Shown: positions 1-64,000 of the stretch, piece after piece | Layout of the letters: every line of letters starts with the position of its first letter | How positions within the stretch are numbered: position 1 is the first letter of the stretch | Assembly (NCBI GenBank): GCA_040183005.1 | Contig: JAMPIW010000007.1 | Location: 186,001-250,000 of the forward strand | Direction of reading: 5' to 3' | Length of the DNA stretch: 64,000 nt | DNA from: Gammaproteobacteria bacterium | GTDB taxonomy: Bacteria; Pseudomonadota; Gammaproteobacteria; Ga0077554; Ga007554 | Translations under genes and position numbers: made by a program | The notes under the pieces: model-generated | Databases searched by the model: none | What the model was told of the DNA's origin: nothing | The model's input: the letters and a program-made list of their open reading frames with translations, nothing else

Positions 1-523
1 GCGGGGTGAGATTGATAAATTTTCCGACCGTTTTATCAAAAAAACGGAAGGTATGTCCCACGCCCAAGCTTGCATCGCGCACATTACCACCCGCCTTGTT
101 GTTGGAGCGGGAAAACTCCATGGTGCGGTTGTCGCCCAGATAATCTGAGTCCTGATTTCGGCCTGTGATGATTTCTCCGTAGCTTGCTGCCCCGCGCATG
201 ACCCAATCGTTCTTGTAGGTTATTTTGCCGCCCGCCCGTAGCTGGGCAATGTTCAGGTTGTCCCAGCTAAGTTCAGACAGGATGTTGGGGTTTGTTCCCA
301 CTGATGTGCCGGCAATACTCCAATTGAGCCTGTCTTGACGGTAGCCCGCGCTTAGCGAGCCTTCCATTTGTACGTTAGGGGATGCGTGTACGGCGGGCGG
401 CGCGGCGGCGAGCCCTAAAAGCAGTGCATATTGCAGGTCTTGTTTCATTGGTTCCGCTTGTGCTTGGGGCAGGCTAGCTGCGAATGCGGCAATGCATGCC
501 GCCCTACGGTAGTAAATTTTCAT
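1..523 (-). CDS. Putative outer-membrane beta-barrel protein (3' end outside window)
   Basis: An open frame runs from ATG at 523 to the window edge without a stop (about 174 codons). AGGAAG lies six bases before the ATG. The product starts with a basic, Ala-rich leader ending in AQA. From residue 26 there is a second signal-like stretch (MKQDLQYALLLGLAAAPPA, then VHA). The rest alternates polar and hydrophobic residues with many Gly, Asn, Asp and aromatics, as in outer-membrane barrels (LSELSWDNL, NQDSDYLGDNRTMEFSRS). It may belong to the omptin-like or a related barrel family, but I cannot prove this. No function is assigned. Confidence 0.6.
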   Translation of the reverse strand, partial: MKIYYRRAACIAAFAASLPQAQAEPMKQDLQYALLLGLAAAPPAVHASPNVQMEGSLSAGYRQDRLNWSIAGTSVGTNPNILSELSWDNLNIAQLRAGGKITYKNDWVMRGAASYGEIITGRNQDSDYLGDNRTMEFSRSNNKAGGNVRDASLGVGHTFRFFDKTVGKFINLTP

Positions 524-621
524 GGTGCGCTTCCTGACAGACCGTTTTCCTTAATCTTCCTGCTAAAAACATCGGACATTCTGCCGATAGCTTTAGTAAT
601 AGATGAAAAAAGGATGCGTTT

Positions 622-1209
622 ATGGAACCCCTGGTGATACATCCAACAGCTACAGCGCAGTGGCAAGCATTGGTTCTTGAGGCTGAGTCCGCCGCAGATC
701 GTCGACTCAATGAGGAGACGGAAAGCTATCTGGTCTTTCTGCTGATGCGTTTTATGGGTGAGGCAGGGGCGGCAAAAAAAGTTCTTGCGCTGGACTATTT
801 GCACGCCATGAATGAGATGGGCCGCGTCCGGCAGGGAAAATTGCGAGATATTGGCGATCTGTGTCTGATCCATGCCGGTCTGTTTCCAGTGCAGGCGGAG
901 CGCCGCCGCGTTGCAGTGAGCTATTTTGTTGATCTTGGGCGTAGTGCTTACTTGCAGCTTGCCGGGTATCTGCATAATAGCGCGGCGGACACCTATGTTC
1001 ATCTTGCGCAGGATTTTATAGCATTGATGGATGTGCTGCAGAATATGCGCACTCTCGGCGGTAATAGTACCTCGTTGCTCGGCCCTTTGGCCGCCTATGA
1101 CCTGTGGAATGACACCGGTGCTCGCCATATTTACAGGTCCATGTGTGATGGCGCTAGTGCATTGCCAGTGAAGACGAGCGGGGGCGGCGGAAAACAAAAG
1201 TCTCACTAA
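622..1209 (+). CDS. Conserved hypothetical protein upstream of glnA
   Basis: The 195-residue product is soluble and mostly helical by composition, without a signal peptide or membrane segment. AGGA lies seven bases before the ATG. I do not recognise a catalytic motif. The tail is Gly/Lys-rich (SGGGGKQKSH) and looks disordered. The gene is divergent from the barrel gene, sharing a 98-bp gap. It lies 337 bp before glnA, whose own sigma-54 promoter makes co-transcription unlikely to be important. Codon use resembles the neighbours. Confidence 0.7.
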   Translation: MEPLVIHPTATAQWQALVLEAESAADRRLNEETESYLVFLLMRFMGEAGAAKKVLALDYLHAMNEMGRVRQGKLRDIGDLCLIHAGLFPVQAERRRVAVSYFVDLGRSAYLQLAGYLHNSAADTYVHLAQDFIALMDVLQNMRTLGGNSTSLLGPLAAYDLWNDTGARHIYRSMCDGASALPVKTSGGGGKQKSH

Positions 1210-1359
1210 TCTCACAAAAATATCATCAAAACTCTTGCCAGCGGTACTCTTCCAGCGGTAATCTTCGCCGATCCGGGAGTTCTTATGGCGACACCCCGTA
1301 ATTTTTTGTTAGTCGGCAGCACACTTCAAGTCCTGATATAAATAAAGGCCGCGATAATT

Positions 1360-1408
1360 TGCTCTATTACGGTGCATTTTCTGTTTAAGTGTGCACATTA
1401 ATGGTGCG
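1360..1408 (+). promoter_or_regulatory. Two NtrC-type binding sites upstream of glnA
   Basis: Two 17-bp dyads match the NtrC consensus TGCAC-N7-GTGCA: TGCTC-TATTACG-GTGCA at 1360-1376 and TGCAC-ATTAATG-GTGCG at 1392-1408. Their starts are 32 bp apart, three helical turns, the same spacing as the classical enterobacterial glnA enhancer. They lie about 100-140 bp upstream of the expected transcription start. Binding of phosphorylated NtrC under nitrogen limitation is inferred from this match. Confidence 0.8.
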
Positions 1409-1471
1409 TTCGATAGCTTGCTTATGGCTGTTGCGGCTTTCAACCTGCTGAAGTAACTAATTAATTTTTTA

Positions 1472-1487
1472 TGGCATGCTTCGTGCT
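1472..1487 (+). promoter_or_regulatory. Sigma-54 (-24/-12) promoter of glnA
   Basis: The sequence TGGCATGCTTCGTGCT has the invariant GG and GC separated by exactly ten bases, as needed for RpoN-dependent promoters (consensus TGGCACG-N4-TTGCW). Transcription should start near 1498, about 50 bp before the glnA start codon. The NtrC sites upstream complete a standard nitrogen-regulated promoter. Confidence 0.85.
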
Positions 1488-1546
1488 TTTGCCGACCTAG
1501 ATTAGCTCATAACTAAACCCAGATTGCCCTTTGGAGGGGAGTTTAA

Positions 1547-2956
1547 ATGTCCGCAGAAACAGTTCTCAAAATGATTACAGACAACGAAGTGAAATTCGTT
1601 GATTTCCGTTTCACCGATACTCGTGGAAAAGAGCAGCATGTATCCGTGCCGGCTTCCACGCTTGATGCCGATGCTTTTAGTGAGGGCAAGATGTTCGACG
1701 GATCTTCCATTGCTGGCTGGAAGGGCATTGAAGAGTCCGACATGATTCTGATGCCTGATGCCGATACCGCAGTGATGGATCCGTTCTTCGACGAGAGCAC
1801 ACTGATTCTGCGTTGCGACATTCTGGAACCCCATACCATGAAGGGTTACGACCGTGACCCACGTTCGCTGGCGAAGCGTGCTGAGGCCTATCTGCAGTCC
1901 ACCGGCATTGCCGACACCGCGTTTTTTGGCCCGGAGCCTGAATTCTTTATCTTCGACGACGTGCGTTGGGGCGCGGACATGAGCGGCTCGTTCTGCAAGA
2001 TCGACTCGGAAGCGGCTGCGTGGAACTCCGAGAAGGTATACCCGGATGGCAACATGGGGCATCGCCCCGGCGTGAAGGGCGGCTATTTCCCCGTGCCGCC
2101 GGTGGATCAGTTCCAGGATCTTCGTTCCGCCATGTGCCTGGCGCTGGAAGATATGGGGTTGTCCGTTGAAACCCATCACCACGAAGTGGCAACCGCCGGC
2201 CAGTGCGAAATCGGCACCCGCTTCAGCACCCTGGTTAAAAAGGCTGATGAGGTTCAGATCCTCAAATACGTCATCCAGAACGTAGCGCACGCCTATGGCA
2301 AGACAGTCACCTTCATGCCCAAGCCCATCGTCGGCGACAACGGCAGCGGTATGCACGTGCACCAGTCGCTTTCCAAGGGTGGTGATAATCTGTTCGGCGG
2401 CAATCTGTACGGTGGCCTGTCCGAGATGGCGCTTTTCTACATCGGCGGTATCTTCAAGCACGCCCGCGCGTTGAACGCCATCACCAATTCCACCACCAAC
2501 AGCTACAAGCGCTTGGTGCCGGGCTTCGAGGCGCCGACCATGCTCGCCTACTCGGCCCGCAACCGCTCCGCTTCGGTGCGTATTCCGTACGTGCCCAGCC
2601 CGAAAGCACGTCGTATTGAGCTGCGCTTCCCGGACGCCAGCAGCAATCCTTACCTGGCCTTTGCTGCAATGATGATGGCGGGTCTTGATGGTATTCAAAA
2701 CAAGATCCATCCCGGTGAGGCTATGGACAAGGATTTGTACGATCTGCCGGCAGAAGAGGCGAAGAAGATCCCCACCGTGTGCCATTCGCTGGACATGGCC
2801 CTGGACGCGCTCGACAACGACCGTGCCTTCCTCACCGCAGGTGGCGTGTTCTCTAACGAGATGATCGACGCCTATATTGACCTGAAGATGAAGGAAGTCA
2901 CACGCTTCCGCATGACCACCCATCCGGTTGAGTACGACATGTATTACAGCCTGTAA
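1547..2956 (+). CDS. glnA: Glutamine synthetase, type I
   Basis: The 469-residue protein condenses ammonia and glutamate to glutamine using ATP, in the cytoplasm as a dodecamer. Length and sequence match proteobacterial GlnA throughout. Visible landmarks are the [13 protein letters not shown] segment, the GSGMHVHQS substrate region, the [11 protein letters not shown] segment and the adenylylation loop DLYDLPAEE with Tyr398, so GlnE-type control is expected. The ribosome site GGAGGGGAG lies just before the ATG. Nitrogen control is indicated by the upstream sigma-54 promoter and NtrC sites. Two terminators follow, so it is probably monocistronic. Confidence 0.98.
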
Positions 2957-2968
2957 TACGTTTTTTTT
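2941..2968 (+). terminator. Rho-independent terminator of glnA
   Basis: The stem GTATTACA/TGTAATAC (2941-2948 with 2952-2959) is followed by eight T. The glnA stop codon TAA lies inside the right arm, so the terminator overlaps the end of the coding sequence. Confidence 0.75.
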
Positions 2969-2986
2969 ACCTCATCTGTCTTTTCG

Positions 2987-3018
2987 CCCCTGTATGCTTT
3001 GGCATTCAGGGGTTTTTT
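2987..3018 (+). terminator. Second rho-independent terminator after glnA
   Basis: The stem CCCCTGTATGC (2987-2997) pairs with GCATTCAGGGG (3002-3012) with one T-T mismatch and a TTTG loop. Six T follow. It backs up the weaker hairpin at the glnA stop. Confidence 0.85.
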
Positions 3019-3248
3019 ATATGTAATTCCAGCCCTAATGTGTTTTTTACAAACGTCCCAGCGGTTCCCCGGTAACCCGCATCGCCCGAGAACGCCGTTA
3101 TGGCATCATATTTTTCCGAAACCCGCTCGAATGCCGTGGGCGCTGCTTTCGTGCCATGCGTGTTGGCGTCATGGGCCATGACGTGCAGTAAATTCCCCAG
3201 CGTATCAACGATGATGTGGCGCTTGCGCTCTTTTATTAAAAATATCAA
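3006..3248 (-). pseudogene. IS5-family transposase remnant
   Basis: An 80-codon frame carries the core of an IS5-type DDE transposase: KERKRHIIVDTLGNLLHV, then HDANTHGTKA, then FSGDAGYRGTAGTFVKNTLG. Only the middle of the protein remains. The N-terminal part and the C-terminal catalytic Glu region are absent, and the first residues are unrelated. It overlaps the second glnA terminator and lies between convergent glnA and sqr. No terminal repeats were found, so it is a decayed fragment. Confidence 0.75.
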
Positions 3249-3301
3249 ATTGTTACGTTTATGGGTGAGATCTGGTTAATGCACAGGCGCAAGGCCCACC
3301 C

Positions 3302-4573
3302 TTACTTCAATTTCTCTATCCCCAGCGATTTAAGAATATATTTTTCATAAATCGGTTCTGTTGATCCTTTCTTCATTTTGCCGATGAAGTACTTTTCGAA
3401 TGCGACCTTGGCCAGATGCACCCACTTGCCCTTCTTCATCCATGCCACGTTACGGGGCGGGATCTGTGGCATGGCGACGAAGGCGGCGCCGGTGTCGCCC
3501 ATGTCGGCAAGGCAGATGGCGTTCCAGGTGGCCTCGTGGCTGGGTTCGATGCCCGCAATAGCGTCCCTGATGTTGTGGGTTGTGGCGGTGACCATGGATT
3601 CGATCATGTAGCCGGTCTTGGGTGCGCCGGTCGGTACGGGGGTGGCCTCCACCGGCGGGATGGCGATGCACACGCCTACGGAATAGATGTTGGGCCAGGC
3701 GGGGCTGCGCTGGTATTTATCGACCTTGACGAAGCCGCGTGGATTCACCATCTGCTCACCCAGTGCCGCCACGGCATCGACGCCCTTGAAGGCGGGGAGC
3801 ATCATCGAGAACTTGAAGGGCAACTGATGTTCCTTGATCGGTTCGCCCTTGTCGTTGTGTTCAGTTACAAACATTACGCCATCTTCCACTTTGGTGGTTT
3901 TGGCATTGGTGATCCATTTGATGTCATGCTGGCGCAGCTCGTGTTCCAGCAGGCCTTTGGAGTCGCCTACACCACCCAGGCCAAGATGGCCGATGTAGGG
4001 CTCTGAGGTGACAAAGGTCATGGGCACGCGGTTGCGCAATTTTTTGCGCCGCAGGTCGGTGTCCATGATAAAGGCAAATTCGTAGGCTGGGCCGAAGCAT
4101 GATGCACCCTGTGCCGCACCCACAACAATCGGCCCGGGGTCTGCCAGGAAATGCTTCCAGCGTTCATAGGCCTCCTCGGCATGACCGATGGTACATACCG
4201 AGTGTGTAAAGCCGTTGGGCCCCAGCCCCGGCACCTCATCGAAGGCCAGCTTCGGCCCAGTGGCGATCACCAGGTAGTCGTAATCGACAATCTGTCCATC
4301 AGCGAGCACGATCTTGTTGTCGGCGGGTTTGATCTCCTGTGCACCCACGGCAATGAATTCAATGCCCTTTTTGCGGAGTGGGGGCGCCAGTGCGAAGGCA
4401 GTGTCCTTGCGTGAGCGCCAGCCGACGGCGACCCAGGGATTGGAGGGTACGAAGTGGAAGGTGTCGGTATTGGAGATGACCGTGACGCGGTGTTGTGGCC
4501 CCACGGCTTCCTTGATCTCATAGGCGGCGGGTAGCCCGCCGGTACTGGCGCCGATGATAACGATGTGTGCCAT
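3302..4573 (-). CDS. sqr: Sulfide:quinone oxidoreductase
   Basis: The 423-residue flavoprotein oxidises sulfide to polysulfide or sulfur and passes electrons to the quinone pool at the membrane. It closely follows the Acidithiobacillus ferrooxidans enzyme as I remember it. Cys127, Cys159 (GASCFGPAYE) and Cys354 (NAICLADMGD) sit where that enzyme has its three redox cysteines. An extra Cys302 is present. The N-terminal flavin-binding turn reads GASTGG rather than GAGTGG, a Gly-to-Ser change at residue 10. The C-terminal VHLAKVAFEKYFIGKMKKG is the expected amphipathic membrane-binding part. GGAGGAG precedes the ATG by seven bases. It is divergent from purL across an AT-rich 199-bp gap. Confidence 0.93.
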   Translation of the reverse strand: MAHIVIIGASTGGLPAAYEIKEAVGPQHRVTVISNTDTFHFVPSNPWVAVGWRSRKDTAFALAPPLRKKGIEFIAVGAQEIKPADNKIVLADGQIVDYDYLVIATGPKLAFDEVPGLGPNGFTHSVCTIGHAEEAYERWKHFLADPGPIVVGAAQGASCFGPAYEFAFIMDTDLRRKKLRNRVPMTFVTSEPYIGHLGLGGVGDSKGLLEHELRQHDIKWITNAKTTKVEDGVMFVTEHNDKGEPIKEHQLPFKFSMMLPAFKGVDAVAALGEQMVNPRGFVKVDKYQRSPAWPNIYSVGVCIAIPPVEATPVPTGAPKTGYMIESMVTATTHNIRDAIAGIEPSHEATWNAICLADMGDTGAAFVAMPQIPPRNVAWMKKGKWVHLAKVAFEKYFIGKMKKGSTEPIYEKYILKSLGIEKLK

Positions 4574-4772
4574 GATAGTACTCCTCCATGTTTGATCAGA
4601 GTGAAAAAGCTACGCCTTAAATATTAGAAAATATTAATATAATTATCGACGGTCATGCAAACAGATACCTTTACGGAGATCCTACGATATACCAATAGTA
4701 CGGTGGCGGATATCCTGCCGGGGTGTGCAGTGTTAAAATGTGCCATTATTCAAACTCACCTGAGAGACACCC

Positions 4773-8678
<3,906 letters not shown>

Positions 8679-8682
8679 TTTT

Positions 8683-8758
8683 GAGAGCCATCTCGGCCGG
8701 CCATGCGCATCAGGTTGTGGGCCAGCGCAAATAGTGTGGCGCTCAATTGCACTTTATG
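8683..8758 (-). pseudogene. Transposase C-terminal remnant
   Basis: Read on the minus strand, this stretch encodes HKVQLSATLFALAHNLMRMA, which resembles the conserved C-terminal helix (ALAYNL type) of IS4/IS1380-like DDE transposases. Upstream the frame is broken by a stop (TGA) and no start or catalytic region is left. The fragment borders purL. The assignment rests on one short motif. Confidence 0.4.
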
Positions 8759-8817
8759 ATCAGACGTTGGGGTGGTATGTGGTGTTCATCAGCACATCGA
8801 CATCTTTCTAGGTTGTA

Positions 8818-8985
8818 TTAACCCGAATATTTCATAAATTACACGTGCCCTCGCTGGTCTTTTGATCGCTATGATAATTTTGCTCAGTCGACCGTATGAA
8901 TCACTACGGCGCTCCTTCACAAAATTCCCCTATCAATCAAAATCCGGCGCGATCATCACGCAAATTTATGAAACATTCGGGTTAA
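8818..8985. mobile_element. MITE-like 168-bp element with 23-bp inverted ends
   Basis: The left end 8818-8840 begins TTAACCCGAATATTTCATAA. The right end 8963-8985 is its reverse complement with one mismatch. The 122 bp between them has no coding capacity. The layout is that of a miniature inverted-repeat element mobilised in trans. The right end carries the stop codon of the gpgS reading frame (8982-8984), so the insertion may have reset the end of that protein. No clear target duplication is visible. Confidence 0.65.
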
Positions 8986-10190
8986 GCGTTATCCGCGTCC
9001 ACGGCCATTTTTAGCATCTCAAAAATATCCGGAATGGCTGAGGTCACTCGGTTCCAGTTCGGGATGAGTGGCGTGGTCATTGGATTTTCTATAAACGCCT
9101 GGGTTGCCATGGCAATGGCTCTGGTAAATGCTTCTACCGCCATTGCCTCCTCGTGTCTGTCAAATTTGAGCCCGTTGATTGCAGCATCAGCCTCGTATTT
9201 CATGATGGTGTCTTCGGCTTGCCGCAAATAGGATACGAGCAGGGACTTGAATAAGCTGTCAGAAAGTATGACTCCCTCCGATGCCAAAGTTCTGAAGATG
9301 GATTTGCAGATATCAACAGTCATCCGCATTAATCCTTTCCCCGCGTCATCGGCAGAGAGAGCTTGGTGCTTGTGTTCGTAATTGGCGGCGATATCCACCT
9401 GACAAACACGCCGTGGCGAATAGTTCCGGTACACCTCGGCAAGGGAGCCAACCTCTAGCCCCCAGTCCCATGGAATTCTGTTCACCCGTGCCAAGTCCGT
9501 GGTCATGCAGAACTCCCCTGCCAGGGGGTAACGGAAGCTGTCGAGGAAAGTGAGAAACCCATGCGGCCCAACGAGCTGCTGGAGAGATCGAATCAGGGGT
9601 GTGACCAATAGCCGGGTGACCCGTCCGTGAATTTTGTTTGAGACTCGGCTGTAATAGCCCTTGCAGAACACATAGTCCAGGTTGGGATTAACCACGGGGT
9701 AGCACAATCGTGCAAGTAGTTCGCGGCTGTATGTGACGATATCGCAATCATGCAGGGCAATGACATCAGACCTCCCGCGGGCGAGCACATATCCATAGGC
9801 CAACCAGGCGGAACGCCCCTTGCCGCGCTCCCCCACGTCAAACCCGTTCCTGGCGAATGTCTTATATATTTCGCTTATCTTATTGCCGTCATTGTGGATG
9901 ATCTTGACTTCCGTTGATATCGGCGACATGAACTCACGGACTCGCTGAAAATCTTTCACTGAGGCTTTATCCAAGATAAGCACAATTTCATTCAAATATT
10001 TTACCTTGGTAAGTTCCTGGACTATCCCGGGCATGGCCGGCCCTTCAAACTCCGAATAAAGCGACGGCAAGACCAGGGCCACAGGCCTAGTTTTCGAAAA
10101 TCCATACAGTTCAGACTCCAGCCTCTCTAAGGAGGGTTTTCCAAGCTGATGGAGTGTTGTAATGATGCCTGACTGGTAAAAATCAGACAT
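8982..10190 (-). CDS. gpgS: Glucosyl-3-phosphoglycerate synthase (GT81-like)
   Basis: The 402-residue enzyme probably transfers glucose from NDP-glucose to 3-phosphoglycerate, the first step of glucosylglycerate synthesis. It shows a GT-A nucleotide-binding fold, the metal-binding DCD at 148-150, and the segments PLAGEFCMTT and PWDWGLEVGSLAEVYRN typical of GpgS proteins. AGAGGATC precedes the ATG. Before the IS4 insertion it would have begun about 15 bp after the stop of the channel-like gene, making it the last gene of the osmolyte operon. Its last codons may be altered by the adjoining inverted repeat. Sugar-donor specificity is inferred. Confidence 0.82.
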   Translation of the reverse strand: MSDFYQSGIITTLHQLGKPSLERLESELYGFSKTRPVALVLPSLYSEFEGPAMPGIVQELTKVKYLNEIVLILDKASVKDFQRVREFMSPISTEVKIIHNDGNKISEIYKTFARNGFDVGERGKGRSAWLAYGYVLARGRSDVIALHDCDIVTYSRELLARLCYPVVNPNLDYVFCKGYYSRVSNKIHGRVTRLLVTPLIRSLQQLVGPHGFLTFLDSFRYPLAGEFCMTTDLARVNRIPWDWGLEVGSLAEVYRNYSPRRVCQVDIAANYEHKHQALSADDAGKGLMRMTVDICKSIFRTLASEGVILSDSLFKSLLVSYLRQAEDTIMKYEADAAINGLKFDRHEEAMAVEAFTRAIAMATQAFIENPMTTPLIPNWNRVTSAIPDIFEMLKMAVDADNA

Positions 10191-10221
10191 AGTTGATCCT
10201 CTCGTTAAATATGTTCGATAC

Positions 10222-11542
10222 CAGAAGTGTCCGGTAATTTAATTGAATAGATTCAATTGGTTATTGTCTTTCTGCATGCTCATTTGCGTCTCCGCATTTT
10301 TAAGTAATTGATCGAGTGGCGTTTTCTCGAAAAGAGTCAGGCTCAAAATCTGTAGGATTGTGTAAAGCGAAGCCTCGGTATTGAGCCGCTTTTTCACGAT
10401 GGCGACCAAGACGTAAACCGCGATGGCGATCCATATTTGCGTCTTGACTGCATTCTCGGTGGTGCCATAGAACCGCTTGATTCGAAGATGCTGTTTGATC
10501 CACTTGAAGAATAGCTCGACCTGCCAGCGGCAACGATAAAGCTGAGCGATGGTCAGCGCAGGCAGGTCGAAGTTGTTGGTCAGAAAGACCAGAAACCTGT
10601 CGTGTTCGGCATCGTAGAACTTGATGCGTCGCAGGTGCTGCGGGTAATCCTTGCTGGCCTTGCGAGCAGTCAATGCAATGGTCTGGTCGCAGCGCAGTCC
10701 AGTGGACTTGTCCACGGTGCGAGAGTAGACGCGACGAAAGAGCAGATTGGATTTGCCACGGATGACAAAGAACGCCTGTGCTTGATGCAGGGTGAACCAG
10801 CGAGCGAAGTCGGTGAAGCCACGATCCATGATGTAAAAGCTGCCGGCTTCGGGTATCAGGATATCGAGCACATTGACCTCGTGCATCTTGCCATCGCTGA
10901 TGTGGATGAAGGTTGGAATGTTGCCGCGCAGGTCGAGCAGCGTATGCATCTTGACGGCAGCTTTGGTGGAGCGGAAGCGTGCCCACGGAAAGACGCTCAA
11001 GCACAGGTCGATGGTCGTGGTATCGAGTGCGTAGACCGTCTGTTCCAGTTCGACCGCAAAGCTGTCGCTGGCGTAAAGCTTTCTGGCGGTCTGGATTAAG
11101 CTCATCGCGAAATCCGCGTAGATGCGACGGTCGCGTTGCTCGTTGGCATCGGCCAGCGTGCTCTTGGCGATGTTGCCTCGTATGCCCAAGTGATAGAGCT
11201 TGGCTTGGTGGGCGCGCAGACAGGTTTCGATGTCGCGCAGGCTTTCGCGGTAAGTCAGCTGCGCGAACGCCATGCAGAGAAATTGATCGAGATGCGAAAA
11301 AGTCTTGGTGGGATATTTGGAAGGGTAGCGCTGCACGCAGCGACGGAATGTGTGAAGGGGCAAATGCTCCATGAGTTGTGCGAACACCAACTGGCCTGAA
11401 TACATGACGGAAACTCCTGGGGGGAAAGCCCCAGTTTCCCAAAAAATTCACGTTCAAGTCGGTGACACCCCTAAACACACACTTTCCTATTCAACATCAT
11501 CATGTTATATAGCCGTCTTTGCGAAATTGCCGGACACTTCTG
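10222..11542 (-). mobile_element. Intact IS4-family insertion sequence
   Basis: The element is 1321 bp. Its ends are 19-bp inverted repeats with one mismatch, starting CAGAAGTGTCCGG at both termini. It is flanked by a 9-bp direct repeat, GTTCGATAC, at 10213-10221 and 11543-11551. Removing the element and one repeat copy restores a continuous operon: the upstream channel-like frame would end IEHI-stop shortly before gpgS. Intact ends, intact transposase and perfect duplication indicate a recent insertion. Confidence 0.92.
10239..11405 (-). CDS. IS4-family DDE transposase
   Basis: The 388-residue transposase has an N-terminal DUF4372-like region (QLMEHLPLHTFRRCVQRY) and the DDE core. The first Asp lies in YALDTTTIDL, the second in YIMDRGFTDF, and the C-terminal signature Y-RC-R-WQV-E-LFFKWI-K fits the IS4 YREK pattern exactly. 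The frame is uninterrupted and fills the element between its inverted repeats, so it is probably active. Confidence 0.95.
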   Translation of the reverse strand: MYSGQLVFAQLMEHLPLHTFRRCVQRYPSKYPTKTFSHLDQFLCMAFAQLTYRESLRDIETCLRAHQAKLYHLGIRGNIAKSTLADANEQRDRRIYADFAMSLIQTARKLYASDSFAVELEQTVYALDTTTIDLCLSVFPWARFRSTKAAVKMHTLLDLRGNIPTFIHISDGKMHEVNVLDILIPEAGSFYIMDRGFTDFARWFTLHQAQAFFVIRGKSNLLFRRVYSRTVDKSTGLRCDQTIALTARKASKDYPQHLRRIKFYDAEHDRFLVFLTNNFDLPALTIAQLYRCRWQVELFFKWIKQHLRIKRFYGTTENAVKTQIWIAIAVYVLVAIVKKRLNTEASLYTILQILSLTLFEKTPLDQLLKNAETQMSMQKDNNQLNLFN

Positions 11543-12239
11543 GTTCGATACCATTCTTTTTTTCCTCAGCCCGCTTTTCTGTGGACTCCCTTTCTATCAT
11601 CCGTCTTGCCGCATCAATGCCACCTACACCGAAAGAAATCGCGAGAGCGATCACAATGCCGCCGAAGATGATCGAAAAGGCGGCGTGCACGATACTGGGT
11701 GCAATCTGGAGCTGTTCCATGGGCATGGCCAGAATCAAAACAATCAGCAAGGTGCGTATGGCCTGAGCAAGGAGTTTGGCATAGTGATAACCACTATTTA
11801 CAGCGGCAATCAATATCCCTTGGCTGATGAATCCGGCAAGTACATAGCCGAAAATCAGGATCATGGCAGCAGAAAAAACGCGAGGCATATAACCGAAGAA
11901 CTGCTCAACCAGATTGTCGATTGTCCGTGTATTGAGGGCGCTCAGGCCAATCATCAGCGTGATGATTATCAGCAACCAGAAAATGATCGTGCCGAGTGTG
12001 GCCGAAGGTTTGGCCCAGATGCCCCCTTTGCGCATAAGCGTGGTAAAGCCCGTCCGGTCAGACCACCTGTCGAAGTTGATGGCTGTAAGGGATTTTACGA
12101 CCATGAACCTGACGACCCGGGCCAGAACAATTCCCGATATCAGGATCACAAGCATGGCGAGAAGGTTGGGCAAAAAAACCTCGAACTTTGAAAAAACATC
12201 TTGCAAGGGGTCGCGTATCAGACTCAAAAAATCTGTCAT
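11505..12239 (-). CDS. Mechanosensitive-channel-like membrane protein (conserved TM-helix type)
   Basis: The 244-residue protein has about five hydrophobic segments (LLAMLVILISGIVLARVV, GTIIFWLLIIITLMIGL, AAMILIFGYVLAGFI, LLIVLILAMPM, IIFGGIVIALAISFGVGG). This matches the small 'conserved TM helix' relatives of MscS that lack the large cytosolic domain. The last twelve codons (EVSGNFAKTAI and stop) come from the end of the IS4 element; before the insertion the protein would have ended KNGIEHI. It lies 11 bp after the glycosyltransferase gene. A role in releasing solutes on hypo-osmotic shock is inferred from context. Confidence 0.75.
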   Translation of the reverse strand: MTDFLSLIRDPLQDVFSKFEVFLPNLLAMLVILISGIVLARVVRFMVVKSLTAINFDRWSDRTGFTTLMRKGGIWAKPSATLGTIIFWLLIIITLMIGLSALNTRTIDNLVEQFFGYMPRVFSAAMILIFGYVLAGFISQGILIAAVNSGYHYAKLLAQAIRTLLIVLILAMPMEQLQIAPSIVHAAFSIIFGGIVIALAISFGVGGIDAARRMIERESTEKRAEEKKNGIEPEVSGNFAKTAI

Positions 12240-12250
12240 GGCTTATCTCC

Positions 12251-13516
12251 TTAGTATTGTTTCCAGCGAGTTACGAGGTAATCCTTGTTGTTTTCAAATT
12301 CGATGCAAAGTTTTTCTATCTCGGTCTCCACTTCAGTTCCATCCATGTGTTCCGCTGCCAGGATGAACGATGCGGTTTTCCCTACGTAAAGTGGTGTGAG
12401 GGACTTTATCAGGTGCTCTGCGGGCAGTTTCTTTTTGTGGAAAGCGATGGTGTAATCGTATATGACCCGTGTCCACAATCCTATGGGGAAGCAAAACTCG
12501 TTATCGGCCAAGGCGCCCAATCGTTCTACTTCCATGAAGTCACCGGCACCAAGGATGTTGAGCCAAATCTCACGCAGGTTTTTAAGGCCTTCCCGAAACA
12601 GGTTCAACATCCTTGCGGCATTGACGTTGACGTGTTCTAGTCCGACTGTATATTCGAAGCCGAAGGTTGTTACGGCCTCTGACCCTCGGATGGGATTCCA
12701 TACGTCAGCATAGCCCTCCGTCAGGTCGAAGGTGGCGCTCACTACCTGGTAGAGCATACTGCTCAGATCTGCGCCAGGATCCTTGGCGTCATGGATTTTT
12801 GCGCCAAGAAAAGATTGGGCGATTTTGAATCCATTCGCGATCGCTGTTGTGGTCATCCAGATGTCGATGCCGAAGCGCGCAACATCCGATTGCCAGACGT
12901 CCTTGCTTAGATAGAACTGTGCGAGTTTTCCGGAAAAGCCGAAATCCCCGCCTATGGGCTGCCGCACGCGCTTACCATAGAGCGTCCGGGTCAGAGGGTA
13001 GACGATGCTGTTGGTGATCGTCCCGTCGAACTTGTGCCGGTGGTAGAGCGGGGCAACATAGTCAAAGCCACCGTGTAATACCGGCTTCACGAGAAGCTCG
13101 ATCCACTCTGGAGTGATGCTTCTAAGATCCGAATCAACGACTACGCAGGCCTTCGCATCCAGCGCCTGGGCAATTTCGAATATGCTTCGAAGGGCGCTCC
13201 CCTTGCCGGGGATTCCTGAATAGGGGAACACTATCTTGGATATGGGTTCCACACGGTGGTGAAGAAGAATGGTGTTAAAATCTACTGCAGAAATATTCAG
13301 TACCGCATCACTGGCGCCGTCGTTTGAGCCGCCATCGGAATTCACGATCACTGCACGGTGAGAGGGGAAGTATTTTGCCAACCCCGCCTGTGCCGCACGA
13401 ACGACATGACCGATAGTTCGGGCATTATTGAAGCTTGGGATGCCAACAATTATGTCGGCAGCTCCAATCTTCTTGATCTGCTCGTCTACGTCGCCTCTAA
13501 AAGAAAAGACATTCAT
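12251..13516 (-). CDS. Glycosyltransferase of the osmolyte operon
   Basis: The 421-residue GT-A fold enzyme has an N-terminal nucleotide-sugar site (IIVGIPSFNNARTI), GIPGKGSALR at 101-110, the metal site DSD at 128-130, and RQPIGGDFGFSG in the acceptor half. It is a paralogue-like companion of gpgS in the same operon. In other organisms a second glycosyltransferase next to GpgS adds mannose (MggA-type) to make mannosylglucosylglycerate. Alternatively it is another glucosyl- or mannosylglycerate synthase. The acceptor and sugar cannot be told from sequence alone. No membrane segment is present. Confidence 0.75.
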   Translation of the reverse strand: MNVFSFRGDVDEQIKKIGAADIIVGIPSFNNARTIGHVVRAAQAGLAKYFPSHRAVIVNSDGGSNDGASDAVLNISAVDFNTILLHHRVEPISKIVFPYSGIPGKGSALRSIFEIAQALDAKACVVVDSDLRSITPEWIELLVKPVLHGGFDYVAPLYHRHKFDGTITNSIVYPLTRTLYGKRVRQPIGGDFGFSGKLAQFYLSKDVWQSDVARFGIDIWMTTTAIANGFKIAQSFLGAKIHDAKDPGADLSSMLYQVVSATFDLTEGYADVWNPIRGSEAVTTFGFEYTVGLEHVNVNAARMLNLFREGLKNLREIWLNILGAGDFMEVERLGALADNEFCFPIGLWTRVIYDYTIAFHKKKLPAEHLIKSLTPLYVGKTASFILAAEHMDGTEVETEIEKLCIEFENNKDYLVTRWKQY

Positions 13517-13550
13517 GGGCCGGAAAGTCCCCCTCGTTTTTTTGCATTGT

Positions 13551-15713
13551 TTACGGTCGGGGCGCGTATGTCGTTTTTTCCAATAGAATGATCTGGATGT
13601 CCATGACGTTCGTTCCCGTCGGCCCTGTCATGAAATGGCTGCGTTCTCCTGATAAGACATCAAGTAGCTGAAAAAATCCATAGGAATCGTTGTTGCCAAG
13701 GTATGCGGCAGGCTCTATTCCAAGCCGGCGTGCCCGCCCAACCGTGTTGCCGTCGACAAGCGCGCCAGCGGCATCGGTCGGCCCATCGTTTCCGTCTGTG
13801 CCAGCGGAAAGTAGGGATATCCCTTCCTGCCCGTCAATCTCCAGGGCAAAAGCCAAGGCAAGCTCCTGGTTTCTGCCCCCTTTTCCCGTTCCTCTGACGG
13901 TGACTGTAGTTTCGCCGCCAAAGAGCAGGCAGCAACGTTCACCTGCTTTCAAACCTGATTGTGTCATTTGTGCGGTATGCGCCAGGAAGCTTGCGGCATC
14001 ACGCGCTTCACCCTGAAGTTCTGTGGTTATGAGCTTTGCGGCAAATCCGAGATGTTGGCATGCCTCAGCCGCTGCCACCAGAGCCCTGCTGATTCCGCCA
14101 ATAACCACGTTTAGGGTTCCGAGCAAGCAGGGCTCCCTGTCTTTGACTGTTTCGGGCTCTAGTCCAGCGATACCTCGTTGCAGATAATTCGCGACGCGTA
14201 AGGGTATCAGCTCCTTCAGCCCGTATTTTTCGATTACATCCCAGGCATCGGCAAAGTTTGTTTTATCTGGTGCGGTTGGCCCAGACGCTATGACATCGAG
14301 CCGGTCACCGATAACGTCGGAAAGGATCATCGTCACCATCCTCGCCGGGTATGCTGCCTGCGCCAGTCTGCCGCCCTTAACGGCGGAAAGATGCTTGCGT
14401 ACGGCATTCAGTTCGCCGATGGTCGCGCCCGCTTTCAGCAGCAAGGATGTCACACCTTGCTTGTCTTGCAGAGTCACACCAGCGACAGGCGCGACCAATA
14501 GAGCTGATGCTCCGCCCGAAAGCAGACAGATAATCAACGTCCTCTCGTCAGAGACCCGCACCATTTCCAATATTTTCTGTGCACCCATTACCCCGGACTC
14601 GTTTGGTACAGGGTGGGAAGCCTCTATCTGTTCAATCATACCAAGTTTTTCTGTATGAGCTTCTTTTACGATAATCAGCCCGGCGGAAATTCGGTCCCGG
14701 AGTAATTCTTCCATGGCCAATGCCATGCGCGCCGTGGCCTTTCCTGCGCCGACCACGACAATGCGGCTAAAATCTTCCAGCTTATACGTGGTATCCGCAA
14801 CACTCAGGCAGTCATTTTCAAGTTTTGCGGCGCTGAGTACTGCATCATATGGGTCGACTGCGGCAAGGGCGGCGCTAAAAATACTGGCTAGAATAGATGG
14901 TAGTGCTTGTTCTCTGACGTTCCCGGCTGATAGCAGTTGAATCACCGCTTCGTTCCAGCCCTGGGGGCCGGGGTGTTGCGTCTTCATTAGCCCGGCTATG
15001 GCTATGCGGGAATCAAAACTTCCGTCCTCGTGCCGGATCAGCACCGGACGGTCCACGGCCTGGAGCAATGGCAGGTCGTTAAGGCTGTCACCTAGCCCGA
15101 TACTTGCGACAGCACCATATTCGCGCTCGTAGAGAGCTTTTAGGGTTTTTACTGCAAGGCCCTTATCGTGTTCGCCCATAATGTGAAAAATCCGCCCCTG
15201 GGTCCAGTGCAGGCCGGCATCTTTTATGGCTTGCAGAAAACGCGCGTCAGGTGCGCCATCGAATACGAAAGGTTCGTCGAAATCACGCTGCATGGCCAGA
15301 ATCGCGTCATCGCAAGAGAGGCCGGTCAACTCGGCGACCTCTTCTGTCGTCATGTCAGCAAAGCCGCGTACGCTTGCCCCAAGCTGTTCACGGAGAGCAA
15401 CGAAGTGGCGCCTGATCTCAGCATAGGGCGTGCCGAGCGTTATGCGCTGATAGCTGTCCACTTGGTCAATCGGCGCGGAGAAGTAGCCCTGGGGAATGAA
15501 GATTCCGCCACCGTTTTCAGTAATGAAAGGGTGGAAATTGTGCATTCGCTGGCGACAAGCTTCGATTTCAGCGCGCGTTTTGCTGGAACAGAGAACCAGC
15601 GGAACGTCGAGAGTCTGGATCAGGCTTAAGGCAGGTAGCGCGTCATTGAAGGAATACCCCGTTGGATCGAGCAAGGTTCCGTCCAGGTCACTAAATACGA
15701 GTGTTTTCTTCAT
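13551..15713 (-). CDS. Fusion: HAD-IIB (mannosyl/glucosyl-3-phosphoglycerate phosphatase-like) + glycerate 2-kinase
   Basis: The 720-residue protein joins two enzymes. Residues 1 to about 255 are a HAD-IIB phosphatase with DLDGT (Asp9, Asp11), the MGEHDKG segment and GLGDSLNDLPLL, as in MpgP/GpgP-type phosphatases. From about 270 onward it is a DUF4147/MOFRL glycerate 2-kinase with VVGAGKA, LLSGGASALL, the KGGRNQELAL signature and GTDGNDGPTDAAGA. The phosphatase half would remove phosphate from the glycosyl-phosphoglycerate made by the operon. The kinase half would phosphorylate glycerate, perhaps for recycling. Family members are normally separate proteins. It lies 34 bp before the glycosyltransferase and 26 bp after the DUF389 gene. 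Confidence 0.85.
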   Translation of the reverse strand: MKKTLVFSDLDGTLLDPTGYSFNDALPALSLIQTLDVPLVLCSSKTRAEIEACRQRMHNFHPFITENGGGIFIPQGYFSAPIDQVDSYQRITLGTPYAEIRRHFVALREQLGASVRGFADMTTEEVAELTGLSCDDAILAMQRDFDEPFVFDGAPDARFLQAIKDAGLHWTQGRIFHIMGEHDKGLAVKTLKALYEREYGAVASIGLGDSLNDLPLLQAVDRPVLIRHEDGSFDSRIAIAGLMKTQHPGPQGWNEAVIQLLSAGNVREQALPSILASIFSAALAAVDPYDAVLSAAKLENDCLSVADTTYKLEDFSRIVVVGAGKATARMALAMEELLRDRISAGLIIVKEAHTEKLGMIEQIEASHPVPNESGVMGAQKILEMVRVSDERTLIICLLSGGASALLVAPVAGVTLQDKQGVTSLLLKAGATIGELNAVRKHLSAVKGGRLAQAAYPARMVTMILSDVIGDRLDVIASGPTAPDKTNFADAWDVIEKYGLKELIPLRVANYLQRGIAGLEPETVKDREPCLLGTLNVVIGGISRALVAAAEACQHLGFAAKLITTELQGEARDAASFLAHTAQMTQSGLKAGERCCLLFGGETTVTVRGTGKGGRNQELALAFALEIDGQEGISLLSAGTDGNDGPTDAAGALVDGNTVGRARRLGIEPAAYLGNNDSYGFFQLLDVLSGERSHFMTGPTGTNVMDIQIILLEKTTYAPRP

Positions 15714-15739
15714 TTTCCTCCCTGATATTTTCCACCGGC

Positions 15740-17137
15740 TTAAACTCGCTTGCTGACGACATAAACATACTCCAGTTTGAAGCGGGCTTTAAGCCAATCG
15801 CGAATACGATTTTGAGTTGTGTGAGAGATGGTCTCTCGTGCTTCCAGATAAACAATTAAAGTGTCATCAGGCACTGCTTCTGCTGTGGCGGAAGCTTCAT
15901 TTCCCACCGGCATCTTTTTTCCGTGAGTGATAAGCGCATTTATAAATTCCGGGTATTGAGCGCGCAACTCTTCACGTACCTGATCGTACTCGCTCAGTCG
16001 TTCTGTTTGTTTGTTCTGTTGATCCTTTTCTTTGCGGATGATGTCTTCCAGTTGCTGAATTTTTGCATTCTTGCTTTCCAGCAAAAGCAGGCTGTTGCGG
16101 TAAAGATCTTGCTGCATTTCAGTTTTTATCAGGCTTAAATCCACTACATCGTTTTTCTGTTGAAAGGTATGTACTTTCAATTTCGCGGAGCCCAGAGAAT
16201 ATTGCCCAAGCTTGGCATTGAGACGCTCCAGCGTACCCTTGTCCAACGCTGTTCCGGCGAGTGTCAGGGTGATTTCCTGGCTGACTGGATTGATGTTTTT
16301 TTCTATAACGAACAGATTTCTTTCTGTGTGTCTTATTGCTTCCAGATAATGGTTTGCCTCGGTTTTGAATACTTCATGCTGCACTAGCTGGTAGGCCAGA
16401 TAAACGCTGGGAATGATAGTGATCATGATGGCTGCGGTGATAATCAGCCGCGCCTGTTTCTGGCTGGCAGACGAAGGAAAACTGTGCTGCGGCAATCGCA
16501 GCAACTTTGTAAAAATCAGCGCCGACAGTGCAATATAGACGGCATTGATGGTGAACAGATAAAATGCCCCCAGAAAGAACATGGGCTGGCCTGTGGCAAT
16601 GCCATAGCCGGCGGTGCATAGCGGCGGCATCAGGGCCGTCGCGATGGCCACGCCGGGAATGACGGTACTTTTTTCCCGGCGGGTCACGGCGATAATTCCG
16701 GCCATACCGCCAAACAGCGCAATTAATACATCCCACAGGTTGGGCGCGGTGCGGGCAAGTAATTCTGATTGCGCCTGAGTCAGGGGGGTAAGCAGAAAAT
16801 AGAGGGTAGAGGTCAGCAGGCTGAGGAAAATGAATATCCCCAAGCTGCGAACCGACTGTCGAATCAGTTGGAAATCATGCACACCGGCTCCATATCCTAT
16901 CCCCATGATGGGACCCATCAGGGGGGAGATGAGCATGGCGCCAATGATGACAGCTGTGGAGTTAACGTTAAGTCCTATGGATGCTATCAGGATGGCGAAC
17001 ATAAGAATCCACAGGTTGGTTCCACGAGTTTTGACACCCTGACGGATGCTGGCCTCGATGTCGCCCGGCTCATCCATGTCCTCGCGCAGATCAAAGAGCT
17101 TACGGAATTCGAGTAAAAAAAGGTGTTCTCGGGTCAC
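15740..17137 (-). CDS. DUF389-family membrane protein
   Basis: The 465-residue protein has the DUF389 core: about six hydrophobic segments in residues 35-255, including NSTAVIIGAMLISPLMGPI and the second, similar IATALMPPLCTAGYG loop. A soluble region with a coiled-coil-like Lys/Glu/Gln stretch follows, and a C-terminal domain ends in YVVSKRV. DUF389 proteins are of unknown transport or sensing function. As first gene of the minus-strand osmolyte operon it may sense or move a solute. The start at 17137 has no strong ribosome site visible. Confidence 0.85.
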   Translation of the reverse strand: MTREHLFLLEFRKLFDLREDMDEPGDIEASIRQGVKTRGTNLWILMFAILIASIGLNVNSTAVIIGAMLISPLMGPIMGIGYGAGVHDFQLIRQSVRSLGIFIFLSLLTSTLYFLLTPLTQAQSELLARTAPNLWDVLIALFGGMAGIIAVTRREKSTVIPGVAIATALMPPLCTAGYGIATGQPMFFLGAFYLFTINAVYIALSALIFTKLLRLPQHSFPSSASQKQARLIITAAIMITIIPSVYLAYQLVQHEVFKTEANHYLEAIRHTERNLFVIEKNINPVSQEITLTLAGTALDKGTLERLNAKLGQYSLGSAKLKVHTFQQKNDVVDLSLIKTEMQQDLYRNSLLLLESKNAKIQQLEDIIRKEKDQQNKQTERLSEYDQVREELRAQYPEFINALITHGKKMPVGNEASATAEAVPDDTLIVYLEARETISHTTQNRIRDWLKARFKLEYVYVVSKRV

Positions 17138-17640
17138 GGCGGGTTTTCGTATGCCTCAGAATGGTATATCAGGGTATGTCGTGGCAGCTTGCGGCATGCT
17201 GTCAATGCTTTGCATATCAATGTCGTCAGATAGGCAGAAAATTCCTCGCGAAAATCTTCATGTTTTAGGCCAAATGCCGTCTGTAATCAATCATATCATC
17301 CTTGGCAATCACCGCGAACGCCTGGCGCACGTGCTTGATCAAGACCGTCCGACAGCATGGTCGATATTGCTTGATGCGGCCATGTCCGATATTGAGAGAA
17401 CCCTAAGTTCCGGAAATAGAGGGTTTGGTCTCGTCCATTACTACTATTTCTGAATAACTGTAGATCGCTGCAAATAATGTAAATTAGCCGAAATTGATGG
17501 AAATTAGCATCAGTTATGATGTGCCACCCACCCCTTTTCAGGCGCTGGGGTTCCTGTCGCCCCCCTTTTCCGGTACAATACGCCCTTATAGCCTGCAAGG
17601 AGGCCCCATAGGTCTGATATGGTTTTATCCGGGGAACCTC

Positions 17641-17738
17641 TGAAGAACCGCATTAGTAAGGTTCTTCAGAACGAAAAGACAAAACGCGATTTTGTCTTTT
17701 CTCCGAAAATCGACGTGCCTTTTGCACACGATTTTTTT
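17641..17738 (+). other. Three consecutive hairpins in the leader of the bax-like gene
   Basis: Three stems follow each other: TGAAGAACC/GGTTCTTCA (17641-17649 with 17660-17668), a perfect 12-bp stem GAAAAGACAAAA/TTTTGTCTTTTC (17673-17684 with 17690-17701), and an interrupted stem (AAAAT/ATTTT plus CGTG/CACG, 17706-17735) followed by a T run. The rest of 17138-17787 holds no gene I can support. The series could be an attenuator or terminators. Confidence 0.5.
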
Positions 17739-17787
17739 GCGGTACACCCTATGCCGCATCCGAAGGGTTTTTTGAGAGGTAAACAGT

Positions 17788-18840
17788 ATGAAGCGGGATA
17801 CTCGTCCGTTTTTCAGCACTGGTTCAATGTTTTTTCCGGCCGTTACCGCAGCCATGCTGATTGCAACTGCGATCTGGCTCGCACAGTGGAATGATTCAGG
17901 CGCTAAATATCCTGTCCAGGCCACCCAGTCCGCTGGATCAACTACAGCAGTAGTTCCCCAAATGGCTCAGCCATCACGGATTGAGCTGCAGAAGGTCAAG
18001 GTTTCCAGCGCCGCTGAGCTGGAGCGCCTGTTCGATTCGCTCGATTATACTTGGCCGCCGCAGGCGGGCAAGACCGTGCCGCGCATCGCTGTTGAGGCGT
18101 TTCCCGCCGATTTGGATCGTGTTGGCGATTCACGCCAGAAAAAGTCGCTTTTCTTCCGTGCTCTTTTGCCGATTGTGCTGGCGGAAAACGATCATGTCCG
18201 CCAGGAGCGCGATTACGCCCTACACTTGCTGGAGAATGGCGTGCCCGAGGCTGGCACACCCCGACGGGAATGGCTGGATGAGCGTCTAACGCGTTACCGT
18301 ATCCGTGGTTCGCTTGAACACAAGGCGGTGCGCGATCAGCTGCTGCAACGGCTCGATGTTGTGCCAACCTCGCTGGCATTGGCCCAGGCCGCCAGCGAAA
18401 GCGGCTGGGGCATGTCGCGCTTCGCGCAGCAGGGGAATAACCTGTTTGGCCATGTCACCTCGAATGCAAGCAAGGGCATGGTGCCAACGGCGCGCCCTGA
18501 GGGGTTGACCCATGCGATGCGCACCTTTCCCACAGTGAGAGAGTCGGTGCGTGCCTACGTGAGCAATCTCAACACCAGCCGCGTCTACAGCGAGCTGTGG
18601 CGTTTGCGTGAGCGCATGCGGGTTACCGCTTCATTCCTCGACCCGATGCCGCTCGCGGCAGGGCTAATGAGTTATTCGGTGCGTGGGCAGGATTATATCG
18701 ATGATATCCGCACTATTATCCGCAACAACCGGTTAACTACTTTGTTGCGCCATGTTGATCTGCGCCCTGAGCTGAAGTTGGCCGATGCCGCTGAGCTGGT
18801 GGCTGCTTCAGGGAAGCGCCACCAATCCAAAGATGGCTGA
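17788..18840 (+). CDS. Bax-like glucosaminidase-domain protein
   Basis: The 350-residue protein has one N-terminal membrane anchor (about residues 14-32), a variable linker, and a C-terminal GH73-type glucosaminidase domain (about 185-335). The motif ALAQAASESGWGMSRFA places the probable catalytic Glu at 204, and NNLFGHV follows as in E. coli Bax and FlgJ-type hydrolases. It should act on peptidoglycan from the periplasmic face of the inner membrane. AGAGG precedes the ATG. The gene is convergent with, and overlaps by 104 bp, the deacetylase gene. The leader contains a row of hairpins. Confidence 0.88.
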   Translation: MKRDTRPFFSTGSMFFPAVTAAMLIATAIWLAQWNDSGAKYPVQATQSAGSTTAVVPQMAQPSRIELQKVKVSSAAELERLFDSLDYTWPPQAGKTVPRIAVEAFPADLDRVGDSRQKKSLFFRALLPIVLAENDHVRQERDYALHLLENGVPEAGTPRREWLDERLTRYRIRGSLEHKAVRDQLLQRLDVVPTSLALAQAASESGWGMSRFAQQGNNLFGHVTSNASKGMVPTARPEGLTHAMRTFPTVRESVRAYVSNLNTSRVYSELWRLRERMRVTASFLDPMPLAAGLMSYSVRGQDYIDDIRTIIRNNRLTTLLRHVDLRPELKLADAAELVAASGKRHQSKDG

Positions 18841-19888
18841 ACCAGTAGTGCCGGCCAGCTTCCATGGCCGGCGCCGAGCAGTTGTAGCGGTTGCGCCCTG
18901 CGCCTAATGGGCGTGCCGCGCGCACCGCAAAGCGCCGCGCGCTTTTATCTATCCATTCTATCTTTGCTTCGCCCTGTCCACTGACAAAACAGGCGAGTTT
19001 CTCCAAGCGCGCATCGCTTGGCGCGAGCGTCGCCACCATGCGGGGCCGGTCATCCGTGCCTAATACCGGATCCCACGGTTCCACCTCGCTTACCGGTAAT
19101 GCCAGGCTCGCCGCCTTGGTGCGGAATTCCTCGATGTCTGCATGGGTCTCGGAGACCGGATAGCGCGGCAGCACGCGCAGATCGGAATATGTCCCCACCG
19201 GCCCTGACTGTTCCCCGATGCCCGCATAGCTGAGGTCTTTTACGATCTCTGCAAGGGCCGTGTTGTACTCACCATAGGGATAGGAAAAGAGCATGGGTGC
19301 CGCGCCCAGTTCCTTTTCGATGCGCCGCTGCGCATGAACGATATCCGCGCGCATACGCGCCTCCCAAGCCCCTGCGTTTTCTCCCTTGTGTTTGCGGATC
19401 ATGTGATCGTGCCGGGTCGATTGATTGGCGAAGCTGCCGCCGTGCTTTTGCATTTCGCGCATTTGATTCCAGCTGATATAGGCGGGCAGGCGCTGGTCTA
19501 TTGCGTTGGTGTAAATAAACACGGTAAACGGCCAGCCACGCTTGCGCAGGCGCGGATAGGCCTGCGTGTAGGTGGAAATGGGGCCGTCGTCTATAGTGAT
19601 GGCCACCGTTTTATCCGGGATAGGCTTGGCGGTGCGCAGATGCTCGACAATCCGCTCCAGCGGCCACACTTGATACCCGGCCCGCGCCAGAAAATCCAGG
19701 TGCGCATCGAATTGCTCCAGGCGCACGTTGGTGTCGGGGTACTTTGATACACCGAAATGATTGTACATAAAAACCGCCGCGTGGGATTCCGAGGGTAACG
19801 GCGCAGCGGCCGTTTCTGCGCGTCCCTGCGCGGCGAGTGTGGCGGAGGCACATAGCAACAGCAGAGAGCTTGTCAGCCACCGTTTCAT
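18737..19888 (-). CDS. Secreted polysaccharide deacetylase
   Basis: I place the start at 19888 because the product then begins with a clear signal peptide (MKRWLTSSLLLLCASATLA); the open frame extends further upstream into folA without support. The 383-residue protein has the NodB-type core: AITIDDGP with the catalytic and metal Asp residues, SNQSTRHDH-like helix with metal His residues, and FSYPYGEY. It probably deacetylates an envelope or extracellular polysaccharide. It is the last gene of the lgt-thyA-folA run, 16 bp after folA. Its 3' end overlaps the convergent bax-like gene by 104 bp. Confidence 0.85.
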   Translation of the reverse strand: MKRWLTSSLLLLCASATLAAQGRAETAAAPLPSESHAAVFMYNHFGVSKYPDTNVRLEQFDAHLDFLARAGYQVWPLERIVEHLRTAKPIPDKTVAITIDDGPISTYTQAYPRLRKRGWPFTVFIYTNAIDQRLPAYISWNQMREMQKHGGSFANQSTRHDHMIRKHKGENAGAWEARMRADIVHAQRRIEKELGAAPMLFSYPYGEYNTALAEIVKDLSYAGIGEQSGPVGTYSDLRVLPRYPVSETHADIEEFRTKAASLALPVSEVEPWDPVLGTDDRPRMVATLAPSDARLEKLACFVSGQGEAKIEWIDKSARRFAVRAARPLGAGRNRYNCSAPAMEAGRHYWFSHLWIGGASLKQPPAQRHRPTSAQGADQHGATK

Positions 19889-19904
19889 TGAAGTTGTCTT
19901 GTTC

Positions 19905-20426
19905 CTATCGGACAGGGTGCTTTCTTTCCAGTACCACAAAGCTGTAATGATAGGGGTTTGCCTCATCCGGTTCACAATCGGTATGTTCGACTTCGCTCCA
20001 TTCTGCGTGGTTAAACGCCGGAAACCAGGCGTCTCCGGCAAAGTCTTCATGAATCAGTGTTAGATAGAGCCGTTGCGCCCTTGGCAGCAGTTGCTCATAG
20101 AATGACGCGCCGCCGATCACCATGATTTCCTCGCCGTTCGTCGCAGTTGTTCCTGCGCGCCCTTGCGCGGCGGCGAGGGCCTCGTCGACGGTGTGGGTGA
20201 CGACACAGCCCGGTGCCTGATAATCGCGGTCATTGGTGACGATGATGTTAGTACGCCCAGGCAGCGGTTTGCCGATGGACTCATAGGTTTTGCGGCCCAT
20301 GAGAATCGGTTTGCCCATCGTGATCTTCTTGAAATGTTTTAGGTCGGCGGGCAGGCGCCACGGCAGGGTGTTGTTGATACCGATGACACGGTTGTTGCCC
20401 ATCGCGGCAATGAGAGAAATGATCAT
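19905..20426 (-). CDS. folA: Dihydrofolate reductase
   Basis: The 173-residue enzyme reduces dihydrofolate to tetrahydrofolate with NADPH. Landmarks are MIISLIAAMGNNRVIG, the LPWRLPADLKHFK substrate loop, MGRKTYESIG for cofactor binding and IGGASFYEQLLP. It starts four bases after the thyA stop, so the two enzymes of the thymidylate cycle are made together. Confidence 0.97.
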   Translation of the reverse strand: MIISLIAAMGNNRVIGINNTLPWRLPADLKHFKKITMGKPILMGRKTYESIGKPLPGRTNIIVTNDRDYQAPGCVVTHTVDEALAAAQGRAGTTATNGEEIMVIGGASFYEQLLPRAQRLYLTLIHEDFAGDAWFPAFNHAEWSEVEHTDCEPDEANPYHYSFVVLERKHPVR

Positions 20427-20430
20427 CCGC

Positions 20431-21225
20431 TCAGACCGCCACGGGTGCCTTGATGGCGGCGTGCGACTGGTAGCCCACTAATTCGAAGTCCTCATACTTG
20501 AAATCGAAAATCGAGGTGACCTCGGGATTGAGCTTCATCTGCGGCAGGGGATAAGGTTCGCGTGCGAGTTGCAGGTCCACCTGTTCGAGGTGGTTCGAGT
20601 AGAGATGGCAGTCCCCGCCCGTCCAGATGAATTCACCGGGTTGCAAGCCGGTGACCTGCGCGACCATCAGGGTGAGCAGGGCATAGGAGGCGATGTTGAA
20701 CGGCACGCCCAAAAAGATATCGGCGCTACGTTGATAAAGTTGGCACGACAAGCGGCCTTCGGCGACGTAAAACTGGAAAAAGGCGTGGCAGGGCGGTAGG
20801 GCCATGTTGTCGATCTCGCCTACGTTCCAGGCGCTGACGATGAGGCGGCGCGAATCCGGCTTGGCCTTGATCTGTTCGATGACCTGGCTGATCTGGTCGA
20901 TATGGCGGCCATCGGGCGTGGGCCAGGATCGCCATTGATAACCATAGATGGGGCCTAGCTCGCCATTTTCATCAGCCCACTCATTCCAGATGCTCACACC
21001 ATTTTCTTTGAGATAGTGGATGTTGGTCTCGCCGCGCAGAAACCACAGCAGTTCGTGGATGATGGATTTCAGGTGGAGCTTTTTGGTGGTTACCACCGGG
21101 AAATCGTGGCTCAGGTCGAAGCGCATTTGATGGCCGAAAACACTCAGTGTGCCGGTGCCGGTGCGGTCTTCCTTGCGTACCCCGTATGTTTTTACATGGC
21201 GCATGAGGTCCAGGTATTGCCGCAT
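20431..21225 (-). CDS. thyA: Thymidylate synthase
   Basis: The 264-residue enzyme methylates dUMP to dTMP and yields dihydrofolate for the adjacent FolA. The length equals that of E. coli ThyA. The catalytic Cys lies in [13 protein letters not shown], the substrate Arg residues in [11 protein letters not shown], and [18 protein letters not shown] is conserved. Its start codon is one base after the lgt stop. Confidence 0.98.
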
Positions 21226-21226
21226 G

Positions 21227-22039
21227 TCACAAGCCCTTGCTTTGAAGTTTCAGGTTTTTGGTATAGGCCCACCACAGCAGGCCGATGCCCGCCAGAATCA
21301 TGGGGGTGGATAGCACTTGCCCCATCGTCAACCAGCCGAAGGCGAGGTAGCCCAGTTGCGCGTCGGGTTCGCGCACGAATTCTGCTAGAAAGCGGAACAG
21401 GCCGTAAAAGACCAGAAACATCCCGGAGACAGCCATTGCCGGACGGGGCTTTCGGGAGAAAAACCATAAAATCAGGAATAGCACTATGCCTTCGAGGAAG
21501 GCCTGATAAAGCTGGGAAGGATGGCGCGGCAGCGGCCCGCCAAAGGGGAAGACCATGGCCCACGGCGCATCGCTGACCTTGCCCCACAGCTCGCCGTTGA
21601 TGAAGTTGCCAATGCGCCCTGCGCCCAGGCCGATGGGCACCAGCGGCGCGAGAAAATCGGTCACCTGGAAAAAGGTTTTGCCGGTTTTGCGGCCCAATAG
21701 CCACATCGCCACAAATACGCCTAGCATCCCGCCGTGAAACGACATGCCGCCTTCCCAAACCTTGAGCATTTTCAGCGGGGCATCAAGATAGACGGGTAGA
21801 TCATAAAACAGGATATAGCCGATACGCCCGCCCAGCACCGCGCCCAGCGCCCCATAAAACACCATGTCGCTGACCTGTTCGGCAGTCCATCCCGAGCCGG
21901 GGCGGCTGGCGCGCAACCGGCCCAGCCACCAGGCCGCGCCGAAACCCAGCAGATACATCAGGCCATACCAGTGGACCTTGAGCGGGCCGAGCTGGATGGC
22001 GATGGGGTCGATGTTTGGATACGTTAGCATAGGGAACAA
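21227..22039 (-). CDS. lgt: Prolipoprotein diacylglyceryl transferase
   Basis: The 270-residue inner-membrane enzyme transfers diacylglycerol to the lipobox cysteine of prolipoproteins. It has about seven membrane segments, the signature [14 protein letters not shown], and [12 protein letters not shown]. Its first-gene position upstream of thyA and folA with near-zero spacing is a common arrangement. The FG-GAP lipoprotein at 59.8-62.2 kb is a likely client. Confidence 0.97.
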
Positions 22040-22082
22040 TTATACCATTCTGAGAGCGGCGGTTGACCGCGAATGATCTTCT

Positions 22083-23279
22083 TCACGCGCTCGGCAATAC
22101 CCGCCCAATAAACATCTTGAGGTAATTGGTTTCCGGGATTGCCGGATGCACGGGATGATCTGGTCCCTGATGCCCTTGTTCGATGATTTGCAGGTTACGG
22201 TCGATATGACGCGAGGCACGTAACATGGCGTCCATCAAGGCAGGGCGCGGCAGGTGAAATGAGCAGGAGGCCGAGATGATGATGCCATCCTTGCCGAGCA
22301 CTTGCATCGCTTGCTGGTTGATGCGCTGATAGGCCTCAAGGCCGGCACGCATGTCCTTTTTTCGTTTGATGAACGCGGGTGGGTCGAGAATAACGACATC
22401 GAATTTCTCACGCTCAGCACGCAGGGCTTTAAGTACCTCGAAGGCGTCGCCATGCATACCTTTGACACGTTCGGCGGCACCGTTGAGTGCGGCATTGTGC
22501 TGCGCGGCAGCAAGTGCTGCCTCGGAGCTGTCGACGCATGTCACCTCGCTGGCGCCCGCTGCCGCGGCTTGCACGCCCCAGCCACCGATATAGCTAAATA
22601 CGTCAAGCACGCGCTTGCCGCGCACATACTGCTGCATGCGCGCGCGGTTGAGGCGGTGATCGTAGAACCAGCCTGTCTTTTGCCCCGCGAGCAGCGGTGC
22701 AACGAATTGCACGCCATTTTCCTCCAATGTCACCGTTTCGGGAGCGGTGCCCAGGACCGTTTCCACATAGCTGTCCAATCCCTCCATGGCGCGGCTGCTG
22801 GTGTCGTTGCGCAGCACGATGCACGAAGGTTTGATCACCTGATCCAACGCCGCCACGATTTCGTCTTTGCACCGCTCCATGCCCGCCGTGGTGATCTGCG
22901 CTACCAGTACGTCGCCAAAGCGATCCACCACCAAGCCGGGGAGGCCATCGCTGTCACCGAATGCCAGGCGATAATAGGGTTTGTCGAACAACGCCTCGCG
23001 CAGTGATAGCGCCATATTGAGGCGATGCACCAGCAGTGACTTGTTCAATACCCGTTCCGGATCACGGCTAACCAGTCGCGCGCAGATCAGTGAATGCGGA
23101 TTCACATAACCGTTGCCGATCACCTCGCCCCGGTAATCCTGGATTTCAATTTTGTGGCCTGCTTCGAAGGCGGTGAGCGGTGTTTTAGCGGTGTCCACCT
23201 CGTTGCTAAATACCCATAAATGACCGGCGCGCAGGCGACGGTCTTCGTTTTTTTTGAGGCGGAGAGGGGGGAGAGTCAT
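22083..23279 (-). CDS. rlmI: Class I SAM-dependent 23S rRNA methyltransferase, RlmI type
   Basis: The 398-residue protein has an N-terminal PUA-like domain (LKKNEDRRLRAGHLWVFSNEV), a central EEHEE-type domain with GDSDGLPGLVVDRFGD, and a C-terminal Rossmann methyltransferase (VLDVFSYIGGWGV, CVDSS, VILDPPAFIKRKKD, SCSFHL). This is the arrangement of RlmI, which makes m5C1962 in 23S rRNA. It is on the same strand as lgt but 43 bp upstream. Confidence 0.9.
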   Translation of the reverse strand: MTLPPLRLKKNEDRRLRAGHLWVFSNEVDTAKTPLTAFEAGHKIEIQDYRGEVIGNGYVNPHSLICARLVSRDPERVLNKSLLVHRLNMALSLREALFDKPYYRLAFGDSDGLPGLVVDRFGDVLVAQITTAGMERCKDEIVAALDQVIKPSCIVLRNDTSSRAMEGLDSYVETVLGTAPETVTLEENGVQFVAPLLAGQKTGWFYDHRLNRARMQQYVRGKRVLDVFSYIGGWGVQAAAAGASEVTCVDSSEAALAAAQHNAALNGAAERVKGMHGDAFEVLKALRAEREKFDVVILDPPAFIKRKKDMRAGLEAYQRINQQAMQVLGKDGIIISASCSFHLPRPALMDAMLRASRHIDRNLQIIEQGHQGPDHPVHPAIPETNYLKMFIGRVLPSA

Positions 23280-23299
23280 GATGAAAGGCCTGGTTATGA

Positions 23300-23731
23300 T
23301 TAGGGTGAAATCAGCGTTAACTTTGGAAAATAGCTGCTGTAACGCTGCGTGTCGCGTGTTATGAGCGGAATGCTGCGTATCGCCGCATGGGCGCCAATGT
23401 AAAAGTCCGGCAAGGGTGAGCGTCGCGTACCGCCAGATTTACGATATTTGATAAAACATTTACCCGCCAGAAAGCCCGCTTCCCACGGTAAATCCTCACG
23501 GCGAAAAAATTCCGTGGGCAACGCCTCATCCAGATCTTCAATCCGGTCAAAACCGATAGAGACTTCGCAGTAGATGATCGGGTTAATGATCATGATGTGA
23601 TCCTCGGTCAAGGTTTCTAATTGACCAGCAGACCAATCGTACCATTGTACGTCATGGGTCACGATATCAAGAATAATATTGCTGTCTACCAGCACCTCAT
23701 GAGTGTTGCTCGTGTGTTGCTTAGCGTTCAC
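23300..23731 (-). CDS. PIN-domain toxin, VapC-like
   Basis: The 143-residue protein has a PIN nuclease fold: first acidic residue in VLVDSNIILDIV, Glu in YCEVSIGF, and Asp residues in PLPDFYIGAHA and ITRDTQRY. Such toxins cleave RNA. The GTG start at 23731 overlaps what would be the end of the in-frame antitoxin gene (stop at 23721-23723), so translation was probably coupled. No separate ribosome site is visible. See the antitoxin entry for its frameshift. Confidence 0.8.
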   Translation of the reverse strand: MNAKQHTSNTHEVLVDSNIILDIVTHDVQWYDWSAGQLETLTEDHIMIINPIIYCEVSIGFDRIEDLDEALPTEFFRREDLPWEAGFLAGKCFIKYRKSGGTRRSPLPDFYIGAHAAIRSIPLITRDTQRYSSYFPKLTLISP

Positions 23732-23758
23732 GCGTCAGCGCCATGATCTCATCTGTGC

Positions 23759-23947
23759 TCATGCGCGTGGTGGCTTTGCCGCGCAGGCCTGAATCAATCG
23801 TTTGCCGCGTACGGAGGTTTTGCCCGCCTTGCGCAGCACCACCGCATTGTTTTCAATGCTGAATTCTACTTCAGTGTCAGGCAATAGACCTAATTTATTG
23901 CGAATTTCAATGGGAATGGTGACCTGGCCTTTGCTGGTGATGTGCAT
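23759..23947 (-). CDS. AbrB/SpoVT-type antitoxin, C-terminus frameshifted
   Basis: The 62-residue product starts with a complete AbrB-type DNA-binding swapped hairpin (MHITSKGQVTIPIEIRNKLG). After RGKRLI the frame ends in QACAAKPPRA and stop. In the next frame the same DNA reads GLRGKATTRMSTDEIMALTRER and stops at 23721-23723, overlapping the toxin start. That is the usual tail of this antitoxin family. A one-base loss or two-base gain near 23790-23800 explains both. The tail normally contacts the toxin, so the pair may be uncoupled, unless this is a sequencing error. Confidence 0.8.
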   Translation of the reverse strand: MHITSKGQVTIPIEIRNKLGLLPDTEVEFSIENNAVVLRKAGKTSVRGKRLIQACAAKPPRA

Positions 23948-24018
23948 GGTTGCATCTAAGAGTAGGAGTTGATGGGCGTGGCGTCAAGACTCCTTACCTT
24001 TACTGGCGCGGGTGTTTG

Positions 24019-24047
24019 TCAGCGTGCCGAATAACCACCCGATCTGG
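24019..24047. repeat. 29-bp dispersed repeat, copy 1
   Basis: TCAGCGTGCCGAATAACCAC at 24019-24038 and the following nine bases match 31546-31574 at 26 of 29 positions, in the same orientation. On the minus strand both copies read GGYSAR-stop in one frame. Next to this copy a REP-like dyad CCTCGAT...ATCGAGG (24064-24090) can form a 7-bp hairpin. The 180-bp gap holds nothing else I can support. Confidence 0.6.
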
Positions 24048-24130
24048 AGGCGACGCCGTGTAGCCTCGATGAAGCATGGCGTAATCGAGGACAGCGCCGG
24101 TTCAGGCAACAGACAATCTCGGATTTCACT

Positions 24131-25420
24131 TCACTCCATCCCGTCCAGGCTATCTCGCTGGGTAAGGCCCAATAACCGTTGCACAGCGCGCGCATCCGGT
24201 GATTTGCAGGCTTGGATGGATAGTTCATGAAGAGTGCTGATATCCGTATTGGCTATTATTTGTGCCAGATGCGGAATCGCAAGGGGTTCTACCGAAAAAA
24301 TGCGGAAACCCAAGCCGAGCAGCACGGGAAGCATCCCCGGGTAAAGGGGCATCTGACCGCAGAATTGGGTGGGGAGGGTATAGGCATCAAGATCATCAGC
24401 CAGCTGCCGGAGGAAGCGCAACAGGGCGGGTGAGCAAGGGTCAAGCCAGTCGGCCATCTCAGGCAAGCGCCGGTCGGCGGCACAGAGGGTCTGCATCAGG
24501 TCGTTGCTCCCTATGGCTGCGAAATCCGCCAGTGCTCGCCACTCGCTTACGCACAGGGCGCTGGCGGGCGTCTCCAGCATGACGCCTACCGGTAAGCGTC
24601 CGCCGGTGATCGCGTCGATTTCACCCCGCCAGTGGGCGAATTCCCAGGGATGTGTAACATAGGGAAGCAGCAGGGCCAGCTCATATTCCGCTGCAAGTTC
24701 CGAAATTGCCGCTACCTGGGCGCGAAAGACGCTTTTTACCGGCTCACGGTCATAAAGGCGGCAGCCTTGCAGCCCTAATGGGGTGGCAGGCCCATTGTGC
24801 AGCCAGGCGGGACATTTGTCGGGTGCGATATCCAGCAGCCGGACGGTGACACCCAGAGGCCGAGCCGCCTCAAAAACCTCGCGTAGCGCGGCCAGATAGA
24901 ATTGTTGGTCTGGGATACGCCCCCCCAGCGGTTCCAGGAACTCCGAGCGCAGCAGGCCAATGCGGCTGGCGCCTTGTCTAACCGCCTGTAGTGCCGCATT
25001 GGCGCTTGGTACACCGGCGCGAAGCTCTACTGGAATGCCATCCATGCTGCGCACCATCCCGTTTATTACGGCTGGTGGAATTTGCTCTTGCCATATTTCT
25101 GTAAGAGGTGGGTTGAGGGTGATCAATCCGGTGTTCCCGTCTATCAGCGCCGCCATTCCTTCCGGCAGCAGCGCAAGCTGATCAGGTCTTATCAGCACGG
25201 CAGGAGTGCCCAAGGTGAAAAGGCGCGCCAGCGCATGGGAGAAGCGCGCCGCACCTGCAACGACCAGCCCTGCGGCAGATTTCACCCGCTCCAGGTTGTT
25301 CGAGACGAGCGCCTCCTGATTGAGTACCAGGATGCAGCCGGGGGTGCAATCCTCCAGGCGATAGCGCAGCATGCCGCGGGCGCGGCCTGGGATGTAAGGA
25401 ACGGTCTGGATTTGCCTCAT
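24131..25420 (-). CDS. PtsI-like PEP-utilising enzyme lacking the HPr-binding domain
   Basis: The 429-residue protein aligns by eye with enzyme I of the phosphotransferase system but lacks the HPr-binding insertion. Residues 1-100 form a short PEP-utiliser-like domain with His62 in FSHALARLFTLGTPAVLI, where the phospho-His should be. The C-terminal TIM barrel has GLLRSEFLEP (155-164), RLLDIAPDK, metal-ligand Glu283 in VMLETPASAL and Asp307 in IGSNDLMQ, and catalytic Cys354 in FCGQMPLYP. It should bind PEP; its phosphate acceptor is unknown. It begins one base after the stop of the metallo-beta-lactamase gene. Confidence 0.85.
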   Translation of the reverse strand: MRQIQTVPYIPGRARGMLRYRLEDCTPGCILVLNQEALVSNNLERVKSAAGLVVAGAARFSHALARLFTLGTPAVLIRPDQLALLPEGMAALIDGNTGLITLNPPLTEIWQEQIPPAVINGMVRSMDGIPVELRAGVPSANAALQAVRQGASRIGLLRSEFLEPLGGRIPDQQFYLAALREVFEAARPLGVTVRLLDIAPDKCPAWLHNGPATPLGLQGCRLYDREPVKSVFRAQVAAISELAAEYELALLLPYVTHPWEFAHWRGEIDAITGGRLPVGVMLETPASALCVSEWRALADFAAIGSNDLMQTLCAADRRLPEMADWLDPCSPALLRFLRQLADDLDAYTLPTQFCGQMPLYPGMLPVLLGLGFRIFSVEPLAIPHLAQIIANTDISTLHELSIQACKSPDARAVQRLLGLTQRDSLDGME

Positions 25421-25421
25421 T

Positions 25422-26441
25422 TCAGCTTTGTCTCATTCCTGAAAAAGCCTCTTCAAGCTCCTGCCGCAAACATTCTTCTTGCTCGGCATATTTGGGTGAA
25501 AAGTGAAATGGAATCACTCTTTTGACGCCCGCCTCACGGGCGATCACGCCGGCCTGATAAGCCGTGAGATGAAACTTTTCCGCTGCACGTCGGGCATCCG
25601 CATGAAGAAAGGTGGACTCGATGAACAGCAAATCCGATTCGCGCGCCAGCTCGATGATCTTGCGCGCATTCTCCTCATGGTAAACCACATCGGTCACATA
25701 GGTGATCTTCTGGCCGGGCACGATGTGCAGAATTCCGGCCTTCAGCACTCCCAATGGGACGTATTTTTCGTGGATCATCCCTTCCTCGCGCCACCACACG
25801 CGAAAGGGGCTATCCTCTTCTTCTCCGCGCAGCACCGCCTGCTTTAATTCCCGCAGCCAGGGTCCGATGGGGAACCCCATCTCCGCCAGCCGGTTTTTCC
25901 AGACATTGACATGGATTTTCTCCTCCAGTGTGAACGCAAGGCAGGGAATCTTATGGTCAAGGAAGACGCTGCGCACCCTGAAAGTCTCTTCGTTGAGGAG
26001 CACCCCATCGGGGAAAGAAATGGTTTTCTCGCCCTCGCGCCGGAAAGCCTTCTGGCAGCGGAAACGGGCTTTTGTGGCCGCGCCACCGGGATGTATCTCG
26101 ATGGCTTCGATGGTGAAGTCGGTGGGGTAGTTCCGCACCAGGTTCCAGGTGTACGCCGCCAGTTTGTGTTCCACCTGGGCGACAAACTCCGGCGGCCCGA
26201 ACAGGCGCAGGTTTTTCTCCCTGCCCAGGCTGATCCGCAATAATTGGTCGAATCCCACGAAATGGTCCATATGGGTGTGGGAGACAAAGATATCGCTGAT
26301 GCGCAGAATCTTGCGCGATGCAAGCGCTTGCAGGTCTCCCAGGTCAAAGAGAAAAGACCGCTTCTCGAACAGATATTCCACGTAAAGCCCTGGGTCTCCG
26401 AAAGGATTATTGACCAACTGGGGAAGGAAGAGAGGTTTCAT
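25422..26441 (-). CDS. Metallo-beta-lactamase-fold hydrolase, RNase Z-like
   Basis: The 339-residue protein has the metal motif SHTHMDHFVGF near residue 55, later Asp and His ligands in YVTDVVYHEE and FIESTFLHAD, and a C-terminal IPFHFSPKY, as in RNase Z/ElaC relatives. A long insertion (about residues 130-220) separates the halves. It is in an operon with the PEP enzyme, with one base between them. The tRNA 3'-processing activity is a family-level guess; other phosphodiesterase activities are possible. Confidence 0.8.
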   Translation of the reverse strand: MKPLFLPQLVNNPFGDPGLYVEYLFEKRSFLFDLGDLQALASRKILRISDIFVSHTHMDHFVGFDQLLRISLGREKNLRLFGPPEFVAQVEHKLAAYTWNLVRNYPTDFTIEAIEIHPGGAATKARFRCQKAFRREGEKTISFPDGVLLNEETFRVRSVFLDHKIPCLAFTLEEKIHVNVWKNRLAEMGFPIGPWLRELKQAVLRGEEEDSPFRVWWREEGMIHEKYVPLGVLKAGILHIVPGQKITYVTDVVYHEENARKIIELARESDLLFIESTFLHADARRAAEKFHLTAYQAGVIAREAGVKRVIPFHFSPKYAEQEECLRQELEEAFSGMRQS

Positions 26442-26613
26442 GGCTGTTGTGAGTACCCGTCGGATTTCAGCAGATTACCATTCTTAAGATGCGGCGAGCC
26501 CTATGTCAACGGCAAGCCCCTTGGATTTGTTTGATCATCAATCGGGGCGCGGTATTTTATTGCTGTAAATAGGGGTTGCCGCGCCTTGACACCACTCCAG
26601 CGCGAGGCGTAAT

Positions 26614-28113
26614 GTGAATTTGCAAGGGCAGCATTTCACTCAGGACAAGGACAGCAAGACCATGAGCGGCCTCACTTCCTCGTACATCCTCGCCAAGCTC
26701 GCGGCCACAGGCACCACCGCTGCGACCAAGGCCATCATCCTCGACTTCCTCAACACCGTGCCGGATGCCACTGCACTCGCCGGGGTAGAGCCGGTGGAAG
26801 GGCCGATCGTCGATGACCCCGCCTACGGCTGGGGTGATCAGATCCGCGACTACGACATCGGCATCACGGTCGCGCAGCGCATCCTCACCAAGCGCGCCAG
26901 CATCGGCAGTTACACCAGCCTCACCCAGCTCGGCCATATCACCGGCCTCGGCCCGGACAAGTTCAACGACCTGCTGTACGCGTTCACCACCACGGTCCAT
27001 GAGATATCGAGCATCGATTTCAATTACCACCACGCATCAATCAGCAACGACGCCCTCAACCTCCGCAAGAACGCTACCACCGCCGCGCCATCACCCTCCT
27101 GGCGCAAGGGCCTGTCCCATACCTATACCGATTCGCCCGCTGCCTACGCCATCAAAGAGACGCAAGGCAACCCACTTGGCATCCGTGTGCGCCTCAAGGC
27201 CAATGGCCTGAGCGGCGCCTATGTGCGCGCCATCGGCGGCGGGCGCCTGGGCGGGGTAGGGGAGAAGTGGGTCAGCTTCGACAGCGCCGGCCTCTCTGGC
27301 CTGGAGACCTTCCCCCTCACCAACCCCAGCTTCCATGCCCACGGCGTCAATGCCTATAACATCCTGTGGCGCTGGCAGTGGCGACGCCAGAGCACTGATC
27401 CCTGGCGAGAACTCATGCTCACCCGCCATCGCCTGTTCGTGATCCTGCGCGCCCCCACCTTGCCGTGGGTGCAGACGACGGGCAGCACCTCTCTGCCCTG
27501 GACCGATGCCCTCGAGATCGCCTGCACCTGGGCGAACGGCGCCACCGATAAAGATACCGCCGCCGCCAAGATCACCGAACACTACAACGGCTGCGGCCGG
27601 GTCTCCTACGACATCGTGTCGGGCGCCACCTTCTATGGCTTTGTCAGCTATCAACTCACCCAGATGCTCAACCGTCTCAATGGCGGCCCCGGTCTGGGCG
27701 GCAAGGTCAATTGCACCGACAGCGCCAACACCGTCTCGACGCTGGCCAATCTCGTCGGCTGCGACCTGTGGCAGTCGCGGATGGGTTGGTACTTCGATCT
27801 CAACCCCCTCATCGCCATCGGCTACACCACCTGGGCCGTGCCCTTCAATGGCGGCTTCAGCTACCACGAGGTGGCGTGGAAGGGGGCGTGCACCGCCAAC
27901 GACAACGTGTTCGACGGCTGCCTCAAGGTCGACGGCGACGTCGACCCCACCGCCGCCGATGCGCAGCACACCCCTCTGCTGCCGACCAACATGCTGTTCG
28001 GCGACTGCACCACCCTGAACTACCGGCTGCGGCTCTGTCCGCCTACCGCCAGCGGCTGCGCCGCCTGCCAACCGCAACCGGCCACGACGCGTCAGCGCCG
28101 GCCCATCCTCTAG
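26614..28113 (+). CDS. Unknown protein with helix-hairpin-helix-like segment
   Basis: I do not recognise this 499-residue protein. The likely GTG start at 26614 has GAGG six bases before it; ATG at 26662 is an alternative. Residues 80-125 (ITVAQRILTKRASIGSYTSL, then GHITGLGPDKFNDLLYAF) look like a helix-hairpin-helix or ComEA-like fold. The middle is rich in Trp, Gly and aromatics. The C-terminal 150 residues contain about nine Cys. No signal peptide is seen. GC content is clearly higher than in the genes on either side, consistent with transfer. The next gene starts 10 bp later. Confidence 0.75.
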   Translation: MNLQGQHFTQDKDSKTMSGLTSSYILAKLAATGTTAATKAIILDFLNTVPDATALAGVEPVEGPIVDDPAYGWGDQIRDYDIGITVAQRILTKRASIGSYTSLTQLGHITGLGPDKFNDLLYAFTTTVHEISSIDFNYHHASISNDALNLRKNATTAAPSPSWRKGLSHTYTDSPAAYAIKETQGNPLGIRVRLKANGLSGAYVRAIGGGRLGGVGEKWVSFDSAGLSGLETFPLTNPSFHAHGVNAYNILWRWQWRRQSTDPWRELMLTRHRLFVILRAPTLPWVQTTGSTSLPWTDALEIACTWANGATDKDTAAAKITEHYNGCGRVSYDIVSGATFYGFVSYQLTQMLNRLNGGPGLGGKVNCTDSANTVSTLANLVGCDLWQSRMGWYFDLNPLIAIGYTTWAVPFNGGFSYHEVAWKGACTANDNVFDGCLKVDGDVDPTAADAQHTPLLPTNMLFGDCTTLNYRLRLCPPTASGCAACQPQPATTRQRRPIL

Positions 28114-28123
28114 GACGCGCGCC

Positions 28124-28834
28124 ATGGACACCCCCTACGATCTCCAAGCCTGGGCCGACGCCACCACCCGCGGGCGCCGCCTCTACAACTACAACTACCG
28201 CATGAGCGGCGACGAACTGCGCGGCTGGGAACTCATCAACGTCGTCCCGATGGAGAACACACCGAGACACCACGAAACCGTCTACCTCTGGGAAAAGAAG
28301 GGCAGCGACGGCCAGGAGCTGGTGCGCATCGGCATCGCCGAGGCCGACGACTGGCGCGCCGCCCAATCTCAACTGCACGAGCAACTGCGCCACAGCATGC
28401 GCCCCGATATCCCCCGTGGCGCCGGCAAGCTCGCCGCGGTCGGCGACGTCAACTACGCTGGCCAGGAGCCGGGCGGCACGCGCGTCGCCAGCCTCGTCTT
28501 CAGTCTGGGCAATGTCTCGATCACCATCAGCAGCGTGGGCGACAAGACCGTGGATGTCAGTGCCATCGCGCAACGCCTCGACCATACCCTCGGCGAACCG
28601 CCCGCCAAAGAGGAGATCAAGGCCGGCAAGGCCGAACGCCTCACCACACCCGTACTCAAGGTGAAAAAGGGCCAGACGACCACGCTCATCGAGTGCCTGC
28701 CGGAACGCGAGTCCACCGGCTGGCACAAGCTCATCGTCCCCGACGGCGAACTCAAGCGCGAGGATGATGCCATCGTCTATGTCTCGCCCAGTGCGGGGGA
28801 GAAGAAGATTGAACGGTATCAGGTCGGGCAGTAG
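28124..28834 (+). CDS. Unknown protein, partner of the preceding gene
   Basis: The 236-residue protein has no signal peptide, membrane helix or motif known to me. It is charged and has a beta-rich centre (ASLVFSLGNVSITISSVGDK) like a periplasmic or carrier fold. It lies 10 bp after the 499-residue gene and shares its very high GC, so both probably form one transfer unit. 28835-29064 holds no supported gene. Confidence 0.75.
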   Translation: MDTPYDLQAWADATTRGRRLYNYNYRMSGDELRGWELINVVPMENTPRHHETVYLWEKKGSDGQELVRIGIAEADDWRAAQSQLHEQLRHSMRPDIPRGAGKLAAVGDVNYAGQEPGGTRVASLVFSLGNVSITISSVGDKTVDVSAIAQRLDHTLGEPPAKEEIKAGKAERLTTPVLKVKKGQTTTLIECLPERESTGWHKLIVPDGELKREDDAIVYVSPSAGEKKIERYQVGQ

Positions 28835-29064
28835 GCAGGAGTGAGGGCTGATCGTAAGTAGGAGTAAGGCTATGTTTGGTGCGTTACTGAAGATTATTCG
28901 CACATGGATAAGGTGTAATGTGATGGAGCGACAAGGGACAAGCTTGTGCGCTAAATCGTATCTGACCTCATTAATCGTTACGGCTCGTTGCTACTTACGC
29001 CAACCTGCTCCAGGTGGGGCCTTGAATCTGCCAGCCGGTCTTAAGCAGGTCCACGGGCAGGCCT

Positions 29065-29922
29065 ATGAATGAGGAAGATCTCTACGATTTGTTGACTCGA
29101 TGTAACCCTTCTCAGTTGGACTACATCACGGTCAAGTTGCAACTGAATGACGCGTTTTTGCCTGGATCCGGCGAGTCGGTGGCCACGCGGGCGAGCGCCA
29201 TGCTAAAGTTGATCAAGCCGCGAGGTGTGAGAGGCTTCACCGCTTTGGAAAAAACCCTTACCGCGGCATTAGGCCTAAAACCGGCGCCGAAGACCAAACA
29301 GAAGCGCGACACGGACAAAGTCTCGAAGCCGGCCAAGTCGCACCTCCAGACCGTGTTGTCCGCCAAGCCGAACGCCGTTCCACCCTCGAGCGCCGAACGA
29401 ACGATGGATCCGTGGTTAGTCCCCGGAGGGCACACGACCCAGCTCCGGACCATCCGGATCTTTCTGGCATCGTCAGAGGAGCTGCGCCAAGAACGTGACG
29501 AATTCGAGCTGTACTTCCGGCAGCAGAACGATCAGTTCCGCAAGAGAGGCTTCTATCTGGAAATCAATCGCTGGGAGAACTTTCTCGACGCGATGTCCGG
29601 AACGCGCTCGCAGGACGAGTACAACAAGGCAGTGCGCGACTGCGATGTGTTTGTCAGCCTATTTTTCACCAAAACCGGCAAGTTCACCGAGGAAGAGTTT
29701 GATACCGCGCACCGCCAGTTCAAGGAGACCGGTCGCCCGCTCATTTACACATTCTTCAAGAATGCAGAGATCAAAACCGGCAGCACGCGAGAGGAAGACA
29801 TGCAATCGCTATGGGTATTCCAGAAAAAACTCGCGACCCTCGGGCATTTTTTTACCCGTTACGACAACGTCGAGCATCTGAAACGTCAGTTCCGCGATCA
29901 GCTCGACAAGTTGCTGGCGTAA
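29065..29922 (+). CDS. Adaptor-domain + TIR-like (DUF4062-like) putative effector
   Basis: The 285-residue protein has three parts. Residues 1-70 are a small all-helical domain (LYDLLTRCNPSQLDYITVKL) that is also found at the start of the next protein. A Lys/Pro/Ser-rich linker spans 71-125. Residues 128-285 are a TIR/DUF4062-like alpha/beta domain with IRIFLASSEELRQERDEF, RDCDVFVSLFFTKTG (191-205) and the acidic helix TEEEFDTAHRQF (208-219), which could hold the NADase-type Glu. The layout matches effectors of prokaryotic conflict systems that are recruited through effector-associated death-like domains. Enzyme activity is inferred. Confidence 0.7.
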   Translation: MNEEDLYDLLTRCNPSQLDYITVKLQLNDAFLPGSGESVATRASAMLKLIKPRGVRGFTALEKTLTAALGLKPAPKTKQKRDTDKVSKPAKSHLQTVLSAKPNAVPPSSAERTMDPWLVPGGHTTQLRTIRIFLASSEELRQERDEFELYFRQQNDQFRKRGFYLEINRWENFLDAMSGTRSQDEYNKAVRDCDVFVSLFFTKTGKFTEEEFDTAHRQFKETGRPLIYTFFKNAEIKTGSTREEDMQSLWVFQKKLATLGHFFTRYDNVEHLKRQFRDQLDKLLA

Positions 29923-30052
29923 CACGAATGCCGGTCCGTGACATGGCAAGTCACATGAACAATCTGATCACGGGTCGCGCCCCGCCCGAGGCTCGCATAG
30001 GGGGCACCCTCACCAGGACGTCGGACGGCGATCCTCATTCGCAAGTAGGAGC

Positions 30053-31186
30053 ATGACAGTGGCCGTGACATGGGAAGAGCTGTATGAGCGGTTGTGCGAT
30101 TGTAACGAGGGCCAGCTCAGCTATATCGAACAGCACCTGCACTTGCCGGCTGAATTTATTAGCCAAAAAATGATCGCCACACGCGCCCATGAGGTGGTCA
30201 AGCTATTACAGCAGCGCAGAGACGAGAAGTTGATGAGCGCGCTCAAGCAACTGCTCGACAAAGTGCAAAGCGGCACGAAAGACTACCTCGGCGGCAGATT
30301 GGAGCATCTGAAGAAGTTCCTGATTACATCGACTCACACCGAGAACACATCACCGGAGTCGGTAGGAACCATCAAAGAGCTTCGAGAGAAGCTCAAGGAG
30401 GGGGCGACATTAGAGAAGCCGGTGCTCATAAAGGTGCGAGGAACGCTTTTTCCTGCGGCACTGCTCACGGAAGGATGGTGGGAGCGAAAGCAACAGGAAA
30501 CGGCGTCGCTCAAGATCGAATGGAAAAATCCCCTCCAGGAATGGCTGTTCAGAGGTTTCGATCTCTGGGCACCATCCTGGGACATCTGCTGGGGCGCCGC
30601 GGACCCGAAACACGATGAGAAGCGCTACTACATTGCACAACTTACCGAAGGCGATGAAGCCGATTCATTGCCGGTAATCATCGGGACTGAAAAGGCGCAA
30701 AAACTGAGAGACGAATTTCAGGATAGCTGGGGCGGGTTCGAGGCCGTAATTGTTGGACGGCTGGGTCACCGATACCAATTCGATAAGAAGCTGCCGAAAA
30801 ACGTTAAGCGAGATTCTCACGACTATTACATCTCAGTTGAGGACGCCAAACCGCAACACAAGATTTCGCGACCGAAAGGCGCGAAGACTGACCTATATTC
30901 CGGGTACCTATGGAAATTGCTTGCGCCCGAGGAGTGGCTCAAAGGCGAGGATATACTGGGTCTGAATGAAGTGTATTTCGTGTGGGAGCATACCAACTTT
31001 GTGGCGAAGGACGCAGTCGCTTACAACCTCGAGGGCCTGGAGCACAAGGAGCGTTTCATCGCTAAGCTGCACCCGAGCAGTAACCTGATCTTGCTGCAAA
31101 AATCGCATGGGATCGTTCCGGGCAAACCAAAGTGGTCAGTGGAAAAGTTCTACAATTTTTACTTGGGGCAAGGTAAAGAAATTTAG
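30053..31186 (+). CDS. Adaptor-domain protein with unknown C-terminal region
   Basis: The 377-residue protein starts with the same small helical domain as its neighbour (residues 6-70, ELYERLCDCNEGQLSYIEQH; shared pattern E-LY-x2-L-x2-CN-x2-QL-x-YI, then ATRA and KL). Residues 100-377 are rich in Trp, Tyr and charged residues and match nothing I know. The ATG has AGGAG only one or two bases away, so GTG at 30059 may be the real start. The gene follows the TIR-like gene by 130 bp. A sensor or second effector role is inferred from the shared domain. Confidence 0.7.
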   Translation: MTVAVTWEELYERLCDCNEGQLSYIEQHLHLPAEFISQKMIATRAHEVVKLLQQRRDEKLMSALKQLLDKVQSGTKDYLGGRLEHLKKFLITSTHTENTSPESVGTIKELREKLKEGATLEKPVLIKVRGTLFPAALLTEGWWERKQQETASLKIEWKNPLQEWLFRGFDLWAPSWDICWGAADPKHDEKRYYIAQLTEGDEADSLPVIIGTEKAQKLRDEFQDSWGGFEAVIVGRLGHRYQFDKKLPKNVKRDSHDYYISVEDAKPQHKISRPKGAKTDLYSGYLWKLLAPEEWLKGEDILGLNEVYFVWEHTNFVAKDAVAYNLEGLEHKERFIAKLHPSSNLILLQKSHGIVPGKPKWSVEKFYNFYLGQGKEI

Positions 31187-31194
31187 GCGAGAAT

Positions 31195-31392
31195 ATGGCC
31201 CCCTCCCGATGGGTGCGCGGCTCCTATCTAAAAGAGCTGCTCGTGCTTGGTATCCGCGAATATCGCCAGGCGCACTTCAAACCTTACCGGATCATCTATC
31301 GGGTGATTGGGCAATTAGCGCTTATCTACATGATTGCAGACGGCAGGCGCGATATGCAGGCGCTGTTATCGCGCAGAATGCTTGGCGTGTAG
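31195..31392 (+). pseudogene. ParE/RelE-type toxin, N-terminally truncated
   Basis: The 65 codons encode the C-terminal two thirds of a ParE/RelE-like toxin: YLKELLVLGIREYRQAHFKP, RIIYRV and ADGRRDMQALLSRRML are typical. The first 35-40 residues expected for the family are absent. It begins eight bases after the adaptor-domain gene, and no antitoxin gene is present. It is probably a relic that marks a recombination edge of the accessory segment. Confidence 0.65.
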
Positions 31393-31545
31393 CGTATCGG
31401 CTTCCGGGAGTGAACGCGAAAACGGGGGCAAGGCTTTCGTAATTACGTTATTTGTCAAACACCATAGAAAACAGGGCCTCGATTTGTTGCCTGGTGGGAT
31501 ACCCAGCCTCGGCGGAATCGCAAACTTTGCGGCAGAACCATATTC

Positions 31546-31574
31546 TCAGCGTGCTGAATAACCGCCCAATCTGG
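31546..31574. repeat. 29-bp dispersed repeat, copy 2, supplying the helicase stop
   Basis: This copy matches 24019-24047 at 26 of 29 positions. The first three bases (TCA) are the minus-strand stop codon TGA of the helicase gene, and the repeat encodes its last residues ending GGYSAR. The stretch 31393-31545 has nothing else I can support. Confidence 0.6.
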
Positions 31575-34500
31575 GTGTGACACGGCATTTGAGCAAGGTA
31601 TTCTTCAGATCCCATTGCTCGTTTGCATTTACAGTATCCATGAAACGCACTTCACCCGCAATTTGAATGGCGACCGGCACGCCGTCACGGTACAGCACGC
31701 GGTTGGCGGCGAGTGCGGGGATCTTGGGGCCGGGGGTGATGATGCCGGCGAGATTCAGCGGGTCGGCGCCGCACAGGGCGATGGTGGCGCCATCCTTGGC
31801 CTGGCGGCGGATGTCGCGCAGCGAACCCACCGCTTCGGGCAGTGCATATTGTTCGCCGGAGAATCCGGCCACGAAGCGTCCGCCGCGGATCTCGCCGCGC
31901 GCCTCCAGGCGCCGGTATACCCACAGCAGTTCACGCCAGGGTGGTAGCCAGCCAGCCTCGCGCTCGATCACGCGCCGGAACACGATACCGTAGCGGCGCA
32001 ACAGGGTGTGTGCGATGAATTCGACGGTTTCGGGATCGTGCTGGCCGCCGCTCCATGGACGTGGTTGCGCCCCTGCCGGTTCGGGCACGCGTGCCGTGCC
32101 GTTGCGTTTGAGCAAGCCCCAGCGCCCGGCCTCAGCAAGACCAAAGGGAGTGCCGCGATGATGGCGTCTGCCTCCCGCGAGCGGGCGGCGGCGATCGGCG
32201 GGTGTGAGCAGGGCGCGCAGTCCGCTGAAGCTGTCGGCGCTCACCTGACCTGCCGCCACTAGTTCGCCAAGGGCTTCTTCCAGTTGCGATTGCAGCAGCC
32301 CCGCGTGGCCCGCAAGGTCATCGAAGAACGATGCGCCATGCGCGGTAAGATAATCCGCCACCTTGTGCGCCGATGCCGAGAGGTTGGTTGGTTTATCCGG
32401 TGACTCTGACGCCAGCGCATTCCAGACTGCAAGATTGTGGCGGCTGAGCAGGGCGATGGGTGTGGTGCGCACCGGCCCACTTCCTGCGGTTTTGTCTGTC
32501 ATGGTGCGCGGCGGGGTGAGCCTTGCCCAGACGATACGGCCAGACAGGCATAAGCTGTCTATGAATGATGATTCATAGCTGTTTATGCGGGCTGGCAGGA
32601 TGTCGCCTTCCCACGCTGCCGCTTGCGCCTCGAATCCTTCCAGTTGTTCGATGATGGCCGACAAGGCCTCGCCCCCTTCGCCGCGCAGTTCGGGAATGAC
32701 GCGCTGCCAGTGGAACAGAAAGCGCATGAAATCCGCGCTGCTGACCGGCTCGATTTCCTGACGCAGACGCTTGAGGGTGTAGCGATGGATGCGCGCGAGC
32801 AGACGGCGTTCGCACCATTCAGTATCATTCGCAGTATCGCCTATTCTGGACGTGAAGCTTCCGCGTAATACAAAACCCTCGCCTTCGAGGGCCAGCAGTG
32901 CGGCTTCAATATCGCGGACAGGCAACCCCAGCGGCTGTGCGAGTTGGGCCACGGTGACCGGCCCAAGTCCTTCGAGCCGCCCGCGCACAATCTCAACCAG
33001 CGCGGATTCGCGGCTCCAGGTGTGCGTGAGGTATTCAGATGGCGGGGTGATCTCCAGTGTCAGGCGCGGTTCGTTATAGATGGCCTGGAACTGGGGCAGC
33101 CGCTCAACCGCGATCCACAGCGCGGGTTGATCCGGCGCTGTATGGACCACGGTGGCCCGCCCGGCTTTGGACAAGTCTGCGAGATACGGCCGCCAGTCCG
33201 CGCTGCCGCTCATGCCTTCTTGTGCGGTCACAAAGCCCAATGTCACCAGCGCGTCATGCAGTTCATCGGCGCTTGCCGCTTCTGGCCATACCTCATCGCG
33301 CACCCGCTGGATAGCCTCGGGGTCGAGACGGCCCAGATCGGAAGCGGTTTCGGGATCGAGCCAGCGGCGCGCCATGACGGCCTGAGTGCGCCGCTCTTCC
33401 AGAGGTGCATCGTCGAGATAGGCGTAAGGGCGTGCGGTGAGGATTTCCTGTGCCAGGGGTGAAGGCCCAGCGAGGTCACGCGCCACGGCGCGGATATCGC
33501 CGCGTTCCAGCGCGGCGAGCAGCCGCTCCAGCCCTTCAATGTCCATGGCCTCGTGCAGGCAGTCGTGGATGGTCTGACGCACCAGCGGGTGATCGGGGAT
33601 CTCGCGGTCGCCGACGATGTTCTCCAAGCAGGCGCGCTGATCGGGGAACACCAGCGCGATCAGATCTTCGGCGATCATGCGCTGCAACTGCGGTGGTGTT
33701 TTCTTTCCGCCGCGAAAGCGCGGCAGGGCCAGGGCGATGGAGGCGTCCCAGCGCCAGCGCGTGGTGAACATCGGGGCATCGAGCAGCGCCTGCACCAGCA
33801 GCGGCCGCACTGTCTTGGCGTTCAGGTGTCGGGCCACCTCGTCGAGCGCAAAGCTGTGGGTGGCGGTCAGCGAAAGCACAATGGCGTCTTCGGTGGCGGC
33901 GGCCTGCAGTTCGAAATTGAAGGTACGGCAAAAGCGCTTGCGCAAAGCGAGCCCCCAGGCGCGATTGATGCGGCTGCCGAACGGCGAATGCACAATCAGC
34001 TGCATGCCGCCGGATTCATCGAAAAAGCGCTCCAGCACTACAGTATCCTGGCTCGGTAACACGCCCAGCGCCGCCTGGGCGGAGGCGAGGTATTCGACGA
34101 GTTGCGCGGCGGCCGCACCCGTAATCTCCACTTCTTGCGCCAGCCAGCGTAGGGCGTCATCCGTAGATATCGTGAGCCGCTGTGCCATCTCGTTGCGCAG
34201 GCGCGAAACGGCAAGCGACAGCTGATCGCTGCGGCTCGGCGCCTCGCCGATCCAGAACGGGATGGTGGGCGGCTGCCCGTGGGCATCCTCCACCCGCACT
34301 CGTCCGGCCTCGATGCGCAGGATGCGGTAGGAATGATTGCCGAGCTGGAAGATGTCGCCCGCCATGCTCTCCACGGCGAAGTCTTCATTGAGCGTGCCGA
34401 TGAAATGACCCTCCGGCTCGAGGATCACCTGATAATCGGCGTTATCAGGAATCGTGCCGCCCGAGGTGAGGGCCGTCAGCCGTGCGCCGCGCCGGGCGCG

Positions 34501-35946
34501 CAGTTGCCGGTTTACACTGTCACGGTGCAGGTAGGCGGATCTGCGTCCGTGGCGGGTGCTGAATCCCTCCGCCAGCATGTGGATCAGGGCATCGAAGTCC
34601 GCGCGCGACAGATCGTGGTAGGGCCATGCGCGACGCAGGCATTCATAGAGTTCATCTTCCTGCCATTCGCGGCTGGCAACCTCGGCAACGATCTGCTGCG
34701 CCAGCACGTCGAGCGGTTTTTCCGGCATGATCAGACTGTCCAGTTCGCCGCGCCGTACCGAATCGAGCAGTGCCGCGCACTCCACTAGATCATCGCGGCT
34801 CAGCGGAAACAGCCTGCCCTTGGGGATGGCGTCCAGACTGTGGCCGGAGCGTCCCACGCGCTGTAAAAAGGCCGCGATGGAGCGTGGCGAGGCGAGCTGG
34901 CAGACCAGGTCCACATCGCCGATGTCGATTCCCAGCTCCAGCGATGCGGTGGCCACCAGCACGCGCAACGCCCCCTGCTTGAGGCGCTGTTCGGCGTCCA
35001 GGCGTTGCTCACGCGACAGGCTGCCGTGGTGAGAGGCGACATGCTCCTCGCCCAACCGTTCGGACAGATGCCGGGTGACGCGTTCCGCCATGCGCCGGGT
35101 ATTAACAAAAATCAGCGTGGTACGGTGCGCCTGGCTCAACGCGGCGAGCCGGTCATAGACTTGCTGCCACACCTCGCCGGACATCACCGCCTCCAGCGGA
35201 GATCCCGGCACTTCCAGTGCAAGATCGCGCTGCCGGATATGGCCGGAATCGATGATCGCGCAGTCGGGCGCGTCATCGGCCGCAATACCGCTTGCGCCGG
35301 TCAGAAAACGCGCCACTTCCTCGATGGGCCGCTGAGTCGCGGATAATCCAATGCGGGTGAGCCGCCTGGCCGTAAGCGCCTCGAGACGCTCCAGCGACAG
35401 GGCGAGGTGCGCGCCACGTTTATTGGCCGCCAGGGCGTGGATCTCGTCCACGATCACAGTGTGCACGCTCTTCAGCATGTCGCGCCCACTCTCGCTGGTG
35501 AGCAGGACATACAGCGATTCCGGCGTGGTCACCGCGATATGCGGCGGACGGCGCCGCATCGCCAGGCGTTCGCTCGTCGGGGTGTCACCGGTGCGCACCA
35601 GCGTGCGGATCTCAACGTCCGGCAAGCCAAGGGCTTCGAGTTCGGCGCGGATGCCGCTGAGCGGGATCTCCAAATTCTTGTGGATGTCGTTGCTGAGCGC
35701 CTTGAGCGGCGAAACATACACCACCTGCGTCTGGTCCGTGAGCTGCCCCGCCAGACCTTGTCGCAATAGCGCATCAATCGCGGCGAGAAACGCCGCCAGC
35801 GTCTTGCCCGAACCGGTGGGTGCCGCAATCAGGGTATGCCGCCCCGCCAGGATCTCCGGCCAGGCCTGCACCTGTGGCGCAGTGGGGGCGGGGAAGGTCT
35901 TGCGGAACCAGTTTGCAACGGCGGGGTGGAAGCGGTTGAGGGTCAT
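31546..35946 (-). CDS. lhr: Lhr-type large superfamily 2 DNA helicase
   Basis: The protein has about 1466 residues from the chosen ATG at 35946, where homologues start ([14 protein letters not shown]). ATG 35979 or GTG 35994 would add up to 16. The helicase core shows Walker [13 protein letters not shown] in [16 protein letters not shown], and QRVGRSGH. The winged-helix and Lhr-core regions follow, and a long C-terminal extension completes the Lhr-HR plan of E. coli Lhr. It is a 3'-5' DNA helicase for repair. The last residues (RLGGYSAR) derive from a dispersed repeat rather than from the family. Confidence 0.9.
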
Positions 35947-36031
35947 GAGATTATCTGGCAATTGCCATTTTGAATGCATGAGTGCTTTTTGCACAAAGCT
36001 AAGCCTTCAAATGGAGGTTTCTGCCCTATAT

Positions 36032-36550
36032 TTATCTTTGAGTCTCTGGAGATTGCCCTGTGACCAAATTCAGCTCTGGACCTTTATTGAATTCGTCGAT
36101 TAGCTTGGCTATTTCTTTGTTTTTTTCATGTAGGAGGCGATTAATGGCTATTTTTCTTTCTTGGTTACTTTTTGATTCATCGTCCAGCATTTTTTCCATA
36201 TTCAATTTTAAATTAATGCGAAATTCCCATAGCTTATTGGCATAGGTTTTTGCAAAGGCGAATCTTTTAGAAGGTTGAACTGCCGAGTTTACTACCGAAA
36301 AAATGGCGACGGTGCCGCCTATCAAGAACGACAAAAGTTCAAGTGTATTATTAGGTATGATTTTTTGGCTGGGAAGTATTCCAAGCGTTGCCGAAAGGAT
36401 AGGGATTAACCATTGAAGGCCCACGGACAAAGCCCAGTAGACTCTGCATTGTCTACGCGTTATTTTGATATGATATTCTATGCGGTCGAATATTTCTTTG
36501 TAGATGTCGTGCTCGGTGCATTTGAGGATTTCTTCATAGGAAGCTTCCAT
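36032..36550 (-). CDS. Two-helix membrane protein, SLATT/DUF4231-like
   Basis: The 172-residue protein has two adjacent hydrophobic helices (VYWALSVGLQWLIPILSATL and LELLSFLIGGTVAIFSVVNS), then FAKTYANKLWEFRINLKL and a charged helical tail. This matches the SLATT-like class, thought to be membrane effectors of nucleotide-signalling conflict systems. The gene is much more AT-rich than the region. No nucleotide-synthesising partner is adjacent; only a 77-codon frame lies upstream, four bases away. Confidence 0.6.
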   Translation of the reverse strand: MEASYEEILKCTEHDIYKEIFDRIEYHIKITRRQCRVYWALSVGLQWLIPILSATLGILPSQKIIPNNTLELLSFLIGGTVAIFSVVNSAVQPSKRFAFAKTYANKLWEFRINLKLNMEKMLDDESKSNQERKIAINRLLHEKNKEIAKLIDEFNKGPELNLVTGQSPETQR

Positions 36551-36554
36551 TGTA

Positions 36555-36788
36555 TCATCTCCTGTAATGCGGTAGCGATGCTATATATTCACTCGCTTTT
36601 ATGTGAAATCTTATCCATGGCGGAAGCTCATAGTTGAAAATAGAATTCCTCATTGTCGCCAAGGGATTCTTTCGGCTCAGATGTAAACCCACTCCATAGT
36701 CAGAATACATAAATTTAATAATATCATTTTGATCTATATCAAAATGTGCATATTTTTTAAGAAAATATAAAACACCATGAAAGGCCAT
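36555..36788 (-). CDS. Small hypothetical protein in AT-rich patch
   Basis: The 77-residue frame (starting MAFHGVLYFLKKYAHFDI) is AT-rich like the two-helix gene that follows four bases later. No motif is recognised and no clear ribosome site is present. It could be the end of a longer, eroded partner gene. Support is weak and rests on spacing and composition. Confidence 0.4.
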   Translation of the reverse strand: MAFHGVLYFLKKYAHFDIDQNDIIKFMYSDYGVGLHLSRKNPLATMRNSIFNYELPPWIRFHIKASEYIASLPHYRR

Positions 36789-36803
36789 ATTTATTATGCC
36801 ATG

Positions 36804-37223
36804 TCATTCTTTGTGCTTGTTATCCAAGCCAAACAGCCGCTCAAGCTGTTCCCTCGCAGCTTCTGCCTCCGAGCGTTGTCCAACCTTACTCATGGAGGGT
36901 TCTCCACTATCCAGCGAGGCCGATCCGAATATCGCTTCAAGCTGCGCCTTGGCAGTTGAGGCCTTCTCATCCGCGCGTGGGTTATATGCGCCGGACTGGG
37001 CCTGAAAATAGCCACAAAAATTTGCCCGCTCTTTGTCTTTCACGGCGTCTGCAACAGGTTCGCGGCAGCTGTTGCTTACACGCGGGTCGTAAAATGCGCA
37101 GAGACGACAGACGTGCAGATCGGCACGGCACGCCGGGCATTCCGCAAGGCGACTCAAGGGTATAGGTAGCTCCATAACCGAAGCGCCACATTTCCAGCAG
37201 ACCCGTTCTTTTGTCACGTTCAT
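36804..37223 (-). CDS. Conserved zinc-ribbon-like protein
   Basis: The 139-residue protein carries Cys pairs spaced for metal: CWKC, CPAC and CRLC in residues 9-42, then CREP and NFCGYF. The C-terminal half is helical and charged, with two similar repeats (KAQLEAIFGS and REQLERLFGL). It is probably a small cytoplasmic metal-binding protein of unknown role. It lies on the same strand as ycgL, 41 bp downstream. Confidence 0.75.
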   Translation of the reverse strand: MNVTKERVCWKCGASVMELPIPLSRLAECPACRADLHVCRLCAFYDPRVSNSCREPVADAVKDKERANFCGYFQAQSGAYNPRADEKASTAKAQLEAIFGSASLDSGEPSMSKVGQRSEAEAAREQLERLFGLDNKHKE

Positions 37224-37264
37224 ATATCTGGGTAAAGGGTAATCTTTACTATGACTATGACGAC

Positions 37265-37519
37265 TTAGTGCCTGACATTCAGCATAGGTTCAATTGGCGG
37301 CAATTGCAGATAGTATCCCTGCGCCTGCAATTGTTGGCGGACCTCTTCGGGATTCGCCTGTGCCAGGTTCCGCTCAGGTGTTAATTCAATATTCATCACA
37401 AGCTGTAGTTGCCCCAGCAATTTCAATAGTGTCTCTGGAACGCGGGAAAAGTCGTCTTCCCGTTCCATGTACAAATACGTGTCCATTTTTTTCAGCGACT
37501 TGTAGATGGCGCATTTCAT
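37265..37519 (-). CDS. ycgL: YcgL domain protein
   Basis: The 84-residue protein matches the YcgL family along its length: MKCAIYKSLKKMDTYLYM, DDFSRVPETLLKLLG, and QGYYLQLPPIE near the end. The family is of unknown function and largely restricted to gammaproteobacteria, which supports the taxonomic reading of the window. Confidence 0.92.
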   Translation of the reverse strand: MKCAIYKSLKKMDTYLYMEREDDFSRVPETLLKLLGQLQLVMNIELTPERNLAQANPEEVRQQLQAQGYYLQLPPIEPMLNVRH

Positions 37520-37684
37520 AGGTGGCAGATCTCATTGAGGGTTGTGGAAAGAAGCTTGGCCGCTGCAAATGAGCGATGGGCAACGCCACATGATAGGTTT
37601 GGATCTCCTGAGTGTAAACTAAAACGTGGCCTGCATAAGCGGTTATTTTGTATTCATCACTTTGTTATTACAGGAAAAAAAGGA

Positions 37685-37807
37685 TTAATCATGTTTCCAG
37701 CTCATCGCCCATCCATAGAGCGCAACGCACGCCAATGTGAGCAACATTATCCCGAAGATCAAATACAGGAGGGGCAAGAACAGCAGCGAGAATTTAACCA
37801 GCTTCAT
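37685..37807 (-). CDS. Small 40-residue hydrophobic membrane protein
   Basis: A short frame encodes MKLVKFSLLFLPLLYLIFGI followed by MLLTLACVALYGWAMSWKHD. It is a single long hydrophobic helix with a positive N-terminus and polar C-terminus, so it would span the inner membrane. There is no strong ribosome site. It lies between ycgL and the divergent methyltransferase gene. Its regular membrane-protein pattern is the main support. Confidence 0.45.
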   Translation of the reverse strand: MKLVKFSLLFLPLLYLIFGIMLLTLACVALYGWAMSWKHD

Positions 37808-37886
37808 TGGGTAAGTGCGCCACTTGTCACGTTGCCCGATGGTTTATAATCGGGTCACGTATTGAGCGTACAGGTGAACACAAGCC

Positions 37887-38702
37887 ATGAATGAACATGA
37901 ACGCAAGAAGATGATTAAAGAGACGTTCAATACCGTTGCTGCGGGTTACGATAATCATGCGCTGCGCTATTTTTCGGAGAGCGCAAAGATTATGGCTGCA
38001 TGTTTGAATCTCAAGGGCGACGAACATGTGCTTGATGTTGCTACAGGCACAGGATATGTCGCGCTTGCGGTTTGCCAAGAGGTGCCTCGTGGCCGAGTTA
38101 CCGGCGTTGATTTTTCAACAGGCATGCTTGTTCAGGCCAGGGCCAAAGCAGCAGCTAATAATATCAGCAATGTCCATTTTCTTGAATGTGATATGCAGGT
38201 GCTGGAATTCCCTGATAATCACTTCGACACTGCTGTTTGTGGCTTTGGCATTTTCTTTGTTGAAAACATGGGGCAGCAGCTCAAGCATATCTCGGACAAG
38301 GTAAAACCTGGTGGTAAGGTCGCCATTTGCGGGTTTTGTGACAGTGCCTTTTTGCCGGTCATTGAAATCTTTTTTGATCGCATTCAGCAGTATGGTATTG
38401 AGAGGCCTCCGCTATCATGGAAACGCATCGGCACGGAAGAGAAGGTCACCTCACTTTATCAAAGCGCGGGGCTTCAAGATATTTGTGTTGACCGCAAAAA
38501 CATCGGCTACTACCTGAAAAATGCGGATGAATGGTGGGATGTTATATGGTTTGCGGGTTTTCGTGGCCTGGTTAACCTGCTTTCTCCTTCCGACATGGAA
38601 AGATTCAAGAAAGAGCATTTGACAGAAGTCCAGGAGCTGGCGTCAGGCGAGGGGATTTGGTTGAATGTGGACGTGTTGTATACCGTTGGCGTCAAGCAAT
38701 AG
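37887..38702 (+). CDS. Class I SAM-dependent methyltransferase, UbiE-like
   Basis: The 271-residue enzyme has a Rossmann methyltransferase core: VLDVATGTGYVALAV (motif I, about residues 48-62), VTGVDFSTGML, and FDTAVCGFGIFF as motif post-I to IV. The C-terminal half is unlike UbiE proper, so the substrate is unknown. A TATAAT sequence at 37845-37850, with TTGTCA 15 bases upstream, may be its promoter. Confidence 0.8.
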   Translation: MNEHERKKMIKETFNTVAAGYDNHALRYFSESAKIMAACLNLKGDEHVLDVATGTGYVALAVCQEVPRGRVTGVDFSTGMLVQARAKAAANNISNVHFLECDMQVLEFPDNHFDTAVCGFGIFFVENMGQQLKHISDKVKPGGKVAICGFCDSAFLPVIEIFFDRIQQYGIERPPLSWKRIGTEEKVTSLYQSAGLQDICVDRKNIGYYLKNADEWWDVIWFAGFRGLVNLLSPSDMERFKKEHLTEVQELASGEGIWLNVDVLYTVGVKQ

Positions 38703-38862
38703 GGCTGGGGCGCGTGGATGGGGGACGTCACCCCAAGCTCGAGCGGCTGGATGCCGTACCCATCTTTTGGCCCTGATCTGGCGACGTAGATTTTTCGCAG
38801 CCGCTGCCCACCACGGAACCGCCATAGTAGGCCACCAGGCCAGGGGTCCAGTTTTTTCAACC

Positions 38863-38979
38863 CAGATTGTCCATTAGCCCCAAAACCGTTCGCCCTGAGC
38901 CTGTCGAAGGGCCGTTCATGGTTTGACAAGCTCACCACGAGCGGCGTTGTGCGCTCTATTTCGCCTAATGGACAATCTG
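38863..38979. repeat. REP-like doublet inside 15-bp inverted ends
   Basis: CAGATTGTCCATTAG (38863-38877) and its exact reverse complement (38965-38979) enclose two facing half-elements. One reads TTCGCCCTGAGCCTGTCGAA, a common extragenic repeat core in proteobacteria; the other reads TTTGACAAGCTCACCACGAG. The whole is 117 bp with no coding capacity and looks like a MITE or REP pair in the gap before the Fic gene. Confidence 0.6.
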
Positions 38980-39021
38980 AGTTCAATCCTGGTTTCTTGC
39001 CCTGTAAATTCCGTTACTGCC

Positions 39022-39084
39022 TGAGCCGATTAAATGCTATATTTGGCTCATAATGTGAGCCGAATATGATTGATAATCGGCTCA
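39022..39084 (+). promoter_or_regulatory. Twin palindromic operators before the Fic gene
   Basis: Four copies of the motif TGAGCCGAWTA occur in alternating orientation. They form two palindromes of identical geometry, TGAGCC-N17-GGCTCA, at 39022-39050 and 39056-39084, starting 34 bp apart. The second ends on the ribosome site AGGAG (39084-39088), eight bases before the ATG at 39093. Such a double operator should bind two dimers of a repressor, perhaps the Fic protein itself through its C-terminal winged helix. Confidence 0.75.
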
Positions 39085-39092
39085 GGAGTGTT

Positions 39093-40214
39093 ATGTATAT
39101 CTGGCAACAAACAGATTGGCCAAGGTTTCGGTGGGACGGTGCGGCGTTACAGCCGAGGCTGGATGCTGTACGCCTGTTGCAAAGGCGGTTGCTTGGTAAG
39201 AGCGAGGGTCAGCCAGAGGATACGGATCGCCAGGCTCAAATGGATGCCTTGGTCCAGAGCGCTATTCGTACCAGTGAGATCGAAGGCGAGAATCTCGATG
39301 TGGAATCGGTACGCTCATCGGTAGCACGCCACCTTGGGCTTGAAAAGGCGGGCATGGGACCGCCTACCCGGCAGGCTGATGCCCTGGTGGAGTTATTGCT
39401 GGAGGCGACACGAGATTACAGTGAGGTGTTGACATTGCGGACACTGCTCAACTGGCAGTCAGCACTCTTCACAGAACCATCAGTGCTCAATCAGGTGAAC
39501 CCTGGCCAGCTGCGTGGCGATACGCCAATGCAGGTGGTGTCTGGGCGTATCGACCGCCCCGTGATCCACTTTGAAGCACCACCAAGGGCAGGGCTCGAAG
39601 AGGAAGTTGAACAGTTTCTTCATTGGTTCAATCATTCCCCCAAGAATCTTAATGCCCTGTTGCGTGCCGGTATCGCCCATCTATGGCTGGTGACTCTCCA
39701 TCCGTTCGAAGACGGCAATGGCCGTGTCGCTCGTGCCGTGACAGATCGTGCCCTTGCTCAGGCGGAGCAGCAGAGCGTTCGCTTCTATTCTCTCAGTGCG
39801 GCAATCATGGCCAGGCGCAAAGAGTATTACCTGCAACTGGAGCGGGCACAGAAAGGTGGGCTGGATATCACACCCTGGCTGGAATGGTTCCTGAGTGTCC
39901 TGGAAGATGCGCTTCAACAGGGTTTGATACGCCTTGTCAGGGTAATGCAGAAAACACGTTTCTGGCGGAGTCATGCTCAGACTGTGTTGAGTGAGCGCCA
40001 GATCAAAGTTCTCAATCGACTGTTGGATTCCGCCGCAGCAGAAGGGGGCGAGGCGGAAGAATTTCCTGATGGCATCAATGCACGTAAGTACATGAGCATG
40101 GCCAAGGTGAGTAAAGCAACGGCCACAAGGGAATTAGCCGATTTATTGGAGAAGAGTTGTCTTAGAAAATTGCCTGGTGGTGGGCGTAGTACTCGCTATG
40201 AGCTGGACCTGTGA
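39093..40214 (+). CDS. Fic-family protein (DUF4172-Fic-winged helix)
   Basis: I choose ATG 39093 because AGGAG lies five bases before it and the family starts MYIWQQTDWPRF. The 373-residue protein has an N-terminal DUF4172 region, an inhibitory-type motif TSEIEGENL, and the Fic core HPFEDGNGRVAR (about residues 203-214). A C-terminal winged helix (MSMAKVSKATATRELADLLE) completes it. Fic enzymes transfer AMP to target proteins. The helix-turn-helix and the palindromes before the gene suggest autoregulation. Confidence 0.9.
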   Translation: MYIWQQTDWPRFRWDGAALQPRLDAVRLLQRRLLGKSEGQPEDTDRQAQMDALVQSAIRTSEIEGENLDVESVRSSVARHLGLEKAGMGPPTRQADALVELLLEATRDYSEVLTLRTLLNWQSALFTEPSVLNQVNPGQLRGDTPMQVVSGRIDRPVIHFEAPPRAGLEEEVEQFLHWFNHSPKNLNALLRAGIAHLWLVTLHPFEDGNGRVARAVTDRALAQAEQQSVRFYSLSAAIMARRKEYYLQLERAQKGGLDITPWLEWFLSVLEDALQQGLIRLVRVMQKTRFWRSHAQTVLSERQIKVLNRLLDSAAAEGGEAEEFPDGINARKYMSMAKVSKATATRELADLLEKSCLRKLPGGGRSTRYELDL

Positions 40215-40466
40215 AGGTATTCTGCTCTTTAGGTCAGTTGAGATAAAAGTGAATGGTCCAAAGCGACCCATAGCGAACCTTGCAAATGGTGATGGAAATC
40301 GGCTTAGGAATGAGGTGAAACTGATGGTTGCGCGCGCTCTACCCACGCTTCGAGCAGGCAATCTCAGGCGGCTGGAGACTATCAATAAAGCTTGAAAATT
40401 TCGCGAATTTCATTGAAAATCAATGTATAATTCGGTCTTTAGGTGGTCTGGAACGATTTCTTGAGA

Positions 40467-40553
40467 TGGTGCCGAAGAGAGGACTTGAACCTCCACGGGG
40501 TTGCCCCCACTGATACCTGAAACCAGCGCGTCTACCAATTCCGCCACCCCGGC
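40467..40553 (-). tRNA. tRNA-Leu (anticodon CAG)
   Basis: The 87-nt minus-strand sequence folds as a class II tRNA. The acceptor GCCGGGG pairs with CTTCGGC, the D-loop reads GCGGAATTGGTAGACGC, the anticodon loop is TTCAGGT inside stem CTGGT/ATCAG, a long variable arm follows, and the T-loop is GTTCAAGTC. The CCA end is encoded. The gap 40215-40466 on its downstream side has no supported gene. Confidence 0.95.
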
Positions 40554-40589
40554 AAGGGTTTCCGGTTAACGATTAACCAAGAGGTGCGC

Positions 40590-40618
40590 ACTGTACCGGG
40601 AGCAGGTTTTGTTGTCAA
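40590..40618 (-). promoter_or_regulatory. Sigma-70 promoter of tRNA-Leu
   Basis: On the minus strand TTGACA is followed after exactly 17 bases by TACAGT, ending about 37 bp before the tRNA 5' end. This is a near-consensus promoter, and GTGCGC after the -10 box resembles a stringent discriminator. Confidence 0.85.
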
Positions 40619-40837
40619 CCGGACAGGCGATTTTTTTATCGGTACAATGAGCGATTAAGTGTTCGGGCGACTCACGGGAAGATCGGAAGTCCTCGTATAT
40701 GATATGATTTTTGAAACTCCAAAGACACTTTGGATGTTCTTGTTTTTAATAAAGGGTTTTTAGTTGGAAAATATCTCGTTGATTCATGTGTTCTCACAGG
40801 CTGTACTCGCGCCGGTTAAACAGGGGGCGGTAATCTA

Positions 40838-43132
40838 ATGGTCAAACGTCCATCCCACCCCGACCAAGATCCTCACGCTGACCGCGAGGCGGAAAAATAC
40901 GAAAACCCCATCCCCAGCCGCGAATTCATCATGCAGCTCCTGGAGACGCAGGGTGAGCCGCTCACCTATAAGCAGCTTGTCGACATGTTGGACTTGCACG
41001 ACGAGGAAAGTCTGGAGGCGCTGCGCCGCCGCTTGAACGCCATGGAGCGTGACGGCCAGTTGGTGCGCAACCGCCGCGATGGCTATGGCCTGATAGAAAA
41101 GATGGATCTGGTGCGTGGGCGGGTCATCGGCCATCCCGACGGGTTCGGTTTTCTGGTGCCGGATGAGGGGGGGGAGGATCTTTTTCTTACGCCGCGCCAG
41201 ATGGGATTCTGTATGCACGGTGACCGGGCTGTGGCGCGTATCGCCGGGGTTGACCGCCGTGGCCGCCGCGAAGGCGTGCTGATTGAAATCCTGGAGCGCA
41301 ACACGCAACACGTGGTAGGGCGTTTCTACCAGCAGGAAGGGCGTGTCGGCTTCGTCACCCCCGACAATAAACGCATTACCCATGACATCCTGGTGCCTGC
41401 GGATTACCAGGGCGGCGCGCGGCGCGATCAAATCGTGGTGGTGGAGCTTATCGAGCAGCCGAGCAAACACGCCAAGCCGCTGGGACGGGTCGTTGAAATA
41501 TTGGGGGATCACATGGCCCCCGGCCTGGAAATCGAGGTTGCCATCCGCGCCCACGAGATCCCCCTGGCATGGCCGGTGGCGGTGCAAAGCGAGATTGCCC
41601 ATCTCACCCCGGAGGTGCCCGAGGTGGCCAAGGAGGGCCGCGAGGATTTGCGTGATGTGCCTCTGGTGACTATTGACGGCGCCGACGCGCGTGATTTTGA
41701 TGATGCAGTGTATTGCGAGCGCAAAAAGTCAGGTGGCTGGCGGTTGCTGGTGGCCATCGCCGATGTCTCATCATATGTGAGTCCTCGCACCGCATTGGAT
41801 GAAGAGGCGCAGGAACGTGGCACTTCTGTCTATTTCCCGCAGCGCGTAATTCCCATGCTGCCCGAAATTTTGTCCAACGGATTATGCTCTCTGAATCCCC
41901 ACGTCGACCGCCTGTGCATGGTGTGCGAAATGTCTATCGATACCGATGGCGAGATCACGCGTCATCGCTTTTTTGAAGGGGTGATGCGTTCCGCCGCACG
42001 ACTGACCTATGACGAAGTGGCGGCGATGCTAGCAGAGCAAGAGCCGGCACTAAGCGCAAAACATGCCGTGATACTGCCGCATCTTGTGGAGTTGCACGCG
42101 CTGTACAAAGCGTTGCTTGTCGCGCGTCAGCGGCGCGGCGCGATTGATTTTGACACCACCGAGACACGCATCGTGTTCGGTGAGGGGCGCAAGATAGAGC
42201 GCATCGAGCCACTGGTACGCAACGATGCCCACAAGATAATCGAAGAGTGCATGATCGCTGCCAATGTCGCGGCGGCGCGTTTTCTGCTCAAGCGCAAGAT
42301 TCCCGCGGTATACCGTGTGCATGAATCACCAAAAGTGGAGAAGATCACTGACCTGCGAACATTCCTGGGCGAGTTTGGATTGCAGTTGCGCGGCGGCGAA
42401 GACCCCGAGGCGCAGCACTATGCCGAGCTACTCAATATCGTGCGCGGACGCCCTGACTTTCGCCTCATCCAGACGGTTATGCTGCGCTCTCTCAATCAGG
42501 CCAAGTACACCCCGGATAACGTCGGGCATTTCGGCTTGGCCCACGAGGCATACACGCATTTCACCTCACCCATTCGACGCTATCCCGATCTGCTGGTGCA
42601 TCGCGCCATCCGTCATGCTCTCAAAGAAGGCAAGGTCAAAGGATTTGCCTACACTGTTGAAGACATGGAAGCCCTGGGCGAGCACTGCTCCACTGCGGAA
42701 CGGCGTGCCGACGATGCCACGCGCGACGCCGTCGACTGGCTGAAGTGCGAATTCATGATGAACAAGGTGGGCGAGGAGTTCGACGGTCTCATCACTAGCG
42801 TGACGTCGTTTGGTATCTTCGTCGAGCTGAGCGATATCTATGTTGAAGGGCTGGTGCATATTACCGCGCTGAGCAATGACTACTACCACCATGACAGCGC
42901 CGGACATCGGCTGCGCGGCGAGCGCACCGGCAAGGTGTACCGGCTGGGAGATCCGGTGCGCGTGAAGGTCATGCGCGCTGATCTCGATACTAGGCGCATC
43001 GACTTTGATCTAGTTGACCAGAGCCCCGCAAAGGAAAAGGTCAAAGATAAGGACAAGGACCAGGAAGATGTAAAGCCGAAACCAAAACGCAAGAGCAGAA
43101 GGAAATCCTCGGCGAAGAAGCGGAGTTCGTAA
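40838..43132 (+). CDS. rnr: Ribonuclease R
   Basis: The 764-residue 3'-5' exoribonuclease degrades structured RNA. Domains in order are a winged-helix start, two cold-shock domains, the RNB catalytic domain with DGADARDFDDAV (metal Asp residues) and FTSPIRRYPDLLVHR, an S1 domain (FDGLITSVTSFGIFVEL), and a Lys-rich tail. The stop codon overlaps the rlmB start in TAATG. The upstream 280 bp carry no other gene. Confidence 0.97.
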   Translation: MVKRPSHPDQDPHADREAEKYENPIPSREFIMQLLETQGEPLTYKQLVDMLDLHDEESLEALRRRLNAMERDGQLVRNRRDGYGLIEKMDLVRGRVIGHPDGFGFLVPDEGGEDLFLTPRQMGFCMHGDRAVARIAGVDRRGRREGVLIEILERNTQHVVGRFYQQEGRVGFVTPDNKRITHDILVPADYQGGARRDQIVVVELIEQPSKHAKPLGRVVEILGDHMAPGLEIEVAIRAHEIPLAWPVAVQSEIAHLTPEVPEVAKEGREDLRDVPLVTIDGADARDFDDAVYCERKKSGGWRLLVAIADVSSYVSPRTALDEEAQERGTSVYFPQRVIPMLPEILSNGLCSLNPHVDRLCMVCEMSIDTDGEITRHRFFEGVMRSAARLTYDEVAAMLAEQEPALSAKHAVILPHLVELHALYKALLVARQRRGAIDFDTTETRIVFGEGRKIERIEPLVRNDAHKIIEECMIAANVAAARFLLKRKIPAVYRVHESPKVEKITDLRTFLGEFGLQLRGGEDPEAQHYAELLNIVRGRPDFRLIQTVMLRSLNQAKYTPDNVGHFGLAHEAYTHFTSPIRRYPDLLVHRAIRHALKEGKVKGFAYTVEDMEALGEHCSTAERRADDATRDAVDWLKCEFMMNKVGEEFDGLITSVTSFGIFVELSDIYVEGLVHITALSNDYYHHDSAGHRLRGERTGKVYRLGDPVRVKVMRADLDTRRIDFDLVDQSPAKEKVKDKDKDQEDVKPKPKRKSRRKSSAKKRSS

Positions 43133-43872
43133 TGGCGGGCGATCAGTTGATCTACGGTCTCCATGCCGTTCAGGCAGCGTTACAACGTGACGCGGAGCAT
43201 GTAACCGTTATTTTGCTGGACGCCAGCCGCAAGGATGCGCGCATGCAGGCCATCGTCGATGCGGCGGCCACGCACCACGTTGAGATTCAGCGTGTAGTGC
43301 GCAAGGAGCTTGATGCACTGGCACCAGAGGCGCGCCATCAAGGCGTGGTGGCGCGCTGCCGGGTCCGGGCAGCGTGGAAGGAGGACGATCTTGAGCGCAT
43401 TCTGGATGGCCTCACCGAACCACCCTTCCTGCTGGTGCTCGATGGCGTGCAGGATCCCCACAATCTGGGCGCATGCCTGCGCACCGCCGACGCCGCTGGC
43501 GTGCATGCGGTGATCGCCCCACGTGATCGCGCCGTGGGCCTCACCCCCGTGGTGCGCAAAGTCGCCAGCGGCGCGGCGGAAGCCGTGCCCTTCATCCAAG
43601 TCACCAATCTGGCGCGCACCCTACGCATGCTTCAGGAGCGGGGCGTGTGGACGGTGGGCGCGGATGCTGCGACCGATAAAGATCTTTTTGATGTCGATCT
43701 GCGCGGTCCGCTGGCCTTGATCATGGGCGCAGAGGGGCAGGGCATGCGTCGCCTTACCAGAGAGCACTGCGATGTGCTGATCCGCATTCCCATGTGCGGC
43801 GCGGTCGAGAGTCTGAACGTCTCGGTAGCGACGGGTATTTGCCTGTTCGAGGCGCTGCGCAGACGGGCTTAG
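43132..43872 (+). CDS. rlmB: 23S rRNA (Gm2251) 2'-O-methyltransferase
   Basis: The 246-residue SpoU-family enzyme has an N-terminal substrate domain (LIYGLHAVQAAL) and a knotted C-terminal domain. Its motifs are LVLDGVQDPHNLGACLRTADAAG, then LIMGAEGQGMRRL, and IPMCGAVESLNVSVATG. It is translationally coupled to rnr through TAATG, the usual gammaproteobacterial pair. Confidence 0.96.
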   Translation: MAGDQLIYGLHAVQAALQRDAEHVTVILLDASRKDARMQAIVDAAATHHVEIQRVVRKELDALAPEARHQGVVARCRVRAAWKEDDLERILDGLTEPPFLLVLDGVQDPHNLGACLRTADAAGVHAVIAPRDRAVGLTPVVRKVASGAAEAVPFIQVTNLARTLRMLQERGVWTVGADAATDKDLFDVDLRGPLALIMGAEGQGMRRLTREHCDVLIRIPMCGAVESLNVSVATGICLFEALRRRA

Positions 43873-43903
43873 GGTTCTGAGGTGATTCCATTTCACAATA
43901 TAC

Positions 43904-43954
43904 GTAGGGTGCGTTCCACGCACCAATGATAATGGTGCGTGGAACGCACCCTAC
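43904..43954. terminator. Perfect 21-bp palindrome between convergent genes
   Basis: Two 21-base arms (43904-43924 starting GTAGGGTGCGTTCCACG, and 43934-43954) are exactly complementary around the loop AATGATAAT. The motif GTAGGGTGCG is a common dispersed repeat core in bacteria. Located between convergent rlmB and hpnE, it could act as a bidirectional terminator, although no long T run follows. Confidence 0.65.
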
Positions 43955-43970
43955 AAATAATTCTCAGCCG

Positions 43971-45290
43971 TCAGCAATAAATAATACGACGCGCACATTC
44001 CACGCCGCTGCGTACCGCGCCTTCCAGTGTGGCGGGATAGCCAGTATCCGTGTGGTCGCCCGCCAGCCAGCAGCCGCGCACTGATGTTGCGGCACCGGGA
44101 CGCAGGATATTGATGCCGGGGCGGCAGGCGAAAGTGGCGTATTTTTCGCGGATGACCAGGCTGTGTTTCGGCCCATGTTCCGGTGTGGCCCAGTGCGGAA
44201 AGATCCGCGCCAGTTCCGATGCTACGTGCGCGCTCAATTCACTCTTACTCATCTCCATATGCGGCCCAGGGCCGCTGATGACGACCGCCATCAGGCCGGG
44301 CTGTCCGTATAGCGCGCGGTCGAAGACCCATTGTGTGGTCGAATCCAACAGGCCGATCATCGGCATATCAAGGCGTGTCTGTGGTGGATACTGTAGGTAG
44401 ACAGTGCAGATTGGCTCATGGCTTATCTCTGCCAACCGCTGTGCTATGCCGTGCAGCGTGGGATGGGGTTCCATCAGCCGCTGGCAGGCATTGGGCGGGA
44501 TGGCGAGTATCACATGGTCGGCGGCTATTTCATGATCATTCACGGATACGTTGCGGACAGCGTTATTCTGAACGGTTAGTTCTTTTACGCGATGGTTGAG
44601 TTTGACCGTGCCGCCATGTTGTTCGATAAAACGCCGCGCGGGCTCGGGAAATGTGTTTCCCAAATCAACGCGACTCAAGAGAAGATCGGAATCGCTGCGG
44701 CTGCGGGTAAACGCATCCTGAAGCACGCGTAAAAACACCTGCACCGATGCGTTATGCAGCGGAGTATTCAACACCGCCAGACACAGTGGTTCCCATAGGG
44801 CGCGGATCAAGGCGGGGGATTGTTTATTGTGCGACAACCATGCCGCCACGCTGATATCGTCGTTGATTTTGAATCCGCTCCGCAGCAGGCCACGGCATAT
44901 TGATAGCGCATTCAGGCGTTCCGCCAGGGCTAATCCTTCGGCATTCAATAAGGCGGTTACGAGATGGAGCGGTGCGGGCAACGATGGGCAGGTAATGCGA
45001 ATGTCAGAGCGGCCAACAGCTTTGTAGATGAGTTGCAGAGGGCGGCGCTCGAAGACACTGGCTTCCGGTATGCCCAATATATTCAGCAGTCTTAGCGTTT
45101 CACGGTAGGCGCCGAGCAGTAGGTGCTGGCCGTTGTCGATGCGTTGACCGTTCAAGGTATAGTCCAGTCCACGCGCACGCCCGCCGAGTTGCGGTGCCGC
45201 TTCCAGGACAGTCACACGGGTACCGTGCCGACACAGCTCCACCGCTGCTGCCAGACCCGCCCAACCGCCGCCGACTATGACAACGTGCAT
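43971..45290 (-). CDS. hpnE: Hydroxysqualene dehydroxylase
   Basis: The 439-residue FAD-dependent amine-oxidase-fold enzyme reduces hydroxysqualene to squalene. It starts with the dinucleotide-binding VVIVGGGWAGLAAAVELCRHG and LEAAPQLGGRA. A second flavin motif near the C-terminus is WLAGDHTDTGYPATLEGAVRSG. It is the third gene of hpnC-hpnD-hpnE, joined to hpnD by TAATG. No squalene-hopene cyclase gene lies in the window. Confidence 0.93.
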   Translation of the reverse strand: MHVVIVGGGWAGLAAAVELCRHGTRVTVLEAAPQLGGRARGLDYTLNGQRIDNGQHLLLGAYRETLRLLNILGIPEASVFERRPLQLIYKAVGRSDIRITCPSLPAPLHLVTALLNAEGLALAERLNALSICRGLLRSGFKINDDISVAAWLSHNKQSPALIRALWEPLCLAVLNTPLHNASVQVFLRVLQDAFTRSRSDSDLLLSRVDLGNTFPEPARRFIEQHGGTVKLNHRVKELTVQNNAVRNVSVNDHEIAADHVILAIPPNACQRLMEPHPTLHGIAQRLAEISHEPICTVYLQYPPQTRLDMPMIGLLDSTTQWVFDRALYGQPGLMAVVISGPGPHMEMSKSELSAHVASELARIFPHWATPEHGPKHSLVIREKYATFACRPGINILRPGAATSVRGCWLAGDHTDTGYPATLEGAVRSGVECARRIIYC

Positions 45291-46168
45291 TATGCTTTTT
45301 GCATGTCGCGTTTGCGCTGTTTTTTGTAGATGCTTTTTTCGTGGCGCGCGGTTTGCCAGGCGATCCAGAGCTTGCGCAACGGCGTTAATGAAACGCGTCG
45401 TTCGAGAACGTTGTAACCATCATCCTCTATTTCCTTGAGCGTGGCCTGATAAATGGCTGACATGATGAGTCCGCTACGTTGCGGATAGCGGTCGCCCTCA
45501 GGTAGATGGGCATAGGCCTGGGTGTAGTATTGGTGTGCGCGTTGCGCCTGGAATTTAAACAGTTCGCGCATGTTGTCGGACGTGCGGTGTGCCATGATGT
45601 CCTCCGGAGTGACGCCGAACCGTTCCAGCTCGTCGAGGGGCAGATAAATTCGCCCCAGCAGGCTGTCTTCACGGACATCGCGCAGGATATTGGTGAGCTG
45701 GAAGGCCATGCCGAGTTCATGGGCGTATTTCAGGGTGCGGCGGTCTTGATAGCCAAAAATCTCCGCTGCCATCAATCCCACGATGCTCGCCACGCGGTGG
45801 CAGTAGAGGGCGAGATCCTTGAATGAGGCATAGCCCTGGTGATCGAGATCCATCTCCATGCCGTCGATGATTTCCAGGAAGTGTTCTTGCGGCAGATTAT
45901 AGGTGGTCACTGGCCCGCGCAATGCCTGGCCCACCGGATGGCGCGACGTGCCGTCAAAAACCCTGCCGATCTCCTCGCGCCACCATTGGAGCTTGATGCG
46001 CGCCACGTTGACATCTTCGCACTCATCGACTACATCATCCACCTCACGGCAGAAGGCGTATAGGGCGGTGATGGCTTGGCGCTGCTGTGGCGGAAGGAAT
46101 AAAAAACTGTAATAAAAACTCGATCCGCTCTTTGCGGCCTTGTCCTGGCAATATTCGTCGGGGGTCAT
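45290..46168 (-). CDS. hpnD: Presqualene diphosphate synthase
   Basis: The 292-residue head-to-head prenyl synthase joins two farnesyl diphosphates. The two Asp-rich motifs are REVDDVVDECED (about 45-56) and NILRDVREDSLLGRIYLP, typical of HpnD. It follows hpnC by 67 bp and overlaps the hpnE start by one base. Confidence 0.94.
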   Translation of the reverse strand: MTPDEYCQDKAAKSGSSFYYSFLFLPPQQRQAITALYAFCREVDDVVDECEDVNVARIKLQWWREEIGRVFDGTSRHPVGQALRGPVTTYNLPQEHFLEIIDGMEMDLDHQGYASFKDLALYCHRVASIVGLMAAEIFGYQDRRTLKYAHELGMAFQLTNILRDVREDSLLGRIYLPLDELERFGVTPEDIMAHRTSDNMRELFKFQAQRAHQYYTQAYAHLPEGDRYPQRSGLIMSAIYQATLKEIEDDGYNVLERRVSLTPLRKLWIAWQTARHEKSIYKKQRKRDMQKA

Positions 46169-46235
46169 ACGCTGGCTTGAAAATGTAAGAGACAGGCTCT
46201 AAATGTACGGGAAGTACGATGATAACAGATTCAAG

Positions 46236-47093
46236 CTACTGTTTCCGCGTCAGCGCTCCCCACATCATCGCCAGCCAATCATGCGCCTTGAGCCGCGGCC
46301 GAGTAAAGGCGTCGTCGCGTTGTGCCTCCAGCGCTTGCAAGACGCGCAATCCGCCGTGGTAGGTGAGGCGCAGCTCAAAGCCCATGCGACCCGGCAGTAC
46401 ATTGCCCAGGGGTGTGCCCGATAACATCAGGTGCCGCGTGCGCTCGATTTGCATGGTCATCAGGCTGCGCATGGCGGCATCAGTTCGGCTTTGCCGGAGA
46501 TGGTCTTCGGTTACGCCATAGTGAGCCATTTCATCTTGCGGCAGATAAATGCGATTGCTTTCGTGATAATCCTGGCCGATATCCTGCCAGAAGTTGATGA
46601 GCTGCAAGGCGCTGCATATTGCATCCGAGTGGGCAAGATTGACGGGTGTGGCAAGGTCATAAAGATGCAGCAGTAATCGTCCCACCGGGTTGGCTGAATG
46701 GCGACAGTAGTAGAGAACCTCGTCGTAGTTCGCATAGCGTTCTTTGGTTACGTCCATGCGAAATGCCGTCAGCAAGTCATAAAAGAGTTGCAGAGGCAGG
46801 GCGTGTTTGCTTATCACATCCTTTAGCGCGATGAACACCGGGTCATCAATCGTGCTGCCGTTCTTGATGGTGTCAAGTCCCGCCACGTAGGCGTCGAGTT
46901 TCGCAAGGCGCTCATCAGGTGCAAGGTCACCCTCATCGGCAAAGTCATCCGCAGTGCGCGCGAAGGCATAGATCACGCTAATCGGCTCGCGCAGACGTTT
47001 GGGCAGGAAGACCGAGGCGACAGGGAAATTTTCGTAGTGGGAGCGCGCCAGACGCAGGCAGTGTGCGTAAGCGTCGGGGAGGGTGAATGTCAC
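46236..47093 (-). CDS. hpnC: Hydroxysqualene synthase
   Basis: The 285-residue squalene/phytoene-synthase-fold enzyme converts presqualene diphosphate to hydroxysqualene. Its Asp-rich motifs are FARTADDFADEGD (about 44-56) and LINFWQDIGQDY. HpnC, HpnD and HpnE together make squalene, usually for hopanoids. It is the first gene of the set. No sterol or carotenoid gene is near. Confidence 0.93.
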   Translation of the reverse strand: MTFTLPDAYAHCLRLARSHYENFPVASVFLPKRLREPISVIYAFARTADDFADEGDLAPDERLAKLDAYVAGLDTIKNGSTIDDPVFIALKDVISKHALPLQLFYDLLTAFRMDVTKERYANYDEVLYYCRHSANPVGRLLLHLYDLATPVNLAHSDAICSALQLINFWQDIGQDYHESNRIYLPQDEMAHYGVTEDHLRQSRTDAAMRSLMTMQIERTRHLMLSGTPLGNVLPGRMGFELRLTYHGGLRVLQALEAQRDDAFTRPRLKAHDWLAMMWGALTRKQ

Positions 47094-47198
47094 AATGTGC
47101 AGGAGCGAGCGTGCCCGCTATGGTAATTAATAATGGTTCCAAGTATAGAAGATAACTGGATGAAAATGAATCGTGGGCATGCATGCTCCAGGGCAATT

Positions 47199-47406
47199 TC
47201 ATCTAATTTCTCTATCGTAACCATGCACGCAGCCGGGGCGGTAGCTACTGATGAGCTTCGCCGCGAGCCATACGCCGTTTACAACGCCCTGTTTTCCGTA
47301 TTCCGAGCAGGTGGGCAGGTAGCGGCACTGCCGATCCAGTCAGGGCGAGAGCACGAGTTGGTACACGCGGATCGTCCCCGATGGGAATGCGTTGAGCAAG
47401 ATTCAT
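47199..47406 (-). pseudogene. yidD-like gene remnant
   Basis: One minus-strand frame reads TIRVYQLVLSP, then a stop (TGA at 47340-47342, probably a mutated Trp codon), then LDRQCRYLPTCSEYGKQ and GVWLAAKLISSYRPGCVHGYD. This is the YidD membrane-insertion-factor pattern. The probable original ATG at 47406 with GGAGA before it is in another frame. A frameshift and a nonsense mutation therefore inactivate it. The copy is far from the usual rnpA-yidC setting and sits beside the zinc GTPase cluster. Confidence 0.75.
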
Positions 47407-47426
47407 GATGGATTCTCCAGTCAGGC

Positions 47427-48494
47427 TTACAGCATTTTGCCGCCCTTGCGCGTGTTGGCCGCGCCGCTGAAATCGGCTAGCAGTTTGGCGACGAATTCGG
47501 GTTCGAGATCGCGCACGATGAAGACAAAACGGCTGCGATGATCGTCGTCCGGCCAGGCGTCGAGTTTGACCTCGGGATACAGCACATGCTGCACGGCGTG
47601 CAGCACGATGGGCTGCGTTTCATCTTGCAGATTGACCATTGACTTGAAGCGCAGCAGGTTTTCAGCGCGAAATGAAGTCAGTATCGAGAGTGCGGCGTGG
47701 AGACCGTGGCGGTCGAGCGGTGTGTCGAGCACCACGGAAAACGCCTGGATGCGCGTGTCGTGTGATTCAGGCCGCGTGTTTTTGATTATGGAAGCAGCGC
47801 GGTCAAGCACACCGGCCTGCGCCGGGCGGTAGTGTGTGGTTTTGAGCCAACGCGCAACCTCGGGCGATGTGGTGTTGGCATTCCACAGGCCGAGATTCTG
47901 AATGTGCGCGAGATCGATCTCGCCGTTTGTTACGCTGACAATGTCCGCCGCCGGGTTCAGCGTGGCGAGCCGCTCGCGCAACACAGCTACGGTATCGGCA
48001 GGTGCGAGGTCGGTTTTGGTCAGAAGAATCTTGTCGGCAACGGTCACCTGCTTGGCTGCTTCGAAGTGCTGGTCGAGTTGATTCATGCTGAACACCGAAT
48101 CGACCGTGGTGACTACTCCATCCAGCCGGAAACGCACACGTATCCAATTGTCGCGCAGCAGATTGTCGAGTACGGGAGCCGGGTCGGCAATGCCAGTGGT
48201 CTCAATAATGGCGCGCTCGAACGGCGGGATGTCGCCATTTTTCCGTGCCATCCACAGATTCTTCAGCGTTGGCGAGAGACTGCCCGAGATCGTGCAGCAC
48301 ACGCAGCCGCCCGACAGCAGCACCATAGGGCCTTCCATTTTTCGCAGTAGTTGATGGTCGAGCGCGACTTCGCCGAACTCATTCATCAAAATTGCAGTGC
48401 GCGGCAGGGTGTGCATGAGGTGATTGAGGACCGTGGTTTTGCCGCTGCCGAGAAAGCCAGTCAAGAGGGTGATGGGTATGGGTTGGTCGCTCAT
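47427..48494 (-). CDS. COG0523 (CobW/YjiA-type) GTPase, copy 3
   Basis: From ATG 48494 the product has 355 residues (the open frame extends to a TTG at 48515). It has the P-loop GFLGSGKT, the metal-binding SGGCVCCTISG (CxCC), ETTGIADPAP and the guanine motif TKTD, with a C-terminal CobW_C domain. These GTPases deliver metals, often zinc under starvation. It differs from its two neighbours in lacking the GAGKTTLLN form. It probably ends the zinc-cluster transcript. Confidence 0.85.
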   Translation of the reverse strand: MSDQPIPITLLTGFLGSGKTTVLNHLMHTLPRTAILMNEFGEVALDHQLLRKMEGPMVLLSGGCVCCTISGSLSPTLKNLWMARKNGDIPPFERAIIETTGIADPAPVLDNLLRDNWIRVRFRLDGVVTTVDSVFSMNQLDQHFEAAKQVTVADKILLTKTDLAPADTVAVLRERLATLNPAADIVSVTNGEIDLAHIQNLGLWNANTTSPEVARWLKTTHYRPAQAGVLDRAASIIKNTRPESHDTRIQAFSVVLDTPLDRHGLHAALSILTSFRAENLLRFKSMVNLQDETQPIVLHAVQHVLYPEVKLDAWPDDDHRSRFVFIVRDLEPEFVAKLLADFSGAANTRKGGKML

Positions 48495-48615
48495 GAAAAG
48501 AAGATCGCCGCCCAAGGTTTTTCCATGGCTGGCGCCAGGGCATATTTCATGATGTTCTTAAAGTGTGTGGCGTCAACCCGTCGGCTAGCAACAGGCGGTA
48601 CGCGCGCCGATTTTT

Positions 48616-48744
48616 TCAGGTTCGCCCGCTGCCATCAACTGTGACGGACAGGATGGCCTGACCGTGGGCTTCGGTGACCAGTGCCGGGGTGGTGATCGTG
48701 TAAAGCGTCAGCAGGACGGTTGCAAGTTGGGTGTGAGGGCGCAT
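48616..48744 (-). pseudogene. Truncated ZrgA/DUF2796-like zinc-binding protein
   Basis: The 42-codon frame encodes a signal peptide (MRPHTQLATVLLTLYTITTP) followed by TEAHGQAILSVTVDGSGRT and stop. AHG-x-A-x-LSVxVDG is the start of the mature DUF2796 (ZrgA) periplasmic zinc-binding proteins, whose genes are Zur-regulated in vibrios. The rest of the expected 180-200 residues is absent. It starts 12 bp after the copy-2 GTPase gene, as an operon gene would. It is probably a decayed member of the zinc operon. Confidence 0.6.
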
Positions 48745-48756
48745 GGCGGTTGCGGG

Positions 48757-50004
48757 TCAAGCCAGTTCAGTTTCGATTTCTTCCGGCGCACTCTGTTCCC
48801 AAGCCGGGAACGGGTCGGGAAGGTTCATCCAGCCCGCGTGTCCGAGCGCCATTTCGGCATCGCTGAGCAGACTGGTATCGAGGTTGGTGCGAATTTCTGT
48901 CTCGTCCATTTCCATGCCGATGAACACCAGTTCCTGCCGTCGGTCGCCCCATTCGCCTTGCGATTTGGCTTCGATTTGCGTGCGGTAGGCGGCGTCTTTC
49001 GGCCAGTTTTCCTGCGGGATTGCGTCCCACCAATAGCCCGCTGCACCGTGACGGCAGGCGCCACCGGCTTGCGACCACGAACCCGCAAATTCGGGGCGCG
49101 AGGCGAGCCAGAAATAGCCTTTGCTGCGCACCACGCCTGCCCATTCGCTGTGGATCAAGTTCCAGAATCGCTGCGGATGAAACGGTCGCCGCGCTTGATA
49201 GACAAAGCTGGAAATACCGTATTCCTCGGTCTCGGGAATATGTTCGCCACGCATTTCTCTCAACCAGCCCGGTGCTTCGCTGGCGGCGTCAAAGTCAAAC
49301 AGGCCGGTATCGAGCACGCTGGCGAGCGCGACTTTGCCAAATTGCGTGAACTCGATTTTTGCGCGCGGATTGAGCGCGTTGAGGATGGCAGTCAGGCGAG
49401 TGAGATCGGCTTCGCTGACCAGATCAGCCTTGTTGACGACGATTACGTCGCAGAATTCGATTTGCTCGATCAGCAGATCGACGATACTACGAGTATCTTC
49501 CTCGCCCAGCGATTCACCGCGTTCATCGAGCAAATCAGACGACGCGTAATCGCGCAAAAAATTATATGCATCAACCACCGTCACCATCGTGTCGAGCCGC
49601 GCAACCTTGACCAGAGACGCACCATCCTCGTCTTCAAACGTGAAGGTTTCAGCGACCGGCAGCGGTTCTGAAATTCCTGTGGACTCGATCACCAACTGGT
49701 CGAAACGGCCTTCTTTGGCGAGTGCGGCGACTTCCTTCAACAGGTCTTCGCGCAGCGTGCAGCAAATGCAGCCGTTGGACATTTCAACCAGTTTTTCTTC
49801 GGTACGCGAGAGCGCTGCACCACCTTCGCGCACCAGGTTGGCATCGATATTGACCTCGCTCATGTCGTTGACTATCACTGCCACGCGGCGGCCTTCGCGG
49901 TTGTTCAGAATATGGTTCAAGAGCGTGGTTTTGCCTGCGCCAAGAAAGCCGGACAGGACGGTGACGGGGAGGCGCTGATCGGGTGACAAGGTCGGATGGC
50001 TCAT
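48757..50004 (-). CDS. COG0523 zinc GTPase, ZigA-like, copy 2
   Basis: The 415-residue GTPase has P-loop GFLGAGKT, the CxCC metal site [21 protein letters not shown] and guanine motif NKADL. The long C-terminal half ([20 protein letters not shown], and [11 protein letters not shown]) matches the larger ZigA/Zur-linked subgroup. It should act as a zinc metallochaperone in the cytoplasm. It lies 58 bp after copy 1. Confidence 0.9.
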
Positions 50005-50062
50005 AGTGTGTTGCAGGCCTTTTGGTTTGGTAAGTGAGGGTTGGTAAAGTCAAACAGGCAGT

Positions 50063-51034
50063 TCAGGCCACGCAGGTTTCAAACACCCGGCGGATTTGAT
50101 TTTCGGGTAAATTGCGACCGATAAACACCATGACGCTCTCGCGGGTCTCGTCTTGCCGCCATGGTCGCAGCTCGGTGCCGCCCATGATCATATGCACGCC
50201 CTGGAAGGCGATCTTGTGCGGATTGCCAGCCAGGTTCAGCATCCCCTTGTAGCGCAGCATGTCATCGCCCAGTGTCGTGGCCAGCACATCCAGGGCGGCG
50301 TTCAGGCGATCAGAGTTGTAGGGCTGAGTCTCGCGGATAACGAAGGATTTCACCTCGTCGTCGTGTGTGTGGTGATCCTCGCCAAGGAAACCCGGCTCGA
50401 TCTCCAGGATATCGTTCAGATTGAAGCCGCGCACATCCAGGAGTTCGGCCAGATCTGTCTGGCCGGGATGCACGCGCTGGATCGTGGCGCGACGGTTCAT
50501 GCCGCGCAGCCGCTCCAGCAGCCGGATATACTCGTCCTCACCAATCAGGTCAGTCTTGGAAACCAGAATGCGATCAGCGAAGCCCACCTGTTCCTGTGCT
50601 TCATGATTTTCATCCATCTGTCGCATGGCATGTTTGGCGTCCACGACCGTAACCACGGCATCCAGGCGATAGGCCTCACGCACGGCGTCGTCCACGAAAA
50701 AAGTCTGCGCCACGGGCGCGGGGTCGGCAAGGCCGGTGGTTTCGATCATGACGTGCTCGAAGTCGAGCTTGCCCGCCGCACGTTGCTCCCCGATCTCGCC
50801 GAGGATGCGCACCAGGTCGCCGCGCACGGTGCAGCAGATGCAGCCGTTGTTCATCACCACCACCTGCTCAGTGGATTCCACCAGCAGATCGTTGTCGATG
50901 CCCACTTCACCGAATTCATTTTCGATGACGGCGATCTTGCGACCGTGGTTTTCCGACAGGATACGATTGAGTAGCGTGGTCTTGCCAGCGCCGAGAAAGC
51001 CGGTGAGTACGGTCACAGGGATAAGTTCATTCAT
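50063..51034 (-). CDS. COG0523 GTPase, YjiA-like, copy 1
   Basis: I choose ATG 51034, which has GGAGGA seven bases upstream. The open frame continues to 51439, but that stretch is a repeat region without family similarity. The 323-residue protein has [35 protein letters not shown], and a C-terminal CobW_C domain with GVHMIMGG. The YjiA subgroup is a metal-binding GTPase. It leads a same-strand run of three paralogues. Confidence 0.9.
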   Translation of the reverse strand: MNELIPVTVLTGFLGAGKTTLLNRILSENHGRKIAVIENEFGEVGIDNDLLVESTEQVVVMNNGCICCTVRGDLVRILGEIGEQRAAGKLDFEHVMIETTGLADPAPVAQTFFVDDAVREAYRLDAVVTVVDAKHAMRQMDENHEAQEQVGFADRILVSKTDLIGEDEYIRLLERLRGMNRRATIQRVHPGQTDLAELLDVRGFNLNDILEIEPGFLGEDHHTHDDEVKSFVIRETQPYNSDRLNAALDVLATTLGDDMLRYKGMLNLAGNPHKIAFQGVHMIMGGTELRPWRQDETRESVMVFIGRNLPENQIRRVFETCVA

Positions 51035-51190
51035 GGTCGGTTCCTCCATAAGCAGTTTGCGGGTTGTAGATTTTTTTCGTTTCCAGAAAACCGAGGAAGG
51101 AGCACAGGGAAGCGAAGCGTGTGCGACGACCCCTGTGTAGCCGTAGGCTCTCCTGTTTTGTCGGAGTCTGTGCGGAAGCACGGGCGTAGA

Positions 51191-51312
51191 GAAAATGGGA
51201 GAGCAACGACACGGCGTCAAGTCATTGTGGAAGCTATGGCGCCCCGCGCAGTGGGGTGTCGTAGCGTACGCAGGACGAACACAGGCCGCCGAAGGCATAC
51301 TTGTCGCCAATT
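51191..51312 (-). repeat. Dispersed 120-bp repeat, copy A, with adjoining long palindrome
   Basis: Read on the minus strand, this segment resembles 62404-62530 along its length, with blocks such as ACGACACCCCACTGCGC, CCTGCG and TCCCATTTTC. The copies are in opposite orientation. Overlapping its right edge, 51306-51371 is a long imperfect palindrome whose outer arms are GTCGCCA...TGGCGAC, inner arms CCTTTTGGG...CCCAAAAGG. The stretch 51035-51476 holds no other feature I can support. Confidence 0.55.
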
Positions 51313-51476
51313 TTTTGCTCCTTTTGGGGACTTGGATGTCCCAAAAGGTTTTGCAAAAAATGGCGACACTATCGAGAAAAGTTCGTTTCGCCCGGCTTCC
51401 ATTCCAGCGTATGGATAAAACACGAACGGTAGCCCACATGACGGGAGGGTTCCACCGGTCAGTTCCACAGTTTTCA

Positions 51477-52211
51477 TTATCTGTGTCCCCATGCCACTAG
51501 GCCCACGCCACCACCGATCAGGGTGAACTGCACGGCGAAGTCCCAAGGTTTGCGGTGTTTTTGCAGTGTCGGCACCAGGTCGGCCACAGCGATGTAAATG
51601 AAGCTCGCTGCTGCCAGCGCGAGCAGATAGGGAATCGCTCCCTGCACGTTTTGCAGGACGAAATAGCCCAGCAAGCCACCCACCACCGCCATCGAACTTG
51701 ACACGGCATTGAGCAGCAATACACGTTGGCGGCTATAGCCAGAGGCGAGTAGCACCATAAAGTCGCCTACCTCCTGCGGGATTTCGTGGGCGATCACCGC
51801 CGTGGCGGTGGCGACTCCCAAGGCGGGATCCTGGAGAAAAGCAGCGGCGATTAAGGCGCCATCCACGAAGTTGTGCAGCCCGTCGCCCAGCACGATCATG
51901 AGGCCGGTGCCAGGATGGGGTGCGTCCGTTGTGCCTTGGTGCGAGTGGTCGTGCCGCCACAGGGCGGTTTTTTCGAGGGCGAAGAACAGGAAGATGCCCG
52001 CCAGTACCGTCGCTCCCACCTCATGAAAAGGCAGTTGCTGCGCGGCTTCGGGTAGGATGCTCAGGAAGGCGGCCGCGAGCAGCACTCCCACCGAGAAACT
52101 CACCAGACGCGGCGCCCAGCGTGCCAGCACTGTCAATGATAACAAGGCGGCTGCAGCGACACTCAGCACACCACCCGCCAGGGTGGCAAGAAAAATATAG
52201 GCGAGCGTCAC
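51477..52211 (-). CDS. ZIP-family metal transporter
   Basis: The GTG start at 52211 is chosen because AGGAAGG lies six bases upstream and the product then begins in the first membrane helix (MTLAYIFLATLAGGVLS). The longer open frame runs through the zur gene. The 244-residue protein has about eight helices and the metal-path motifs GDGLHNFVDG and AHEIPQEVGDF. It should import zinc. A Zur-type operator overlaps its ribosome site, so it is probably repressed when zinc is ample. Confidence 0.9.
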   Translation of the reverse strand: MTLAYIFLATLAGGVLSVAAAALLSLTVLARWAPRLVSFSVGVLLAAAFLSILPEAAQQLPFHEVGATVLAGIFLFFALEKTALWRHDHSHQGTTDAPHPGTGLMIVLGDGLHNFVDGALIAAAFLQDPALGVATATAVIAHEIPQEVGDFMVLLASGYSRQRVLLLNAVSSSMAVVGGLLGYFVLQNVQGAIPYLLALAAASFIYIAVADLVPTLQKHRKPWDFAVQFTLIGGGVGLVAWGHR

Positions 52212-52218
52212 GATGCCT

Positions 52219-52239
52219 TCCTGCAACCAAGTTGCATTT
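52219..52239 (-). promoter_or_regulatory. Putative Zur operator before the ZIP gene
   Basis: The dyad TGCAAC-CAA-GTTGCA followed by TTT matches the palindrome before zur. It sits eight to twenty-eight bases from the GTG start and covers the ribosome-binding region. Confidence 0.65.
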
Positions 52240-52296
52240 CGATGCGAAAAGAAAGATGAAGTGTGGACATGACGCGGGTGGCTCCGGGTTGGTGGG

Positions 52297-52734
52297 TCAG
52301 CGGGAAGCCTGTGTGCAGTCCGCGCAGTTGCCATGCACGGTGACATCGACGTGGTGCGCCTCGAAACCATCCGGCGCATCGGGCATCGGCAGGGTTGCTC
52401 GGTCGGGCAGGCAAAAAAGCTGCCCGCAGGCATCGCATTCGAAATGCGCGTGGCCGTGGTGGACATGCGCCGCACCAAAGCGGCGTACACGATCCTGCCC
52501 GGTCACGCTGTGCGCTAAGCCTCGCGCGACCAGCCAGTCGAGCACGCGGTAGAGCGTGACCTTGTCGAGCGGGTGGCTTTCGTCAGAGGCGGTCTGGCTC
52601 AATTGCTGGTGCGACACTGTGGCGTCTACCGCGAGCAGCAGCCGTAACACCTGTACGCGGGCCGCAGTGGCGCCGGCACCGCGCGCCTGGATCAGGCGAA
52701 CGGCGTTGTCGTGGAGTGAGTCATGAGTATACAT
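52297..52734 (-). CDS. zur: Fur-family regulator, probable zinc uptake repressor Zur
   Basis: The start at 52734 follows TATAAT and lies inside a longer open frame. The 145-residue protein has the Fur winged helix (ARVQVLRLLLAVDATVSHQQ, then LDKVTLYRVLDWLVARGL), a His-rich metal region HVHHGHAHFECDACGQLFCL, and a C-terminal CADC pair for structural zinc. Neighbouring ZIP and COG0523 genes make zinc the likely signal. It lies 85 bp before the ZIP gene. Confidence 0.88.
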   Translation of the reverse strand: MYTHDSLHDNAVRLIQARGAGATAARVQVLRLLLAVDATVSHQQLSQTASDESHPLDKVTLYRVLDWLVARGLAHSVTGQDRVRRFGAAHVHHGHAHFECDACGQLFCLPDRATLPMPDAPDGFEAHHVDVTVHGNCADCTQASR

Positions 52735-52762
52735 AGAGGAAATTATAGGCGACGACAAGGAT

Positions 52763-52783
52763 AAATGCAACAGAGTTGCATTT
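52763..52783 (-). promoter_or_regulatory. Putative Zur autoregulatory operator
   Basis: A perfect 9-bp dyad, AAATGCAAC-AGA-GTTGCA with TTT following, lies 29 bp upstream of the zur start. TATAAT (minus strand) follows at about 52742-52747. The same core occurs before the ZIP gene, which supports a shared regulator. Confidence 0.7.
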
Positions 52784-52855
52784 TGTGAGTAGGTCAATGA
52801 TTGGGTTGGGGAAATTCAGGCCGTTGCGACCGTGGCGGGATAAATCCCGGGGTTC

Positions 52856-54145
52856 CTACTGGAGTGGCGTTGTCCGCTCTTCATGTTCATCATCAACGCC
52901 TCTTACCCCAATCTCGATCTGCTCCAGTGTATCCAGTGGTTTTGGGGGGTTGATGCCCATTTCGGTGAATTTGCGGGCGCCGGGGATGACCTGGCGCTCG
53001 AAGGAGCCGACGGCCTTGTTGTAGTGATCCAGGCTATGGCTGAGGTTTTTACCGAGACGGGACAGGTGTCCGGTAAAGACGCATAGCCGTTTATAGAGGT
53101 CCACGCCGAGATCGCGCACCTGTTCGGCGTTTTTGGCCAGTACCTGCTGTTGCCAGCCGTAGCCGACAGCGCGCAGCAGGGCGACGAAGCTGGTGGGGGT
53201 GGCGAGGATGACTTTCTGGCGTAGTGCGTCCTCAAGCAGATCACGATCGACATCGAGCGCCGCACTCAGGAATTGGTCGCCGGGTATGAACATCACTACA
53301 AAATCGGGGCTGTTTTTAAACTGGCTCCAATAACTGCGTGCAGCCAGTTCTCGCACACGATCGCGCACCTTGCGCGCGTGACGTTCCAGATGCCAGCCGC
53401 GCACAGTGTCGTCTGGAGCCTCCATGGCGCTGAGATAGGCGTCTAGCGGTGTTTTTACATCCACGATGATCTCGCGCCCGCCGGGCATGCGCACGATCAT
53501 GTCGGGGCGCATTGCTCCATCCGGGGTGGGGGTGTGCTCCTGTTCATAAAAATCGCAATGCTCGACCATGCCGGCGAGCTCAACGAGGCGCTTTAGTGTC
53601 ATCTCACCCCATTGCCCACGCACCTCGGGACGGCGCAATGCTTGCACCAGATTGCGCGTTTCGGTGTGAAGTATGTGTTGGGTTTGGGCCATGACTTCGA
53701 GATGTTTGGTGATGGAGCCATAGGCCTCTTTGCGCTCATTTTCGATCTGGCGGACCTGTTGTTCGGTTTTTAGCAGGGTGTCCTTGATCGGCTTGAGCAT
53801 GTTTTCGATGGATTTTTCCTTCTGCTCTAAATCGTTTTGCGCCAGGATATGGAATTGCTGGAGATTTTCCTTGGCCAGCTTCAGAAATTCCTCTGAGTTG
53901 CTTTTTAATGCCTGGCTGGAGGCGACAGAGAAAGTTTGCACAAGCTGTTCCCGCGCCTTTTCGATAGTCGCGATCTTTTCCTGCGTCGACTGCCGCTCCA
54001 TCTCCAGCGTGGTGCTGAGTTCGACATTCTTTTTGATGTTATCTATGAGTTGCCGTTGTGAACGGTGCTGGCCGATAAACCAGCCCAGCGTGGCGGCAAG
54101 CGCGGCGACAATTATTAGTGCAATAAGGGATAGGGGTTCGGTCAT
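52856..54145 (-). CDS. rmuC: DNA recombination protein RmuC
   Basis: The 429-residue protein has an N-terminal membrane anchor (LIALIIVAALAATLGWFIG), a coiled coil over about residues 30-150, and the RmuC nuclease-like domain. The domain shows RGQWGEMTLKRLVELAGM, PDMIVRMPGGREIIVDVKTP (PD-(D/E)XK type) and FVVMFIPGDQFLSAAL. It is thought to limit DNA inversions. It follows gph on the same strand after a 189-bp gap in which I see nothing. Confidence 0.94.
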   Translation of the reverse strand: MTEPLSLIALIIVAALAATLGWFIGQHRSQRQLIDNIKKNVELSTTLEMERQSTQEKIATIEKAREQLVQTFSVASSQALKSNSEEFLKLAKENLQQFHILAQNDLEQKEKSIENMLKPIKDTLLKTEQQVRQIENERKEAYGSITKHLEVMAQTQHILHTETRNLVQALRRPEVRGQWGEMTLKRLVELAGMVEHCDFYEQEHTPTPDGAMRPDMIVRMPGGREIIVDVKTPLDAYLSAMEAPDDTVRGWHLERHARKVRDRVRELAARSYWSQFKNSPDFVVMFIPGDQFLSAALDVDRDLLEDALRQKVILATPTSFVALLRAVGYGWQQQVLAKNAEQVRDLGVDLYKRLCVFTGHLSRLGKNLSHSLDHYNKAVGSFERQVIPGARKFTEMGINPPKPLDTLEQIEIGVRGVDDEHEERTTPLQ

Positions 54146-54334
54146 GGTCGTGAGCTAGTTGTTGATCCTCAATGGTGGCAGAGAGGATTGGGTTTCCCCC
54201 CCCCGTGCCCACCGTAAATCCCCGTGATCACCGTAAAGGTGGCAATGAGGGGGCAATGGAGGGCATAGGGAGTAATGTCGTTAACCGACGGCCAAGGTGC
54301 TATTCCGTATAGATCGGCATTTCCCCCAAAGAGT

Positions 54335-55006
54335 TTAGGCTGGCGTAGCGATGATCCAGTCGAGTATTTCCAATGGATGCTGAATCATGGCATCGGCATC
54401 CCACATCCGTGGCTCATCGGCTGCTCCAATGTAACCGAACAGCGCGGCAAGAGTTTTCATGCCGGCGCGTCTGCCCGCCTCGATGTCGCGCTGGGCATCG
54501 CCGACATAAAGACATTGCCAGGCATGGCTACCTGCCTGGTGACAGGCATGCAGCATCGGGGCGGGGTGGGGCTTGCGTTCGGCGGTAGTGTCGCCGCTTA
54601 CGATGCAGGCTGCGCGCTGCGTTAATCCCAGTTGTTCCATGAGGGGGTTTGTCAGCCAAGCCGGTTTGTTTGTCACCACGCCCCAGTTCATGCCGCGCTC
54701 CTCTATGGTGCGCAACACCTCATCCATGCCGGGAAACAGGCGGGTCCCCAGGGTCAGATGTTCGCGGTAGATGTCCAAGAACCGCTGACGTAGTGGTGCA
54801 AAACGTGAGTCTTCCGGAGTAATCTCAAGACCGAGTTTGACCATGGCGGCGGCACCGTGCGACACCACGGGCCGGATGGCGGAGAAAGGCAGGGCGGGCA
54901 TGCCCTGTTCCTCGCGCACCTTGTTTAATGCAAAGGCCATGTCAGGCGCGGTGTCGGCCAGGGTGCCGTCCAGATCGAACAGCACGGTACGTATGGTACT
55001 GCTCAC
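54335..55006 (-). CDS. gph: Phosphoglycolate phosphatase
   Basis: The 223-residue HAD hydrolase has FDLDGTLADTAPDM (nucleophile Asp10), GVVTNKP, and YVGDAQRDIEAGRRAGM. It removes phosphate from 2-phosphoglycolate, useful in an autotroph fixing CO2 by Rubisco. It begins three bases after ubiG; this gene pair is typical of gammaproteobacteria. MupP-type activity is an alternative. Confidence 0.9.
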   Translation of the reverse strand: MSSTIRTVLFDLDGTLADTAPDMAFALNKVREEQGMPALPFSAIRPVVSHGAAAMVKLGLEITPEDSRFAPLRQRFLDIYREHLTLGTRLFPGMDEVLRTIEERGMNWGVVTNKPAWLTNPLMEQLGLTQRAACIVSGDTTAERKPHPAPMLHACHQAGSHAWQCLYVGDAQRDIEAGRRAGMKTLAALFGYIGAADEPRMWDADAMIQHPLEILDWIIATPA

Positions 55007-55009
55007 GTC

Positions 55010-55723
55010 CTATTCCTCATCCTTTACGCACCAGGCAAGATAGTTCACGTCGATGTCGGTTTCCAGGGCGTAATGCCGGTTGAGCGGGTTGTAGGTCATG
55101 CCGGTCAACTCACGCAGGTGCAAGCCGGCGGGTCGCATCCATTCAGCCAGTTCCGAAGGACGGATGAATTTACTGTAATCGTGCGTACCTGTGGGCAGCA
55201 GTTTCAGCAGATATTCCGCGCCAATGATGGCGAACAAATAGGCCTTGGGGGTGCGGTTGAGGGTGGAGAAAAACACATGGCCGCCGGGCTTGACCAGCCG
55301 GGCGCAGGCAGAAACCACAGAGGCCGGGTCCGGCACGTGCTCCAACATTTCCATGCAGGTTACGACATCGAAGCTCGCTGGTTGCTCCTGCGCCAGTTGC
55401 TCAGCGGTCATTTGCCGGTAATCCACCTCGGCGCCGGACTCCAGGAGGTGCAGCCGGGCGACAGAGAGTGGCGCGGCGCCAGCATCAATGCCCACCACGG
55501 ATGCGCCTCGTAATGCCATGCTCTCGGATAATATGCCTCCGCCACACCCGACATCAACGACGCGCTTGCCTGCCAGATGCGCCCGTCTATCGATGTAGTC
55601 CAGGCGTAGCGGGTTGATGTCATGCAACGGCTTGAATTCGCTGCGCGGATCCCACCAGCGTGAAGCCGGTTCCTCGAATTTGGCAATCTCGCGTGGATCG
55701 ATGTTTTGTGTAGTCTGGATCAT
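55010..55723 (-). CDS. ubiG: Ubiquinone biosynthesis O-methyltransferase
   Basis: The 237-residue enzyme carries out both O-methylations of ubiquinone synthesis. It begins with [20 protein letters not shown] as UbiG does and has [16 protein letters not shown] (motif I), [11 protein letters not shown] and [12 protein letters not shown]. It is operonic with gph. Ubiquinone is the acceptor expected for the sulfide oxidoreductase here. Confidence 0.96.
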
Positions 55724-55818
55724 GTCGTTTAGGATAGCATGTATGATACTTGCAAGTAATGTGGCACGCCTTGTGACGGGCCCCCCTATAAATTCGCTGA
55801 AGCCGTGCTGGCGGCGTT

Positions 55819-55877
55819 GAAAACAGGCTCAAAATGCTCATTTACTAGGTGTAAACTCCGCTTTTTCGCCTGTTTTC
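55819..55877 (+). other. Hairpin in the leader of the APC transporter
   Basis: GAAAACAGGC (55819-55828) and GCCTGTTTTC (55868-55877) can form a perfect 10-bp stem enclosing 39 bases. It lies about 90 bp before the transporter start in a 244-bp divergent gap. It may be a dispersed repeat or a regulatory structure. Confidence 0.4.
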
Positions 55878-55967
55878 GCCTTGCCATTACAACTTGATCG
55901 AAGTTATAGAGGTGCCCTGCTGTGATTTCAAGAATAATTTTCAGAGTTGTTTGAATAAGGAAGAAAT

Positions 55968-57359
55968 ATGAGTCTGTGGCGCACAAAATCCATTGAAAAG
56001 GCGCTTGAAGCCGCAAACAATAATGCGGGCCTGCACCGTGTTTTGAGCAGTATGGATTTAACGCTGCTGGGGATCGGTGCCGTCATCGGGGCGGGAATAT
56101 TTGTGTTGACGGGAGTGGCAGCCGCTACCCAGGCCGGTCCCGCTCTCATGCTGTCTTTCGTGGTCTCCGGGCTGGCATGTATCTTCGCTGCGCTGGTATA
56201 TGCGGAGCTGGCCTCCGCCGTGCCCATATCAGGGAGCGCGTATACCTATTCTTATGTCGCACTGGGTGAATTTGTTGCATGGATTGTGGGTTGGAACCTG
56301 GTGCTGGAATATGGCGTGTCGAGCGCCGCAGTGGCCATAGGCTGGTCAGGGTATTTCAACAGAGCGCTGGAGGGGCTGGGGCTGGGATTGCCTGAAACCC
56401 TCATGAAAGCCCCCCATGAGGGCGGTTTGGTCAATCTCCCCGCTTTGCTGATCATCGTGCTTGTAAGCGTTATTCTGACGGTAGGCGTCAAGCAGAGCAG
56501 TCGCTTCAATAATCTGATTGTGATGGTGAAGCTGGCCGTCATTGCGCTGTTTATCGTCGTGGCTGCCGGACATGTGGAACCTGCCAACTGGAAACCTTTT
56601 ATGCCGTTTGGCTGGGAAGGGGTGATGGGCGGAGCGGCGCTGATCTTTTTCGCATATATTGGTTTTGATGCGGTATCCACCGCAGGTGAAGAGGCGCGCA
56701 ATCCCCAGCGCGATTTGCCGCGCGGCATCATCGGCTCGCTGGTGATTTGCACGATTATCTACATCATCGTGGCGGCGTTGCTGACGGGCATAGTGCCGTA
56801 CACCCTGCTCAACGTCAAAGATCCCGTCGCCTTTGCCTTGGCGCAAGTGGGCGAACGCCTCGCATCGAACCTTATTTCGGTAGGCGCCATCGCCGGACTC
56901 ACCTCCGTGTTACTGGTGCTTCTTTATGGGCAGAGCCGCATCTTCTTCGCCATGTCACGCGACGGGTTGCTGCCCTCGGTATTCAGTCAGGTTCATGCCA
57001 GATTCCGCACCCCGGTGCCGGTGATTATGGTGACGGGTGCGGTGGCCGCACTGGTGGCGGGCTTTATGCCAATAGGTCAGGTGGCCGAACTGGCCAATAT
57101 CGGCACGCTTTCCGCTTTCGCCGTGGTGTCGGTGGGCGTGCTGGTGCTGCGCCGCACCCACCCCAATCTGAACCGCCCCTTCAAAACCCCTTTCATGCCC
57201 TGGACGCCTATTTTGGCGATCCTTTTTTGCAGCTACCTCATCGCCAGCCTGGGTGCGGTAACGCTGTGGCGTTTTGTGATCTGGACGGCGATCGGCGTGG
57301 CGATTTATTTTGCCTATTCGCGTAAACGGAGCCTTTTAGCTGCAAGGGCGCCCCTGTAA
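55968..57359 (+). CDS. APC-family amino acid permease
   Basis: The 463-residue transporter has about twelve membrane segments. It carries the helix 1 signature GIGAVIGAGIFVLTGVAA and FFAYIGFDAVSTAGEEARNPQRDLPRGI, as in YfnA/CAT-like cationic amino acid carriers. AAGGAAG precedes the ATG. The substrate cannot be assigned. It is divergent from ubiG. Confidence 0.93.
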   Translation: MSLWRTKSIEKALEAANNNAGLHRVLSSMDLTLLGIGAVIGAGIFVLTGVAAATQAGPALMLSFVVSGLACIFAALVYAELASAVPISGSAYTYSYVALGEFVAWIVGWNLVLEYGVSSAAVAIGWSGYFNRALEGLGLGLPETLMKAPHEGGLVNLPALLIIVLVSVILTVGVKQSSRFNNLIVMVKLAVIALFIVVAAGHVEPANWKPFMPFGWEGVMGGAALIFFAYIGFDAVSTAGEEARNPQRDLPRGIIGSLVICTIIYIIVAALLTGIVPYTLLNVKDPVAFALAQVGERLASNLISVGAIAGLTSVLLVLLYGQSRIFFAMSRDGLLPSVFSQVHARFRTPVPVIMVTGAVAALVAGFMPIGQVAELANIGTLSAFAVVSVGVLVLRRTHPNLNRPFKTPFMPWTPILAILFCSYLIASLGAVTLWRFVIWTAIGVAIYFAYSRKRSLLAARAPL

Positions 57360-57413
57360 ATTCGATCGAGGCTCAGCTCCTGGGACCGACCGGGGCCGTC
57401 ATGTTCACCTTGG

Positions 57414-57950
57414 TCAGGAGTAGTAGTACACGATATAGATATGGTAGGCGGACAGGATCAGCGTCACGGTCGCGCACAGGACGTGCATCAGTATCCAGGT
57501 CAGTTGCTGAGGGCGGCGTTTGATGCGGGTGATTTCGATGTTGAAAAGACCCAGTGCACAACAGCTCAGGAAGGCGATCGCCAGAGCGCTTTGATAGGCG
57601 TAGCCGAGTGTGGTTGAGTGCAAGAAAAACAATAGCGGCGCGACAGCACCGCTGTATTTATGCAGCATGAGTTGTCGAGGCACGCCCTCGACCTGGGCGC
57701 CTGCGGCGCGTCGACGGGCGAGATACCACTGAAACAACATGTACGCAATCAGCCCATAGCCAGAGATCTGTTTGTATACTGCGTCGGCTTGCAAGCGCTC
57801 GAGCATCGGCCAGTGTACGTCGAACGCATACTGCAATAAGAAGAAGGCGAGCAGCGTGCACCCGATGACAAAATAGGGACGCCGGTAGCTGAGCATCGAG
57901 ATGGGGGATAATGAGGCGGGCGCTACTAACTCGGTGGCATTGCTAGACAT
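57414..57950 (-). CDS. Small b-type-haem-like membrane protein
   Basis: The start at 57950 has AAGGA upstream and overlaps the previous gene by eight bases. The 178-residue protein has about five membrane segments. His residues lie in LMLHKYSG, FFLHSTTLG, LMHVLCA and SAYHIYIVYYY, arranged as in cytochrome b561 or ferric-reductase-like haem carriers. Being last of a three-gene cytochrome set, it could pass electrons between quinone and the periplasmic cytochromes. Haem binding is inferred. Confidence 0.7.
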   Translation of the reverse strand: MSSNATELVAPASLSPISMLSYRRPYFVIGCTLLAFFLLQYAFDVHWPMLERLQADAVYKQISGYGLIAYMLFQWYLARRRAAGAQVEGVPRQLMLHKYSGAVAPLLFFLHSTTLGYAYQSALAIAFLSCCALGLFNIEITRIKRRPQQLTWILMHVLCATVTLILSAYHIYIVYYYS

Positions 57951-58818
57951 GACGTTCCTTCTCCGGCTCTGGTTGGCGCGTCGCATCGGGAAAGGCTGAC
58001 TTGACAAAACGCGCCATGGCGGCGAAGGTGTCGTGAGTGGCGCGGCGCTCCACCTCTGCCATGAACTCGTCGGCGGAGGGCAGGAAAAGGCCCTCGCGTG
58101 GCCATTGTGCGCCGATATGCGGCGGATTGGGGAGCTGACTCTGCTTTTTCAGTACCAATTCGTAGGACTCGCGCACGCTCGCACGCAGAATGTTGATCAT
58201 CCCCACCAATTGCTCCAGGGTGATGGTCTTGCGATCGAACACCCAGGTGGTCGCACCCATCACGTCATCGAGTTTCCAATCGGTCTTGGGTGTGTCTTTG
58301 TGGTCGTTGTGGCATTTCACGCATGGCTCAGCGATGGCGATGTCCGGGAACATGTAGGCGTATACTTGCGCGTCATCGACGTAGAAAAAACGTGGCGTGC
58401 GGTCTTCGCGCATGCGACGGAACATCTCCAGCTGCTTGCCGGTGAATTGATTGGCCTTGTTGATGGCGAAATCCGAGCCGAGGTACAGGCCGAGGCGGAT
58501 ACGGTGTTTCTCAATGCCGGCGGCTGTCTCGCGCAAGAATTGCGCGGGCAAGGGGCCGGCGATCACATCCTTGTCGCGCCAGTGTTCATCGAATTTCAGT
58601 CCGGCCTGTTTGCCGGCCCCGACGATCTCCTTGGTGTACAACTGGCGCACCGCTGCATTCTCGGCGTTCAGGATGGCCAAGGCGGCCTCCACCGGAATGG
58701 AGGCGGTCTCCTGGCGCTTATCCGTCAGCGGTTGTGGGGCCGTGACGAACAGGTAGACGCTCAACGTGGTCAACGCGAGCGCCGTGAGTACGAAACGCTT
58801 ATGTGTTCGAGTCAACAT
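57943..58818 (-). CDS. Mono-haem DUF3365 (Tll0287-like) protein
   Basis: The start at 58818 gives a 291-residue product with a membrane anchor (FVLTALALTTLSVYLFV); the open frame extends further without support. A DUF3365 sensor-like domain ends in one haem site CVKCHNDH (Cys166-His170), preceded by RFFYVDDAQVYAYMFPD. It is probably anchored in the periplasm as a redox carrier or sensor. It overlaps both neighbours by 8-20 bp, so translation is coupled. Confidence 0.82.
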   Translation of the reverse strand: MLTRTHKRFVLTALALTTLSVYLFVTAPQPLTDKRQETASIPVEAALAILNAENAAVRQLYTKEIVGAGKQAGLKFDEHWRDKDVIAGPLPAQFLRETAAGIEKHRIRLGLYLGSDFAINKANQFTGKQLEMFRRMREDRTPRFFYVDDAQVYAYMFPDIAIAEPCVKCHNDHKDTPKTDWKLDDVMGATTWVFDRKTITLEQLVGMINILRASVRESYELVLKKQSQLPNPPHIGAQWPREGLFLPSADEFMAEVERRATHDTFAAMARFVKSAFPDATRQPEPEKERHV

Positions 58819-59488
58819 CGCGTTTTGCCTTGTTGAGTTTGTTATTTCCGTAGGGGGATGGACCACCATCGAAGTAGCGTTGCAGGGTCTCTGCACTCCA
58901 AGTCTCACTCACTTCCGTCTTCAGTTTGTACCGGTGATTGCTATGATAGTCGTGGCAACCCAGGCACGTTCGCCAGCGCCGTTCCTTGATAAGAGTCTCG
59001 TGGTTGATGGAGATCGGATCTTTGCGGATCTTCAGATTCTGGTGACAGTAGGAACAGTAGTCGATGGTCGTCGCCACACGCGTGCCGGTGTGTTCATGGT
59101 GACATGAAACACAGAATTGCGGCCGGATCTCTTGGCGGGCCTTGGTGTAACGCGGCTCGAAGAAACGAAACACCGCATGCTCGTCCTGAGGAGGGCGGTG
59201 GCAGCGCAAGCAGGCATCGTTATTAATGGGGTCGTGGCCGAGGGACACCAGCTCAGCGCGCTTCCCCAGGAGGTATTGTACGTTGGCCTGCAAATTCTGG
59301 CGCAAGCTGCCGGCGGTGACGATATGGCAAGCCTCGCACTTGATGTCTTCATGGCCGTTTGTCATCCGGCCGGAAGAGTGCCAGGCGGCGTTGGCGGGGA
59401 GCAGTAACACAATGAACGCGAGCACCCCGATCAGTGTGCCGCAAGCGTAGGCGAGGCGATGGCGGTGCTGCCACAGAATGCGCATCAT
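58799..59488 (-). CDS. Pentahaem cytochrome c
   Basis: The 229-residue protein has an N-terminal anchor (YACGTLIGVLAFIVLLLPANA) and five CxxCH haem sites: CEACH 51-55, CLRCH 93-97, CVSCH 126-130, CSYCH 145-149 and CLGCH 175-179. Additional His residues can serve as distal ligands. It should be a periplasmic electron carrier and is the first gene of the module. A transposed repeat lies in its 270-bp upstream gap. The partner oxidoreductase is not in the window. Confidence 0.9.
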   Translation of the reverse strand: MMRILWQHRHRLAYACGTLIGVLAFIVLLLPANAAWHSSGRMTNGHEDIKCEACHIVTAGSLRQNLQANVQYLLGKRAELVSLGHDPINNDACLRCHRPPQDEHAVFRFFEPRYTKARQEIRPQFCVSCHHEHTGTRVATTIDYCSYCHQNLKIRKDPISINHETLIKERRWRTCLGCHDYHSNHRYKLKTEVSETWSAETLQRYFDGGPSPYGNNKLNKAKRDVDSNT

Positions 59489-59591
59489 GTCGGCGACGCC
59501 TCACTAATTGCTTGCGTGAACATCCGTCGATCCCTCGTGCAGCGTCCAAAATCAACCAGCTCCCGTACCGCCCTGATTTGGCTCCGCCCAC

Positions 59592-59640
59592 AGCGATTAG
59601 CCTGGGTGGAGTGTTTTTTGCGAAACCCGGAGTCGTTTCG
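59592..59640 (+). repeat. Direct repeat left of the FG-GAP gene
   Basis: AGCGATTAGCCTGGGTGGAG followed by TGTTTTTTGCGAAACCCG and TCGTTTCG recurs in the same orientation at 62298-62346 with few mismatches. The two copies bracket the FG-GAP gene. The rest of 59489-59759 has nothing I can support. Confidence 0.6.
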
Positions 59641-59759
59641 TATGAGCCTGGAATGATCATGCCGGGTTCCTTATTTTGTTCAATATTAAAATAGCAGCCA
59701 CGAACGTACAGATAGGTTACAGAATCGTCATAAAATCGCTGTTTCCCCCGATGATGACG

Positions 59760-62234
59760 TCATCGTGCGAGAAACAGCCGTGGTCGGTCGAAGAACACGG
59801 CCAAGGCGATGTCCGGATCGCCGTCGTGATCCACGTCGCCGACAGCGCTCGCCACCCCGCGCAAGTCCGACGACTCAGGTAAGGACGCCCACGGTTGGAA
59901 GTTGCCGGCGCCGTCATTACGATAAAGCCGGTCGGGTCCGAAGAAATTGACCTCCAGTACGTCTAGGTCGCCATCCCTGTCCAAGTCCACAAACGTTACT
60001 TCGGCTGTGCCATATAGCAAGGTTGGCCACTGGCTGGCGGTAACATCGACGAACTGTCCGCCGTCATTGCGCCATAGGCGGTTCAGGCCGGTGGCGCCGC
60101 CCACGGCGACGAGGATGTCGGGATCGCCGTCGCCATCAATGTCACCCATGTCTGCCGAGAATGAGACGAAGGCGGGGTCGTCCGGCAAGCGGGAGGAGGC
60201 GTCCTGGAATCCGCCTGCGCCGTCACCCAGCAACAACCCGTCGTGCATGCCGATGCGTACCAGCAAGAGATCCAGCTTGTTGTCGCTATTCACATCGGCG
60301 ACGCGGACATCGAGCGTAGAGCCTGGCGTAATCGGTAAAGCCTGGGAGGTGTAAGTGCCCACGCCGCTGAGCAGCACGGTGTCGGGCCGGCTGTCGCGTC
60401 CGACGAGTACGTCGGGGATGGTGTCGGAGTTGAAGTCGCCGAAAGCGATGCCCTGTGCTTCATCGAGGGTATCGCCGGCCCAGGCCTGCGGCGTGTATAC
60501 GCCGCTGCCGTCGTTGATGAGCAGACGCACACCTTGTGTGCGGGCGAACACCAGATCAAGATCGCCGTCCCGGTCGATATCGATGGCGCCGACTGCATTG
60601 CTTTCTTCGGCGCTGAATGGCAGGCTCCCGCTCGCATCATTGAAGTGGCCGTCACCCGTCCCCAGCAACAAACGATCCCCACCCGCCTGGCGCGCCAGCA
60701 CCATGTCCAGGTTTCCGTCCAGGTTCACGTCTACCAGCAGCATATCGGTATAGGGACCAAAGTCCGCAGGCAGATGTGTGGCCGTGACATCCTCGTATAA
60801 CGCACCCACGGGTGGGAGTACATAAGTGAACGCGCCAGGCAAGGTGGCGGTGGCGCCGGAACTCAGTGTCACCGTGACATCCACCGGGCCGGCGGGGCCG
60901 GGCGGCAGCACACCGCGTATCCAGGTCGCATCGACCAGCGTGACGTCTTGCAGGGGTTGTCCGCCTACCGTAACGATGGGGTTCGCGGTCAGGCCGTAGC
61001 CGCGCACGTTGACGGGCGTGCCGCCGGTGGTGGGGCCCTGTACCTGACTGATGCGCAACACGCGGAAGGTTGCAGTGTCGGTCGTGCCGTTGAGATACAG
61101 CAGGGTCTGATCACCAGCCCATGAGGTGAATATCAGATCCAGCGCACCGTCCCTGTTGAAATCGCCGACCCCTACGGCGTAAGAACGGTCGTCATCGCTG
61201 GGAAAGCCCGCGCGCGGCGTGTACTGTCCACTGCCATCGTTGATGAGCACAGCATTGGGCGCGCCGCTACGCGCCACGGCCACATCCAGGTCGCCGTCGC
61301 CGTCCAGATCGGCGAATTGGGCGTCGTAGCTGGCGTTCGTGTTCTGCGGAATACGCGTGGACACATCACTGTAACGACCCCTGCCATCGTTCAGCAGCAG
61401 GCGATCGGCCCCGATGAAGCGGGCCTCGTAGAGGTCGAGATCGCCGTCGCCGTCGACATCACCCGGCGTCAAGGCAGTGACGTAACCCACCGGGCCGGGT
61501 ATGGCGTCGGCCAGCTCGTTATAGCGGCCCCGGCCGTCATTCAGCATCACGCGGCTCGGCGTACCGTAGTTGCCGACAACCATATCGAGATCTCTATCGC
61601 CGTCCACATCGGCGAGCTTGGCGGTATACGAAGGCTCCGCCTGTCGCGGCAGGCGGGTGGCGCTCTCGTCCGTAAATCGGCCCCTGTTATTGATCAGGAG
61701 GCGGTTGGGTTCACCCGCACCCAGGTTGGCGATCACAACGTCAAGATCGCCATCGGCGTCGACGTCGCCGAAATCGGCGTCCTCGCTATTGTCATTGTCC
61801 GGCGGCAGCCGCGCAGCGCTCTGGTCATTGAAGTGGCCTGCGCCATCATTGATGAGCAGGCGGTCCGGGCCTTCGGCGGCGATATAGAGATCCAGATCGC
61901 CATCGCCATCCACATCACCCAACTCCGCGTGAACATCATTGCCTATGTCGGTGGGCAGGGAGGCGGTGGTATCGTCCACCAGGCGCCTGCCGGTGTTACG
62001 CAGTAAACGGTCTTGGGTACCGAAGAAACCGGGCAGCACCACATCCAAATCGCCATCACCGTCCACATCCCCCACCGCCGGATCCTGCGTGGTCCAGGCC
62101 TCGCGCGGCATCCAGGTTGCGGTGACATCATGGAAAGTGCCCGAGCCACCTCCACCTCCATCTCCATCTCCGCATGCGGTCAGCAGCATCGTTGCCATGA
62201 CCAATGCTAATGCACAAAACAATTTCGATTTCAT
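59760..62234 (-). CDS. Large FG-GAP/VCBS-repeat lipoprotein with a TIG domain
   Basis: The 824-residue protein has a lipoprotein signal peptide with lipobox LLTAC (Cys21), a Gly-rich spacer, and about fifteen FG-GAP/VCBS repeats. Each repeat has a DVDGDGDLD-type calcium loop. An IPT/TIG immunoglobulin-like domain interrupts them at about 385-470 (GPTTGGTPVNVRGYGL). The repeats should form beta-propellers stabilised by calcium on the outer-membrane surface. Adhesion or matrix binding is the usual guess. Direct repeats flank the gene, consistent with acquisition. Confidence 0.88.
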   Translation of the reverse strand: MKSKLFCALALVMATMLLTACGDGDGGGGGSGTFHDVTATWMPREAWTTQDPAVGDVDGDGDLDVVLPGFFGTQDRLLRNTGRRLVDDTTASLPTDIGNDVHAELGDVDGDGDLDLYIAAEGPDRLLINDGAGHFNDQSAARLPPDNDNSEDADFGDVDADGDLDVVIANLGAGEPNRLLINNRGRFTDESATRLPRQAEPSYTAKLADVDGDRDLDMVVGNYGTPSRVMLNDGRGRYNELADAIPGPVGYVTALTPGDVDGDGDLDLYEARFIGADRLLLNDGRGRYSDVSTRIPQNTNASYDAQFADLDGDGDLDVAVARSGAPNAVLINDGSGQYTPRAGFPSDDDRSYAVGVGDFNRDGALDLIFTSWAGDQTLLYLNGTTDTATFRVLRISQVQGPTTGGTPVNVRGYGLTANPIVTVGGQPLQDVTLVDATWIRGVLPPGPAGPVDVTVTLSSGATATLPGAFTYVLPPVGALYEDVTATHLPADFGPYTDMLLVDVNLDGNLDMVLARQAGGDRLLLGTGDGHFNDASGSLPFSAEESNAVGAIDIDRDGDLDLVFARTQGVRLLINDGSGVYTPQAWAGDTLDEAQGIAFGDFNSDTIPDVLVGRDSRPDTVLLSGVGTYTSQALPITPGSTLDVRVADVNSDNKLDLLLVRIGMHDGLLLGDGAGGFQDASSRLPDDPAFVSFSADMGDIDGDGDPDILVAVGGATGLNRLWRNDGGQFVDVTASQWPTLLYGTAEVTFVDLDRDGDLDVLEVNFFGPDRLYRNDGAGNFQPWASLPESSDLRGVASAVGDVDHDGDPDIALAVFFDRPRLFLAR

Positions 62235-62297
62235 GGTAGTTGTCCTTTTTCCCTTTTAATCTCTTCGGGTTTGGCCCCCTCGCTACGTTCTCCCCGC

Positions 62298-62346
62298 AGC
62301 GAGTAGGCTGGGTCGAGTGTTTTTTGCGAAACCCGCTGCCGTTTCG
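62298..62346 (+). repeat. Direct repeat right of the FG-GAP gene
   Basis: This copy (AGCGAGTAGGCTGGGTCGAG, then TGTTTTTTGCGAAACCCG) matches 59592-59640 in the same orientation. It lies about 60 bp upstream of the lipoprotein start codon and could also affect its promoter. Confidence 0.6.
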
Positions 62347-62403
62347 CACGTGCTGTGAATCCTGGGTTTCGCTCTCGCTTAACCTAGGCTCTGTTGAACA
62401 GGT

Positions 62404-62530
62404 ACAAATTGTGGCGACACCCTATACCTTCAGCACCCGGTCCGGCCTGCGTCCGCCACGACACCCCACTGCGCAGGGCACCATGGCTTTCATAATGCTA
62501 CTACGGCTATCGTTGGCGTCCCATTTTCAC
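62404..62530 (+). repeat. Dispersed 120-bp repeat, copy B
   Basis: This segment corresponds to the reverse complement of 51191-51312, with shared blocks TGGCGACA, ACGACACCCCACTGCGC and TCCCATTTTC and scattered differences. It fills the gap between the FG-GAP gene and the next envelope gene together with the direct repeat at 62298-62346. Confidence 0.55.
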
Positions 62531-62552
62531 CCCTTTTTCCGTCATCGGAGTT

Positions 62553-63551
62553 TTATTGCTTTAATGCCATGCCCAGTTTTTCACGAAACTGACGATGATT
62601 TGTGGGGCGTTCTCGTGCGGAAAAATAATCTTGCGGAAACCACACGAGTTTAAAGCTAGCGTTTTTATTTTTCGCATCAACCTCATTGATAACAAGAGAA
62701 AAGCGGGTGCCATCGGCAAGAAGTGTATTATCGGTAAATGGAAAATCAAACCATGTCAGCAGAAAGTCATTGTCTGCAGTAGCCTTCGTAGTCGTAGTCG
62801 TAGTCGTAGACTTATTGTTCTGGATTTGCATTTGAACTGGAAAGCTCTCGTCTTCCCAGCTTTTACTTTTGGGGGGCTGAATCTGTAAATATAGGGTGTA
62901 AGCTCCGTTAGGGGACTTTATCTCTAGGGGCTCCTTAAATTTTTTGACTAACAGGGAGCAAGGCTGAGAAGATGCACCTTTTTCTGTACCTCCTTCTTTC
63001 GATGCTTCCTTCAAGTCTATTCGATAGATGCAGGATTTCTGCCCCGGTGACGAGTCACCCTCCACTTTGGTGATCGCCGCAAGTTGTCTCTGTAGAACCC
63101 TGCGTGCAATCGACCTCAGCGATTCCTGTGGTGTTTCCCCCGTATAATTTATCTTTTTTATTTTCTCCTGCACCAGACGGTTTTCAACATGCAACATAAT
63201 CGGTTTCAACTCAAAGTTCTCATGAAAATTGAGCGCGAGAAGTTCTACCATGAGTTGCTCCCGATCTAGGGGGATATCGTGATTTTTTTGGAACCCCAAA
63301 ATAGGATCAATAAGGCCCTGAAACATGTTGGCTCGCAGAGTGCTATCGGCCTGTTCTCGCTGGCTAAGCAAGTTGGTCGTGCTCATTGCAGATTGAAAAT
63401 TATTCGCGATCAGGGCTGTGGCCACAACGGCGGCGGCAGGGACGAGCTTGACCACTACGTCAATTATTTCTGTTAATTTCCGTTTCCAGCCGCTTTTTTC
63501 CGGGCTGCCGTCCGCTGGGTGAGCCGAACTTGACGGCTGTTTGGGTTCCAT
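62553..63551 (-). CDS. Unknown membrane-anchored protein
   Basis: The 332-residue protein has a short charged N-terminus, one membrane helix (VVVKLVPAAAVVATALIA, about residues 32-50) and a large C-terminal domain of unknown fold. A run of seven Thr near residue 252 is encoded by tandem copies of a six-base unit (62787-62812) that may vary in length. I do not recognise the family. No operon partner is evident. Confidence 0.7.
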   Translation of the reverse strand: MEPKQPSSSAHPADGSPEKSGWKRKLTEIIDVVVKLVPAAAVVATALIANNFQSAMSTTNLLSQREQADSTLRANMFQGLIDPILGFQKNHDIPLDREQLMVELLALNFHENFELKPIMLHVENRLVQEKIKKINYTGETPQESLRSIARRVLQRQLAAITKVEGDSSPGQKSCIYRIDLKEASKEGGTEKGASSQPCSLLVKKFKEPLEIKSPNGAYTLYLQIQPPKSKSWEDESFPVQMQIQNNKSTTTTTTTKATADNDFLLTWFDFPFTDNTLLADGTRFSLVINEVDAKNKNASFKLVWFPQDYFSARERPTNHRQFREKLGMALKQ

Positions 63552-63641
63552 GGTTGCTCTCCTCCATAGTGATCCTGCACGCTGGTAAAATCATCCTTGC
63601 GCAGTATTATTGCTTTTGAAGCAGGCTGAAGTTTTCCCTGT

Positions 63642-63800
63642 TTATACTTTCTTCCATGTACCATCTGCGGTGCAGACGAAAGGACCGATTGCTGTGCCTG
63701 TAGGATATGCCTTGCCATCTTTGATACATTCGGCATAGGCCGTTGAGAACGTTCCTATGAGCAGGGTCAGGATAAAGGGAATCATATAGGCTTTGTTCAT
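63642..63800 (-). CDS. Small secreted protein
   Basis: The start at 63800 is supported by AAGGAGG eight bases upstream; the open frame extends to 63911 without support. The 52-residue product has a signal peptide (MIPFILTLLIGTFSTAYA) and a mature part of about 29 residues with two Cys, in ECIKDGKAYPTGTAIGPF and VCTADGTW. They could form one disulfide in the periplasm. Function unknown. 63801-64000 has nothing else I can support. Confidence 0.8.
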   Translation of the reverse strand: MNKAYMIPFILTLLIGTFSTAYAECIKDGKAYPTGTAIGPFVCTADGTWKKV

Positions 63801-64000
63801 GGTGTTAACCTCCTTCTTGTTTACGTTTGAGCTACGGTCAAAACAGCAAAAAAAGGATACCCTCCTGTGACTCATCATGTGCCGATCGCATCCACCTACA
63901 TGCCGTGCCACTTTTTTGCATAGCCTTGAAAGCCGTGCAGGGACAGGCTAGCTCGGGACAGCTTACAGATCGCTTACGGATTTTAAAAAAGAGCCGATGA

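Follow-up and report, generated by a model that had tools for sequence, protein, structure and literature searches.

In the standard phosphotransferase system (PTS), PEP chemistry is bound to HPr. The protein described here, the product of a short enzyme I-like gene (short EI), finds its best relatives of solved structure among the enzymes I, and shares with PtsI (TIGR01417) the PEP-binding barrel, the catalytic His, Glu, Asp and Cys residues and the domain order; a profile alignment of short EI with TIGR01417 (hhalign) has a probability of 100 over 374 columns at 27% identity. Unlike PtsI, short EI is without the HPr-docking helices, has the GGxTSH loop and Arg358 replaced, and scores below the TIGR01417 cut-off. 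PtsP (EI-Ntr), which has an extra N-terminal GAF domain, similarly combines swivel and PEP-binding domains and is encoded separately in the genome studied here (L002), but it has the HPr-docking helices and short EI forms a clade apart from it. The C-terminal half of PEP synthase (PpsA) offers a further likeness, an uninterrupted swivel followed by a PEP barrel (PDB 8a8e); short EI, however, lacks the ATP-grasp domain, falls with enzyme I in the tree, and has the Lys340 of enzyme I at a position that is Glu in the aligned PEP synthases. A pyruvate kinase extended by a C-terminal swivel (PDB 2e28), a weak match to the short EI family profile (3.7e-6), likewise carries a PEP-utilizer swivel outside the PTS, but its catalytic domain is different. 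Finally, a study of HpeHI, CreHI and PpsAB describes a swivel phosphohistidine protein with a separately encoded partner, a layout that resembles short EI, but these systems rely on ATP and on a phenol-binding domain, and the swivel domain is all that they have in common with enzyme I (PMC12167813). We found no description of an enzyme I without the HPr dock in the open-access literature, which is weak evidence as many relevant journals lie outside its coverage, and the accessible part of a survey of PTS phosphotransfer proteins makes no mention of the short form (PMC2405797).

The gene lies in a stretch of 64,000 nucleotides from a Gammaproteobacteria bacterium (hereafter, the window), with the following features:

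24131..25420, minus strand: short enzyme I-like gene (short EI), 429 aa, ATG start, with a swivel phosphohistidine domain and a PEP-binding barrel
25106..25420, minus strand: swivel (mobile) domain of short EI, about aa 1-105
About 25343-25372, minus strand: point of the missing HPr-docking helices in short EI, about aa 17-26, from the alignment to E. coli EI
25235-25237, minus strand: codon of His62 in the swivel domain, computed from the ORF coordinates
24242..25048, minus strand: PEP-binding domain of short EI, aa 125-393
Within the PEP-binding domain, minus strand: Gln218, at the position of EI Arg358
24572-24574, minus strand: codon of Glu283, PEP-binding domain
24500-24502, minus strand: codon of Asp307, PEP-binding domain
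24359-24361, minus strand: codon of Cys354, PEP-binding domain
25422..26441, minus strand: RNase Z-like metallo-hydrolase (NCBIfam PRK02126), directly upstream of short EI with a 1-nt gap; NF002558 at 471 bits against a cut-off of 315

The reading frame given in an earlier note on this DNA proved exact. A Pfam scan matches aa 125-393 to PEP-utilizers_C (PF02896, 2.9e-43) and aa 27-98 to the mobile His domain (PF00391) at 5.9e-4, slightly under the curated cut-off; across the short EI family, 14 of 15 members match PF00391 at E 0.01 or better. The same scan gives no match to the PPDK_N (ATP-grasp) domain within the protein. Enzyme I (TIGR01417) is the top family model at 141.9 bits, against an equivalog cut-off of 341.7, with PEP synthase second, and the libraries searched contain no dedicated model for the short EI clade, only these sub-cut-off enzyme I and PEP synthase matches. 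Structure prediction with three input sequences gave an unusable model (mean pLDDT 38).

In short EI, the swivel is joined straight to an enzyme I-type PEP-binding domain, with about 125 HPr-docking residues gone. The stretch from position ~22 to ~146 of E. coli EI, which holds the HPr-docking helices, aligns with 0 residues in 15/15 short EIs as compared to 116-125 in 14 complete EIs, bearing out the claim of the earlier note that the HPr-binding insertion is absent, and the model of the HPr-docking helical subdomain (PF05524) has no match in any of these 15 members. With no residues at this stretch, the swivel domain is uninterrupted, as in PEP synthase, and residues 388-796 of PDB 8a8e match positions 13-394 of the short EI family profile without a large insert.

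The earlier note also saw no HPr gene nearby, in agreement with the single HPr match of the window's genome, which sits on a different contig; the two PF05524 matches of this genome lie on a different contig and 1.4 Mb off, respectively. Similarly, the stand-alone HPr-docking domain that had been named beforehand as refuting evidence was not found near short EI in any of 16 carrier genomes: PF05524 matches are on other contigs in 14 of them, and in the other two (G000 and G555) they are at least 1.4 Mb from short EI or on a different contig. A PTS gene cluster with HPr near short EI was rejected on these distances.

In the alignment, His62, Glu283, Asp307 and Cys354 correspond to His189, Glu431, Asp455 and Cys502 of E. 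coli EI (PtsI), as the earlier note had recognized. Ten residues are kept in 15/15 short EIs (E. coli EI numbering): His189, Arg296, Arg332, Asp335, Lys340, Arg361, Glu431, Asn454, Asp455 and Arg465; the Cys502 equivalent is kept in 14 and is Ser in G007, so that the loss of key residues in orthologues that the earlier note had named as refuting evidence was not found. Two changes had escaped that first reading. The equivalent of Arg358 is Gln in 13/15 short EIs and Arg in all 14 EI, five PEP synthase and one PPDK rows aligned. In addition, the GGxTSH-type loop is replaced, with Ala for the second Gly and Phe or Leu for Thr in 15/15, although this loop also varies among the aligned EIs (Thr in 9/14, the second Gly in 10/14). 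The His is flanked by Phe/Leu two residues before it in every short EI, where 9/14 EI rows have Thr, and by Leu/Phe six residues after it, again in 15/15, where 12/14 EI rows have Arg. The replaced Arg358 and the hydrophobic residues flanking the His indicate that catalysis or the donor may have changed, and the rewritten loop would fit a changed docking partner.

A tree of the PEP-binding domain places the 15 short EIs in a single clade (support 100/100) on a very long stem, separate from both PtsI and PtsP. When PEP synthases and PPDK serve as outgroup, short EIs nest among the enzymes I and not with PEP synthase (forks at 96/98 and 98/99), although a stem as long as 2.7 changes per column, together with the length of the PPDK branch, leaves the exact point of attachment uncertain. 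A recently truncated ptsI was therefore rejected as the source, given the fully supported clade on its long stem, and tree and scores favor enzyme I over descent from PEP synthase, with the 2.7-change stem still allowing a long-branch error. The alignment and trees leave out G087, whose frame is broken near aa 72 and which is still counted as a carrier; a partial EI (L086) was not used in the alignment, the trees were built without L024, and the second tree also omits several near-identical EIs. Three copies from one genus (dN 0.063-0.067, dS 0.16-0.22, dN/dS about 0.28-0.40) point to purifying selection, and orthologues range from 88% (same genus) down to 40% identity to the short EI of the window. 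Since orthologues this divergent keep the residues, and in view of the dN/dS, chance is excluded as the source of these features.

To describe the distribution of short EI, we drew 369 genomes from the class Gammaproteobacteria, of which 16 passed a threshold of E 1e-37; one of these (G268) was dropped as an ordinary EI with a 639-aa frame, and the remaining 15 matches all stand at about 1e-82 or better, leaving a clear gap between short and ordinary EIs. The gene is thus patchy within the class (15/369), and the carriers represent 13 genera. It occurs in 4/8 genomes of the window's order and 1/28 of the order of G171, and a phylum-wide draw at E 1e-45 yielded 2/397, namely the window's own genome and G555, a single-contig genome that brings the carriers to 16 (15 of them aligned). 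Named relatives are two MAGs, 'Gammaproteobacteria bacterium' Ga0074134 and ND4_Bin_8. Searches of phages and plasmids returned only ordinary EIs, at about 26-31% identity among the matches listed (the plasmid matches H1-H4, which were inspected, are full-length EIs), and a scan of viral contigs found no short EI. All 16 carriers have the HPr-docking domain in an EI-type frame elsewhere in the genome (in G370, a 216-aa frame at the end of a 5572-base contig) together with one HPr, none of them near short EI, which argues that short EI is an addition to the PTS and not a replacement. The ptsI of the window's genome (L003 about 2246-2349; C1, ~92.5 kb) is split in two frames at a G run, while the same-genus genomes G004 and G006 have ptsI in one 587-aa frame; the split is either an assembly slip or a real frameshift.

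The RNase Z-like gene adjoins short EI on the same strand, as the earlier note had observed, and the two are probably co-transcribed. Two relatives of the same genus also have the pair, making the genes direct neighbors in genus g1 (G000, G004, G006), with the RNase Z-like gene cut by a contig end in one relative. In the distant carrier G049, the genes that come after short EI in the same orientation are rtcA (PF01137, 4.6e-76) and, beyond it, one for a 672-aa protein that fuses a Clp1-type P-loop (PF16575) to a domain of the PRK02126 RNase Z-like family, such that short EI and the RNase Z-like domain are one gene apart. Short EI and PRK02126 are thus physically linked in at least two lineages, but of the 11 genomes that carry both genes (G555 included), 7 do not have them as neighbors. 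Clustering of the neighbors at 16 loci (short EI itself was called in 14, and located separately in L038 and L047) revealed no constant partner, the RNase Z-like family being the only one recurrent beside short EI. Similarly, no recurrent arrangement emerged around the RNase Z-like gene (seven other carriers) or around rtcA (nine genomes), except that G000 and G006, which belong to one genus, have rtcA surroundings in common.

Fusions of a Clp1-type P-loop and a PRK02126 RNase Z-like domain were seen at L040:11854-13872, L075:8205-10220 and L076:7166-9229 (G049, G056 and G347), and in several further genomes of the class the open frame around the PRK02126 match is of similar length. In G056, rtcA lies with archease-like and rtcB-like genes (identified by eye) about 10 kb from the fusion. 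A phosphoglycerate-mutase-like gene (by eye; L039:6854-8473, in G047) is downstream of short EI on the same strand, a possible link to PEP metabolism that was seen once.

Across the class draw, PRK02126 is present in 29/369 genomes, comprising 10/15 carriers as compared to 19/354 non-carriers (Fisher p 4e-9, kinship ignored). RtcA, which was picked for testing after its sighting in G049, is present in 32/369 (8/15 carriers and 24/354 non-carriers; p 6e-6, kinship ignored). Counted by genus, where a genus is not scored as shared if the two genes occur in different species, PRK02126 is found in 8/13 carrier genera against 17/261 others (p 1.5e-6). Both genes could be lifestyle markers: RuBisCO-family genes occur in 14/15 carriers and in 181/369 class genomes overall. 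Among the RuBisCO-positive genomes, PRK02126 is present in 9/14 carriers vs. 16/167 other genomes (p 6e-6) and RtcA in 7/14 vs. 17/167 (p 6e-4), kinship ignored in both tests. Leaving out the window's family as well weakens the link (PRK02126 6/10 vs. 16/166, p 3e-4; RtcA 4/10 vs. 17/166, p 0.02; kinship again ignored). Counter to the link, PRK02126 is absent from 5/15 carriers, RtcA from 7/15, and both from 4/15. The RNase Z-like gene beside short EI is probably not an accident of the window's locus and provides a lead; the earlier note was right about the adjacency, but the recurrence of this gene as a co-occurring partner was invisible to a reading of one sequence.

We consider it about an even chance that short EI is a stand-alone EI-derived PEP:histidine phosphotransferase that no longer acts on HPr. 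Put more broadly, short EI probably works as a PEP-dependent histidine phosphotransferase, or as a PEP switch, with an acceptor other than HPr; we infer this chemistry throughout, from autophosphorylation and PEP as the donor to the acceptor itself, both that there is one and what it is. In the proposed mechanism, the barrel would bind PEP and Mg2+ via Glu283, Asp307, Asn306, Arg158, Arg194 and Arg317, the swivel would take the phosphoryl group on His62, and Cys354 would protonate the pyruvate enolate, roles that we presume from the E. coli EI residues. The phospho-swivel would then dock some acceptor that is not HPr; with its 429 residues, short EI has no space for a further substrate domain, so this acceptor is most likely a protein. 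The absence of both the HPr dock and an additional substrate domain suggests a partner that docks on the swivel itself. Phosphotransfer to some such acceptor and PEP sensing, as the earlier note had raised, are plausible candidates for its role. An old EI-derived clade that lost the HPr dock and kept most of the PEP site would imply another destination for the phosphoryl group or for the PEP signal.

The main rival to this phosphotransferase, one that we hold to be clearly the less likely, is a PEP/pyruvate sensor or regulatory partner, which would bind PEP, perhaps cycle phosphate on His62, and act via protein binding, for example in mixed dimers with a complete EI or PtsP through the C-terminal (EI dimerizing) domain, with no phosphate passed on. 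That domain, the best conserved part of short EI, can be aligned with EI over its full length, every carrier has an EI- or PtsP-type gene whose product could pair with it, and transfer may be slow or absent given the altered His loop and Gln218; nevertheless, all 15 short EIs retain His62 and the Mg/PEP residues, beyond the needs of a pure binder. A phosphotransferase still serving HPr, by weak phosphorylation through the swivel domain alone that feeds a regulatory PTS, would account for the HPr found in 16/16 carriers, but the docking helices are missing in 15/15, the His loop is rewritten and HPr is on a different contig or far off in every carrier, making this very unlikely.

Equally improbable is a split dikinase, in which a separate ATP-grasp protein would phosphorylate His62 and the barrel would turn pyruvate or an analogue into PEP, as in a halved PEP synthase. 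The swivel-plus-barrel layout is that of the C-terminal half of PEP synthase (PDB 8a8e, 388-796), and two-component dikinases have been described in the superfamily (HpeHI, CreHI, PpsAB; PMC12167813). Against this, sequence and tree group short EI with enzyme I and not PEP synthase, no ATP-grasp gene was recognized beside short EI in neighborhoods read by eye, and the window's genome also encodes a PEP synthase-like protein (L005), which falls with PpsA in the tree. That short EI is a decaying, functionless enzyme I copy is the least credible reading, and is largely refuted by the conservation of residues: a frame is broken in 1/16 carriers (G087), and dN/dS (0.28-0.40) exceeds that of the RNase Z-like neighbor (0.19), but the clade extends over 13 genera plus G555 with identical residues kept and identical helices missing.

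If short EI phosphorylates, or signals to, a partner other than HPr, the first candidate for this acceptor would be one in RNA-end metabolism, as judged from co-occurrence only. In the specific form of this idea, short EI would serve an RNA-end processing set (the RNase Z-like hydrolase, the RNA 3'-phosphate cyclase RtcA and a Clp1-type polynucleotide kinase), either as a phosphoryl donor fuelled by PEP or as a switch that senses it. The PEP:pyruvate ratio would thereby be linked to how tRNA/RNA 3' ends are matured or repaired, and the swivel would dock an RNA-processing protein instead of HPr; we regard this as a speculative and unlikely proposal. If the partner does act in RNA-end processing, the state of central carbon metabolism would be coupled directly to the maturation or repair of RNA.

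Several other genes in the window are of separate interest. Near short EI, thyA and lgt (named by eye) are located at 20431-22039, a closeness that recalls thyA-lgt-ptsP in E. coli and that we set aside as probably coincidence since the short EI genes of relatives lie elsewhere. A PIN-domain (VapC-like) gene (23300-23731) is downstream of short EI on the same strand. The adjacent genes at 29065-29922 and 30053-31186 have N-termini that look alike by eye and are a possible defense/conflict pair; the former matches DUF4062 weakly and, among PADLOC models, PDC-S60 (8.8e-14). An Lhr-type helicase of 1482 aa is encoded at 31546-35994, with DpdJ as its best PADLOC model (1988 bits). Additionally, two adjacent squalene/phytoene-synthase-like genes, which we take to be probable hopanoid genes, are found at 45290-47093, the one at 46236-47093 matching PF00494 at 2e-65.
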